48,514 bases of DNA from Rhizobiaceae bacterium (GTDB lineage: Bacteria; Pseudomonadota; Alphaproteobacteria; Rhizobiales; Rhizobiaceae), in contig JARGOF010000042.1 in NCBI GenBank assembly GCA_029212415.1, positions 1 through 48,514 of the forward strand, written 5' to 3'. This document shows positions 1 to 48,514 of this stretch, piece by piece. The number at the start of each line of letters is the position of its first letter. Position 1 is the first letter of the stretch. A program made the translations under genes and the position numbers. The notes under the pieces were generated by a model. It saw only the letters and a program-made list of their open reading frames with translations, was not told where the DNA came from and did not search any database.

Positions 1-25
1 CTGGGGGTACTCAGGGCACCAAACA

Positions 26-1045
26 CTAGATGACATGGCTGATCGCTGTCCGCAAAGTCCAGCTCAACCCTTGCGGAAGATACTCCAAATCCACAGTCCC
101 TGACAGGGACGACTCCGCCATTTCCTTGATCACCGTCTGACCAAATCCCTTATGAGTGGGTTGTTTGACGATTGGCCCACCCGATTCAACCCATCTCAAG
201 GCAAGCATTGGCTCGCCGTCATCTTCGATCGACCACAGGATGGATACTTCACCGGAATCCTCCGACAAGGCGCCATATTTCAAGGCGTTTGTTGCCAATT
301 CGTGAATGGCCAATCCGATGGGTTGGACTGCATCGGTTTTTAAAACCAACTCCGGACCATCAATATTTATCCGATTGGTCGTCGGGTTTCCGAAAGGAGA
401 CAATTGATCGATCACCAAAGAACGCAAGCGAACCCCCGCAAAGTCCATTGAGATAAGCAAAGCCTGGTTGGAGGCAAGTGCGTTCAATCGTTGTGTGAAC
501 CGCTCCAGAAAGGTTTCGTGATTGGACTTCCGGCTGGTCATTCTGGCGATCGACTGAATGACTCCAATGAGGTTTTTTGTCCTGTGACGGGATTCACCCA
601 TCAGATAGACAAATCTTTCCTCACTTTTTTTAAGCGCGGTGATATCCATTATGGCAACCAGGCCAGAAATCGGTCGCAATTTCGATCCGCTGTCGTCCCT
701 TTCAAATATGACCCGTTTTTTGGCATTCAACCAAAGGATCTCGCCATTTTGATGCACGACCCGGTGTTGAACATTCAGGTCATTGACGCCATCTGCATCC
801 AACAGGCATCGAACCTGGGATTCTATATATCTTTTGTCCTCAACATGCACCTTGGCATGGAGGTCCCGGCGCGAAACAGGCATATCCGCTGGCAAGTCAA
901 ACAATTCTGCCGCCCTCTGATCGAGGGTGATCGTATCGGCAATATAATCAACGGATCCAAGACCAAGTTGAGCAAGGCTGACGCCCAATTCCAGCTGGGA
1001 CGCTGCAAATGAATTGCCTTCAGAGTGCATCTTCAAGACGCCCAT
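26..1045 (-). CDS. PAS-domain HWE-family sensor histidine kinase
   Basis: Cytoplasmic sensor kinase of 339 aa with no membrane segment. An N-terminal PAS-like region (about residues 20-140) ends in a PAC-like stretch before the kinase core. The core carries the phospho-acceptor motif SRHRTKN (His about residue 154), the N box HELATNALKYG (about 248-258) and the W-x-E signature (ALRWVES) that defines HWE kinases, with a late G box (GFGQTVI). The frame can extend to a TTG at 1063. The ATG at 1045 is preferred because an AGGA lies 9 nt upstream. It is divergent from a receiver-only regulator at 1300, its probable partner. The signal is not evident: there are no haem or flavin hallmarks such as the LOV GRNCRFLQ motif. 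Confidence 0.88.
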   Translation of the reverse strand: MGVLKMHSEGNSFAASQLELGVSLAQLGLGSVDYIADTITLDQRAAELFDLPADMPVSRRDLHAKVHVEDKRYIESQVRCLLDADGVNDLNVQHRVVHQNGEILWLNAKKRVIFERDDSGSKLRPISGLVAIMDITALKKSEERFVYLMGESRHRTKNLIGVIQSIARMTSRKSNHETFLERFTQRLNALASNQALLISMDFAGVRLRSLVIDQLSPFGNPTTNRINIDGPELVLKTDAVQPIGLAIHELATNALKYGALSEDSGEVSILWSIEDDGEPMLALRWVESGGPIVKQPTHKGFGQTVIKEMAESSLSGTVDLEYLPQGLSWTLRTAISHVI

Positions 1046-1299
1046 CGCTTTTGATCCTGTCAATAAGGGTTCGCATTACCGTGCAATAAGCCAGGGCGTC
1101 AGCCTTGGGTCGGCAGAACCATGCAACATCATTATCGATCGCATTCCGTCGCCACAATAAAATTTGACATAGCAAATCTATCGCACAGACTTCACGTCGT
1201 CGCGGTTTCAAACAAATTCCAGCAAATTGAACCATTCCGCATTTTGTGCGTTGGCTTTCCATGGCAATAGAGCTGATCAAGACAGGGTGTTGTGATGGA

Positions 1300-1650
1300 A
1301 TGGCGAAAAAGCTGTTGATCGTCGAGGACGACCCAATCATCGCAACGGACATGGAACTGTTTTTTTCCGATTGCGGATTTGATGTTGTGGCAGTGGCGCA
1401 CAATGTGACCACCGCACTTGCGGCTATTGAAGAGCACTGCCCCGACATCGCTCTATTGGACTTTCAGTTGGGCCAGGAAAACAGTTTGGAAATCGCAGAA
1501 ACATTGGACAAAATGAGGACTCCATTTTGCTTTTTGACAGCGAGTTCAAGCGCTCAACTTCGCCATGCAATTTTTCCTGACGCAGCAATTTTCTCAAAGC
1601 CTGTTCGGTATGAACGCGTCGTGGAGCATATCGCCAAATATTTTACCTGA
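1300..1650 (+). CDS. single-domain response regulator (receiver only)
   Basis: CheY-like receiver domain of 116 aa with no output domain. Acidic pocket IVEDD (Glu9, Asp10, Asp11), phospho-acceptor Asp54 in LLDFQLG, Thr80 in FLTAS and Lys100 in SKPV are all present, so it should accept phosphate. The frame extends upstream to 1246, but MAKKLLIVEDD is the usual receiver start. The Shine-Dalgarno signal is weak, so an ATG at 1261 cannot be excluded. It lies divergent from the HWE kinase and 15 nt before the Crp/Fnr gene, probably in one transcript with it. Such receivers commonly serve HWE kinases as phosphate sinks or protein-interaction switches. The target here is unknown. Confidence 0.85.
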   Translation: MAKKLLIVEDDPIIATDMELFFSDCGFDVVAVAHNVTTALAAIEEHCPDIALLDFQLGQENSLEIAETLDKMRTPFCFLTASSSAQLRHAIFPDAAIFSKPVRYERVVEHIAKYFT

Positions 1651-1665
1651 GGGCCTTTTGGATTA

Positions 1666-2424
1666 ATGACCTTGAATCATCCATTGTCGCTAAAACAACG
1701 ACACCCGTGTTCCCAATGCCCTCTGGGTACCAATTCTGCATTTCGTGCCATGGCTGCCGATGAAACGGCATTCATGAAAGACTTCAAACGCGGCGAGCTG
1801 CAGGTCCAGGCCACTTCCACATTTTTGGTTGAAGGCAACAATAGTCCACACATGTATACGGTTCTCAGCGGCTGGGGGTTTCGTTACAAAACACTGGAGG
1901 ACGGACGCAGGCAGATTCTCAATTTCGTTTTACCGGGAGATCTGGTCGGCCTGCAGGGCACCCTTTTGGCAGAAATGCAGCACTCGGTCGAAGCACTGTC
2001 GGATATGATGCTGTGTGTCTTTGAGCGCAATTCGCTTTACCTGTTGTTCAAAAATCGCCCGAGCCTTGGCTTTGATGTGACCTGGCTGGCCGCCAAGGAA
2101 GAACAAATACTGGATGAACATTTGCTCTCCGTGGGGCGACGCAGTGCATTGGAACGCGCCGCATATCTTATTTCCTTTTTGAACCAGCGCGCCCACCGCG
2201 TGGGTCATCTGAAAGAAGGCCAACCTCTGGCACCCTTCACGCAAAACCACATCGCAGATACGTTGGGACTTTCGCTCGTGCATACAAACAAGACCCTGAA
2301 AAAGCTGCAGGACAAAGGCATCATTGAGTGGTCAGGCAAGACCTGTCTGGTCAAAGACACAAAGAGGCTCATGGATGTCGCCAATTGGGATGGAATTGCG
2401 GATATTCAACGTCCATTTATCTAA
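1666..2424 (+). CDS. Crp/Fnr family transcriptional regulator
   Basis: Cytoplasmic DNA-binding protein of 252 aa. An N-terminal CxxC (Cys15, Cys18), a cyclic-nucleotide-binding-type beta roll (about 35-145, with VLSGWGFRYK and LPGDLVGLQG) and a long helix lead to a C-terminal winged HTH (FTQNHIADTLGLSLVHTNKTLKKL). FNR needs four cysteines; here there is the N-terminal pair plus one in MMLCVFE, so a standard 4Fe-4S cluster is not supported. In the recognition helix the FNR-type E..SR residues are replaced (LVHTNK), resembling other Crp-family members with HVNRT. It probably does not read TTGAT-N4-ATCAA. Co-transcribed with the receiver gene. Family call secure, ligand unknown. Confidence 0.88.
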   Translation: MTLNHPLSLKQRHPCSQCPLGTNSAFRAMAADETAFMKDFKRGELQVQATSTFLVEGNNSPHMYTVLSGWGFRYKTLEDGRRQILNFVLPGDLVGLQGTLLAEMQHSVEALSDMMLCVFERNSLYLLFKNRPSLGFDVTWLAAKEEQILDEHLLSVGRRSALERAAYLISFLNQRAHRVGHLKEGQPLAPFTQNHIADTLGLSLVHTNKTLKKLQDKGIIEWSGKTCLVKDTKRLMDVANWDGIADIQRPFI

Positions 2425-2544
2425 AGCGGTTCACGACCAAAGCAGGCTGCATATGGCAAGTTCAGGTCGTCGTTTTAAGTTCAATCCGGACATCGGTCCT
2501 GCGTCGTCGACGCTGCTGTGTGCCGGGGTCGGCAAATCAATCGT

Positions 2545-2586
2545 TTGAGGCAAATCAATAAAGGCGTTTCACATCTGTGCGATAAT
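2545..2586 (+). promoter_or_regulatory. FNR/FixK-type box and -10 element upstream of usp
   Basis: TTGAG-gcaa-ATCAA at 2545-2558 fits the TTGA-N6-TCAA half-site rule of FNR/FixK boxes. A GATAAT hexamer at 2581-2586 would place the transcript start near 2593, putting the box centre at exactly -41.5, the class II activator position. The leader would then be about 16 nt and would just contain the AGGAGG ribosome site at 2595-2600. The geometry is seen directly; FNR-type control of the downstream stress protein is inferred. Confidence 0.6.
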
Positions 2587-2608
2587 CACCCAACAGGAGG
2601 AATTGAAT

Positions 2609-3016
2609 ATGTATAAAAATATTCTTGTCACGATCGCGCTGGATCACGCACATGACAGTGCCAATACGCTTGCTATTGCCCGCGCTCTTGCTGCGGAAGG
2701 CGCGTCCATCACCGCTTTGAATGTTCTGGAGGAGATACCGGCCTATGTGTCGCAATATCTTCCAAACGACAACTCCCAAAACCGGCACTCAAATGCCGAA
2801 GCGGAGCTAAAGGCGGCGCTTGCAAGCGCTGCTGGCGTCAGACCTGTTGTCGTGAGCGGGCATGCTGGCACAACGATTGTTGACTACGCCAGGGAGCACG
2901 CAATCGATTGCATCGTGATCGCTTCCCACCGTCCCGGCCTGCAAGACTATTTTCTTGGTTCGACGGCCAGCAGGGTCGTTCGGCATGCGCCCTGTGCGGT
3001 GCACGTGATCCGGTAA
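2609..3016 (+). CDS. universal stress protein (UspA family)
   Basis: Single-domain Usp of 135 aa. It opens with the typical strand MYKNILVTIALD and ends with the ATP-binding loop: IVIASHRPGL followed by FLGSTASRVV, matching G-2x-G-9x-G(S/T), then HAPCAVHVIR. An ATP-binding subtype is therefore likely. A strong AGGAGG at 2595-2600 lies 8 nt before the ATG at 2609; the TTG at 2603 is too close to it. The gene stands alone after the Crp/Fnr gene and has an FNR-type promoter, consistent with induction at low oxygen, as for many single-domain Usp genes in alphaproteobacteria. Confidence 0.9.
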   Translation: MYKNILVTIALDHAHDSANTLAIARALAAEGASITALNVLEEIPAYVSQYLPNDNSQNRHSNAEAELKAALASAAGVRPVVVSGHAGTTIVDYAREHAIDCIVIASHRPGLQDYFLGSTASRVVRHAPCAVHVIR

Positions 3017-3129
3017 TTCTTCGGGTATAGCAAGAAAGCTGCCGTGCATTCGTCTGCACAGCACCCCATATCAGGACCACAGTGGACGTTTGGGCCGCAG
3101 CGGCACCCGCGACGACCATAGCACCTGAC

Positions 3130-4041
3130 TCAACCGCGCCTCTGCCCTGCCCCCTGACGCACGGGCCAGACTTCCATGACCCCGGCACACAGAACCAATG
3201 CGCCACCGGCAAGCTCCAGTGGCGCGAGGGTCTCATTGGCGAGCAGGACGGCTGAGACGGCGCCGACCAGGACTTCGCTCATCAAAAGGATGCCGACGCG
3301 GGCCGGTTCCAGCCGTAAGGTCGCCCACATCAAAGCCACAACGGACAGGCCCCACCATAGGCCGCCGGTGACCAGGGCCAGTCCGAGCGTGGCTGCAAGG
3401 CTTCCCACCTGCACAGCGCTGGGCACAGGGCCGAGGAATGGCGCGAGGATAAGGGCCGTGATCGCTGCGCCGATGGCAAAAACAAAGGCTGAGGGGCCCG
3501 GCCCGAGACTGGATTTCGCGCGCATGCCCGTTGTTCCGACAGACCACAATATGCCAGCCAGCAGCGCCATCCATTCTCCCGCGCCGCGCGGCAGCGGCAA
3601 TTGCCCGTCGGCGCCCAGCATCACGGACAAACCGACAATCCCCACCAGTATCGCCAGAACCCGCAGGCGCGGCGTGTGCCAGCCCATGATGTAGCGCCCG
3701 ATCAGGGTGCTCCAGACCGGTGTCAGAAAATACAGCAGGATGATGATCGCCACCTGGCCATAGAGAAATGCGACCGAGTACAGGGCAAAAGCCGCTCCGC
3801 CAATGGCAACGGAGATCAGCGCGATAGGATCTGACGCCGGGAACTGATGCCGCTTCAGGATCGCGGCAGGGAACAATAGCAGCGCCGCAGCCATGGTGAT
3901 CGCCAGCGTGCCCCAGGCACCGGACACCCCTCCATCGGCCAGTGCACGCACGGGTATCCAGTAGAAGCCCCAAAGGACGCCGGTGACGACAACGATCAAG
4001 GTCGCCAGAAATGTCGCGCGTTCCTGCATCATGCGTGGCAT
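3130..4041 (-). CDS. EamA/DMT-superfamily transporter
   Basis: Integral inner-membrane protein of 303 aa with about ten hydrophobic helices arranged as two EamA repeats (about 14-140 and 155-290). The first repeat starts with the typical LIVVVTGVLWGFYWIPVRAL. DMT exporters of this class move small metabolites or amino acids outwards; the substrate cannot be told from sequence. It follows ruvB on the same strand after 46 nt, so it may be read from the ruv transcript, and it converges on the usp gene. ATG at 4041 was kept; ATG at 4032 is an alternative. Confidence 0.85.
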   Translation of the reverse strand: MPRMMQERATFLATLIVVVTGVLWGFYWIPVRALADGGVSGAWGTLAITMAAALLLFPAAILKRHQFPASDPIALISVAIGGAAFALYSVAFLYGQVAIIILLYFLTPVWSTLIGRYIMGWHTPRLRVLAILVGIVGLSVMLGADGQLPLPRGAGEWMALLAGILWSVGTTGMRAKSSLGPGPSAFVFAIGAAITALILAPFLGPVPSAVQVGSLAATLGLALVTGGLWWGLSVVALMWATLRLEPARVGILLMSEVLVGAVSAVLLANETLAPLELAGGALVLCAGVMEVWPVRQGAGQRRG

Positions 4042-4087
4042 CGAAGGTCGTCAAAAAACCACGAGACGACCAGCAGCCCTGCCCGTT

Positions 4088-5143
4088 TCACGCGACCGGA
4101 TCCTCCGGCTCCTGAAACAGGCTGATCTGCTGTTGCGCCAGGTCCTTGGGTGCATTGAGGCCCAGATGGCCCCAGGCGTTGGCGGTGAGCAGCCGGCCGC
4201 GCGGGGTGCGCTGGATGAAGCCCTGCTGTATCAGGAATGGCTCGATAATGTCCTCGATCGCATCGCGCGGTTCTGACAGCCCGGCGGCAATGGTCTCGAC
4301 ACCGACCGGCCCGCCGCCGAAATTCTGGGCGATCATCGTCAGGTAGCGCATGTCGAGCTGATCCAGCCCCATATGGTCGACCGACAGCCGCGTCAGGGCA
4401 TCGTCGGCAATCTCCCGTGTTACTGCCTCGACGCGGGCAACCTCGGCAAAATCACGCACCCGGCGCAGCAGACGCCCGGCAATGCGCGGTGTGCCGCGGG
4501 CCCGCCGGGCAATTTCCAGTGCGCCGTCATCGGTGATCGGCAGGCCCATGATCCGGGCGCCGCGCCGCACGATGAATTCCAGTTCCGGCACCGTGTAGAA
4601 ATTGAGCCTGACGGGAATGCCGAAGCGATCCCGCAGAGGCGTGGTCAAAAGGCCGAGCCGTGTTGTTGCGGCAATCAGCGTGAATTTCGACAGATCGATC
4701 TTCACCGAGCGCGCCGCCGGCCCCTCACCAATGATCAGGTCAAGCTGGTAATCTTCCATCGCCGGATAGAGAATCTCTTCGATCGCCGGATTGAGCCGAT
4801 GTATCTCGTCAATGAACAGGACATCGCGCTCTTCCAGATTGGTTAGCAGCGCGGCCAGATCACCGGCCTTGGCAATGACCGGCCCGGAGGTCGAGCGAAA
4901 ATTGACGCCCAGTTCCTTCGCCATGATCTGCGCCAGGGTCGTCTTGCCGAGCCCCGGCGGGCCGACAAACAGCACATGATCCAGCGCCTCTCCGCGTGCC
5001 TTGGCAGCCTCGATGAAGACTTTCAGATTGGAGCGGGCCTCCGCCTGGCCGGTAAAGTCATCAAGACTTTGCGGGCGCAGTGACATCTCGGCATCTTCAC
5101 CCAGCGTTTCACCCGTCACAAGTCGCTCTTCGTCACGCATCAA
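4088..5143 (-). CDS. ruvB: Holliday junction branch migration ATPase RuvB
   Basis: Full-length AAA+ motor of 351 aa that drives RuvA-bound Holliday junctions. Walker [13 protein letters not shown] (about 61-72), Walker [10 protein letters not shown], sensor 1 [10 protein letters not shown], arginine-finger region [11 protein letters not shown] and the C-terminal winged-helix end (FIQRTPRGR) are all present. The N-terminal [12 protein letters not shown] is typical. It lies 63 nt after ruvA in the order yebC, ruvC, ruvA, ruvB, common in Hyphomicrobiales. Nothing abnormal was seen. Confidence 0.98.
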
Positions 5144-5206
5144 TTATTCCCGCCGCCATTTCCACTGCCAATCCCGCTACATGTCCGGCAAGCCGCGCCA
5201 AATCAC

Positions 5207-5824
5207 TCATTTGGACAATTCCTTCAGGCCAAGCCGGATCAGCGTCGCCGAATTTGCTGATTCCCCGGCCGAGCGCAGCGCAGCGGCGACCGCATTGGCC
5301 GCCTGTTCGCGCGAATAGCCCAGATTGGACAGGGCCGACACCGCGTCGCTCACCGGCCCGGCGGCAACCCCCTCGCCGAGATCGCGTTTGAGGTCCATCG
5401 CCTCGCCCGGATCGCCGGCATAGGCCGGCACCTTGTTCTTCAATTCGGTCACGATCCGCTGGGCCACCTTTGGCCCGATGCCCGGCGCCCGCGCCACCAT
5501 GGCCTTGTCCTGCAGCGCGATGGCATTGGCAAGGTCGCTGGCCGAAAACGTCGAGAGCACCGCCAGAGCCACCTTGGCGCCGACACCCTGCACCGATTGC
5601 AGCAGGCGAAACCATTCACGCTCCAGCGCCGAGGCAAATCCGTAGAGTTTCAGCTGGTCTTCACGCACAAAGGTCTCGATTTGCAGCACAACGGCCTCGC
5701 CAATGCTGCCAAGTCCGGCGAGCGTGCGGCTCGAGCAAAAGGCGATATAGCACACACCATGGACATCGATCAGAACGTGATCGTCGCCGATTTCCTCAAT
5801 GGTGCCCTTCAGTTTCCCGATCAT
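5207..5824 (-). CDS. ruvA: Holliday junction DNA helicase subunit RuvA
   Basis: Junction-binding subunit of 205 aa. It begins [11 protein letters not shown], the conserved RuvA start. The OB-fold domain is followed by tandem helix-hairpin-helix motifs ([17 protein letters not shown] and [15 protein letters not shown]) and a C-terminal RuvB-contact domain ([20 protein letters not shown]). The frame runs upstream to 5929 into the end of ruvC, but the family start is clearly the ATG at 5824, 13 nt after the ruvC stop. Confidence 0.97.
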
Positions 5825-5837
5825 TGAAAATCCAATC

Positions 5838-6359
5838 CTACAGGCTTGCGGCCAGTTTGAGCCGACCGACAATAGATTGCCGGTGATGGGCATGGCAAAT
5901 GGCGATGGCCAGCGCATCGGCGGCATCATCCGTATCGAACTGCGCCTTCGGCATCAGCACCCGGACCATCTTGAGGATCTGTTTCTTGTCGCCATGCCCG
6001 ACACCGATCACCGATTTCTTGACCGTATTGGGTGCGTATTCGGCAACCGGCAGCCCGGCAAGCGCCGGAACCAGCAAAGCAATGCCGCGCGCCTGGCCCA
6101 GTTTCAGCGTCGCAGTCGCATCCTTGTTGACAAACGTATGCTCCACGGCCGCCTCATGGGGCATGTGGGCATGCACGATTTCATGCAGGCCATCATGCAA
6201 CTGGCAAAGGCGGGAGGCCAGGTCGAGATCGGCATTGGAGCGAATGGTTCCCGAGGCGACAAAACGCAGGGAATTGCCGAGGCTTTCGATCAGCCCCCAG
6301 CCGGTTCTGCGCAGCCCCGGATCAATTCCGATAATACGTGTCGGTTCAGACTGACCCAT
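5838..6359 (-). CDS. ruvC: crossover junction endodeoxyribonuclease RuvC
   Basis: Holliday junction resolvase of 173 aa with an RNase H fold. The four acidic residues are visible: Asp13 in IIGIDPG, Glu73 in AAVEHTF, and Asp145 and Asp148 in [12 protein letters not shown], with the correct three-residue spacing of the last pair. An ATG at 6374 gives five more residues. The ATG at 6359 is preferred because a GGTGG lies 8 nt upstream and the length equals the E. coli protein. First gene of the ruvCAB group. Confidence 0.96.
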
Positions 6360-6437
6360 GTTTTCATCCACCATCTATTGCCGGTGTTCTATGCCACACA
6401 AATGCGAACAAAACAAAAACATTCGAGCATTAATAAC

Positions 6438-6464
6438 AAAACCCGGATCACAAGACCCGGGTTT
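6438..6464 (-). terminator. intrinsic terminator after yebC
   Basis: Perfect 8-bp stem (AAACCCGG / CCGGGTTT) with a 10-nt loop. On the minus strand it is followed by TTGTTATT, a moderate U-rich tail. It sits between the yebC stop and ruvC, so yebC is probably mostly transcribed separately from the ruv genes. Confidence 0.6.
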
Positions 6465-6503
6465 GAATGTTGTCGACAGAGTATGAAATTATCTCAAAGC
6501 GCA

Positions 6504-7253
6504 TCAGGCCTCTTCGAGTTTGGCCATGATCTCGTCGGAAATATCGAAATTGGAATAGACGCTTTGCACGTCGTCATCGTCTTCCAGCGCATCCATCAGC
6601 TTCAACAGCGTGCCGGCGCGTTCCTCATCAACGTCAATGGTGTTTTGCGGCCGCCAGATGGGCTTGACCGATTCAGCCTCCCCCAGGGTCGCTTCCAGCG
6701 CCGTGGTAACGTCACCTATGGCTTCAAACGCACAGATCACCGTGTGTCCGTCTTCGCTTGACTGGACATCATCGGCGCCGGCTTCAATCGCCGCTTCCAT
6801 CATTGCGTCCTCGTCACCGGCCTCGACCTTGTAGACAATTTCTCCAACCCGGTCGAACATGAAGGCAACAGAGCCGGTTTCACCCAGCGCACCGCCATTT
6901 TTCGAAAAACATGAACGCACATTCGAAGCCGAACGGTTGCGATTGTCTGTCAGCACTTCGACGATGACAGCAACACCGCCTGGACCATAGCCCTCGTAGC
7001 GGATTTCCTCATAGTCGGCAGCGTCGCCGCCTGCGCCCTTGTTGATGGCCCGCTGGATATTGTCCTTGGGCATCGATTGGCCCCTGGCATTCTGCACGGC
7101 CAGCCGCAATCTTGGATTGCCGTCGATATCCCCGCCACCCATTTTTGCGGCGACGGTCACTTCCTTCGACAGTTTGGAAAACAGTTTCGAACGCACTGCG
7201 TCCTGTCGCCCCTTGCGGTGCATGATATTCTTGAATTTTGAATGGCCTGCCAT
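6504..7253 (-). CDS. yebC: YebC/PmpR family DNA-binding regulator
   Basis: Protein of 249 aa. It starts [15 protein letters not shown], the invariant TACO1/YebC N-terminus, and continues with the family segments ([37 protein letters not shown]). The frame extends to 7388, but the ATG at 7253 has GGCGGAG just upstream and gives the usual length. Members bind DNA or act on translating ribosomes; bacterial YebC has been linked to RuvC regulation and to polyproline translation. It neighbours the ruv genes, as in many proteobacteria. Confidence 0.96.
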
Positions 7254-7500
7254 GGCGCTCCGCCCACTTGCGTAAAAATCTCTGATGCGCCGCCTTATAG
7301 GCAAGTCGACTGCAATCGTCCAGACGGTGCGGCCAAAGTCCCCGTCATTAGAACCGTTTGCGTGCAAAATGGCGTGTGTCGACATCATACTTGCACCTTG
7401 TGCTGATCAAACACACGTGAAGCGGCTGGATTTCCGATGGAAGACTGATACACTGAATGTCTGACGGCAGCTATCAGGGTTCACAACGGATCAACGCGCC

Positions 7501-8382
7501 ATGAAACAGACGATTATCAACCTTTCCTCCATCGGCCTGTTGCTGGCCGCCGTTCTGGCGTCTTCAGGGTTCACGGTCCTGCCGCCTTCTGATGTGGCCA
7601 CCCCTGATTTATCCATGAAAATCCAAAAGGCCCAGTCTTCGCAAACAGTCGCACCAAGGGCCGTGTCCACCTGTCAGGCCATCGCCCAATTGCGCGGCGA
7701 TGTGCGTCTGGCCTCCGGTGAACCCCTAAACCGCGATCAGGTCCGGCTGACCTATATCAATCACTCGACCTATCTGATCGAAACGCCGCAAGGGGTGCGC
7801 ATTGCCACCGATTACAATGGCTATGCAGGTCCGCGCGAGGTGCCCAATGTCGTCACCATGAACAAGGCCCACAGCGGCCATTTTACAATGAATGCGGACC
7901 CGGCAATCGACCATGTGCTGCCCGGCTGGAACCCCGATGGCGGTGCGGCCGATCATGATATTGTGGTGGGGGACACCTATATTCGCAATGTCACGACCGA
8001 TATAAGGTCCGGGTTCGGTGGTGCGGAGCCCGACGCCAATTCGATCTTCATCTTTGAGGTTGCCGGTCTTTGCATCGGTCATCTTGGCCATCTGCATCAC
8101 GAACTGACCGACAGTCACATTGCACAGATCGGCAGGCTCGATGTGCTGATGGTGCCGATTGATGGCGGCCTGACCCTTGGCCACGAGCGGATGAGCGCCA
8201 TCGTCAAACGTTTGCGGGCATCGGTCATTCTACCCATGCATCGCCGCGGCGCCTCGATCGAATCGTTCCTTCGTTTGTTTGGCAAGGACTTTGCCCACGA
8301 CTTCCGCAATGAGCCGGACGTTACCGTCTCTCTGCGCAATCTGCCGCGCCAGCCCACCATCATCATTCTCAGCGGCGTCTGA
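7501..8382 (+). CDS. exported metallo-beta-lactamase-fold hydrolase
   Basis: Protein of 293 aa with an N-terminal signal peptide or anchor (hydrophobic core IGLLLAAVLASSGFTVL, residues 10-26) and therefore probably periplasmic. The body resembles the UlaG-like/YcfL-type branch of metallo-beta-lactamase-fold proteins: LTYINHSTYLIE near residue 90, GHLGHLHHELT near 200, and a late LPMHRRG. The classical HxHxDH is degenerate, as in that branch (NKAHSGHF). Substrate unknown. Its stop codon directly abuts the stop of the convergent phosphoesterase gene. Confidence 0.75.
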   Translation: MKQTIINLSSIGLLLAAVLASSGFTVLPPSDVATPDLSMKIQKAQSSQTVAPRAVSTCQAIAQLRGDVRLASGEPLNRDQVRLTYINHSTYLIETPQGVRIATDYNGYAGPREVPNVVTMNKAHSGHFTMNADPAIDHVLPGWNPDGGAADHDIVVGDTYIRNVTTDIRSGFGGAEPDANSIFIFEVAGLCIGHLGHLHHELTDSHIAQIGRLDVLMVPIDGGLTLGHERMSAIVKRLRASVILPMHRRGASIESFLRLFGKDFAHDFRNEPDVTVSLRNLPRQPTIIILSGV

Positions 8383-9207
8383 TCAATCACCGAAATCCGG
8401 CAAAGCCTCGGAAAGCCGCGGCCCGATCCGCAGCGGATGAATTGATTCGGCAAGGCCCGTGCGGTCGGAAATTTCAACGGCCACACCGCAAATCGTCGCC
8501 GGACCCGTCGCCGCTTCAAAACGGTTTTTCGGGACCTTGGAGACGAAGCGGTTGATCGGCTCTTCCTTGTCCATGCCCAGCGACGAATCATAGTCGCCGC
8601 ACATGCCGGCATCGGACATATAGGCCGTGCCGCCATTCAATATCTGATGGTCTGCGGTCTGAACATGGGTATGGGTGCCAACCACCAGGCTTGCCCGCCC
8701 ATCAACAAAATGGCCGAAACATTGTTTTTCGCTGGTCGCTTCGGCGTGAAAGTCGATGATCACCGCATCGGCCTGCTCGCCCAATGGACAGGCGGCAAGT
8801 TCCCGTTCGGCAGCCATGAAAGGATCATCCAGATCGGGATGCATGAACACCCGCCCCATGATGTTGCTGACCAGCACGCGAGCGCCATTGCGTGCAATGA
8901 AAACGCCCGAACCATGCCCCGGTGTACCGTCCGGATAATTCGCCGGCCGCAAAAAGCGATCATGTCGCTCACAAAAGCTCAGCGCCTCGCGCTGATCCCA
9001 CACATGGTTGCCCGTGGTCACCACATCGGCGCCGGCGTCAATTGTCCGCATGTAGATTTCTTCGGTGATGCCAAAACCGCCAGCCGCATTCTCGCCATTG
9101 ACGACGACAAAGTCGAATTTGTAGTCCCGGATGAGGCCGGGCAACTTGTCCCAGACGACCGTGCGCCCGGAACGCCCCACCAAATCACCCAAAAATAGAA
9201 ATCTCAT
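8383..9207 (-). CDS. YmdB-type metallophosphoesterase
   Basis: Calcineurin-like phosphoesterase of 274 aa of the TIGR00282/YmdB family. Metal-binding motifs run in order: FLGDLVGRSGR (Asp8), VVNGENAAGGFG, TTGNHVWDQ, IIDFHAEATSEK and VGTHTHVQTAD. The full length is conserved. Bacillus YmdB hydrolyses 2',3'-cyclic nucleotides and affects biofilm versus motility; the role in alphaproteobacteria is not established. It lies 4 nt downstream of the 5-formyl-THF cyclo-ligase gene on the same strand, as in many Hyphomicrobiales. Confidence 0.92.
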   Translation of the reverse strand: MRFLFLGDLVGRSGRTVVWDKLPGLIRDYKFDFVVVNGENAAGGFGITEEIYMRTIDAGADVVTTGNHVWDQREALSFCERHDRFLRPANYPDGTPGHGSGVFIARNGARVLVSNIMGRVFMHPDLDDPFMAAERELAACPLGEQADAVIIDFHAEATSEKQCFGHFVDGRASLVVGTHTHVQTADHQILNGGTAYMSDAGMCGDYDSSLGMDKEEPINRFVSKVPKNRFEAATGPATICGVAVEISDRTGLAESIHPLRIGPRLSEALPDFGD

Positions 9208-9211
9208 AACG

Positions 9212-9799
9212 TCACGACCTGTTTTGGGGCACTTGATAAAACCCGCTTTGTGTTAATATTGCAGACAATGGCACATCATGGGCCTCATGCGGAACCTGCT
9301 CGACTTCCTGCACGTCAAATGCCACGCCGATGAGCCTTGGTTGCTGACCCTTTTCATGCAATCGCGCAATCGCCCGATCATAATGGCCGGCACCATAGCC
9401 AATCCGGTTGCCCATCCTATCAAAGGCCGCCAGCGGCACCAGCATGACGGTCGGATCCAGCTCCGCTGCCTGCGGACCGGGACCAAATGTGCCAAATCCC
9501 GCATCGATGAATTCTGCGCCCCTGATCAATTCGCGAAAGACAATCCGCGTCCTGTCCAGAACGACAGGCAGACACAATCGCGCGCCCGTTTCTGCCAGAT
9601 GAAACATCAGGGGCCGGACATCGACTTCGGAGCGCATCGGCCAGAATCCCGAGACAATTTCTCCCGACAAAGGACCCAGGGCCTCAAACCCTATTTGATC
9701 AATCATCAGGCTGGCTTCAATGCGCGCTTCAATGGTCATGGAATCGCGCGCGGCAAGTGTGCGGCGACGCAATCCAGCTTTCAATTCCTGTGCACACAT
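9212..9799 (-). CDS. 5-formyltetrahydrofolate cyclo-ligase
   Basis: Enzyme of 195 aa that converts 5-formyl-THF with ATP to 5,10-methenyl-THF. N-terminal KAGLRRRTLAARDSM (phosphate-binding Lys and Arg) and the C-terminal signature RIGYGAGHYDRAIARL are present. It lies directly downstream of the 6S RNA and zapA on the same strand. The zapA / 6S RNA / 5-FCL arrangement (zapA-ssrS-ygfA in E. coli) is one of the best conserved RNA contexts in proteobacteria. Confidence 0.93.
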   Translation of the reverse strand: MCAQELKAGLRRRTLAARDSMTIEARIEASLMIDQIGFEALGPLSGEIVSGFWPMRSEVDVRPLMFHLAETGARLCLPVVLDRTRIVFRELIRGAEFIDAGFGTFGPGPQAAELDPTVMLVPLAAFDRMGNRIGYGAGHYDRAIARLHEKGQQPRLIGVAFDVQEVEQVPHEAHDVPLSAILTQSGFYQVPQNRS

Positions 9800-9819
9800 T
9801 GCACTTGTCCTGCTTGTCT

Positions 9820-9960
9820 GACTGCTCCAGCATGGCGGAACACCAAAGGAACTGCGTGCCGTGGAAGAATGTTTAAGGTGCGGTCCACAACAGCCGGTGG
9901 GATTATACGATCCCGGGAACCTACAACGTAGGTGGGTGCCATATGCTGAAACCCACGGGT
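9820..9960 (-). ncRNA. ssrS: 6S RNA (RNA polymerase-binding regulator)
   Basis: Non-coding stretch between zapA and the 5-FCL gene, where 6S RNA is found in proteobacteria. On the minus strand a closing stem forms from TTTCAGCAT (near 9944-9952) and ATGCTGGAG (near 9827-9835), a continuous 9-bp helix with wobbles, enclosing a long rod with the alphaproteobacterial-type core GGGATCGTATAATCCC near 9899-9914. No credible ORF is present. 6S RNA mimics an open promoter and sequesters housekeeping holoenzyme in slow growth. Ends are approximate. Confidence 0.75.
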
Positions 9961-10216
9961 CTCAACAGGGACAGCTCCCTTAGGATCAATTAAGGCCCCG
10001 GGGATTGAGTTCCCTGCCGAGAGGCGCAGACCGCAAGCTGAATATAAGGTCGCTGCGAACAAAGCACCAGCCCCAAATGAGGGTTATTGTGATGGCTGAA
10101 TAAATATTTGGCAGCGGCTATTGATGGCAGGTTCCCGGACACATTCTCGGGTACATTCCCCGGTACATTCCAAGACAGGATCAAAGGCACCGGCGCCGCC
10201 ACGATCAGCGGCGTCC

Positions 10217-10576
10217 TCAGCTCTTTTCCAGCTTTTGCGCAATGCGCTCTGCCTGGTCGGCGACCTGGCCGATAAGCTTGGCCATGGTGGCATCGGCATC
10301 ATCAACCTGTGCCAACGCCGTATCACGGGTTTTTTTCAGACTGTCGACTTCACTTTCAAGACCGCGCAATTTGCGCTGCACTTCACTGAGCTCATCCATC
10401 ACCAGGATGCCGGCCATCACCGTGATGCGCAGGTCACCCATTTCCCCGAACTCACCCTTAAGGTGGCTGACATAGCGGTCAAATTTGCCTGCAAGCTCGG
10501 TCAGGTGTTTCTCCTGCCCCTCTTCACAGGCCATGCGATAGGCCTTGCCGTCTATATTTACTGTGACCTGTGCCAT
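10217..10576 (-). CDS. zapA: cell division protein ZapA
   Basis: Small cytoplasmic FtsZ-ring stabiliser of 119 aa. It begins MAQVTVNIDGKAYRMACEEG, followed by LAGKFDRYVSHLKG, the typical ZapA beta-hairpin plus helix. The C-terminal half is a long coiled coil (about 62-118), which gives dimers and tetramers. It follows the DUF4164 gene by 9 nt, and the 6S RNA lies downstream, an arrangement conserved in the order. Confidence 0.93.
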   Translation of the reverse strand: MAQVTVNIDGKAYRMACEEGQEKHLTELAGKFDRYVSHLKGEFGEMGDLRITVMAGILVMDELSEVQRKLRGLESEVDSLKKTRDTALAQVDDADATMAKLIGQVADQAERIAQKLEKS

Positions 10577-10585
10577 AAGATTGCC

Positions 10586-10858
10586 CTACCGATCCAGAAC
10601 TGCCCGGATCGTTTCCATTGCTGTGACCAGTCTGCGTGACACTTCCTTGTTGGCTTCGGCCAACCGCTCGGCGCGTTCTTCCGAATGATCGAGCTCCTGG
10701 GCAAGCCGCGACCGGTCAGCGTTGAGACGCTGCACCTCTTCTTCGGCGTCGGCAAAATCACGCTCTTTCTCGACGCGGCCGTCAACCGCATTTTCGAGTC
10801 TGGAGAGAGCTTTGCTGAGGCCCTGAAGTGCTGTTTTTGCAGTATTCGCACCTGGCAT
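10586..10858 (-). CDS. DUF4164 coiled-coil protein
   Basis: Protein of 90 aa that is almost entirely heptad coiled coil (ENAVDGRVEKERDFADAEEE onwards, rich in Glu, Arg and Leu) and lacks membrane segments. It matches the small DUF4164 family that sits upstream of zapA in Hyphomicrobiales. The context suggests a role with ZapA at the divisome, but no function is proven. The ATG at 10858 is chosen for its AGGA 7 nt upstream; a TTG at 10864 is less likely. Confidence 0.82.
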   Translation of the reverse strand: MPGANTAKTALQGLSKALSRLENAVDGRVEKERDFADAEEEVQRLNADRSRLAQELDHSEERAERLAEANKEVSRRLVTAMETIRAVLDR

Positions 10859-11196
10859 TATCAATTCCTGTGCCTTGCGAGTTCACAATTCGTTTGATTC
10901 TCGGGCACTTATACCACAAAGATTAAGCGCTACAGGAAGCCGTCGTCAATCTTCTTGGCAATCTCACCTGTTTTGATTGGGGATAACCTGATCCAATTGG
11001 CCAATCCGATAACAATCAGGCATTTACACGGCAGCGATGCAATGATTTGCCACCTCTTAACACCCAAAACAGCGACGAAACAGCCTTTCGGCCATGTCAT
11101 TTATTGACTTCACCCCATCACCTGCTATGTGTCTCCTGCTTTCAATAGGAGCCCATAACGGGCTGCCGCAAGACACCCTGAAAAAGCTGAATTGTC
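10859..11196. other. 338-bp divergent intergenic region (DUF4164 / tkt)
   Basis: No ORF or RNA gene could be supported. It should hold promoters for the zapA group (minus) and tkt (plus). On the plus strand TTGACT at 11104-11109 could be a -35 box, with a weak -10 (TATGTG) 16 nt later. A 10-bp palindrome ATTGGCCAAT lies near 10995-11004 in a stretch where GATAAC repeats on either side. No recognised regulator site. Confidence 0.4.
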
Positions 11197-13203
11197 ATGA
11201 TCCCACGCGAAAAACATGAACGGATGGCCAACGCGATCCGCTTTCTCTCAATGGATGCCGTCGAGAAGGCCAAATCCGGCCACCCTGGGCTGCCAATGGG
11301 CGCTGCCGACGTTGCGACAGTCCTGTTCACCAAATTTCTGACCTTCGATCCCAAGCACCCGAAGTGGCCAAACCGCGACCGGTTTGTCCTTTCTGCCGGT
11401 CATGGATCGATGCTGATCTATTCCCTGCTCTACCTGCTCGGCTACGAAGACATCACCATCGACGAAATCAAGAATTTCCGTCAATTGGGCTCCAAGACGG
11501 CAGGCCACCCGGAATACGGTCATGCCGCAGGCATTGAAACCACCACCGGACCTTTGGGTCAGGGCCTTGGCAATGCCGTCGGAATGGCCATCGCGGAACG
11601 CAAGCTGGCCGATGAATTCGGCAGCGACATCGTCGATCACCACACCTATGTGCTGGCCGGTGACGGTTGTCTGATGGAAGGCATCAGCCAGGAAGCGCTC
11701 TCCCTGGCCGGGCACCTCAAACTCAACAAACTCATCGTCTTTTGGGACAACAATGGAATTTCCATCGACGGCGCCGTGAGCCTCGCCGATTCGACCGATC
11801 AGATCGCCCGTTTCAATGCCTCGGGCTGGAACACGATCGCGGTTGACGGCCATGATCCCGATGCCATTGCCGCCGCAATCGAAACGGCGCAGAAATCCGA
11901 AAAACCCACCTTGATTGCCTGCAAGACAATCATTGGATTTGGTGCACCGACCAAGGCAGGCACTGCCAAGGCCCATGGTTCACCGCTTGGTGCCGAAGAC
12001 ATCGCCGGTGCGCGCAAGGCGCTCGGATGGACATCGGAACCTTTTGATATCCCTTCAGATATTCTCGATTGCTGGCGCCTTGCCGGCCTGCGCTCGACCA
12101 AGGAACGCAAGGCATGGGAAGAGCGCCTGGCTGAAACCGATGCGGACAGCCGTGCAGCCTTCACCCGTCGCATGAGCGGCGACCTGCCGGGCGGCTTCGA
12201 TTCCGCCATTGATGCCTACAAGAAGAAACTGGCAGATGAACAGCCGAAGCTGGCAACACGCAAATCCTCCGAGGATGCGCTGACCATCATCAATGGCGTT
12301 GTGCCCGAGACGATTGGTGGCTCGGCTGACCTGACCGGCTCGAACAATACCAAGACCGAGCAGACCGCCTCGATCACGCCGGACGATTTTTCCGGGCGCT
12401 ATATCCACTACGGCATCCGCGAGCACGGCATGGCAGCGGCCATGAACGGCATCGCCCTGCATGGCGGATTGATCCCCTATTCGGGTGGGTTTCTGATCTT
12501 TTCCGATTATTGCCGACCTTCGATCCGGCTTGCCGCCCTTATGGGCATTCGCGTCATTCACGTCTTTACCCATGATTCCATCGGGCTTGGCGAAGATGGC
12601 CCGACGCATCAGCCGGTGGAACATCTGGCCGCCCTGCGTGCCATTCCCAACCTGCTGACATTCAGACCGGCAGACGCCACTGAAACAGCCGAATGCTGGC
12701 AATTGGCGCTGGAATCGGAAGCCAGACCCTCGGGTATCGCGCTGACGCGCCAGAACCTGCCCTCCGTGCGCACCAGCTATATCGCAGAAAACATGTGCGC
12801 TTACGGCGCCTATGATCTGGTGCCGGCCAGTGATGCCGACGTCACCATATTCGCTTCAGGCTCCGAAGTGGAAATTGCACTGGAGGCGCGCGAAAAGATC
12901 GAGGCGTCAGGCCACACCGTGCGTGTTGTTTCCGTGCCAAGTTTTGAACTGTTTGAAGAGCAGTCGGAAGAATACAAGCAATGTATTCTCGGCACCTCAC
13001 CCGTCAAGGTCGCCATCGAAGCGGCTGTCCGTCAGGGCTGGGACCGGTTCATCGGCAATGACGGTATCTTCATTGGCATGAAAGGCTTTGGCGCATCAGG
13101 ACCTTATCAGGAACTCTACGCCCATTTCGGAATTACCGCTGACGCAACTTTCGAAGCTGTCGAGGCAAAATTGAACAATCTGGCAGGACAGGAAGAGACC
13201 TGA
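11197..13203 (+). CDS. tkt: transketolase
   Basis: Full-length thiamine-diphosphate enzyme of 668 aa that moves two-carbon units in the pentose phosphate pathway. The N-terminal [26 protein letters not shown] is typical. The ThDP/metal motif runs from [13 protein letters not shown] to DNNGISIDG (about 157-192). The pyrimidine domain carries [13 protein letters not shown] with the catalytic Glu, and the phosphate site [19 protein letters not shown] is intact. It opens the plus-strand tkt-gap-DUF1272-pgk-fba block. Confidence 0.98.
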
Positions 13204-13280
13204 TCCCTGCCCGCAGGAATGGGCGCTGAGCAATCAGGTCCAGCCCGCTGCAATTGCACCTAAAGATCGGAGAAATGTTC

Positions 13281-14282
13281 ATGACCGTTAAAGTTGCCAT
13301 CAACGGGTTTGGTCGCATAGGCCGCAACGTGCTTCGCGCCATCATCGAATCGGGACGCACCGATATCGAGGTTGTTGCCATCAATGATCTGGGCCCGGTT
13401 GAAACCAATGCCCACCTGATGCGCTATGACAGTGTGCATGGCCGCTTTCCTGGAACCGTCACTGTTGACGGCGACACGATTGATGTCGGCAGAGGCCCGA
13501 TCAAGGTCACGGCCATCCGTGATCCAAAGGAATTGCCCTGGGGCGATGTGGATATTGCCATGGAATGCACCGGCATCTTCACCTCCCGTGACAAGGCTGC
13601 CCTGCATCTTGCAAACGGCTCGAAACGTGTCCTCGTTTCAGCGCCGGCCAGCGGCGCCGACAAGACCATCGTCTTTGGTGTCAATCACAATACATTGACC
13701 AGCGATGATCTGGTTGTTTCCAACGCATCCTGCACCACCAACTGCCTTTCACCGGTTGCCTATGTTCTGAACAAGACCTTTGGCATCGAAAAAGGCTTCA
13801 TGACAACAATCCACTCCTATACAGGCGACCAGCCGACGCTGGACACCATGCACAAGGATCTGTACCGCGGCCGTGCTGCCGCCGTGTCGATGATCCCCAC
13901 CTCCACCGGTGCGGCAAAGGCCGTTGGCCTCGTGCTGCCTGAACTCAATGGCAAGCTTGATGGCGTTGCCATTCGTGTGCCGACGCCCAATGTGTCGGTC
14001 GTCGACCTGAATGTCATCACCAGCCGCGCCACCACCATCGAAGAGATCAACAGTGCCATTCGCGAAGCAGCCGATGGTGAACTCAAGGGCATCCTGGGCT
14101 ACACGGATGAGCCTCTGGTCTCCATCGACATGAACCACGATTCCCATTCGTCCATTTTCCACATGGACCAGACAAAGGTTCTGGATGGAACCTTTGTGCG
14201 CATTCTGACTTGGTATGACAATGAATGGGGTTTCTCCAACCGCATGTCTGACACGGCAGTGGCCATGGGGAAACTCATCTGA
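13281..14282 (+). CDS. gap: glyceraldehyde-3-phosphate dehydrogenase, type I
   Basis: Glycolytic and gluconeogenic enzyme of 333 aa. The N-terminal Rossmann motif [14 protein letters not shown] and NDLGP (Asp36, the position that favours NAD) are present, as are catalytic Cys151 in [12 protein letters not shown] and the His in the HSYTGDQ segment. The frame extends to 13254, but a GGAG at 13269-13272 lies 8 nt before the ATG at 13281 and this is the family start. It lies 77 nt after tkt and 35 nt before the DUF1272 gene. Confidence 0.98.
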
Positions 14283-14317
14283 GATCTGTCGACTTCTTGA
14301 AATAAGGGTTCGGGCGC

Positions 14318-14626
14318 ATGTTGCAGATAAGGCCGAATTGCGAATATTGCGATAAGGATCTTGCCGCTGACGCGCCCGACGCCCGCATATGCAGCTATGA
14401 GTGCACATTCTGCGCTGATTGCGTGGACAATGTGCTGCACAATGTATGCCCGAACTGCGGTGGCGGCTTTGAAAAACGGCCCATCCGGCCGCAGCGCGCC
14501 CATCGCAAGGGGGCCGGTCTGGCCCATGCACCGGCATCGACGCAGCGGGTGCACCTCAAGCATGACCGCGACACACTCGCCACATTCACCCTGCCATTGA
14601 GCAATATTCCGCCAGAAGAGCGCTGA
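14318..14626 (+). CDS. DUF1272 zinc-ribbon-like protein
   Basis: Small protein of 102 aa of the DUF1272 family. The first 60 residues hold eight cysteines in pairs ([28 protein letters not shown]), so one or two zinc-knuckle sites are likely. The C-terminal 45 residues are basic and low in structure. It sits between gap and pgk, 2 nt before the pgk start, so it is translated in the same mRNA as glycolytic enzymes. Its function is unknown. Confidence 0.82.
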
Positions 14627-14628
14627 TC

Positions 14629-15825
14629 ATGACTGACTTCAAAACACTCGATTCCATTGATAATCTTGCCGGTAAAAAAGTCCTCGTTCGTGTTGATCTC
14701 AATGTGCCGGTCCGCGATGGCACTGTCACCGATACGACCCGTATCGAGCGCGTGGCGCCCACATTGCGTGAATTGTCCACCAAAGGCGCGCGGGTCATTC
14801 TGCTGGCGCATTTTGGCCGTCCGGACGGCCATGTGGTCGAAACCATGTCGCTTCGACCGATTGCCCACAAGGTCGAGGAAATCCTCGACCAAAGGGTGCA
14901 TTTTGCCACCGATTGCATCGGCGAACCGGCGCAGGAAGCCATAGAGGCCATGACCGATGGCGACATCCTGCTGCTGGAAAACGTCCGGTTTCATCCCGGC
15001 GAAGAAAAAAATGATGCCGCCTTTGCAGCGCAACTTGCTCAAAATGGCGATATCTATGTCAATGATGCCTTTTCGGCCGCCCACCGGGCCCATGCATCGA
15101 CTGAAGGAATCGCCCATCTTCTGCCCTCCTATGCGGGCCGCACCATGCAGGCCGAACTGGAAGCTCTTGAAAAGGGTCTCGGAAACCCGGCACGGCCGGT
15201 TGTTGCCATCGTCGGCGGCGCAAAAGTGTCCACCAAGCTGGATCTGCTGATGAACCTTGTCGGTCAGGTTGATGCTTTGGTGATTGGCGGCGGCATGGCC
15301 AATACCTTTCTTGCGGCCAAGGGAACAGCCGTTGGAAAATCGCTTTGCGAGCATGATCTTGCGGCCACCGCCAAGCAGATCATGATCGAGGCGGCAGCAA
15401 AAAATTGCGCCATCGTTCTGCCGGTGGACGGGGTTGTCGCAGAAGAATTCAAGGCCGGTGCAGCAAACCAGACAGTCGACATCAATGCGGTCCCTGCCAA
15501 TGCCATGATCCTCGATCTCGGCCCAAAATCCGTTGCGACCATCAACGACTGGATCGCCAAGGCAAGAACCCTTGTGTGGAATGGCCCGCTCGGCGCCTTC
15601 GAAATAGAGCCCTTTGATGCGGCAACCGTGGCAGCGGCCAAATTTGCCGCGCAGCAGACCTGTGAAGGCCTGCTGACCTCCGTGGCAGGCGGCGGCGATA
15701 CTGTCGCCGCACTCAACCTTGCCGGCGTCACCGACGATTTTACCTATGTCTCCACCGCTGGCGGCGCCTTTCTAGAGTGGATGGAAGGCAAACCACTGCC
15801 AGGCGTCAATGCCTTGAAAAATTAG
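14629..15825 (+). CDS. pgk: phosphoglycerate kinase
   Basis: Monomeric kinase of 398 aa that transfers phosphate between 1,3-bisphosphoglycerate and ADP. The signature [11 protein letters not shown] lies at about 20-30. The substrate-site arginines ([22 protein letters not shown]), the nucleotide site ([10 protein letters not shown]) and the hinge and glycine-rich C-terminus ([25 protein letters not shown]) are intact. Probably co-transcribed from gap through DUF1272. Confidence 0.98.
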
Positions 15826-15894
15826 GCCGGGTTAGACGTCAATCAGCTCTGATGCAGCCAGATTTGACTTCATACAAAATGATCTAAGGATTTC

Positions 15895-15921
15895 AAACGA
15901 TTGAATATTTTTCAATCGTTT
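15895..15921. repeat. perfect 11-bp inverted repeat between pgk and fba
   Basis: AAACGATTGAA and TTCAATCGTTT are exact complements around a 5-nt AT-rich loop. It lies 70 nt after the pgk stop and about 160 nt before the fba start. There is no T-run on the plus side, so it is either a weak terminator for pgk or an operator for a dimeric regulator of fba. Confidence 0.6.
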
Positions 15922-16083
15922 CAATTCCTGATGGTGCTATTTTCCTGACAAAAAACTTCTGCTATCGCCAGTGCAATGTAACCGGCCGGAGCCTGATATC
16001 GGGTGCTCCGGCAGACAAACATGCATGGCAGCGCTGTTCATCAATTGGCGGCTGCCGGCAACCGGCATCAGGAGATTCACCAA

Positions 16084-17109
16084 ATGAGCGAACGTCTGGA
16101 AGACATAGCCGCAGCGATGGTTGCGTCAGGCAAAGGTCTGTTGGCAGCCGATGAATCCAGCGGAACCATCAAGAAGCGTTTTGACTCGATCAATGTCGAA
16201 TGCACTGAGGAAAACCGCCGGGACTATCGCGAAATGCTGTTTCGCTCAAATGAGGCCATGCACAATCACATCTCCGGCGTCATCCTTTTCGATGAAACCC
16301 TGCGCCAGAAGGCAGCAGACGGAACACCGCTGGTTGACATCATCCGGGCATCCGGCGCCATCCCCGGCATCAAGGTTGACGGCGGGGCCAAGCCGCTGGC
16401 AGCGCATCCGGGTGAAACAATCACCGAAGGCCTCGACGGACTGCGTGAGCGTCTGGCCGAATATTATCGCCTTGGAGCCCGGTTTGCCAAATGGCGGGGC
16501 GTCATCTCGATTTCCTCTTCCCTGCCCACCAGTGGCGCTGTCCATGCCAATGCCCATGCGCTGGCGCGTTATGCGGCGCTGTGCCAGGAAGCCGGCATCG
16601 TCCCCATTGTCGAACCGGAAGTCGTCATGGACGGCAAGCCCGGAGATCATTCGATAGACCGCTGCTTTGAAGTGACAGAGCAGGTGCTGCGTGCTGTTTT
16701 TGCCGAGCTTTATCAGGCACGTGTCAATCTGGAAGGCACCATCCTGAAGCCAAACATGGTGATCGACGGAAAGAATGCCCGCAAGGCCTCTGTTGAAGAA
16801 GTGGCCGAAAAGACCATTCGCTGCCTCAAGGCGACTGTCCCGGCCCTGATACCGGGCATTGCCTTCCTGTCGGGTGGTCAATCCGACGAAGAGGCAACGG
16901 CGCATCTGTCCGCCATGAACGCCGGGCATGACCTGCCATGGCAACTGACCTTCTCCTACGGCCGTGCTCTGCAGGCCGCTTGCCTGAGTGCATGGGGTGG
17001 AAAATCGGAAAATGTTGCAGCCGGTCAGCGGGCCTTCACCCACCGGGCGAAAATGAACGGTCTGGCGACGACCGGCAACTGGACACCGGCGCTCGAAAAG
17101 GCCGCCTGA
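16084..17109 (+). CDS. class I fructose-bisphosphate aldolase
   Basis: Schiff-base (metal-independent) aldolase of 341 aa. The N-terminal LLAADESSGTIKKRF is the class I signature. The Lys region LEGTILKPNMV holds the Schiff-base lysine, and the second active-site segment FRSNEAMHNHISGVILFDETL is conserved. The C-terminus lacks the vertebrate-type YTY end. The ATG at 16084 has AGGAG 9 nt upstream; the frame upstream to 16003 is not family-like. It follows pgk after a 258-nt gap with an inverted repeat, so it may have its own promoter. Confidence 0.95.
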   Translation: MSERLEDIAAAMVASGKGLLAADESSGTIKKRFDSINVECTEENRRDYREMLFRSNEAMHNHISGVILFDETLRQKAADGTPLVDIIRASGAIPGIKVDGGAKPLAAHPGETITEGLDGLRERLAEYYRLGARFAKWRGVISISSSLPTSGAVHANAHALARYAALCQEAGIVPIVEPEVVMDGKPGDHSIDRCFEVTEQVLRAVFAELYQARVNLEGTILKPNMVIDGKNARKASVEEVAEKTIRCLKATVPALIPGIAFLSGGQSDEEATAHLSAMNAGHDLPWQLTFSYGRALQAACLSAWGGKSENVAAGQRAFTHRAKMNGLATTGNWTPALEKAA

Positions 17110-17227
17110 CGGCAGCCCCTCGATAGCACTTTGGCAAATGTTGCAGCAATTGTTCAAGCTTGACACTTTGCCGTCACCGGGGTGAAAAGAGCCGGAATCT
17201 TTTTGAAACTGAATCCGGTTCGAACAC

Positions 17228-17971
17228 ATGAACACTTTAATCTACAGCCTCGCCAGCTGGCTGCTGGTCCCGGTGGCATTTGTCCAGGGGTTGCAGGTTC
17301 GTGCGCGGACACCACGCCTTACCCCGCCTCCAGGGCTGCCATTTGGTCAGGTCGGCGACAAAAGCCCGGACTATCGGCTACTGGTGGTGGGTGATTCCTC
17401 GGCGGCAGGTGTTGGCGCTGACAGCATCGATCAAACAGTCGGCCCGCAGGTGGCGCAAATCCTCCATGCAAAAACCGGCCAGTCGGTTTACTGGCGCAAC
17501 GCCGGTTCGAACTCGGCGATAAGCCAAGAGATTCGCGACCACGTCGTCCCCAATCTGGAGCATCATCCCTATACCCATATTGTTGTCACTGTGGGCACCA
17601 ATGACATAAAGAACTTTCTGACCGCACGGCGCTTCAAGAAGGGCTTTGGCGGTCTGCTTTATGCCCTGAGGGCAAAATGGCCGGCGGCGGCGATCATCTG
17701 GTCGCCGGTGATTGATCTGCGCACCGTTCCCAATCTGCCCCCCCTGCTGGCAAACATCCTGGAAATGCGCGCCAAAATCATGAACAGGCTGGGGCGCCAG
17801 CTCTGTGCCGAGCGCTATGCCATCGTTGCTCCGCAATTGCAGACAATGGATGCCTCCGGTTTCGCAGTGGACGGATTTCACGCAGGTCCGACCGGTTATC
17901 ATGCCTGGGCGCAATTGCTGGCCACAGCAATTGTCGAAAAAGCACCCCTGGCCGGTCCGGACAAGGGATAA
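17228..17971 (+). CDS. SGNH/GDSL-family esterase-like hydrolase
   Basis: Protein of 247 aa with an N-terminal hydrophobic segment (residues 5-22) that may anchor or export it. SGNH blocks are visible: block I VVGDSSAAGVG (nucleophile Ser57), block III GTNDIKNF and block V VDGFHAGPTGYHAW (catalytic Asp and His). These enzymes deacylate lipids, sugars or thioesters; the substrate cannot be read from sequence. It lies about 120 nt after fba and converges on a small membrane-protein gene. Confidence 0.85.
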   Translation: MNTLIYSLASWLLVPVAFVQGLQVRARTPRLTPPPGLPFGQVGDKSPDYRLLVVGDSSAAGVGADSIDQTVGPQVAQILHAKTGQSVYWRNAGSNSAISQEIRDHVVPNLEHHPYTHIVVTVGTNDIKNFLTARRFKKGFGGLLYALRAKWPAAAIIWSPVIDLRTVPNLPPLLANILEMRAKIMNRLGRQLCAERYAIVAPQLQTMDASGFAVDGFHAGPTGYHAWAQLLATAIVEKAPLAGPDKG

Positions 17972-17979
17972 GGTCCCCT

Positions 17980-18135
17980 TTAAAACTGAATGGTCACCAC
18001 GAACATCATTGCAACAAAGGCAAAGATCGCAATCTTCCAGAAGTCGCCGCGCTTTTTCAGCCCCGGAAGACCGAGCGGCTTTATCAGATGCGCAATCATT
18101 GCTGCCAGCAGCACAAGCGCGATCACTTTGGTCAA
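17980..18135 (-). CDS. small membrane protein, 51 aa
   Basis: Two predicted membrane helices: KVIALVLLAAMIAHLI (about 3-18) and WKIAIFAFVAMMFVVTI (about 33-49). They are joined by a short basic loop with KPLGLPGLKKRGDF. A TTG at 18135 is chosen as start because a GGAG lies just upstream; no ATG occurs at a sensible place. It resembles a short uncharacterised protein common in Hyphomicrobiales. It lies after the quinone oxidoreductase gene on the same strand. Function unknown. Confidence 0.6.
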   Translation of the reverse strand: MTKVIALVLLAAMIAHLIKPLGLPGLKKRGDFWKIAIFAFVAMMFVVTIQF

Positions 18136-18213
18136 GATAGGCTCCAATTGGGTTTGTCCGGGCGATTGAACCGCCCGGCAATGCATCTGTGCGACTGGTT
18201 CAAATCATTGCTG

Positions 18214-19197
18214 CTAAGCGCTGACGTCCAGAATGATTTTTCCGATATGCTGTCCCTCTTCCATGCGGCTATGGGCGGCAGAGGCGCGTTCCAGCGGAAA
18301 CAGGGTATCCATGACAGGCGCGACCTTGCGCGCTTCCAGCAACGGCCAGACCTGCTGTTTGAGCTCCTGCGCAATGACGGCCTTGAATTCGACCGTACGG
18401 GGCCGAAGGGTTGAGCCCGTATGGGTCAGCCTCTTCATCATCAGCTTGGAAAAATCCGCCTCCGCGACCGGTCCGTGCAGAAATGCGATCTGCACGATCC
18501 GTCCATCCATTGCCGCAGCCTGATAGTTGCGTGCCACATAATCGCCGCCCACCATGTCGAGGATCACATCAGCGCCCTTGCCCTGCGTTGCATCCTTGAC
18601 GGCAGTGACAAAATCATCGTCGCGATAATTGATCGCCAGATCTGCACCAAGATCGCTGCATGCCTTGCATTTTTCCGCAGACCCTGCCGTGGCGATAACC
18701 GTGGCGCCAAAGGCCTTGGCCAGTTGGATAGCGGTCGTGCCAATGCCCGATGATCCGCCATGAACCAGAAACACCTCACCGGAGCGAAGGCCGCCACGCT
18801 GAAAGACATTGTGCCAGACTGTAAAGAAGGTCTCCGGCAACCCTGCAGCTTCACTGAAACTGAAGCCCTTTGGCATCATCAGGGCATTGCGTGCATCAAC
18901 AGTGCAAAATTGCGCGTAACCACCGCCCGGCAGAAGCGCACAGACCTGGTCACCAGCGGCAAATGAAGTCACACCCTCGCCCAGGGCAACGACCTCTCCA
19001 GCCACTTCCAGCCCGGGAATATTCGGTGCCCCCGGCGGCGGCGGATAAGCCCCCTGCCGTTGCAGGCAATCGGGCCGGTTCACACCGGCAGCCCTGACAG
19101 CAATCAGCAATTCTCCCGGACCGGCCTGCGGCTTTGGCCGCTCAACAAGTTCCAGAACCTCCGGACCACCGGGCTCACGAATTTCTACAGCTTTCAT
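18214..19197 (-). CDS. NAD(P)H-quinone oxidoreductase (PIG3/TIGR02824 type)
   Basis: Zinc-independent medium-chain dehydrogenase/reductase of 327 aa. The N-terminal GroES-like domain contains VRAAGVNRPDCLQRQGAYPPPPG and IPGLEVAGEV. The Rossmann domain carries VHGGSSGIGTTAIQLAKAFG, matching the PIG3 AxxGGVG-type motif. MDGRIVQIAFLHG and the C-terminal DTLFPLERASAAHSRMEEG are typical of the subfamily. It probably reduces quinones or enones with NADPH. Its start region is divergent from DUF1192, an arrangement seen in related genomes. Confidence 0.93.
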   Translation of the reverse strand: MKAVEIREPGGPEVLELVERPKPQAGPGELLIAVRAAGVNRPDCLQRQGAYPPPPGAPNIPGLEVAGEVVALGEGVTSFAAGDQVCALLPGGGYAQFCTVDARNALMMPKGFSFSEAAGLPETFFTVWHNVFQRGGLRSGEVFLVHGGSSGIGTTAIQLAKAFGATVIATAGSAEKCKACSDLGADLAINYRDDDFVTAVKDATQGKGADVILDMVGGDYVARNYQAAAMDGRIVQIAFLHGPVAEADFSKLMMKRLTHTGSTLRPRTVEFKAVIAQELKQQVWPLLEARKVAPVMDTLFPLERASAAHSRMEEGQHIGKIILDVSA

Positions 19198-19331
19198 TCC
19201 TTACCTCTTTGGACTGTCACCGGCTTGCCACAGCGAGCAGGTTGAAAAGATATCTGATCATCCCTTATCATTCAAAATCGGCAATGCACATGCCGGCAAG
19301 GCAGTGGCCGGCAACGAAAGGGAGAAATTCC

Positions 19332-19520
19332 ATGTCCGTTTTTGGCGACGAGCCTGAGAAAAAACCACCTGCCCATGAGATGGGTTGCGATCTTTCCATG
19401 CTCTCTGTTGATGAATTGGCCAATAGAATTGTCTTGCTGAAACACGAAATTACCCGGCTGGAAGCGGAAATATCCGAAAAGCAAAAGAGCAAGAGTGCAG
19501 CAGAATCACTATTTCGCTGA
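19332..19520 (+). CDS. DUF1192 protein
   Basis: Small protein of 62 aa. A short N-terminal tail with EKKPPAHEMGCDLSMLSVDEL leads into a coiled coil (ANRIVLLKHEITRLEAEISEK). This layout, with acidic LSVDEL before the coil, is diagnostic of DUF1192. The ATG at 19332 has GGGAGA upstream; the longer frame to 19134 overlaps the divergent gene and is unlikely. Function unknown. It lies upstream of rcdA on the same strand but is separated from it by a terminator. Confidence 0.83.
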   Translation: MSVFGDEPEKKPPAHEMGCDLSMLSVDELANRIVLLKHEITRLEAEISEKQKSKSAAESLFR

Positions 19521-19612
19521 TGCCAGGGGCGCAAAAGGCACCCGCATGCATCCGATGCATTTGGCAGCTTTGGCGAAGTTGACGACCGAAACATGCAAGT
19601 TGAAGAGATCCA

Positions 19613-19627
19613 TTAACGCTACATTAA
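19613..19627 (+). promoter_or_regulatory. CtrA box 1
   Basis: TTAA-cgctaca-TTAA, an exact match to the full alphaproteobacterial CtrA site TTAA-N7-TTAA. It lies about 100 nt upstream of an intrinsic terminator, so it could control a short RNA or act on the rcdA promoter from a distance. Confidence 0.65.
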
Positions 19628-19654
19628 GCTTTACAAGTCTTTATTGTGGATATC

Positions 19655-19750
19655 CGGAATTTCCGGATTCATGCCGGATGGCTGATGTCATGCAGCGTGA
19701 TGCCAAACTGTTAACTTCTGAGAGTCGCCATGCGGCTCTTTTTTTTTGCC
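19655..19750 (+). ncRNA. candidate small RNA downstream of CtrA box 1
   Basis: About 95 nt between a putative start following CtrA box 1 (GGATAT at 19648-19653 as a possible -10) and a strong terminator. A 5' hairpin TCCGG / CCGGA with a 7-nt loop lies near 19662-19678. A second partial structure follows, then the terminator stem. No ORF with a ribosome site covers it. Alternatively it is simply the 3' end of the DUF1192 transcript. Confidence 0.4.
19720..19747 (+). terminator. strong intrinsic terminator
   Basis: 8-bp stem AGAGTCGC / GCGGCTCT (one G-U pair) with a 3-nt loop, followed directly by a run of nine T. It is one of only two textbook terminators in the window. It ends either the DUF1192 transcript or the candidate small RNA. 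Confidence 0.85.
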
Positions 19751-19815
19751 AGGAATCTGTTTTCTGGGGATAATCATCGTGCTTGCCCGCGATCACCTCC
19801 ATCACCCAAACAGCG

Positions 19816-19830
19816 TTAACCCTTCCTTAA
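19816..19830 (+). promoter_or_regulatory. CtrA box 2, rcdA promoter region
   Basis: TTAA-cccttcc-TTAA, a second exact TTAA-N7-TTAA site, followed closely by TTGACT (a possible -35). It lies 128 nt upstream of the rcdA start. CtrA control of rcdA is reported in Sinorhizobium meliloti, which fits this site. Confidence 0.7.
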
Positions 19831-19957
19831 GATTTGACTTGCGTAAAACCTTTCAAAGCATCAATGTGCAGCCAAACCACCTAAAAATAAGTGGGTATCC
19901 GTGGCTTGATGGCCGTGGCGGCTGGTGTATAAATGGTGAGTATCGGGGCAACGGCGT

Positions 19958-20482
19958 ATGGCTGACACACATAAAAACACAATTTATTTTGCAGAGCATG
20001 TGACAAGCTCGGCCTCATTCAAGGCAATTTATTCTGAAGGAATGGGGCTGGTGGAAGAAACCGCCGGCTATCTGGATGGCGAAGGTCGTTCCGCAGCGAA
20101 ATTGCTGCCGCGCATGGCATCGGTCCTATACGCAGCCGAATCCATGCGTCTGACCACCCGGCTGATGCAATTGGCATCCTGGTTGCTGCTGCAACGGGCC
20201 GTCAACAATGGGGAAATGACGCGCGAGCAGGTCGTTGCAGAAAAATCCAAGGTCCGGCTCGATGGCTTTGCCTGTGATCGCACCGCACCCGGCTGGGCAG
20301 ACCTGCCGGACGCTTTCCGGGACCTTGTGGAACGCTCGTTACGCCTGCAGTCGCGCGTGGCCATGCTTGATCAGGAAATCTATCAGCGCGATTCTGCGGC
20401 GGCACCTCAGATTGCATCTGACAATGAAAATTCCGTGCAGGCACAGCTTTTGCTATTGAACACGGCCTTTGGCGGCCGCTGA
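19958..20482 (+). CDS. rcdA: RcdA-type protease adaptor (DUF1465)
   Basis: Helical cytoplasmic protein of 174 aa of the DUF1465 family, whose Caulobacter member RcdA helps ClpXP degrade the cell-cycle regulator CtrA together with CpdR and PopA. Three long helices are visible: FKAIYSEGMGLVEETAGYLD; AAESMRLTTRLMQLASWLLL; DLVERSLRLQSRVAMLDQEI. A disordered C-terminal tail follows, with NTAFGGR at the end. It is preceded by a perfect CtrA box, so CtrA may control its own destroyer. It ends before a strong bidirectional terminator shared with rpmE. Confidence 0.85.
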   Translation: MADTHKNTIYFAEHVTSSASFKAIYSEGMGLVEETAGYLDGEGRSAAKLLPRMASVLYAAESMRLTTRLMQLASWLLLQRAVNNGEMTREQVVAEKSKVRLDGFACDRTAPGWADLPDAFRDLVERSLRLQSRVAMLDQEIYQRDSAAAPQIASDNENSVQAQLLLLNTAFGGR

Positions 20483-20545
20483 AACGACCGCACGCACTTT
20501 AGCAGCTGATCTGCAGACAATCTCACACCAGCGAATGACTGCAAT

Positions 20546-20577
20546 AAAAAACCCCGCCTTTTCAAGCGGGGTTTTTT
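20546..20577. terminator. bidirectional terminator between rcdA and rpmE
   Basis: AAAAAACCCCGC pairs perfectly with GCGGGGTTTTTT around an 8-nt loop, giving a GC-rich stem with A-run and T-run on opposite sides. It therefore works in both directions for the convergent rcdA and rpmE. Confidence 0.93.
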
Positions 20578-20636
20578 GATAACACAGTCTGATCTGAAGA
20601 TGAGCCGGGTCGGCTCAATCCCAGAATGGCTCTATA

Positions 20637-20858
20637 TCAGAGACCCAGACCTTCAAAGCGTTTCTTGAACTTGGACACACGACCACCACGGTCCATCAGG
20701 TGCTGCTGTCCACCAGTCCAGGCCGGATGGGCCAATGGATCGATTTCCAGAGTCATTGTATCGCCTTCAGAGCCCCATGTGGAGCGGGTCATATATTCAG
20801 TACCATCGGTCATGACCACTTTGATCATGTGGTATTCGGGATGAATCTCAGCCTTCAT
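20637..20858 (-). CDS. rpmE: 50S ribosomal protein L31 (cysteine-free type)
   Basis: Ribosomal protein of 73 aa. It starts [19 protein letters not shown] and ends [16 protein letters not shown], typical of alphaproteobacterial L31. It has no cysteine, so it is the zinc-independent type. The ATG at 20858 is preceded by AGGA. The longer frame to 20951 is not family-like. It lies divergent from an ABC exporter, an order common in Hyphomicrobiales. Confidence 0.96.
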
Positions 20859-21018
20859 TGCTTTATCCTGCATCATGTGGACGAATGCGCGCCTATCGTG
20901 TGCGGCAAACCAGCCCATCTCACAAACAAAGCCGCATACCCGAGAGGTCACGGCTTTTCAATTCGATGGCGAGCCTATACATGAAGGCCAGTAAGGTGAC
21001 AAGAGGCGCGGCTGATTT

Positions 21019-22866
21019 TTGCCGCATGAACAGCGATGGAAATCACAATTGGCCAAGAATAGCCGCAGCGACGGCGCTCGCGCAAAAACCCTGCAACCAC
21101 TGACACGTCTTTTTCCCTATATACTGCGGTATCGCAGTCTTGCAGCCGGAGCACTGGTTGCCCTGTTGCTTGCTGCCGCAGCGACCCTGGTGCTTCCGCT
21201 GGCCGTTCGCCGCATGATCGACAAGGGTTTTTCCGCAACAGATGCGAGCTTCATCAACAGCTATTTCACCATGCTGCTGGTCATTGCTGCACTTTTGGCC
21301 CTGGCCAGCGCCATGCGCTACTATTTTGTCATCACCATCGGCGAGCGCATTGTTTCTGATCTGCGCAGCGATGTCTTCAGCCATGTCACATCGCTGTCGC
21401 CCTCGTTTTTCGATACCAACCAGTCCGGCGAAATCGTCTCGCGCCTGAGTGCCGACACCACCCAGATCAAATCCGTCGTGGGCGCGACCGCTTCACTGGC
21501 ATTGCGCAATCTTATCCTGTGTCTCGGGGCGGTCATGATGATGATCGTCACCAGTCCGAAACTGTCACTTCTGGTGCTGCTGGCCATTCCGCTGATTGTC
21601 TTTCCGATGGTTGGTTTCGGACGGTCCGTGCGGGCCCGCTCGCGTGAAGCGCAGGATACGCTCGCCCACGCAACGGCCTATGCCAGTGAAACCATCGGCG
21701 CCTCGCGCACCCTGCAGGCGTTCAACGGCGAACCTGTTGCCAACCAGCGCTACGCCAGCGCCGTCGAGGGTGCCTTTGAGGCGGCTCGTAGCGCTGTGCG
21801 CGCCCGGGCGTTTCTCACCGGCTTTGCCATCATGATGATCTTCGGCAGCGTCGTGGCCATCCTTTGGTATGGCGCGCAAAATGTCATGTCCGGTACGATG
21901 ACGGCGGGCACGCTTGGCCAATTCCTGCTCTATTCCATCATAGCCGCATCCAGCCTTGGCGCTCTTTCGGAAATCTGGGGTGAAATCTCGCTGGCATCAG
22001 GCGCCGCTGAGCGCCTGATGGAATTGCTTGATGAAGTGCCCGCGATAGCGGCTCCTCCCTCGCCACAGGCCCTTCCTGAGCCGGCAATCGGCTCTGTAGC
22101 GTTCAAGGATGTGGTCTTCGCCTATCCCGGCCGTCCCAACCAGAGTATCCTGTCGGGCCTTTCCTTCCAGGTGAACCCCGGCGAAACGGTCGCCATTGTC
22201 GGTCCTTCGGGTGCAGGCAAAAGCACGCTGTTTTCCCTGATCAGCCGATTTTATGACCCCGATGGCGGCAGCATCGAACTGGACGGGATCAATGTGCGCG
22301 AAGCCGATCCTGCGGAAATCCGCCGTCGGCTGGCAAGCGTACCCCAGGATGTGGCCATCTTTGCCAGTTCCGTCAAAGACAACATTGCCTTTGGCCGGCC
22401 TGACGCCACAGACGCGGAAATCATTGCAGCTGCGAAGGATGCGCTTGCCGATCCCTTCATCGTGCAAATGGAAAACGGCTACGATACGCTGGTCGGCGAA
22501 CGCGGCATCACCCTGTCGGGCGGGCAACGCCAGCGCATTGCCATTGCACGGGCAATCCTGCGCGATGCCCCGATATTGCTTCTTGATGAGGCCACATCAG
22601 CGCTCGATGCCGAAAGCGAGACTTTGGTGCAGCAGGCCCTGACCCGCCTGATGCAGGGCCGCACGACACTGGTGATTGCCCATCGCCTGGCAACCGTGCT
22701 CAAGGCCGACCGTATTCTGGTGATGGACAAGGGTCACATTGTTGAAGAGGGCACGCATCAAAGCCTGGTCAAAAAGGGCGGCATCTATGCCCGTCTCGCA
22801 AGACTGCAGTTTAACCAGGATGATGCTGATCTCGACGGTTTCGAGATCAGCGAAGCAGCAAAATAG
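21019..22866 (+). CDS. ABC exporter, fused permease and ATPase
   Basis: Half-transporter of up to 615 aa that would dimerise in the inner membrane. An N-terminal six-helix ABC membrane domain (about 35-310) is followed by the ATPase domain: Walker A GPSGAGKST, Q-loop SVPQDVA, signature LSGGQRQRIAIARAIL, Walker B ILLLDEATSALD and H-loop AHRLAT, all intact. It resembles MsbA/BmrA-type lipid or drug exporters; substrate unknown. No ATG lies near the start: TTG at 21019 or TTG at 21049 (with GGA 8 nt upstream) are both possible. Confidence 0.93.
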   Translation: MPHEQRWKSQLAKNSRSDGARAKTLQPLTRLFPYILRYRSLAAGALVALLLAAAATLVLPLAVRRMIDKGFSATDASFINSYFTMLLVIAALLALASAMRYYFVITIGERIVSDLRSDVFSHVTSLSPSFFDTNQSGEIVSRLSADTTQIKSVVGATASLALRNLILCLGAVMMMIVTSPKLSLLVLLAIPLIVFPMVGFGRSVRARSREAQDTLAHATAYASETIGASRTLQAFNGEPVANQRYASAVEGAFEAARSAVRARAFLTGFAIMMIFGSVVAILWYGAQNVMSGTMTAGTLGQFLLYSIIAASSLGALSEIWGEISLASGAAERLMELLDEVPAIAAPPSPQALPEPAIGSVAFKDVVFAYPGRPNQSILSGLSFQVNPGETVAIVGPSGAGKSTLFSLISRFYDPDGGSIELDGINVREADPAEIRRRLASVPQDVAIFASSVKDNIAFGRPDATDAEIIAAAKDALADPFIVQMENGYDTLVGERGITLSGGQRQRIAIARAILRDAPILLLDEATSALDAESETLVQQALTRLMQGRTTLVIAHRLATVLKADRILVMDKGHIVEEGTHQSLVKKGGIYARLARLQFNQDDADLDGFEISEAAK

Positions 22867-22880
22867 GCCTGCGGCCTATT
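22862..22880. terminator. hairpin overlapping two convergent stop codons
   Basis: AATAGGCC and GGCCTATT are exact complements around TGC. The stem contains the TAG of the ABC exporter and, on the other strand, the TAG of the amidohydrolase. No T-run follows, so terminator strength is uncertain. Confidence 0.45.
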
Positions 22881-23751
22881 CGCTGACACCCAACAGGCGC
22901 ATGGCATTGTCCTTCAGGATCAATGGCCGCACCGCATCCTTGATGGCGATGGTCTCGAAGTCCGCCAGCCAGCGTTCCGGCGCGATCATCGGCCAGTCGG
23001 ATCCGAAAAGCATCTTGTGCTTGAGGATCGAATTGCAGTAGCGCACGAGAATGTCGGGGAAGTATTTCGGCGACCAGCCGGACAGGTCGATATAGACATT
23101 GGGCTTGTGCTGGGCGACGGCCAGCGCCTCTTCCTGCCAGGGAAAGGAGGGGTGCGCCAGAATGATCGGCATATCCGGGAAATCGACGGCGACATCATCC
23201 AGATACATCGGGTTGGAATATTTCAACCGCATGCCGTTGCCGCCGGGCATGCCGGAACCTACTCCGGTCTGGCCCGTGTGGAAAAGCGCCGGCTTGCCGG
23301 TCTCGGCTATCGCCTCATAAAGGGTGTAAGCCATGCGGTCATTGGGATAAAAACCCTGGAAGGTGGGATGCAGCTTGAAGCCCTGCACGCCGAAATCCTC
23401 GACCAGACGCCGGGCCTCGCGCGCCCCCATTTTTCCCTTGTGCGGATCGATCGAGGCAAAGGGTATCAGCACATCGGAATGTTCCGCCGCCAGTTCGGCG
23501 ACCTCTTCATTCTTGTAGCGCCGATAGCCGGTTTCGCGTTCGGCATCGACAGGAAAAATCACGCTGGCAATATTTTGCGCGCGGTAATGCGCCGCGGTTT
23601 CCGGGATGGTCGGCGGGTGGGTCCATGGCGCCCGGAAATATTTTGCCATCGTTGATTGCAGATCATCATAACCGTCATCCGCGTGGCAGCCACAGGGCTC
23701 TTCCGCATGGGTATGAAAATCAATTGCACGCACCTTGGAAAAATCAACCAT
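22876..23751 (-). CDS. amidohydrolase-2 family protein, probable beta-ketoacyl-CoA hydrolase
   Basis: TIM-barrel metal enzyme of 291 aa of the amidohydrolase-2 (ACMSD/resorcylate decarboxylase) group. Metal ligands: HxH in AIDFHTHAEE near residue 10, His in GFKLHPTF, His in IILAHPSF and Asp in LFGSDWPM. In a hydroxycinnamate cluster, an enzyme of this fold (CouO in Rhodococcus jostii; an equivalent in the Agrobacterium fabrum cluster) hydrolyses hydroxyphenyl-beta-ketoacyl-CoA to a benzoate plus acetyl-CoA. That role is inferred here from the neighbouring feruloyl-CoA synthase, hydratase and SDR genes. The ATG at 23751 is the natural start; the frame runs on to 23820. Confidence 0.75.
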   Translation of the reverse strand: MVDFSKVRAIDFHTHAEEPCGCHADDGYDDLQSTMAKYFRAPWTHPPTIPETAAHYRAQNIASVIFPVDAERETGYRRYKNEEVAELAAEHSDVLIPFASIDPHKGKMGAREARRLVEDFGVQGFKLHPTFQGFYPNDRMAYTLYEAIAETGKPALFHTGQTGVGSGMPGGNGMRLKYSNPMYLDDVAVDFPDMPIILAHPSFPWQEEALAVAQHKPNVYIDLSGWSPKYFPDILVRYCNSILKHKMLFGSDWPMIAPERWLADFETIAIKDAVRPLILKDNAMRLLGVSE

Positions 23752-23819
23752 TTGACACTCTCTCTTACCCGGATGGACCTTTGTCACATCAATCCATACC
23801 GGAAAATTATTGCTATTCA

Positions 23820-23838
23820 ATAGAACAATTGTATTGTA
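23820..23838. promoter_or_regulatory. candidate MarR operator 1
   Basis: ATAGAACAATTGTATTGTA, near-palindromic around ACAATTGT, sits in the 126-bp divergent promoter region of the amidohydrolase and enoyl-CoA hydratase genes. It shares GAACAAT-NN-TAT-N-G with the sequence in the marR promoter at 32836-32854 (12 of 19 positions). Confidence 0.45.
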
Positions 23839-23877
23839 GACCTTTCTACAGTGTATTTCCAGAATGGACCGAACGCA

Positions 23878-24660
23878 ATGAATGATGACTCCACAGTTTC
23901 AGAGATTTTGAAAATTGCTCTGGATGGCGAGATTGCGGTCCTGACCATGAACCGTCCGAACAAACGCAATGCGATGAATGACACGCTGCTGGACTCCCTC
24001 GACCGGTTTTTCTCCAAACCTCCCAAGGATGTTCGCGCCGTTGTCCTGACGGGCACCGCAGGGCATTTTTGTTCCGGGCTGGATCTCAGTGAGCATGTAT
24101 CCCGCTCGACCGAGGAAACCCTGCACCATTCGCGCAACTGGCACCGTGTCATGGATGTTATCCAGTATGGCGGCCTGCCTGTCGTTTCTGCAATATTCGG
24201 CGCGGCAATCGGCGGCGGCCTGGAACTTGCCGCCTCCACCCATGTGCGTATCGCCGAGGCATCGTCCATTTTTCAACTGCCGGAAGGGCGGCGCGGCATA
24301 TTTGTCGGCGGCGGCGCAACCGTTCGGGTCGGGCGTATTCTGGGGGCCGATCGCATGACGGAGATGATGCTTACGGGCCGCAAATATAACGCCACCGAAG
24401 CGCTCGGTCTTGGTCTGGCACATTATTCGGTTGCCGATGGGGAAGCCTTTGCACTGGCGATGAAACTTGCCGGAAAAATCGCCCGCAATGCGCCCCTGTC
24501 CAACTACCTGATGGTCAACACCATCAGCCGGGTTGATGACATGAGCCGTTCCGACGGATTGTTCGTCGAGAGCCTCAGCGCAGCGATTTCACAATCAACA
24601 CCGGATGCCGAGGAGGGCCTGAAGGCCTTTCTTGAAAAACGCCCACCTGTTTTCAGGTAA
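23878..24660 (+). CDS. enoyl-CoA hydratase/isomerase (crotonase) family, probable hydroxycinnamoyl-CoA hydratase
   Basis: Crotonase of 260 aa. Oxyanion-hole segments GHFCSGLDLSEH (about 60-71) and AAIGGGLELAAS (about 103-114) are intact, and LPEGRRGIFVGGG carries a candidate catalytic Glu. The N-terminal IAVLTMNRPNKRNAMND is typical. In context it should hydrate feruloyl- or coumaroyl-CoA to the 3-hydroxyacyl-CoA for the SDR enzyme. It does not obviously match the hydratase/lyase (HCHL/Ech) that yields vanillin. The ATG at 23878 is favoured over a GTG at 23851. It is divergent from the amidohydrolase gene with a shared candidate operator. Confidence 0.82.
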   Translation: MNDDSTVSEILKIALDGEIAVLTMNRPNKRNAMNDTLLDSLDRFFSKPPKDVRAVVLTGTAGHFCSGLDLSEHVSRSTEETLHHSRNWHRVMDVIQYGGLPVVSAIFGAAIGGGLELAASTHVRIAEASSIFQLPEGRRGIFVGGGATVRVGRILGADRMTEMMLTGRKYNATEALGLGLAHYSVADGEAFALAMKLAGKIARNAPLSNYLMVNTISRVDDMSRSDGLFVESLSAAISQSTPDAEEGLKAFLEKRPPVFR

Positions 24661-24733
24661 TGCCAGGCGCCGATCGAAAAGCCCAGACCATTGATCGCTG
24701 AAACTGCAAAAACCAAAACTCTAGATGCGATAC

Positions 24734-24763
24734 CCCGCCCCCGGCAGGACAGTTCGGGGGCCG
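24734..24763 (+). terminator. possible terminator after the hydratase gene
   Basis: GCCCCC pairs with GGGGGC across 13 nt, followed by GGTTTATT. It lies between the convergent hydratase and lysR genes. The tail is weak, so this is tentative. Confidence 0.35.
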
Positions 24764-24779
24764 GTTTATTCGGGTCTGA

Positions 24780-25991
24780 TCAGTTTTCCCTTGGCACCGC
24801 GCTGCGCAGAATTTCCAGGAACCGCTTTTGCGGCAGACTGGCAACCCAGCCGGAACGGGTGGTCACGCCGATGGTCCGCTGGCTCGGTTCAAGCGCCACA
24901 TCAATCCGCACCAGAAGACCCAGCTCGATGTCCCTTTTCACCTGTTCGACGGAAACCAGCGTGATCCGCTGCGACGTCCTGAGCAATCCGAGCATGAAAC
25001 TGTGCGATCCGGTCTCGATCGGCTGGGAGACATGCGCCGGCGGGTCAAGGCTTGCGTGCAAAGTCTCGAAATGGGCCCTCGCCGGTGCGCCCTCACGCGG
25101 CATGATCCACGGATAGGCCGCCAGTGCCGCTGTCGTTACAGGCCCTGCTGCGCGCCCCGATTTGACAGCCAGAGGATGGCGCGGGTCAGCGACCACCACC
25201 AGCGAGTCGCGAAACAAGGCCTCCTGTGACAGATCAAAGACACGCTCTTCACTGCGCAGCGCCCCCAGGATGAGATCAAGATCACCCCGTCGCAATGCCC
25301 GGGCCAGACTGGCATAACGCCCATCCAGCACACTGACCAGAACCCGTGGATATTCTGATGCAAACCGGCTGACCGCTTCAGGCAATATGAATGTCTGCAC
25401 CAGAGGCAGGCTGCCAATGGCCAGACGACCCTCGAACTCACCTTGCCAGCACTTCACATCAAAATGCGCCTGACGGAATTCATTGAGCGCCAGTTTTGCT
25501 GCACGTGACAGCTCTTCGGCCTGCAGGGTGGCCCTGGTGCCGACTGACGTCTGTTCAAACAAGGCAATGCCGACGAGCCGTTCCAGATCGCGGCAAGCCC
25601 GGTTGACGGTCGACACCTGCCGTTTCAAAGCTGCCGCTCCTGCGCTGAAACCACCCTGTTCCACAGTGGCGATCAGGGCCCGAAGCTGACCGCCTGTTAC
25701 CAGATGATGCAGGTTTTTGTGCCCGGCAGGCACGAAGCCACCCTTCAGATATCCGACGCCCAGCCGGACCCGTTCGGCAAATATCCGGCCCGGTTCGGTC
25801 AGCACCATCCCGCCGCTTCTGCGGGCAAAGAGCGCGACACCCAGAGCCGTCTCCAGTCCGGCAACGGCCTGTGTCAGCGCCGGTTGCGACAGACCGATCA
25901 CCTGCGCCGCCCTCGACAGGACCGCGCAATCGGCAACAGCCAGAAATCCGTTCAAATGTTTCAGGTTGGGCAATTCTTCAAGAGATTGCAC
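24780..25991 (-). CDS. LysR-family regulator with two N-terminal HTH domains
   Basis: Regulator of 403 aa, about 100 longer than usual LysR proteins. A first winged HTH spans about 10-68 (FLAVADCAVLSRAAQVIGLS, ALGVALFARR) and a second about 100-158 (LIATVEQGGFSAGAAALKRQ, LVGIALFEQT). A LysR substrate-binding domain follows from about 185 to the end. It is divergent from galB across 225 bp and is the likely activator of the ring-cleavage operon. The start is GTG at 25991, with GGGGGTGA just upstream. The double HTH is visible directly; its effect on DNA recognition is unknown. Confidence 0.85.
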   Translation of the reverse strand: MQSLEELPNLKHLNGFLAVADCAVLSRAAQVIGLSQPALTQAVAGLETALGVALFARRSGGMVLTEPGRIFAERVRLGVGYLKGGFVPAGHKNLHHLVTGGQLRALIATVEQGGFSAGAAALKRQVSTVNRACRDLERLVGIALFEQTSVGTRATLQAEELSRAAKLALNEFRQAHFDVKCWQGEFEGRLAIGSLPLVQTFILPEAVSRFASEYPRVLVSVLDGRYASLARALRRGDLDLILGALRSEERVFDLSQEALFRDSLVVVADPRHPLAVKSGRAAGPVTTAALAAYPWIMPREGAPARAHFETLHASLDPPAHVSQPIETGSHSFMLGLLRTSQRITLVSVEQVKRDIELGLLVRIDVALEPSQRTIGVTTRSGWVASLPQKRFLEILRSAVPREN

Positions 25992-26108
25992 GTCATGTCA
26001 CCCCCAAAACCAATGCAATAAACCAATCATGCCGGTCGGGCCAGAGGCCTTGATCAGAAAGCTTCCCTTTCATTCGGTCCGCACACCAAAACACAGCTTC
26101 ATTGCAGA

Positions 26109-26146
26109 TTTTGAATAATGGGACGCATCTATTGCGATATTCAAAT
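26109..26146. promoter_or_regulatory. inverted repeat in the lysR/galB divergent region
   Basis: Arms TTTGAATA (within 26109-26117) and TATTCAAA (26138-26145) are complementary across 20 nt. An inner CGCA-tctat-TGCG lies at 26124-26136. It lies about 70-110 nt upstream of galB, where a LysR activator would be expected to bind. The rest of the 225-bp gap shows nothing clear. Confidence 0.4.
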
Positions 26147-26216
26147 TTGCCAAACACCTTTGGCCTGTGATCAACTCTGATACGTTCAAAAACAGGGACC
26201 GGGAGACATTTTTACC

Positions 26217-26951
26217 ATGTCTGAAAGCAAAACCGCATTGGTCATCAGCGCCCATTCAGCCGATTTCGTCTGGCGAGCGGGGGGCGCCATCGCTCTGCAT
26301 GCGAGCCTGGGATACGAGGTGACGGTGGTTTGCCTCTCCTATGGCGAACGCGGCGAAAGCGCCAAATTGTGGAAGCAGGAAGGCATGACCCTGGAAAAGG
26401 TCAAAGCCGGTCGCCGAGTGGAGGCGGAAAACGCCGCCAAGGCGCTGGATGTTCATGACATTCAGTTTTTTGACCTTGGCGATTATCCCCTGGAACTGGA
26501 CCGCGAAGCGAAATACCGGCTGGTCGATGTGATCCGAGCCGTTCAGCCGCGTTTCATGATGAGCCATTCGCACTATGACCCCTATAATACCGATCACGCC
26601 TACGCCACGAATGTCGCCATGGAATGCCGCATGATCGCCCAGGCCTGGGGCCACAATCCCGGTGAAAAGGTTCTGGGCGCACCCCAGCTTTACCTGTTCG
26701 AACCGCATCAGACGGAGCGCATGGGCTGGGTGCCTGATACCTTCCTCGACATCAGCGATGTGTGGGACAAGAAACGCGCGGCAATCGAGTGCATGGAGGG
26801 ACAGGAACACCTGTGGGACTATTACACCAATGTTGCTGAAAATCGCGGCAACCATTTCAGGCGCAACTCCGGCGGTCAGGCCGGCGGCAGACCGGCACGC
26901 TATGCGGAAGGCTTTCAATCCGTCTATCCACGCACAGTCGATGAGCTTTAG
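26217..26951 (+). CDS. galB: 4-oxalomesaconate hydratase, PIG-L/LmbE type (GalB-like)
   Basis: Protein of 244 aa of the PIG-L/LmbE deacetylase fold. It opens LVISAHSADFVWRAGGAIALH, where His13 and Asp16 take the place of the HPDD zinc motif, then CLSYGERGESAKLWKQ and a later HSHYDPYNTDHAYA with further His ligands. In Pseudomonas putida, GalB, a zinc hydratase of this fold, adds water to the enol form of 4-oxalomesaconate to give 4-carboxy-4-hydroxy-2-oxoadipate. The adjacent aldolase and tautomerase genes make that role far more likely than sugar deacetylation. First gene of a four-gene operon, divergent from the LysR gene. Confidence 0.82.
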   Translation: MSESKTALVISAHSADFVWRAGGAIALHASLGYEVTVVCLSYGERGESAKLWKQEGMTLEKVKAGRRVEAENAAKALDVHDIQFFDLGDYPLELDREAKYRLVDVIRAVQPRFMMSHSHYDPYNTDHAYATNVAMECRMIAQAWGHNPGEKVLGAPQLYLFEPHQTERMGWVPDTFLDISDVWDKKRAAIECMEGQEHLWDYYTNVAENRGNHFRRNSGGQAGGRPARYAEGFQSVYPRTVDEL

Positions 26952-27908
26952 ATGATGAACGACATTGCGCATCTCGGCCACGTGGAAATGATGACCGACC
27001 GGTTTGAAGAGAGCCTGGAATTCTTTGTAAACGTCTACGGATTGACCGAAAGCGGGCGCGACGAAAATTCCGCCTATCTCAGAGCCTGGGACGATTACGA
27101 GTTCCACACGCTGAAGCTGACCCGCAGCGACAATACCGGCATCGGCCATGCGGCCTATCGCGCCTCATCGCAAGAAGCACTGCTGCGGCGTGTCGCGGCG
27201 ATAGAGGCCATGGGCTGTGGCATTGGCTGGACCGATGGGGACATGGGCCACGGCCCCGCCTACCAGTTTCATGACCCCGATGGCCATGTTTTCGAGATCT
27301 ACTGGGAAACCCGCAAATATGTGCCGCCGAAAGAAGAGCGCCCTGCCCTTAAGAACATTGCGCAACGCTATCACGGGCGCGGCGTCGCACCACGCCGCAT
27401 TGACCATTTCAACCTTCTGGCAAAGGATGTCAGCGTCATTCGGGAATTCCTGCCCAAGGCCCTTGGATCGCGGGTAACCGAACAGATTGTGCTTGACGAT
27501 GGCACGGTTGGCGGGTGCTGGTTTACCGTTAACAACAAGACCTATGACCTTGCCTACACGCAGGACCATTCCGGCAGCAGCGGTCGCTTCCATCACGTCA
27601 CCTATGCCGTTGACCAGCGCGAAGATGTGTTGCGCGCCGCCGACATCTTTCTCGAAGCCGGTGTTTATATCGAGACAGGCCCCCACAAACACGCCGTTCA
27701 AGGAACCTTTTTCCTCTATGTATGGGAGCCTGCCGGCAATCGGGTGGAAGTGGCCAATGCCGGTGCCCGCCTCATTCTCGCGCCCGACTGGGAGCCGGTG
27801 ACCTGGACCCAGTCCGACCGGGCAAAAGGTCAGGCCTGGGGCCTGAAGACAATCGAGAGTTTCCATACCCATGGAACACCGCCGGTACCAGCCAAGGAGC
27901 ATAAATAA
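26952..27908 (+). CDS. type I (VOC-fold) extradiol ring-cleavage dioxygenase
   Basis: Protein of 318 aa with two vicinal-oxygen-chelate domains (about 5-120 and 148-275), collinear with catechol 2,3-dioxygenase XylE. The iron triad is present at His152 (RIDHFNLL), His215 (RFHHVTYAV) and Glu266 ([10 protein letters not shown]), nearly the XylE numbering of 153/214/265. His247 and Tyr256 match XylE His246 and Tyr255. The second-sphere histidine (XylE His199, in KAHDVAF) is Tyr198 here (KTYDLAY). It starts immediately after the galB stop and overlaps galC by one base. The substrate is probably a ring acid whose cleavage product enters the 4-oxalomesaconate route, such as gallate or a methyl ether of it. 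This is inference. Confidence 0.8.
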
Positions 27909-28579
27909 TGCCTGTTGTTGTTCAGCAATTCGAACGTGCCGATGCCGATATCATTGCCGGTCTGGCAGAAGCCGGTGTCGCAACGGTGCATGAAGCGCAG
28001 CAACGCAGCGGTTTGATGGCAAACCATATGCGGCCGATTTATACAGGCGCGCAGATCGCCGGTTCCGCCATTACCGTTACCGTGCCTCCCGGTGACAATT
28101 GGATGCTGCATGTGGCCATTGAACAGGTCCAACCCGGAGACATCATCGTGGTCGCCCCGACATCACCCTGTGATGACGGCTATTTCGGTGACCTTCTTGC
28201 GCACTCCCTGCGTGCCCGCGGCGGCATCGGCATCGTTATAGAGGCAGGTGTGCGCGATACCCGTGACCTGACCGCCATGGGATTCCCGGCCTGGTCGAAA
28301 TGCATTTCGGCCCAGGGCACCGTCAAGGAAACCCTCGGATCGGTCAATATGCCCATTGCCTGCGCCGGCGCCATCGTCCATCCGGGCGACATCATTGTCG
28401 CCGATGATGACGGGGTCTGCGTTGTCAAACGCCAGGATGCGGCCACGGTGCTGGCCGCTGCGCGCACCCGCATTGATGCAGAGGAAGACAAGCGTCGACG
28501 GCTGGAGGCCGGAGAACTGGGCCTCGATCTTTACGACATGCGCCCCCGTCTGGCGCAAAAGGGCCTCAAATATGTCTGA
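27908..28579 (+). CDS. galC: 4-carboxy-4-hydroxy-2-oxoadipate aldolase (GalC/LigK type)
   Basis: RraA-fold class II aldolase of 223 aa that splits 4-carboxy-4-hydroxy-2-oxoadipate into pyruvate and oxaloacetate, usually with oxaloacetate decarboxylase activity. [30 protein letters not shown] (catalytic Arg and metal-binding Asp) and [18 protein letters not shown] are family hallmarks. The start codon overlaps the dioxygenase stop (TAATG), indicating translational coupling. It is the last step to central metabolites in the operon. Confidence 0.9.
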
Positions 28580-29633
28580 GGGCATACCCTGCATGTGGAT
28601 GCGCGGAGGCACCTCCAAAGGGGCCTATTTTCTTGCAGCCGACCTGCCGACCGAGCCGCAGGAACGCGATCGCCTGCTGCTGGAAATCATGGGGTCGCCA
28701 GACCCGAACCAGATCGATGGCATTGGCGGGGCGGATCCGCTGACCTCGAAAGTGGCGGTGATCGGACCTTCCCGGCGCGATGGCGTCGACGTGGATTACC
28801 TGTTTCTGCAGGTCTTTGTCGATCAGGCCATCGTTACAGACGCGCAAGGCTGCGGCAATATACTGGCCGGTGTCGGTCCCTTTGCTGTTGAGCGCGGACT
28901 GGTCAAAGCGACGGGCGATCTGACCGAAGTCGCGATCTTCATGGAAAACACCGGCAAGCTGGCCATTGCCGAAATCCACACGCCCGGCGGTCGCGTCAGC
29001 TATGCGGGCAGCGCCAGCATAGACGGGGTACCCGGCCACCATGCGCCTGTTGGCCTGTCTTTCAAGGGCATCGAAGGTTCAACCTGCGGCGCGCTGCTTC
29101 CCACCGGCCATCCAGTCGATGTGATCGACGGGATCGAGGTGACGCTGATCGACAATGGCATGCCCTGCGTGGTGATGCGGGCAGCGGACATGGGCATTTC
29201 CGGTTATGAAACGCGCGAAGAACTGGAAGCCAATGAAGACCTGCGCGCCAGACTTGAGGCCATCCGGCTGCAGGCCGGCCCAATGATGAATCTTGGCGAT
29301 GTGGCGAAAAAATCAGTGCCCAAAATGACCATGGTGGCACCGCCGCGCCATGGTGGCACAATTTCGACCCGCACCTTCATTCCCCACCGCTGCCACGCCT
29401 CCATCGGCGTGTTTGGCGCGGTCAGTGTGGCCACCGCCTGCATGTTGCCCGATACGCCCGCAGCCCGAATGGCCATGGTGCCGGACGGCGCCCGCAAGAC
29501 CTTGCAGATCGAACATCCCATCGGCGCAACCACCGCACTTTTGAACCTCGACGAGAGGGGTGCGATTGCCGGTGCCGGCATGCTGCGCACAGCGCGCAAA
29601 CTGTTTGACGGACTGGCTTTTCCACGCGGATAG
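28572..29633 (+). CDS. galD: 4-oxalomesaconate tautomerase (GalD, PrpF family)
   Basis: Diaminopimelate-epimerase-fold isomerase of 353 aa. The N-terminal [35 protein letters not shown] (catalytic Cys) and the late [20 protein letters not shown] are characteristic of GalD/PrpF. It converts the keto form of 4-oxalomesaconate, released by gallate ring cleavage, to the enol form used by GalB. The ATG at 28572 overlaps the end of galC by 8 bp. Last gene of the operon; it converges on the feruloyl-CoA synthase gene with a 17-nt gap. Confidence 0.88.
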
Positions 29634-29650
29634 ACACCGCGTGGTGTGTA

Positions 29651-31483
29651 TTATTTACGTGCCTCGATCACCCGCTCGGAGCCTGAATAGATCGCTTCGA
29701 CCAATTGCGGACGATTGGCAATCACCGCCCGCTGGTTGATAGACCCCTTGTCGGTCATTTCACCCTTGTCCAGATCGGGTGCGGTTTCCATCACGATCAG
29801 TCGACGCACACGCGTTGAAGATCCTGTTGCCTCAGCAGCAAAAGAACTCAGCCTTTCTTCAAAGGCAGCGCGGACGGCGGCTTCCCCCATAAGCGATGCT
29901 ATGTCCCGCGCGGTGCCGAGCTTTTGCATGGCATCAATATTGGGCAATACAATCGCCCCGAGATAACTGCGGCTTTCCCCGACGATGACGGCATCGCGAA
30001 TGAGCCCGCCGAAATGATTGATCAGCCTGGCGCGCAACGCACCGACCGCCACCCAGGTGCCTGTGGAGAGTTTGAAATTCTCGGCCGTGCGTCCATCGAA
30101 GAAGAATCCCCGCGTCAGATCATCCGGATCGACAGGGCGCAATGCATCACCCAGCATGTAGTAGCCTTCGTCGTCAATATAGGATTTGGCGCCGCCCGCA
30201 TCGCCGTAATAACCCGGCGTGATCGAAGGGCTTTTGAGTCGCGCTTCCAGTTTGCCGCCATTGGGAACAAGTTTCAGTTTGACGCCCTTTGACGGAACCC
30301 CGACATTGCCCGAGAATGCCTGTTGTTGCGTGCACATCAGGGCAAATGGTCCGGTTTCCGTTGCGCCAAGTCCAGTGGTCAAAAGGACCTCATGCCCGGC
30401 CGTTTCGCGCGACAGGCGCAGAAGATCGTCCCAGGTGTGCTGGGCCATGCCCGCACCGGCATACATCATCATGTCCAGTCGACTGAAAAAATTCTCTCTG
30501 AGAGCATCGTCCTGCTCAAAGGCGTTTACCAGCATTTCATAGCCGACAGGCACATTGAAACACCAGGTCGGCGCAATCTCCTTGAGGTTGCGAATTGTCG
30601 CCGCAATGCCCTGCGGCGTTGGCTTGCCTTCGTCGATGTAAAAGGTGCCGCCATTGAACAGCACCATATTGAACACCTTGTTGCCGCCTGCCGTATGGTT
30701 CCAGGGAGCCCATTCCACCACAATCGGAGGGTGGGCCTTGAGGAAGCGAAAGCAATCGGCAACGATCACCTGATTGGAGGTCATCATGTATTGCGTATTG
30801 ATCACAGCCTTGGGCGATCCGGTCGAACCCGATGTGAACAGATATTTGCCCACTGTTTGCGGCGTCAGCGTCGCAAATGCCGCATCAGCTGCCGTCGTTT
30901 CCGCACGCTGCGTCAGTGTTTCGAAGAGCAGATCTCTATCATCACGCGGGTTGCGCGACACAGCCACGTGACAGCCTTCACCGGCAATCGCCGCCAGTGC
31001 CGGACCGTAAAGCGCGCCGTCAGAGGCAAAGACCAATCCGGGCTTCAGCAAAGATGCGATATCCTTGAGCTTGACGTGATCGGATGACATCAGCGAGTAG
31101 GCAGAAGACACCGGTGCATAGGGAACGCCGACGTATTGGGCGGCCAGCCCCAAAAGGGCATGATCGATACTGTTTTCCGAAAGAATAAGCACCGGCCGCT
31201 GTGGGCCGAGCCCCATATCAAGCAGTGCATTGCCAACAGCGCGGACAGCATCGAGCACCTGTGCATAGCTCAGGCGGCGCCATTCACCCGCATCATCACG
31301 CTCCGCCAGATAGGTCGTATCCGGCTGGATCCCTGCCCATTGCACCAGAAGGTCCGGCATGCTGCGCGGCGGATCGGGCAAAATGCCTTCCTGCGCCATG
31401 ACAATGGTGCCATCGTCGCGGTGTTCAATATCAAATTTCGGATCCCAGAAAGCATCCGATTTCCGCTCAGCAATAGGTGACAT
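29651..31483 (-). CDS. fcs: feruloyl-CoA synthase
   Basis: ANL-superfamily acyl-CoA ligase of 610 aa. Adenylation motifs YLFTSGSTGSPKAVINT, GLGATETGPFALM and the late GFFFDGRTAENFKLSTGTWV, which is specific to the feruloyl-CoA synthase branch, are intact. It activates ferulate, coumarate or caffeate with ATP and CoA, the entry step of hydroxycinnamate catabolism. The ATG at 31483 has GAGG 7 nt upstream; TTG codons just before are less likely. It follows the SDR and marR genes in one probable operon. Confidence 0.9.
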   Translation of the reverse strand: MSPIAERKSDAFWDPKFDIEHRDDGTIVMAQEGILPDPPRSMPDLLVQWAGIQPDTTYLAERDDAGEWRRLSYAQVLDAVRAVGNALLDMGLGPQRPVLILSENSIDHALLGLAAQYVGVPYAPVSSAYSLMSSDHVKLKDIASLLKPGLVFASDGALYGPALAAIAGEGCHVAVSRNPRDDRDLLFETLTQRAETTAADAAFATLTPQTVGKYLFTSGSTGSPKAVINTQYMMTSNQVIVADCFRFLKAHPPIVVEWAPWNHTAGGNKVFNMVLFNGGTFYIDEGKPTPQGIAATIRNLKEIAPTWCFNVPVGYEMLVNAFEQDDALRENFFSRLDMMMYAGAGMAQHTWDDLLRLSRETAGHEVLLTTGLGATETGPFALMCTQQQAFSGNVGVPSKGVKLKLVPNGGKLEARLKSPSITPGYYGDAGGAKSYIDDEGYYMLGDALRPVDPDDLTRGFFFDGRTAENFKLSTGTWVAVGALRARLINHFGGLIRDAVIVGESRSYLGAIVLPNIDAMQKLGTARDIASLMGEAAVRAAFEERLSSFAAEATGSSTRVRRLIVMETAPDLDKGEMTDKGSINQRAVIANRPQLVEAIYSGSERVIEARK

Positions 31484-31526
31484 CAACAATCCTCATCTGT
31501 GCCATATATCGAAAAGGCGCTTCGCC

Positions 31527-32294
31527 CTATCGGGGTGCCATGCGTATGGCGCCATCCAGACGGATGACCTCACCGTTCAACATGGTGTTTTCAACGATAT
31601 GGCGCACCATCGCTGCAAATTCCGCCGGATCGCCAAGCCGCGATGGAAAGGGAACCTGAAGACCCAGTGATTTTTGCACATCGTCGGGCAACCCGGCCAA
31701 CAGGGGCGTCAGAAAAATGCCCGGCGCAACGGTGCACACCCGAATACCATGGGAGGCCAGATCCCTTGCCATCGGCAGGGTCATCCCCACGATACCACCC
31801 TTTGATGCCGAATAGGCGACCTGACCGATCTGCCCGTCATAGGCGGCAACCGAGGCTGTATTGACGATGACGCCGCGTTCGCCGTCCGGAGAGGAGCCCT
31901 CACCTGCAGCCATCAGGGCAGCAGCCTGTGAGGCGCAGTTGAACGTGCCCATCAGGTTGACCCTTATCACCTTTTCAAAGACAGCCGGATCGTGCGCTTC
32001 ACCGCGCGAAACGGTCTTGGCCGCGGGTCCTATGCCCGCGCAATTGATCAGGATATTCAAACCGCCATGCTGTGTCTTCACAGCGTCAAGCCCCTTGCCG
32101 ACGCTGGCCGGATCACTGACATCGACCGATTGGAAGTCACCGCCGATTTGTTTGGCCATTGCTGTTCCCAGATCCGCATTCATGTCAAAGATCGTGACCT
32201 TTGCGCCCTGCGATGCCAGCTCCTGTGCGACAGCAGCGCCAAGGCCGGATGCACCGCCAGTGACAATCGCCACCGTTTTATCTGTTATTTTCAA
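31527..32294 (-). CDS. SDR dehydrogenase, 3-hydroxyacyl-CoA dehydrogenase type
   Basis: Classical short-chain dehydrogenase of 255 aa. It has the cofactor motif TGGASGLG, an acidic residue after beta-2 (FDMNADLG) that indicates [11 protein letters not shown], and the catalytic YSASKGG with the preceding TASVAAYDG. The sequence is closest in style to type II 3-hydroxyacyl-CoA dehydrogenases (HSD17B10-like). Here it should oxidise the hydroxyphenyl-3-hydroxypropionyl-CoA made by the hydratase. The TTG at 32294 is chosen because AGGAGG lies 7 nt upstream. It begins just after the marR stop. Confidence 0.87.
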
Positions 32295-32296
32295 GA

Positions 32297-32773
32297 TCAA
32301 TCCTCCTCATTCTGGACGCGCTGCAACAATGTGATCAACGTCTGGCGCTCCTCACTGTTCATGCTCCCAAGAACCCGCTCTTCGTGCCTGTGAACAGCAG
32401 CCAGGGCCTTGGCATAGAAATCATGCCCCTTGAGGGTCGCCCGCAATGCATAGGCGCGCCGATCCCCCGGCACCTTTTCGCGCTGGATGAGATCACGCCC
32501 CTCCAGCTCGTCGACGATCACAACGGTACCGGAGCGTTCGATCGCGAGCGCTGCGGTGACAGCGCTCTGGCTGATATCAGGGTTGGCAACCACAATGGAC
32601 AGCACGGAAAATGTCCGCTGCGTGAGCGCCAGCTCGTCCAGCGTCGCCTTGAAATCACGGTGCATATACATGTAGGCGCGCTTGATATTATAGCCGACCA
32701 GGCCAAACAGGTCCGACTGCGATACGCTGCCGGTTTCTTTTCTGTTTTTCTTGATGCGTGATGGTACCGGCAT
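32297..32773 (-). CDS. MarR-family regulator of the hydroxycinnamate genes
   Basis: Winged-helix dimeric regulator of 158 aa. [20 protein letters not shown] and [29 protein letters not shown] form the HTH, and [18 protein letters not shown] is the wing with the family DxR signature. It resembles HcaR/CouR-type repressors that release DNA when hydroxycinnamoyl-CoA binds; that ligand is inferred from the cluster. The ATG at 32773 has GAGGAAG upstream. First gene of marR-SDR-fcs. Confidence 0.88.
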
Positions 32774-32835
32774 TGTGCTTCCTCGTGCCCCAACAGCCGC
32801 TGCCAGGCAGCAAACAGTCAAAATTTGGTTCTATG

Positions 32836-32854
32836 GTCGAACAATACTATCGAC
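32836..32854. promoter_or_regulatory. candidate MarR operator 2 in the marR promoter
   Basis: GTCGA-N9-TCGAC, a 19-bp palindrome. On the minus strand it overlaps GATAGT, a candidate -10 that is 17 nt from TTGCTT (-35). It shares a GAACAAT-NN-TAT-N-G core with the site at 23820-23838. It lies about 65 nt upstream of the marR start, so autorepression is likely. Confidence 0.5.
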
Positions 32855-33026
32855 TAAGCAACCAGATCAAGCAACAAGGAAAATCGAAAAAACCGTCGCA
32901 ATCCGCAACCAAATTGGGCTGAAAGCGGATTGTCGTGTGGACGGCCACGACGCCTCAATTGCACAAGCCGCAGCAGCCCGGCCAAGCGCGCCGGGATTGC
33001 GTGTCGGATCCATCAAAAAGGCGATA

Positions 33027-34859
33027 TCAGGCGGGGAGCGCCATGACCTGATCAGGGTCTTTGCCAGAGAAGTATTTCCTCGATATTTCGGACCCGCTGA
33101 CCGGCTGGCTGAACAGATAGCCTTGCATTTGGGTGTAGCCGGCTGTCGTGACCATTTCCAACTGCGCCTCGGTTTCCACGCCCTCGGCAGTGGTCTCTAT
33201 CCCCAGGCTCTTGCTCATGCTGGCAACGGCGCTGACAATGGCGCCATCGCTGCCACCTTCAATGAAGTCACTGACAAATGACCGGTCAATCTTCAGTTTA
33301 TCGAAGGGAAAACTGCGCAAATAGCTCAGCGAGGAATATCCGGTGCCAAAATCATCCATGGCTATGCGTACACCCAGATCGCGCAAACCGTGCAGGGTCT
33401 TCAAGGTTGCCTCATTATCGAGCAGCAGGATTTTTTCGGTAATTTCCAGCTCCAGACGCTTGGCCGCAATGCCTGAATTGGCCAGCGCACTGAACACCGT
33501 GCGTACAAGGTCGTCGCTGCGAAACTGGACCGGCGACAGATTGACGGCCATATTGGTATCAAATGGCCAACTGGAGGCCTGCATGCAGGCCGTGCGGATC
33601 ACCCATTCCCCGATTGGAATGATCAGCGCGGTTTCTTCTGCAAGTGGAATGAACAGATCAGGTGCAAGCAGGCCGCGTTGTGGATGATTCCAGCGCAACA
33701 GCGCCTCAAAACCAACGATCTTGCCGCTGCCCAGGTCCACCTGCGGTTGGTAGTGGAGTTCGAATTCTTCCCGCTCCAGGGCCAAGCGAAGCTCAAATTC
33801 CATCTGGCGCCGCTCTTGCATGAGCGCATCCATCCCCGATTCGAAAAACCGATGGACACCACGTCCATCATTTTTGGCACGATAAAGCGCCAGATCGGCA
33901 TTCTTCAGCAAGATATCGGTGTTCTCGCCGTCGAGGGGAGCGATGGCAATGCCGACACTGGCGCCAATCACCACGCGATTTTCGCCCAGATCAAAGGGTT
34001 TGGCCATCTCCTCGCAGATACGTTTGGCCAGAACGGTCGCTTCATTGGGTTGGCGATCAGACATCTGAACAACTGCAAATTCATCGCCGCCAAGCCTGGC
34101 GACAATATCACCTTCACGGATGCAGCTGCGCAATCGTTCCGCCACGTTCTTGAGCAGTCCGTCACCGACGGAATGCCCCAGGGTATCATTGATGATCTTG
34201 AACCGGTCGAGATCAAGAAACATAACGGCGAAGGTTTTTTCGCCTTTGGTTCGCTTGATATAGTCTTCCAGTTGGACTTTCAGGCTGGTTCTATTCGGCA
34301 GGCCCGTCAGATCGTCATTGCTTGCAAGATAATTGATCTGCTTCCAGGCGCGCGTCAGCGAAGCGACCGGCAGATGCCGCAGACCCAGATGGAAAAAAAA
34401 GCCCACGACCAAGGATACAATACCTATCGACAGTGTGGTGATATAGTGGTGTTCCATGGAATGCTCAACGGACAAACGGCCTGCCGACTGTCCATAGGAA
34501 TAGAGCGTCTCCTCGCTGGTAAGCGATGGCCAAACGGAAGGCACAATTTCCGCAGGCACCTGGGCAACGATTTTGCCACTATCGTCAAAAACCCGATAGA
34601 TATCGTCTTGGTTGGACCCACGTGCATCATTGAGCAGATCAGTGATCCGCGCGTCTTCAAATTGCCAAAGGTCCGGATTCGCGTTGATCAGTCTTGAAAC
34701 CAGCCGTGAGCTGATGGAAACACCGGCGTCCATGCCCCCCTGCGCCCGTTCATAACCAACATAAAGATAGGTCAATGGCGGAACCAGGACGACCAACAGA
34801 ACCGTGACCCATGAAAAAGAGATGAGAATTCCGACAATTCGACCTTTGTTTTCAATCAT
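33027..34859 (-). CDS. membrane GGDEF/EAL cyclic-di-GMP enzyme
   Basis: Inner-membrane protein of 610 aa. TM1 lies at about 10-33, a periplasmic domain at about 34-140, and TM2 at about 141-160. A GGDEF domain (intact GGDEF at 257-261, with the RxxD product-inhibition site at 248-251) is followed by an EAL domain (EAL at 385-387, with LEITE and DDFGTGYSSL conserved). Both activities are possible. It starts 5 nt after a periplasmic binding-protein gene on the same strand, so the periplasmic loop may read that protein. Confidence 0.93.
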   Translation of the reverse strand: MIENKGRIVGILISFSWVTVLLVVLVPPLTYLYVGYERAQGGMDAGVSISSRLVSRLINANPDLWQFEDARITDLLNDARGSNQDDIYRVFDDSGKIVAQVPAEIVPSVWPSLTSEETLYSYGQSAGRLSVEHSMEHHYITTLSIGIVSLVVGFFFHLGLRHLPVASLTRAWKQINYLASNDDLTGLPNRTSLKVQLEDYIKRTKGEKTFAVMFLDLDRFKIINDTLGHSVGDGLLKNVAERLRSCIREGDIVARLGGDEFAVVQMSDRQPNEATVLAKRICEEMAKPFDLGENRVVIGASVGIAIAPLDGENTDILLKNADLALYRAKNDGRGVHRFFESGMDALMQERRQMEFELRLALEREEFELHYQPQVDLGSGKIVGFEALLRWNHPQRGLLAPDLFIPLAEETALIIPIGEWVIRTACMQASSWPFDTNMAVNLSPVQFRSDDLVRTVFSALANSGIAAKRLELEITEKILLLDNEATLKTLHGLRDLGVRIAMDDFGTGYSSLSYLRSFPFDKLKIDRSFVSDFIEGGSDGAIVSAVASMSKSLGIETTAEGVETEAQLEMVTTAGYTQMQGYLFSQPVSGSEISRKYFSGKDPDQVMALPA

Positions 34860-34864
34860 GCCGA

Positions 34865-35737
34865 TCAGCCACCAGGCTTGACGGGAGAGGAAGGCACCAG
34901 ATGGCCCGATGCACTCAGAATAGCCGCCCCCTCATCAGATCGCATGAAGGTCACAAAATTGCTGACCAACGCACTCTGAATTGGCTTGGTGACAAGATAC
35001 AAAATTTTGGCATGGCCATATTCGCCATCCCTGAGACTTTCCACTGAGCCTTGCTGGCCATCTAAGGAAAGTATCTTGAGCCGCCGGTTTTCTGTCGTTA
35101 TCTGGGCAAGCGTCGACAGGCCAAGAGAGCCTCGGACTTTCTCCAGAGCCGTTGCATTTTCCTGATCGTTGATGGCCACCAGAAGGTCGCCACGCCTATG
35201 AGCCGCTTCAACAGATGTTTCCATCTGAGGGGAAAGTGAGGCCAGAAGCTTCATGTCGCTTTCGCTTGGCGGCCGCATGATCAGCCGCAGGTTGGAGCCG
35301 TCCGGCCATGTGGCATTTTCGCCATTGTAGATCAGCGGCAATTCAGCCAGCGTGATATTGTCTGCCGCTGTTTCCAAATGGGTTGAAAACACGACAGGCG
35401 TGCGCGCATATTCAACCGCCGTGACACCTTCGGCTCGCTCGGCGTCTTTCAGATCTCTGGAGCTGAGTGCAAAATCGATCCTGTTGGCCAACAGCGCCTT
35501 GACACCGCCACTCGAACCGAGGCTTGGCAGAACGACGACGTTGATATCGGGGTGAGATTGCATATAGGCGTCAGCAAGAAGCTTCATGCCTCCAAGCGCC
35601 GCACCCGTTCCACCAATATTGAGGATTTCATCGTGGCCTGCCATCGCCGGACTGCTCGTCAGTGCTGCAAGACACGCAACCACGGGCAACAGATTTCGAA
35701 GTCTTTTGAACCCGTAAACTGAACGCATATTTGACAT
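34865..35737 (-). CDS. PstS-like periplasmic substrate-binding protein
   Basis: Exported protein of 290 aa with a signal peptide (basic FKRLRNLL, hydrophobic PVVACLAALTSS, cleavage after AMA). The mature part resembles phosphate-type PBP-II proteins: IGGTGAALGGMKLLADAYMQ near the N-terminus, and SSGGVKALLANRIDFALSSR. No ABC permease or ATPase lies nearby; instead it directly precedes the GGDEF/EAL gene by 5 nt, so it probably acts as a sensor rather than in transport. Start is ATG at 35737 or 35728; the frame to 36040 is unlikely. The ligand may be phosphate or another anion. Confidence 0.82.
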   Translation of the reverse strand: MSNMRSVYGFKRLRNLLPVVACLAALTSSPAMAGHDEILNIGGTGAALGGMKLLADAYMQSHPDINVVVLPSLGSSGGVKALLANRIDFALSSRDLKDAERAEGVTAVEYARTPVVFSTHLETAADNITLAELPLIYNGENATWPDGSNLRLIMRPPSESDMKLLASLSPQMETSVEAAHRRGDLLVAINDQENATALEKVRGSLGLSTLAQITTENRRLKILSLDGQQGSVESLRDGEYGHAKILYLVTKPIQSALVSNFVTFMRSDEGAAILSASGHLVPSSPVKPGG

Positions 35738-35988
35738 TTCGATACACTTTTTTTGCGTCCGTTTTACCAAGTAAACGCTACGGACATCCGTTAAATAAAA
35801 ACAATCTTGGCGCCTTTTCAGCAACCTTAAGCGGTAATTGTTAAATATTGACTTAGAAATAGGTACGAATACACAGCAATACAGCAGCGCAGGGTACACC
35901 CTCCGACAGAGAAAAAAGTTCGATGCGGACGCCACGCAGGGCCCCATTTTTGCCAGAAAACAGAGTATGATCGGACACGAAATTTTAT

Positions 35989-37638
35989 TCAGGTGGCGCT
36001 TGCCGACGCCCGTCCGGCTGCTCGCCCGGAAAAGATGCATCCACCCAGAAAAGTACCTTCAAGAGCATTATAGCCATGCATGCCACCGCCGCCAAAGCCG
36101 GCGACTTCGCCGGCTGCGTAGAGCCCTTCGATGATATTTCCACCAGCGTCCAGAACCCTTGAGGACAGATCGGTATGAAGGCCACCCAGCGTCTTTCTGG
36201 TCAGGATATTCAGCCGCACGGCAATCAGCGGCCCGTGTTTCGGGTCAAGTATACGGTGTGGTTTTGCCGTTCTGATAAGCTTGTCGCCAAGATAGTTGCG
36301 TGCCCCCCGCATCGCCACGATCTGCATGTCCTTTGAATAGCTGTTGCCCACTTCACGATCCCGGGCCTCAAGCTGCGCACGCAATGCATCGAGCCGGATG
36401 AGATTGTCGCCGGTCAAAGCATTCATGCCTTCAACCAGCGCCTCGAGTGTATCGCGAACGACAAAATCCTCGCCCTTGTCCTTGAAGGCTTCAACCGGCG
36501 GTGGTGCGCCTTTGCGCACGCGCTGCAGAACCTTGAGAATGCTCTTGCCGGTCAGGTCGGGATTCTGCTCCGAACCCGAAAGGGCGAATTCCTTTTCAAT
36601 GATCGACTGGCTGAGAACAAACCAGCTGTAGTCATGGCCGGTGCTCATGATGTGTTTGAGGGTCGACAATGTATCGAAACCCGGCAGGCACGGCACCGGC
36701 ATGCGATGTCCTTGCGCATCGCACCAGAAGGATGATGGCCCCGGCAATATGCGTATGCCGTGTTGCGGCCATATGGGATTCCAGTTTCTGACACCTTCCG
36801 TGTAGTGCCACATGCGGTCGGAATTGATGATGGATGCTCCGGCGCCGGCGCTGATATCCAGCATGCGACCATCCACATGATGCGGCACGCCTGAAATCAT
36901 CTCTTTTGGCGGCGGCCCCAGCCGATCAAGCGGCCAGTTCCTGCGCACCAGATCTTGATTGCCGCCAATGCCTCCGGAACTGACAATCACGGCGCCTGCC
37001 GAATAGGAAAATTCACCGGCGATGGTGCGTGAAGATTTTTCACCACGCGCTGCCTGGCTTTCCTCCAGAATGCTGCCGCGCACACCGCTCACCCGCCCAT
37101 CCGTCGTGATGATCTCATCAACCTGATGGCGAAAACACAGCCTGACCAGGCCCTTTTCAACGCCCAGGCGCACACGCCGCTCGAAGGGTTCGACAAGCGC
37201 CGGACCGGTTCCCCATGTCACATGAAAGCGCGGGACGGAATTACCATGTCCATTGGCCAGCCCGCCGCCACGTTCGGCCCAGCCAACAACCGGGAACCAG
37301 CGCACGCCCTGCTGATGCAGCCACTTGCGTTTTTCCCCGGCGGCAAAATCCACATAGGCTTCGGCCCATTTGCGCGGCCAGAAATCCTCTTCGCGATCAA
37401 ATTGGGCAGAGCCCAGCCAATCCTGCCATGTCAGATCCCGGCTGTCGCGCACACCCAGTCTGCGCTGCTCGGGAGAATCGACAAACAGCAATCCGCCAAA
37501 AGACCAGAAGGCCTGGCCGCCCAGATTGGCTTCGTTTTCCTGATCGACAATGATGACCGATTTTCCGGCGTCGGCAAGCTCGGCGGCCGCTACAAGACCG
37601 GCAAGACCGGCTCCCACAACAAGAGCGTCGCAATCCAT
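35989..37638 (-). CDS. FAD-binding dehydrogenase (COG3573 type)
   Basis: Flavoprotein of 549 aa of the fumarate reductase/ketosteroid dehydrogenase superfamily. The dinucleotide motif VVGAGLAGLVAAAELADAGK lies at 7-26, IVSSGGIGGNQDLV in the middle, and the C-terminal FAD contact AGEVAGFGGGGMHGYNALEG. No signal peptide is seen. It matches the uncharacterised FAD-binding dehydrogenases found widely in alphaproteobacteria. The substrate is unknown. It stands alone, about 250 nt from the binding-protein gene. Confidence 0.85.
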   Translation of the reverse strand: MDCDALVVGAGLAGLVAAAELADAGKSVIIVDQENEANLGGQAFWSFGGLLFVDSPEQRRLGVRDSRDLTWQDWLGSAQFDREEDFWPRKWAEAYVDFAAGEKRKWLHQQGVRWFPVVGWAERGGGLANGHGNSVPRFHVTWGTGPALVEPFERRVRLGVEKGLVRLCFRHQVDEIITTDGRVSGVRGSILEESQAARGEKSSRTIAGEFSYSAGAVIVSSGGIGGNQDLVRRNWPLDRLGPPPKEMISGVPHHVDGRMLDISAGAGASIINSDRMWHYTEGVRNWNPIWPQHGIRILPGPSSFWCDAQGHRMPVPCLPGFDTLSTLKHIMSTGHDYSWFVLSQSIIEKEFALSGSEQNPDLTGKSILKVLQRVRKGAPPPVEAFKDKGEDFVVRDTLEALVEGMNALTGDNLIRLDALRAQLEARDREVGNSYSKDMQIVAMRGARNYLGDKLIRTAKPHRILDPKHGPLIAVRLNILTRKTLGGLHTDLSSRVLDAGGNIIEGLYAAGEVAGFGGGGMHGYNALEGTFLGGCIFSGRAAGRASASAT

Positions 37639-37736
37639 CTGATTCCTCCCGATCCCGGCACCATCTGCTGCACCCCCAAAATCGTCTGGCCAACATTGTC
37701 TGGCCAGAAGACGTTACAGCATTTGCCAAACGGATG

Positions 37737-38768
37737 TCAGCGTTCTGTCAATTTCAGCTCGATGCGTCGATTGATGGCCCGTGCTCTGGGAGAATCACCT
37801 TCTTCGATAGGCTGGAATTCACCGAAGCCGGCGGCAACCAGACGATGGGCCGGAACGCCTTGCTCGATCAGAAATTTCACCACCGACGTCGAGCGCGCAG
37901 TTGAAAGTTCCCAATTGTCCGCATACCGCCCGGTACCGGACAGGGGAACATTGTCCGTATGGCCGTCAACGCGAAGCACCCAGTTGATATCCGTTGGAAT
38001 TTCCCGCGCAAGTTCCAGAATTGCACCGGCAAGCTTGGCCATCTCTTCCTTGCCATCCACGTTGAGATCGGAACTGCCGGAAGAAAACAGTACTTCCGAC
38101 TGCAGCACGAAGCGGTCACCAACAATACGAATGTTCTCACGGTCTGACAGGATCTCGCGCAGGCGTCCGAAGAAGTCCGAACGATAACGATTGAGCTCCT
38201 GCACCCGCTGCGCCAGAGCGACATTCAAACGACGTCCGAGATCGGCTATTTTTGTCTGCGACGAACGGTCCTTTGCTTCTGACGCATCCAGCGCATCTTC
38301 CAGCGCGGCCATCTGGCGTCGCAATGCGGCGATTTGCTGATTGAGCAGTTCGACCTGCGACATCGCCCGCTGGCTGATTTGTTTTTCCTCATCAAGCGAC
38401 TGGGTCAGGGCGCCAATCTGCGCTTCGGCTGCACCAGACGCTCCAGCGCCGCGTGACAAAAGCTCCTGAAGCCTGGAGCGTTCACCTTCAGTATCGGAAA
38501 GCGTCGCCTGCATATTGGCAAGTGCATCTTCCAGATCCTGCTTGCCCGAGCGCTCCAGCGCCAGCAATTGCGTCAGTTCATTGAGCTGGCTGTTGAGCCG
38601 GTTGAGCACCTCGTCCTGGCCACTGATTTCACGACTGAGAAGAAACTGCGCCATGACAAACACGGACAGCAAAAACATCAGAGCGAGCAGCAATGTCGCA
38701 AAAGCATCGACAAACCCCGGCCAGTAGTCGACGCCACGGTCACCGCGACGATTGCGCGAAAGTGCCAT
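37737..38768 (-). CDS. OmpA/MotB-domain peptidoglycan-binding protein
   Basis: Protein of 343 aa. One N-terminal membrane helix (FATLLLALMFLLSVFVMAQF, about 23-45) is followed by a long coiled coil (about 50-185) and a C-terminal OmpA-like domain with DGHTDNVPLSGTGRYADN and FGEFQPI. This is the MotB/TolR-type layout: inner-membrane anchored and reaching to peptidoglycan. It follows the MotA/TolQ-like gene after 3 nt, so the two form an ion-driven stator-like pair. No flagellar genes are nearby; a cell-envelope role is more likely than motility. Confidence 0.85.
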   Translation of the reverse strand: MALSRNRRGDRGVDYWPGFVDAFATLLLALMFLLSVFVMAQFLLSREISGQDEVLNRLNSQLNELTQLLALERSGKQDLEDALANMQATLSDTEGERSRLQELLSRGAGASGAAEAQIGALTQSLDEEKQISQRAMSQVELLNQQIAALRRQMAALEDALDASEAKDRSSQTKIADLGRRLNVALAQRVQELNRYRSDFFGRLREILSDRENIRIVGDRFVLQSEVLFSSGSSDLNVDGKEEMAKLAGAILELAREIPTDINWVLRVDGHTDNVPLSGTGRYADNWELSTARSTSVVKFLIEQGVPAHRLVAAGFGEFQPIEEGDSPRARAINRRIELKLTER

Positions 38769-38771
38769 GGA

Positions 38772-39833
38772 CTAACGGCCCCCGGACTTTTTGTCGTTGC
38801 CCATTTTACTGATCTTGTCGCCCAATGCATCCAGCGTCTGCCGCATCGCACGCGCTTCGGTCTGCTGCGATTCTATCCAGTCGCGCAGCATCTGCTGTTC
38901 GCTGCGCATGTTTTTCACAAGCCCCTGAATGCCTTCTGCCAGGTTTGCCATGGCTGCTGTCGATCGCTGATTGATACCGCCACCCGATTGGGCCGCCATT
39001 GTCTGGACCGTCTCGGACAAGCGTCTGATGTCTTCGGAACTTTCCGCCCCGGCACCGCTTTCTTGTGCAGCACCGTCAAAATCCGGATCGGTCACGGTGG
39101 AAAGCCAGTTTTCAAGCTCTGTATAAAAGCGGTTCTGTGCACGCCCGGCCTGAAGATCGAGAAAACCCAGAACAAGCGATCCGGTCAAACCGAATAGCGA
39201 AGTGGAAAACGCCGTGCTCATGCCTTCCAGTGGTGAAGCCAAGCCGGTTTTCAGCGCCTGCAGGACATCATTTGTGCTGCCGGTACCCGGATCCAGCGAT
39301 TGAATGACCGAGTTGATCGAATCGAGCGTCAGCAACAGTCCCCAGAATGTGCCCAGAAGGCCAAGAAAGACCAGCAGTCCGATCATGTATCGGGAGGTGT
39401 CCCGGGATTCGTCCAGTCGTGTGGCGATGGAATCAAGAATAGAGCGAAGCGAACTGGTCGACAGCGACATGGATTGCTTGCGACTAAGTTGCACGCGCAT
39501 CGGTGCGAGCAAGGTCGGGTTGCGGCTGTTGCGAACGTTGTCACCGCCCTGCCTGAAGGAATTGACCCAATTGACCTCGGGGCGCAATCGCAACACCTGA
39601 TTGACCGCAAGCAACACGCCGATGGCCAGGACGAACAGGATAAAGCCGTTCAGACCGGGATTGGCAAAAAATGCTGTCGAGATCTGTCTGTAAAGTATGG
39701 CTGTCAGAAACCCGGTGATGATCAGAAAAATGACCATCGTTCCGAAAAACACCATGGGGCTCGACAAACGGTGCGGCTCGACGCCCATATCCTGATCAGA
39801 CAGGCCCCACCCGGAGAGTTTTAGCTTTGCCAT
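38772..39833 (-). CDS. MotA/TolQ/ExbB-like proton channel protein
   Basis: Inner-membrane protein of 353 aa. Helices lie at about 26-50, 62-83, 146-170 and 195-220. The MotA/TolQ core is YMIGLLVFLGLLGTFWGLLL followed by AFSTSLFGLTGSLVLGFLDL. A C-terminal cytoplasmic coil is present. The helices lie more N-terminal than in ExbB, as in the Hyphomicrobiales relatives annotated as MotA. It is paired with the OmpA-domain gene. The partner and cargo are unknown. Confidence 0.85.
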   Translation of the reverse strand: MAKLKLSGWGLSDQDMGVEPHRLSSPMVFFGTMVIFLIITGFLTAILYRQISTAFFANPGLNGFILFVLAIGVLLAVNQVLRLRPEVNWVNSFRQGGDNVRNSRNPTLLAPMRVQLSRKQSMSLSTSSLRSILDSIATRLDESRDTSRYMIGLLVFLGLLGTFWGLLLTLDSINSVIQSLDPGTGSTNDVLQALKTGLASPLEGMSTAFSTSLFGLTGSLVLGFLDLQAGRAQNRFYTELENWLSTVTDPDFDGAAQESGAGAESSEDIRRLSETVQTMAAQSGGGINQRSTAAMANLAEGIQGLVKNMRSEQQMLRDWIESQQTEARAMRQTLDALGDKISKMGNDKKSGGR

Positions 39834-40051
39834 ATGCGGCGTACCCTAGCCTTTTCCTGCGCCAAATCCGCAACGATTGTACTGATACATTGCGGCTATT
39901 CGACTGCATTACCGGAAGCAATCGCCCCTGTGCCGAACGCGAATGGGCAACAAACTTCGCCTATTGTGACTTCTGCCTCAAAAGTCCTGTGAAACTAAAC
40001 AAAAACTGTAACAAATGAAAAGAGCGGAAATAAAAGAAGTTTGACTTTGTG

Positions 40052-40867
40052 CTATTGCGTGTCGTTTTTACCATCCGGACCCGGCTTCTTCAGCACCGAC
40101 ATCAATTCCTTGTGGATCCGTTCATTTCCCGCAACAATGCTGTTGGTCTTGAACATTGCACTGCCGCCGGTTTTGTCACTGAGAAAACCACCAGCCTCGC
40201 GGATCAGGATGATTCCAGCAGCCATATCCCACGGATGCAGTCCTTCTTCCCAGAACCCGTCGAAACGCCCGGCAGCGACATAGGCCAGATCAAGGGCTGC
40301 GGAGCCCAATCGGCGTATCCCTGCCACTTCACCCATGACATGGCTCAAGGCGATCAGATATTTGCCGTGATGGCCGCGCCCCATATGCGGCACACCCGTT
40401 CCGATCACACAATCGGGCAATGTCCTGCGCGCAGCCACACGCATGCGCCGGTCATTGAGAAAGGCGCCATTGCCCCGCTCAGCCGTGTATAATTCGTCCA
40501 TCGCAGGATTATAGATCACGCCGGCGACCACTTCGCCCTGCCGTTCCAGTGCAATCGACACGGAAAATAGCGGAATGCCGTGCAGAAAATTCGTCGTGCC
40601 GTCCAGCGGATCGATGATCCACCGGTGCTGACCGTCGGATCCTTTGCTTTCGCCGCTTTCTTCCGCCAATACGCCATAGGTCGGCCGTGCCCGGGACAAT
40701 TCACGCAGAATGATCTCTTCGGCTTTCTGATCGGCCTGACTGACATAGTCGCCGGGTCCCTTCATCGAGACCTGCAGATTTTGAACTTCGCCAAAGTCCC
40801 TTGCTAGAGACCGGCCTGCTTTCAGCGCGGCCTGGACCATGACATTGAGAAGCGCTGAACGTGCCAT
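40052..40867 (-). CDS. suhB: inositol monophosphatase family protein SuhB
   Basis: Li-sensitive phosphatase of 271 aa. Metal ligands Glu70 (LAEESGES), Asp86 and Asp89 (IIDPLDGTTNFLHG) and the late HPWDMAAGIILIREAGG are intact. It hydrolyses inositol-1-phosphate and related substrates. E. coli SuhB also contributes to rRNA antitermination; that role is not shown here. It lies 143 nt downstream of efp on the same strand. Confidence 0.93.
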   Translation of the reverse strand: MARSALLNVMVQAALKAGRSLARDFGEVQNLQVSMKGPGDYVSQADQKAEEIILRELSRARPTYGVLAEESGESKGSDGQHRWIIDPLDGTTNFLHGIPLFSVSIALERQGEVVAGVIYNPAMDELYTAERGNGAFLNDRRMRVAARRTLPDCVIGTGVPHMGRGHHGKYLIALSHVMGEVAGIRRLGSAALDLAYVAAGRFDGFWEEGLHPWDMAAGIILIREAGGFLSDKTGGSAMFKTNSIVAGNERIHKELMSVLKKPGPDGKNDTQ

Positions 40868-41010
40868 TTTGCTTTGCCTTGATGCTCTTTGGAGCTTTTG
40901 TGGAAAAGCCCGTTCACTTTTCCGATGTGACTACGCGTGAATACCGACCATTTTGGTGTATCACCGGTTCAATGATTAACTGACTGATCCAATCGGTCAA
41001 ACAATACAAT

Positions 41011-41574
41011 TCAGTCAGCGCGTCGAATATAGGTGATTTCATTGGTGTCGACCAGAATACGTTCGCCTGCATCGATAAAGGGCGGCACCATGACACGGAC
41101 GCCATTTTCCATGACGGCCGGTTTGTAGGATGATGTGGCTGTCTGGCCCTTGACCACCGGATCGGCCTCGGAGATCGTCAGAACCACCTGATCGGGAAGC
41201 CTGATGCCAATCGGCTTTTCCTCGTAGAGTTCCACTGTGACCTTCATGCCATCCTGCAGGAACTTGGCGCGATCGCCGACGAATTCCTGTTGCAGTTCGA
41301 GCTGCTCATAGGTTTCATTGTCCATGAACACCAGCATTTCGCCCTGCTCGTAGAGAAACTGAAAGTCCTTTTGTTCCAGCCGGACCTTTTCGACGGTGGC
41401 CGATGCACGGAACCGCTCGTTGAGTTTCGTGCCATCCAGCAGGTTCTTCAATTCGACCTGGTTGAACGCACCACCCTTGCCGGGTTTGACCGCATTGGTC
41501 TTGACCGCAACCCAAAGGCTGCCGTTGTGCTCGACCACATTGCCGGGGCGAATTTCATTTCCATTAATTTTCAT
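41011..41574 (-). CDS. efp: translation elongation factor P
   Basis: Three-domain tRNA-mimic of 187 aa that relieves stalling at polyproline. It starts [18 protein letters not shown]. The tip loop [10 protein letters not shown] carries Lys33, equivalent to the E. coli Lys34 that is beta-lysylated by EpmA. The C-terminal [20 protein letters not shown] is conserved. ATG at 41574 is the family start; the frame extends to 41649. The modification gene is not in the window. Confidence 0.97.
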
Positions 41575-41666
41575 GGGAGCCGTTCCAATATAGCGACAAA
41601 TCGGCGCCTCAAGAACACAATTAGGCCGTACATGCAAGCCTGTTCGCAATCAAGGTGCCGGTCCGC

Positions 41667-41684
41667 CCGGGTAGAATAACCCGG
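41667..41684. terminator. hairpin after the Sel1-repeat gene
   Basis: CCGGGT and ACCCGG are exact complements around a 6-nt loop, one base past the stop of the Sel1-repeat gene and upstream of efp. No T-run follows, so it may be a weak terminator only. Confidence 0.4.
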
Positions 41685-41685
41685 A

Positions 41686-42765
41686 TTATCGCGTTCTGAA
41701 ATTATTCGAAGCCTCGATTCCGGCTTTTTGTTCTGCCGCAGTCAGCCCCTGAAAGAAGTCTTCCAGACGTCGATCTTCCAGTCCGGCGCGACGCGATATA
41801 ATATACCATTTTGCCGCTTCAATGGGATCGGGCCGGGTGCCAATTGCGTTGATATAGAGGTGGGACAACCGGTTTTGAGCCATGGTATTGCCGGAATTGG
41901 CGGCGCGCCGCATCCAACCAAAACCGGCATCATAGTCGATCTTGCCGCCAATCCCGTCGATCAGCCATACGCCCAGATCCAATTGCGCCGTATCAAAGCC
42001 CGACCGGGCGGCCCGCAGCAGCCATCGGCGCGCGGTATAGGGGTCATCCTTCTCCAGCCCCACGCCATAGGCATAAATCTGCGCCAGGGCGAATTGGGCA
42101 TCTGCGATACCATTTTCAGCCGCACTGGTCATATAGGGAAGCGCTTGTTGCACGCCCTCTCTGCCCGGCTTTTCCGTTATGAGAAGTTGACCGTAATTGA
42201 ATTGCGCAGAGGAATTGCCGGCATCTGCTGCCCGTCGCATCAACTCTTTTGCATGCACCTTGTCCGGCGTGACGTAACGCCCTTCCAGCAACAGAAGGGC
42301 ATATTTGAGTTGCGAAGCCGTATCGCCACTGCCGGCGGCAATTCCATACCATTTGGCCGCCAACTCCATGTCTTTTGGAACGCCCAGCCCACGCGCGTAG
42401 AGTTCGGCAACCAGAGTTTGTGCTGCAGGATCTCCCAATTTTGCCAATGGCATCGCCAACTTGAAGGCCGTCAGATACCGGCCACGCTGAAACGCACCAT
42501 AGGCTGCATCGCCCTTCGGTTCGCTTCCGGTTTCAGACGTCTCGGCAGGCACCATGTCGAGTGTGCTGGGCAGAAAATGCGGCGTATCCTGACCATTTTG
42601 ACCACCCTGGCCGCCTTGACCATTGTCCGCGGCACCAAAAGCCGTCACCTGCCCAAGTGTTTTGGTCGTCGCAGCCTGTGCCGGCCCGCCTGACACCCCA
42701 AAGGGGGCAGAAGCAAAGCCAGAAACAACGGCACCCAAAGCCAGCAAGCAAAGAATCTTTTTCAT
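41686..42765 (-). CDS. exported Sel1-repeat (TPR-like) protein
   Basis: Protein of 359 aa with a signal peptide (MKKILCLLALGAVVSGFASA). A Gly/Gln/Asn-rich linker is followed by about six Sel1 repeats of about 36 residues (for example LGDPAAQTLVAELYARGLGV, GIADAQFALAQIYAYGVGLE, AQNRLSHLYINAIG). Sel1 proteins are scaffolds for signalling or envelope functions. ATG at 42765 is preferred; another ATG three codons upstream abuts the stop of the ThiE-like gene. The two genes are probably co-transcribed. Confidence 0.87.
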   Translation of the reverse strand: MKKILCLLALGAVVSGFASAPFGVSGGPAQAATTKTLGQVTAFGAADNGQGGQGGQNGQDTPHFLPSTLDMVPAETSETGSEPKGDAAYGAFQRGRYLTAFKLAMPLAKLGDPAAQTLVAELYARGLGVPKDMELAAKWYGIAAGSGDTASQLKYALLLLEGRYVTPDKVHAKELMRRAADAGNSSAQFNYGQLLITEKPGREGVQQALPYMTSAAENGIADAQFALAQIYAYGVGLEKDDPYTARRWLLRAARSGFDTAQLDLGVWLIDGIGGKIDYDAGFGWMRRAANSGNTMAQNRLSHLYINAIGTRPDPIEAAKWYIISRRAGLEDRRLEDFFQGLTAAEQKAGIEASNNFRTR

Positions 42766-42774
42766 CGATTCCAT

Positions 42775-43428
42775 CTAACGCCCAAAACGTGGCGCTTTTT
42801 CGTCAAGCAGTGCATTTGCTTCCGATACCATCTGCGGGGCCTGATCCGGTACCGCAAAGACAGCTAGGCGCAGCGCCACAAACTCGGCGCCGCTTTCGGC
42901 AACGTCGACGATTGACTCAATGGCCTGACCGGCCATCACCACACAGGGTATTTCAACCAGGGAGGCCCACCATTCTGCCAGCGCAATATTTTTGGGATGG
43001 GCCTCATCCTTGATGTCGCCCTCCAGCTTCCCGAAAAAAATGTAATCGGGCCGCATTTCTCCTATCTGCAGGGCAGAGTGCCGATCTTTTGCCCTTCCCC
43101 CACCGACCATCATGTCCGGGGAAAAACGACCGATGGCATCTTCAAAGACGTCCATGCCCTCTGCAATATGCAGACCATCAGCTTTTACCCGCACGGCCGC
43201 CCTGCTGTCACCGGCAACAAAGGCTGCGACATTCGCCTTTTGAACAATCGGCACCAGAGTCTCCAGATATTTTTGAAATCCGGAATCATCCATGGCGTAT
43301 TGGAGCAGAATGACCGAGGCCACGTCACCGCCGCGAAGTGCATTTCCCATTATTTCACCGGCAATGACCGGGTCGCTTATATCCGGTGCGACCAGAACGA
43401 TCCGGCACCTGTTTGCTATATCTGACAT
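42775..43428 (-). CDS. ThiE-like protein (thiamine phosphate synthase fold), degenerate
   Basis: TIM-barrel protein of 217 aa resembling thiamine phosphate synthase (RIVLVAPDI start; ADGLHIAEGMDVFED; MMVGGGRAKDRHSAL; YIFFGKLEGD; AGQAIESIVDVAESGAEFVAL). Two active-site segments differ from ThiE: the pyrophosphate loop usually reading GPxFxTxTK is IFFGKLEGD, and the late GGI is AGQ. Thiamine synthesis activity is therefore doubtful. No other thi genes are near. It lies upstream of the Sel1-repeat gene, as in related genomes. Confidence 0.75.
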   Translation of the reverse strand: MSDIANRCRIVLVAPDISDPVIAGEIMGNALRGGDVASVILLQYAMDDSGFQKYLETLVPIVQKANVAAFVAGDSRAAVRVKADGLHIAEGMDVFEDAIGRFSPDMMVGGGRAKDRHSALQIGEMRPDYIFFGKLEGDIKDEAHPKNIALAEWWASLVEIPCVVMAGQAIESIVDVAESGAEFVALRLAVFAVPDQAPQMVSEANALLDEKAPRFGR

Positions 43429-43542
43429 TTACACCTCTCTTGATGCGGCAACGGCATCCGTATAGCCGATATCGACAACCTGTGCTCGCTTTTCATTTCA
43501 TTTGCCGATAGACCACGCGCAGCACAGGATCAACCTCAATCA

Positions 43543-44312
43543 ATGCCGACCGATTTACTCTTTTACGCCGCAGCAGTGCCTGCTGTTATTCTCGTCGGCC
43601 TGTCAAAAGGCGGTTTGGGCGGTGCATTGGCATTGATGGGCGTTCCCATTCTGGCCCTCGTCATATCGCCCGTGAAGGCCGCGGCAATCATGTTGCCAAT
43701 CATGATCATCATGGATTTGGTGTGTGGGCCTGGCGCAAGTACAATGATCGCACGACGCTGAAAGTCATGCTTCCGGGCGCGATTTTGGGAATCGGTATCG
43801 GCTGGATCACGGCATCTCTTGTCACGGCCGGCATGATCCGGCTGATTGTCGGCATTGTGGCAATGGTCTTCGTATTTCGATATTTTTATGACAAATATCG
43901 TTCAAATAGAGGCCACCACCTGCCTCCAAGACAGCAAAATCGCGTCAAAGGCACGTTTTGGGCAACCATATCCGGCTTTACCAGTTTCGTGACCCATGCC
44001 GGTGGCCCGCCGTTCCAGGTCTATGCATTGCCGCTGCGGCTGGATCCCAAAGTATATACGGGAACAAGCACCCGCTACTTCGCCGTCGTCAATGCGATCA
44101 AACTGATTCCCTATTTTGCTCTTGGCCAGATAGACGCCAGCAATCTGAAGATATCAGCGGTCCTGCTGCCACTCGCCCCGATCGCCACATTTGCCGGCGT
44201 ATGGCTGGTAAAGCGCATGAATCCTGAAGTGTTCTATCCAATTATGTACACAATGGTTCTGCTGACCGCGATCAAGCTTGTCGTTGACGGCTCAAGTGCT
44301 GTATTTGGGTGA
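43543..44312 (+). pseudogene. TauE/SafE (TSUP) permease gene with a frameshift
   Basis: Two overlapping frames together make one TSUP permease of about 255 aa. The first (43543-43761) holds LVGLSKGGLGGALALMGVPI and ends after IIMDLV. The second continues with VWAWRKYNDRTTLKVMLPGA through THAGGPPFQVYALPL to the end at 44312. The join lies at 43719-43729 in GGTGTGTGGG; removing one TG restores a single reading frame. The family exports sulfite or organosulfonates. Either a recent slippage mutation or a base-call error could explain it. Confidence 0.75.
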
Positions 44313-44361
44313 GCAAAACAGATTTGACATCCCGTAGAACGTCGATTGCCTGGAGAAAAAA

Positions 44362-46005
44362 ATGACTGCCAATCCGTATGAAACCGGCCTTGATCGCAAT
44401 CCCGCCAATTACCAGCCGTTGACGCCACTTTCCAATCTGGAGCGTGCGGCCCACGTCTATCCGGACCATCTTGCGGTGGTTCATGGCGCATTGCGCATGG
44501 ACTACAGGACCTTTTATACCCGCTCCAAGCAATTGGCCTCGAGCCTGGCCGCACGTGGCGTGAAAAAAGGCGACACGATATCGGTCATGTTGTCCAACAC
44601 ACCTGCCATGCTGGAGGCCCACCATGGCGTTCCAATGGCCGGTGCTGTTCTCCACTCGTTCAACACCAGACTTGATGCGGCTGTGATCGCCTTTCAACTG
44701 GACCATGCTGAAACCAAAATCCTGATTGTCGACAGGGAATTTTCCGCAGTGATGGCGCAAGCGCTCGAATTGGCTGATGTTTCACCACTGGTCATTGATT
44801 ATGATGATCCCAACTACGGAACGGATGCGCCCTTTCCCAAAGGTGAACGGATCGGCACGGAGGATTATGAGGCTTTCCTTCAGGCCGGCGATCCCGACTA
44901 CGACTGGTCAGGCCCCGATGATGAATGGGATTCGATCTCGCTCAATTATACATCCGGAACGACGGGCAATCCGAAAGGCGTGGTCTATCACCACCGGGGT
45001 GCGGCCCTGATGGGCTACTCGAACGTCATTGCCTCGGGCATGCAAAAGCACCCGGTCTATCTTTGGACCCTGCCCATGTTTCACTGCAATGGCTGGTGCT
45101 TTCCCTGGACACTCGGCGTTGTTGCCGGAACCCATGTATGCCTGAGATGGGTGCGAGCCGGGGCGATGTATGACGCCCTTGCCGATCATGGCGTCACCCA
45201 TCTGTGCGGTGCACCGATTGTCATGTCGACGCTTCTCAATGCCCCCGATAACGAAAAACGCAGCTTTGACCAGACGGTTTCATTCAATACGGCAGCTGCA
45301 CCACCACCCGAAACCGTTCTGGCGGGCATGGCCGAAGCTGGATTTGAAGTGGTGCATCTTTATGGTCTGACGGAAACCTATGGCCCGGCAGTCGTCAATG
45401 AGTGGAACCGAGATTGGGATCGCCTGGATCCGCACAACCGCATTGCACTCAAGGCACGCCAGGGTGTGCGCTACAACGCCTTGGAAGGATTGAGCATTCG
45501 CGATCCGGAGACGATGGAACCGGTTCCTGACGACGGCGAGACCATCGGCGAAGTGATGTTTCGCGGCAATATTGTGATGAAAGGCTATCTGAAAAATCTC
45601 GAAGCCAGTTCCGAGGCCTTTGCCGGCGGCTGGTTCCATTCCGGTGACCTTGGTGTCATGCATCCCGACGGCTATATCCAGTTGAAGGACAGGTCCAAGG
45701 ACATCATCATTTCCGGCGGCGAGAACATCTCTTCAATTGAAGTCGAGGATGCGCTCTATCGTCATCCCGGCATCCAGACCGCAGCCGTGGTGGCAAGGCC
45801 CGATGACAAATGGGGAGAAACGCCCTGTGCCTTCATCGAATTGAAGCCCGGCCATACAGCAACGCGAGAGGAAATAATCGACCATTGCCGCGCATTGCTG
45901 GCCCATTTCAAATGCCCGCGGCATGTCGTTTTTCAGGAAGTACCGAAAACATCGACTGGAAAAATCCAGAAATTCGTGCTGCGTGAGCAGGCAAAAATTC
46001 TGTAG
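44362..46005 (+). CDS. acyl-CoA synthetase (AMP-forming, medium/long-chain type)
   Basis: ANL ligase of 547 aa. Motifs: LNYTSGTTGNPKGVVYHHRG (phosphate loop), HLYGLTETYGPAVVNEW, HSGDLGVMHPDGYIQLKDRSKDIIISGGENISSIEVE and a C-terminal KTSTGKIQKFVLRE with the catalytic Lys. It is similar to the AlkK/DmdB-like branch that activates medium-chain fatty acids or methylmercaptopropionate; the exact acid is not clear. It starts 50 nt after the frameshifted permease gene and may share its transcript. Confidence 0.9.
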   Translation: MTANPYETGLDRNPANYQPLTPLSNLERAAHVYPDHLAVVHGALRMDYRTFYTRSKQLASSLAARGVKKGDTISVMLSNTPAMLEAHHGVPMAGAVLHSFNTRLDAAVIAFQLDHAETKILIVDREFSAVMAQALELADVSPLVIDYDDPNYGTDAPFPKGERIGTEDYEAFLQAGDPDYDWSGPDDEWDSISLNYTSGTTGNPKGVVYHHRGAALMGYSNVIASGMQKHPVYLWTLPMFHCNGWCFPWTLGVVAGTHVCLRWVRAGAMYDALADHGVTHLCGAPIVMSTLLNAPDNEKRSFDQTVSFNTAAAPPPETVLAGMAEAGFEVVHLYGLTETYGPAVVNEWNRDWDRLDPHNRIALKARQGVRYNALEGLSIRDPETMEPVPDDGETIGEVMFRGNIVMKGYLKNLEASSEAFAGGWFHSGDLGVMHPDGYIQLKDRSKDIIISGGENISSIEVEDALYRHPGIQTAAVVARPDDKWGETPCAFIELKPGHTATREEIIDHCRALLAHFKCPRHVVFQEVPKTSTGKIQKFVLREQAKIL

Positions 46006-46160
46006 AGAATTTATCATCGAATGGATTGAGAAAACGGTCTGGATCGATGCAAAACAACACCGCTTACAGGATCGGCGCATGGTGGGAAATCCATGCGCCG
46101 ACTTTACGAGAACGGATTTTCAATCAGCCTCGTCTATATTGGTAGGTGGACTTGAACCGG

Positions 46161-46358
46161 CTAGTTGTATTGCAGCTCGCCTGATGCAGTCACTTCGCTA
46201 CGCAATCGCTCAATCTCATCTTTGAGACGCAGTTTTCGTCGCTTGATGTCATTGATTGTCGTGTCGTCAATGGAAGGTTGGTTGAGAACAGTGTGCAATT
46301 CCTCTTCGAGAGCGCCGTGTTTTTTTTCAAGCGTTACAAGATGAGCATCTATTGTCAT
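46161..46358 (-). CDS. DUF465 (YdcH-like) small protein
   Basis: Coiled-coil protein of 65 aa. LVTLEKKHGALEEELHTVLN and INDIKRRKLRLKDEIERLR match the DUF465 pattern with its conserved KxRKLxLKDEI. Function unknown. Its leader contains a short hairpin. It is divergent from a second DUF465 gene that precedes purE. Confidence 0.87.
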   Translation of the reverse strand: MTIDAHLVTLEKKHGALEEELHTVLNQPSIDDTTINDIKRRKLRLKDEIERLRSEVTASGELQYN

Positions 46359-46383
46359 TCAACAACTCCTTTTATCAGTGTAA

Positions 46384-46400
46384 CAGCCTTTGAAAGGCTG
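46384..46400 (-). promoter_or_regulatory. perfect 8-bp hairpin in the DUF465 leader
   Basis: CAGCCTTT / AAAGGCTG around one base, lying about 15 nt upstream of the AGGAG of the minus-strand DUF465 gene. A separate 10-bp palindrome ACTTGCAAGT follows at 46403-46412. It may be a leader structure or an operator. Confidence 0.4.
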
Positions 46401-46622
46401 CAACTTGCAAGTGTGCCACTAATATATGGTGATTGTCGAAGAATAATTTCAAGATGGTGGACAAGTTCCTAATCTTAGGTGTTTTGCACCTTTCGACAAA
46501 ATGCTAGAGCTTGCCGCAGGTCACTGATCGTGACCCGAACCAGAGCAAAACCCCGCGAATCACAGCGCCGTCAGGCTGTCATCAGGGTATGTCTCTAAGC
46601 GTAGTGCAGACAGGAAGATGGT

Positions 46623-46826
46623 ATGTCCGATCAGGATCAGGCAGAATTGCGATTAAATGCCGCACGCTTGCGCCAGGAGCATGAGGATTTCGACATCGCC
46701 ATCAATGCCATGATTCAGACAGGTTGTGATGCTCTTCGTGTACAACGTATGAAAAAGAAGAAACTTGCACTCAAAGACAGATTGTCCCTTGTCGAAGACC
46801 AGATTATTCCCGATATCATTGCCTGA
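46623..46826 (+). CDS. DUF465 (YdcH-like) small protein
   Basis: Coiled-coil protein of 67 aa. LRQEHEDFDIAINAMIQTG and RMKKKKLALKDRLSLVEDQIIP match DUF465. It lies 18 nt before purE with GGAAG upstream of its ATG, so it is probably the first gene of a DUF465-purE-purK operon, an order common in Hyphomicrobiales. Confidence 0.88.
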   Translation: MSDQDQAELRLNAARLRQEHEDFDIAINAMIQTGCDALRVQRMKKKKLALKDRLSLVEDQIIPDIIA

Positions 46827-46844
46827 AAGCAGACAGGAAATCAC

Positions 46845-47339
46845 ATGACCACCATGCCGCCGGTTGCCATCATCATGGGAAGTCAGTCAGACTGGCCGAC
46901 CATGAAACATGCGGCAGAAACACTTGATGAACTGAAAATCGCCTATGAGGCGCTGATCATTTCTGCGCATCGCACGCCGGAAAGAATGGTTGAGTTTGCC
47001 AAGACAGCACGAGGCAAAGGCTTCAAGACAATCATCGCCGGTGCCGGCGGGGCAGCGCACCTGCCCGGCATGACGGCCGCCCTGACCCCCTTGCCTGTTT
47101 TTGGTGTACCGATACAGTCAAAGGCGCTTTCAGGTCAGGACAGTCTTCTTTCCATCGTGCAAATGCCTGCCGGTATACCTGTCGGCACCCTGGCAATCGG
47201 ACAGGCAGGCGCCGTCAACGCAGCTCTGCTGTCGGCAGCCGTGCTGGCCCTTGGTGATGAGCAGCTCGCGACCCGTCTTGACGAATGGCGGGCAAGCCGC
47301 CGCGATGCAGTGCCGATACAGCCATCTGATGAGGGTTGA
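46845..47339 (+). CDS. purE: N5-carboxyaminoimidazole ribonucleotide mutase PurE
   Basis: Purine biosynthesis enzyme of 164 aa that converts N5-CAIR to [18 protein letters not shown] (active-site Ser/Asp), [14 protein letters not shown] and [16 protein letters not shown] are the class I PurE motifs. The ATG at 46845 has AGGA upstream. It ends 2 nt before the purK start. Confidence 0.97.
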
Positions 47340-47341
47340 AC

Positions 47342-48439
47342 ATGCCGAATGAACATTCGTCTTCGCTGCCCGCGGGCAGCACCATCGGTATTGTCGGTGG
47401 CGGTCAACTGGGGCGGATGCTGGCCATGGCAGCGGCGCGTCTGGGCTATCATACCATTGTGCTTGAGCCCGACGAAAAATGTCCCGCCATGCAGGTCTCC
47501 AGCAGCCAGATCACAGCCACCTATGATGACCCCGACGCCATCGATACGCTTGGCGTCCTGTGCGATGTCATCACCTATGAATTTGAAAACGTGCCGCTTG
47601 AAACAGCCAGAACATTGGCTTCCAAAACACCGGTCTTTCCACCGCCAGCGGCTTTGGAAATTGCCCAGGACCGCCTTGTAGAAAAAAACTTCCTCAATGA
47701 TTGCGGCATTGCAACAGCAAGGTTTGTCGCCATCGACGGACAGCAGGAACTGGAAAACGCCCTGTCAGAAATGGGTGGTCGCGGCGTCCTGAAGACGCGC
47801 CGTCTTGGCTATGACGGCAAGGGTCAGATAATGTTCAATGGCCCCGAGGACGACCCGCAGGGTGCCTTTGGCCAACTCGGCAGCGTACCGCAAATACTGG
47901 AAAGCCTCGTGCCCTTCGTTGCAGAGATATCCATTATCGCCGCGCGGGACCGCGCCGGATCGATTGTCAGTTATGACCCTTCCCGCAACCACCACAAGAG
48001 TGGAATTCTGCATCTATCAACGGTTCCCTCCGGCGTCCCGCAAGAGGCAATCAGTGCCGCACAGCAGGCAGCAGCGTCCATATTGACCAGACTTGATTAC
48101 GTCGGCGTGATCGGTGTCGAGTTTTTCGTCATGGAAGATGGCAGCATTCTGGCAAACGAACTTGCGCCGCGCGTGCATAATTCAGGTCACTGGACTGAAG
48201 CTGCCTGTGCCGTATCCCAGTTCGAACAGCACATTCGCGCCATCTGCGGCCTTCCTCTGGCCGATTGCCATCGTCATTCTGACTGCGAAATGGAAAACAT
48301 CATCGGTGAGGATGTCCAGCGGATCGGCCAGATGCTGCTGGAAAAGGACGCCGTACTTCATATGTATGGCAAAAGCGAAGTGCGACCGGGACGAAAAATG
48401 GGGCATGTTACGCGGTTACAGCGGATTGTCTGCAAATAG
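47342..48439 (+). CDS. purK: 5-(carboxyamino)imidazole ribonucleotide synthase PurK
   Basis: ATP-grasp enzyme of 365 aa that makes N5-CAIR from AIR, bicarbonate and ATP. TIGIVGGGQLGRMLAMAA starts the N-terminal domain. KTRRLGYDGKGQ, IVSYDPSRNHHKSGIL and LANELAPRVHNSGHWT are conserved PurK motifs. GAGGG lies 7 nt upstream of the ATG at 47342; the TTG at 47336 overlaps the purE stop and is not needed. The gene is complete and ends 75 bases before the window end. Confidence 0.97.
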   Translation: MPNEHSSSLPAGSTIGIVGGGQLGRMLAMAAARLGYHTIVLEPDEKCPAMQVSSSQITATYDDPDAIDTLGVLCDVITYEFENVPLETARTLASKTPVFPPPAALEIAQDRLVEKNFLNDCGIATARFVAIDGQQELENALSEMGGRGVLKTRRLGYDGKGQIMFNGPEDDPQGAFGQLGSVPQILESLVPFVAEISIIAARDRAGSIVSYDPSRNHHKSGILHLSTVPSGVPQEAISAAQQAAASILTRLDYVGVIGVEFFVMEDGSILANELAPRVHNSGHWTEAACAVSQFEQHIRAICGLPLADCHRHSDCEMENIIGEDVQRIGQMLLEKDAVLHMYGKSEVRPGRKMGHVTRLQRIVCK

Positions 48440-48514
48440 AAGCATTTGATGGCGGAAAACCGGTTCACTCGGCAAGACGCGTCGCGCAGCGCGATGTGGT
48501 GCATCGGGCAAGCG

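Follow-up and report, generated by a model that had tools for sequence, protein, structure and literature searches.

Gallate is formed when lignin and tannins are degraded. In the available text of the published accounts, the gallate dioxygenases GalA and DesB have been described as type II enzymes with the LigB fold, and the LigB family is the one given for gallate-cleaving enzymes wherever a family is stated (PMC3962378, PMC4250580). GalA has been reported to work with the downstream enzymes GalB, GalC and GalD (PMC12314914). A type I gallate dioxygenase has not been recognised in the literature searched. Here we describe a locus of a Rhizobiaceae bacterium at which an enzyme of this kind is predicted. 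The window, by which we mean the whole analysed stretch of 48,514 nt on contig JARGOF010000042.1 (GCA_029212415.1), carries an operon at 26217-29633 and, on either side of it, a regulator and genes of a hydroxycinnamate route:

22876..23820, minus strand: amidohydrolase beside the hydroxycinnamate genes (PF04909, 180 bits)
23851..24660, plus strand: enoyl-CoA hydratase family enzyme (PF00378; NF006013 over cut-off)
24780..25991, minus strand: LysR-type regulator, divergently oriented, with two HTH domains at its N-terminus (PF00126 in two stretches, PF03466)
26217..26951, plus strand: galB, 4-oxalomesaconate hydratase of the PIG-L fold (PF02585)
26952..27908, plus strand: extradiol dioxygenase of the VOC fold (type I), predicted to act on gallate (TIGR03211, alignment, AlphaFold)
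27908..28579, plus strand: galC, 4-carboxy-4-hydroxy-2-oxoadipate aldolase (TIGR02798 and NF006731 over cut-off)
28572..29633, plus strand: galD, 4-oxalomesaconate tautomerase (NF033377 over cut-off)
29651..31489, minus strand: feruloyl-CoA synthetase-like acyl-CoA synthetase (NF009232, 690 bits, below the cut-off of 777)
31527..32300, minus strand: SDR (PF00106; analogy with Atu1415)
32297..32821, minus strand: MarR regulator, HcaR-like by position (PF12802 and PF01047; analogy with Atu1422)

The original prediction had placed GalB, GalC, GalD and a VOC-fold dioxygenase in one operon of touching or overlapping genes, and both statements are borne out, the first by family models and PDB matches and the second by the coordinates, with all four genes on the plus strand. 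The VOC gene starts at the base directly 3' of the galB end and has one base in common with galC, while galD overlaps galC by 8 bases if its start is taken as the ATG at 28572, which is likely the true one as against the upstream TTG of the mechanical ORF list. The best PDB matches are 5cgz for GalB ('4-oxalmesaconate hydratase', E 1.9e-94), the CHA aldolase 3noj for GalC and the oxalomesaconate isomerase 6p3j for GalD; GalB in addition shares 59% identity with a Pantoea gene that bears the annotation galB, and GalD scores 530 bits with NF033377 against a cut-off of 440. The three lower-pathway enzymes are thus all present and linked, and, being all of the oxalomesaconate type, they count in favour of gallate as the substrate of the fourth. 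The gene set is not due to chance, because an ortholog of the VOC protein has been found in 28 of 151 genomes (own genome included; 65-100% identity, next matches at most 32%) and in 24 of these 28 loci gal genes lie within 1.5 kb of it, in several gene orders.

We consider the VOC protein (26952-27908) to be probably a type I gallate dioxygenase, a predicted non-homologous replacement of GalA and DesB. A match to PF02900 (LigB family) has not been obtained for it at E 0.001, and its AlphaFold model (pLDDT 82.8, pTM 0.85) reaches a Foldseek TM of 0.90 (by query length) with 3lm4, all 50 Foldseek matches listed for the model being type I extradiol dioxygenases. In the alignment with 1mpy and others, its residues His152, His215 and Glu266 fall on XylE 153, 214 and 265, which we take to be the iron-binding residues, and they are identical in 127 of 127 aligned rows, so that by alignment the protein would carry the two-His-one-Glu iron ligands of type I dioxygenases. 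At the position of XylE His199, which presumably corresponds to the second-sphere catalytic His200 of HPCD, the second-sphere His of type I enzymes is absent and Tyr198 is found instead. In the residue tally, which leaves out three loci with a stop in the aligned stretch (L079, L109, L120) and whose rows include near-duplicates such as L004 and L041, Tyr occupies this position in 114 of the 114 rows with at least 55% identity as well as in 9wgj, and His in the 12 remoter rows. The Tyr198 group forms one side of a branch with support 100/98, in a tree with long branches flagged. As the second-sphere His is held to be the acid-base and oxygen-steering residue, its replacement by Tyr198 would imply a proton transfer that differs in detail from that of other type I enzymes; the third hydroxyl of gallate may make the usual His unnecessary. 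The H200N, Q, E and C variants of homoprotocatechuate dioxygenase are among the Foldseek matches listed, and a natural Tyr at the position mutated there offers a ready comparison for extradiol proton movement.

A LigAB or GalA enzyme elsewhere in the genome, which the original prediction had named as the finding that would speak against it, has been looked for and not found. The gallate dioxygenase model NF009904 finds nothing in the own genome at E 1e-10, LigA gives no match in a search whose controls were silent as well, and PF02900 retrieves two LigB-fold proteins, one of them over the HpaD_Fe cut-off and the other nearest to the 4,5-DOPA dioxygenase model, below its cut-off; a gallate or protocatechuate dioxygenase of type II has not been detected by these searches or with a LigB query. 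The stated absence of LigC and LigI has held in part: a LigC-type match is lacking in the own genome at 1e-50 (15 of the 32 first-look candidates scored) and LigI is lacking in the window, but a LigI homologue (59%) is present on another contig. It was this gene that the LigI query (E 1e-60) found, and the PF04909 amidohydrolase of the window has been set aside as a LigI candidate. The LigAB and LigC set of protocatechuate 4,5-cleavage has accordingly not been found by these searches in the own genome, in which PcaH is present over its cut-off. Across the genomes, the expectation that the VOC protein travels with galB and mostly without a LigB-like enzyme is supported. GalB occurs in 28/28 VOC genomes against 12/123 others, and a LigB-like enzyme at 40% identity or more is absent from 24 of the 28. 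The 40 GalB genomes divide into 24 with the VOC protein only, 8 with the LigB-like enzyme only, 4 with both and 4 with neither (p 0.0019). No difference has been seen for LigC alone (2/28 VOC genomes against 9/123 others, p 1, with 26 of the 28 lacking a match) or for the gallate dioxygenase model, used at family grade (1/28 against 3/123, p 0.56).

As we infer it from these comparisons, the VOC protein would bind Fe(II) via His152, His215 and Glu266, chelate two neighbouring hydroxyls of gallate and cleave the ring to 4-oxalomesaconate, which GalD, GalB and GalC would convert to pyruvate and oxaloacetate. The gallate could come from syringyl compounds, with sinapate entering through the adjoining CoA-dependent hydroxycinnamate genes and then undergoing O-demethylation, e.g., by an unlinked LigM-type enzyme; in other carriers it could come from tannins. 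By analogy with A. fabrum SpG8-1b, the acyl-CoA synthetase at 29651..31489 may feed in acids of the ferulate and sinapate type, and the SDR at 31527..32300 likely serves the hydroxycinnamate route as its beta-hydroxyacyl-CoA dehydrogenase; the enoyl-CoA hydratase family enzyme at 23851..24660 likely belongs to this route as well. The LysR-type regulator at 24780..25991 likely controls the operon; in 22 of 80 related loci the flank contains a LysR homologue. A LigM-type O-demethylase over its cut-off, accompanied by a GntR gene, is encoded in the own genome apart from the operon. LigM at 60% identity or more is found in 17/28 VOC genomes against 4/123 others (p 7.6e-12) and was not found in 11 of the 28; by analogy with Agrobacterium fabrum, in the available description of its pathway, it may serve vanillate only.

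The 80 related loci have been scored by reference tblastn with identity thresholds set by hand, and some of their flanks are short. Gal genes accompany the VOC gene in 51 of them and LigM in 28, a DesZ-like type II gene is seen in one, and no locus has a LigA, LigB or LigC that passes the thresholds applied (at least 40% for LigC). No gal gene lies within the available flank of the remaining 29; in 14 of these, some with short flanks, nothing has been recognised apart from the VOC gene and, in three, an aldehyde dehydrogenase. At the Pantoea At-9b locus a gal gene has not been seen up to 9 kb from the VOC gene, and in the Methylobacterium and Roseomonas loci galC is seen and galB is not. Loci of these kinds count against the gallate reading. 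In the relative G040 the genes run LigM-GntR-LigM-VOC-GalB-GalC-GalD-DUF1932-MetF, with both O-demethylases over the LigM cut-off. Since the conversion of syringate to gallate needs two demethylations, the pair of LigM genes counts for gallate as the substrate. An Agrobacterium tumefaciens plasmid carries galB-VOC-galC-galD followed by a gene that matches Pfam Tannase in full. The idea that tannase is generally a partner has been rejected for want of enrichment across the genomes (3/28 VOC genomes against 5/123 others, p 0.17); a tblastn search of the related loci with the plasmid tannase matched only its source locus, and the own genome gives no tannase match at 1e-20.

Cleavage of 3-O-methylgallate (3MGA), or of protocatechuate in some members, is possible. 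That the VOC enzyme mainly cleaves 3MGA, to CHMOD or 2-pyrone-4,6-dicarboxylate (PDC), and that LigI opens PDC to 4-oxalomesaconate for GalDBC, appears unlikely. It would fit the own genome, with its LigI homologue and no LigC match, and it is consistent with LigI (at least 42%) being commoner in VOC genomes (11/28 against 11/123, p 2.5e-4) and lying within the flank of 5 of the 80 loci; type II enzymes turn 3MGA into CHMOD, which cyclises to PDC, in the available text of PMC8091115. However, LigI goes unmatched at E 1e-60 in 17 of the 28 VOC genomes, the LigI of the own genome adjoins a TRAP-type transporter, a setting as for PDC uptake, the LigM enzymes in the G040 gene run would consume 3MGA, and the operon linked to a tannase would receive gallate and not 3MGA.

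Quite improbable is a protocatechuate 4,5-dioxygenase whose semialdehyde product would be oxidised by an unlinked dehydrogenase to the enol of 4-oxalomesaconate. A cousin in Thermus oshimai (63%), which adjoins 4-hydroxybenzoate 3-monooxygenase, an aldehyde dehydrogenase, a PIG-L protein and GalC, does look like protocatechuate chemistry, and aldehyde dehydrogenases lie within the flank of 4 of the 80 loci and in the Roseibium plasmid locus. Gallate is nevertheless favoured over protocatechuate because PcaH, present in 27 of the 28 VOC genomes, gives the latter a route of its own, and LigC is rare in these genomes and unseen at 40% or more in the 80 loci. A DUF1932 dehydrogenase-like gene within the flank of 41 of the 80 loci has been considered as a LigC substitute and dismissed as unspecific, as it also adjoins galBCD in G002, where no VOC gene has been found. 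One LigABC cluster likewise contains a gene with the annotation 'NAD(P)-dependent oxidoreductase'. An ordinary catechol 2,3-dioxygenase that stands in the operon by accident, although a frequent automatic annotation and suggested by a TIGR03211 score narrowly below the curated cut-off (318.1 against 320.2 bits) that the Thermus (332.2) and Roseomonas (354.9) cousins exceed, is very improbable indeed in view of the linkage to gal genes, which recurs across bacterial families and in several gene orders, of Tyr198, which separates the clade from XylE, LapB and 3lm4, and of the 11 annotated plasmid loci (members of at least 60%), where no catechol meta-pathway gene in the form of a hydroxymuconic semialdehyde hydrolase, 4-oxalocrotonate enzyme or 4-hydroxy-2-oxovalerate aldolase is listed and an aldehyde dehydrogenase is listed in two (Thermus oshimai, Roseibium).

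For gallate cleavage by a type I enzyme we lean, if only slightly, towards a wider reading, in which a whole clade, with members in Alphaproteobacteria, Pantoea and, at a greater distance, Thermus and an actinomycete, would have taken the place of type II gallate dioxygenases where syringyl lignin and tannins are catabolised, Tyr having naturally replaced the acid-base His of the active site. Should the clade cleave gallate, a step so far lacking from lignin and tannin degradation in many Alphaproteobacteria would be accounted for, names such as 'catechol 2,3-dioxygenase' or 'bphC' would be wrong for its members, and the same reaction would have been reached by convergence from two unrelated folds.

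Among the described systems, A. fabrum SpG8-1b resembles the flanks of the operon in its CoA synthetase, hydratase, SDR and MarR regulator, which here lie beside the gal operon, and in its GntR gene and LigM-type O-demethylase, which here lie elsewhere in the genome; its pathway leads to vanillate and protocatechuate, and the available part of its description mentions no ring-cleavage operon. Pseudomonas sp. NGC7 (VanA1B1, MgaAB, GalDBC) has been described, in the available text, to take syringate via 3MGA to 4-oxalomesaconate and on through GalDBC (PMC12314914), its ring cleavage in contrast being due to a split relative of GalA and LigAB. GalA of Pseudomonas putida KT2440 and DesB of Sphingobium SYK-6 share the inferred reaction, and GalA the same partners; as far as their accounts go, both are of the type II LigB fold, whereas the protein described here is of the VOC fold. 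With XylE, LapB and AphC (1mpy, 3hpv, 7q2a) the window protein shares the fold, the three iron ligands and the equivalents of His247 and Tyr256, both of which it has kept, at about 27-35% identity; it differs from them in having Tyr198 in place of His and in belonging to a gal operon and not to a meta pathway for catechol. PDB 9wgj was named 'Catechol 1,2-dioxygenase' on deposition, which counts against the gallate reading; it is 53% identical, has Tyr at 198, falls with the Tyr clade in the tree, and carries Asn, not Gln, at position 250.

The four structural genes of the predicted gallate route lie on the plus strand and abut or overlap, as the original prediction had it, and they are accompanied by a divergent regulator gene:

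24780-25991, divergent, upstream of the operon: LysR regulator with two N-terminal HTH_1 domains
26217-26951, plus strand: galB, 4-oxalomesaconate hydratase; best solved relative 5cgz (4-oxalmesaconate hydratase), E 1.9e-94
26952-27908, plus strand: VOC-fold dioxygenase; 318.1 bits with the catechol 2,3-dioxygenase model, narrowly below its cut-off of 320.2
27908-28579, plus strand: galC; passes the curated NCBIfam cut-off for 4-carboxy-4-hydroxy-2-oxoadipate (CHA) aldolase; best solved relative 3noj (CHA aldolase)
28572-29633, plus strand: galD; passes the curated NCBIfam cut-off for 4-oxalomesaconate tautomerase; best solved relative 6p3j (oxalomesaconate isomerase)

The most economical account is that the VOC protein is probably a gallate dioxygenase of type I fold, non-homologous to the known type II enzymes. 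Tandem HTH_1 domains have also been found in LysR genes by a Sphingobium lig cluster (L121), the gal cluster of genome G107 (L204) and an Agrobacterium gal cluster (L206), and are a possible hallmark of oxalomesaconate-pathway regulators.

The AlphaFold model of the VOC dioxygenase (pLDDT 82.8, pTM 0.85) retrieved type I extradiol dioxygenases as the best 50 of 896 Foldseek matches, with 3lm4 at the top (TM 0.90). Alignment with XylE (1mpy) predicts His152, His215 and Glu266 as iron ligands and places His247 and Tyr256 at XylE His246 and Tyr255, while the position of XylE His199 is taken by Tyr198. The histidine opposite Tyr198 serves in acid-base catalysis and oxygen control, as known from work on homoprotocatechuate dioxygenase, and several H200 variants from the PDB are among the Foldseek matches listed. 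In a tally of 127 aligned rows, which includes near-duplicates and from which three more rows had been dropped for stops, tyrosine occupies position 198 in all 114 rows of at least 55% identity and in 9wgj (53% identical), and histidine in the 12 remaining rows, XylE, LapB and 3lm4 among them. In a tree of 50 of the tally sequences, a branch with support 100/98 separates the Tyr group (38) from the rest, some long branches being flagged. PDB entry 9wgj is named 'Catechol 1,2-dioxygenase', yet by sequence it belongs to the Tyr clade of type I extradiol enzymes; either the name is wrong or it points to altered regiochemistry.

No type II gallate or protocatechuate dioxygenase gene was found elsewhere in the genome (5.84 Mb, 99% complete), in keeping with what had been proposed: neither the LigB query (E 1e-8) nor the gallate dioxygenase model NF009904 (1e-10) gave a match. 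The LigB query should have revealed such an enzyme, because its listed matches include plasmid genes annotated as gallate dioxygenase, at 42-47% identity; the LigA query matched nothing here and nothing in the control genomes either. Two LigB-fold proteins are present, one above the cut-off for iron HpaD (3,4-dihydroxyphenylacetate 2,3-dioxygenase), the other nearest to, and scoring below the cut-off of, the 4,5-DOPA dioxygenase model. A LigC query gave no match at 1e-50 (15 of 32 first-look candidates scored). The claimed absence of LigI holds for the window only, because the genome encodes a LigI homologue (59% identical) beside a TRAP-type transporter (L197 6641-11423, contig 3). An apparent LysR gene is divergent from this LigI gene, and genes for a DctM-type permease and an NMT1-like binding protein come after it on the LigI side, which looks like a system that imports and opens 2-pyrone-4,6-dicarboxylate but does not produce it. 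The ortho-pathway enzyme PcaH and a LigM-type O-demethylase behind a GntR gene both score above their cut-offs.

Among 151 genomes (our own and 150 relatives), 28 including our own carry a VOC ortholog (65-100% identity; next match 32%), and the expected co-occurrence with GalB was borne out (28/28 VOC genomes vs 12/123 others, p 2.4e-21), all p values here being descriptive because the genomes are related. GalD was found at 1e-60 in every VOC genome except G124. Gal genes lie within 1.5 kb of the VOC gene in 24 of 28 loci, galB itself in 23; the others are L005, L016, L021 and L030, and in L005 (genome G039) galB is ~5 kb away. The 40 GalB genomes divide into 24 with VOC only, 8 with a LigB-like gene only, 4 with both and 4 with neither (p 0.0019), so that the anticipated occurrence of VOC without LigB-like genes is seen; G107, one of the last four, has a weak LigB-like stretch (29-33%) inside its gal cluster. 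Over all 151 genomes, VOC genomes and others show no difference in type II or LigC counts (LigB-like at ≥40%, 4/28 vs 9/123, p 0.26; NF009904 above cut-off, 1/28 [G008, 85% complete] vs 3/123, p 0.56; LigC, 2/28 vs 9/123, p 1), and LigI at ≥42% is found in 11/28 vs 11/123 (p 2.5e-4; one further 39% match left out). In G002, of the same genus, L202 471-3773 carries galB, galC, galD and a DUF1932-like gene, and neither a VOC ortholog nor a LigB-like match was found in that genome.

Gene neighbourhoods were surveyed in the best 80 of at least 582 confirmed relatives in the genome_contigs collection, some flanks ending at contig ends: galB was found in 51, galD in 50, galC in 47, LigM in 28, a MetF-like gene in 18, LigI in 5 and a type II gene resembling DesZ in 1; no LigA, LigB or LigC gene passed the thresholds applied. 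In 29 loci, some with flanks cut by contig ends, no gal gene was recognised; in 14 of these the VOC gene alone was recognised, plus an aldehyde dehydrogenase in three. A DUF1932/NAD-binding protein occurs in 41 flanks (e.g., L054 12698-13585) and is annotated by gal genes on plasmids too. A gene resembling cobalamin-independent methionine synthase occurs in 14 loci (L060, L070, L080 and others, mostly Bosea; L039, Pantoea), in many ~1.1 kb before the VOC gene, and a more divergent galB (46-50%) accompanies it in most. It may act as a methyl acceptor system in O-demethylation.

Syringate is converted to gallate by two successive O-demethylations, and gallate is also released by tannase. LigM at ≥60% occurs in 17/28 VOC genomes vs 4/123 others (p 7.6e-12), and G040 has the run LigM, GntR, LigM, VOC, GalB, GalC, GalD, DUF1932, MetF, both demethylases exceeding the LigM cut-off and neither that of DesA. 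On a walnut Agrobacterium tumefaciens plasmid the gene after the operon shows a full match to Pfam Tannase (438 bits), but tannase is not enriched in VOC genomes (3/28 vs 5/123, p 0.17). Next after gallate, 3-O-methylgallate is an unlikely main substrate of the VOC enzyme. On Roseomonas plasmids the VOC gene is preceded by genes for a type II enzyme, which one plasmid's annotation calls gallate dioxygenase, and for an alpha/beta hydrolase; a ring-hydroxylating dioxygenase alpha subunit and a PDR/VanB family oxidoreductase are encoded close by. This arrangement suggests labour divided between 3-O-methylgallate and gallate. Across 11 annotated plasmid loci, galB adjoins the VOC gene or is one small gene off in 5, PIG-L/galB and galC lie further away in 2 (Thermus, Pantoea piersonii), galC alone is near in 3 (two Roseomonas, Methylobacterium), and the Pantoea At-9b locus has no gal gene near. 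The Thermus oshimai plasmid (L036 7342-17457) joins a Tyr-clade VOC dioxygenase (63%) to aldehyde dehydrogenase, DUF6282, PIG-L, GalC, an NAD(P)-dependent oxidoreductase and 4-hydroxybenzoate 3-monooxygenase, and may thereby encode a protocatechuate 4,5 route of type I bypassing LigC and LigI; this cousin, with its monooxygenase and aldehyde dehydrogenase, counts against a pure gallate reading. The VOC operon itself does not look like a protocatechuate route, because PcaH is present in 27/28 VOC genomes (vs 63/123 others, p 2.6e-6), whereas 8 of 11 LigC genomes are without it.

Among the open-licence papers that literature searches listed, none was recognisable by title or start of abstract as dealing with a type I gallate dioxygenase, and one may be described elsewhere. 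In the portions of the sources available to us, gallate-cleaving enzymes are typed as LigB-family (PMC3962378, PMC4250580) and named GalA, DesB, DesZ, LigAB or LigAB2 (PMC12314914, PMC8091115), and ligA, ligB, ligI and galBCD are listed beside pca genes for a Neorhizobium genome (PMC11356111). The CoA synthetase, SDR, MarR regulator, enoyl-CoA hydratase and amidohydrolase genes on either side of the operon resemble the hydroxycinnamate region of Agrobacterium fabrum SpG8-1b, as far as the available part of that paper describes it (PMC7797058).
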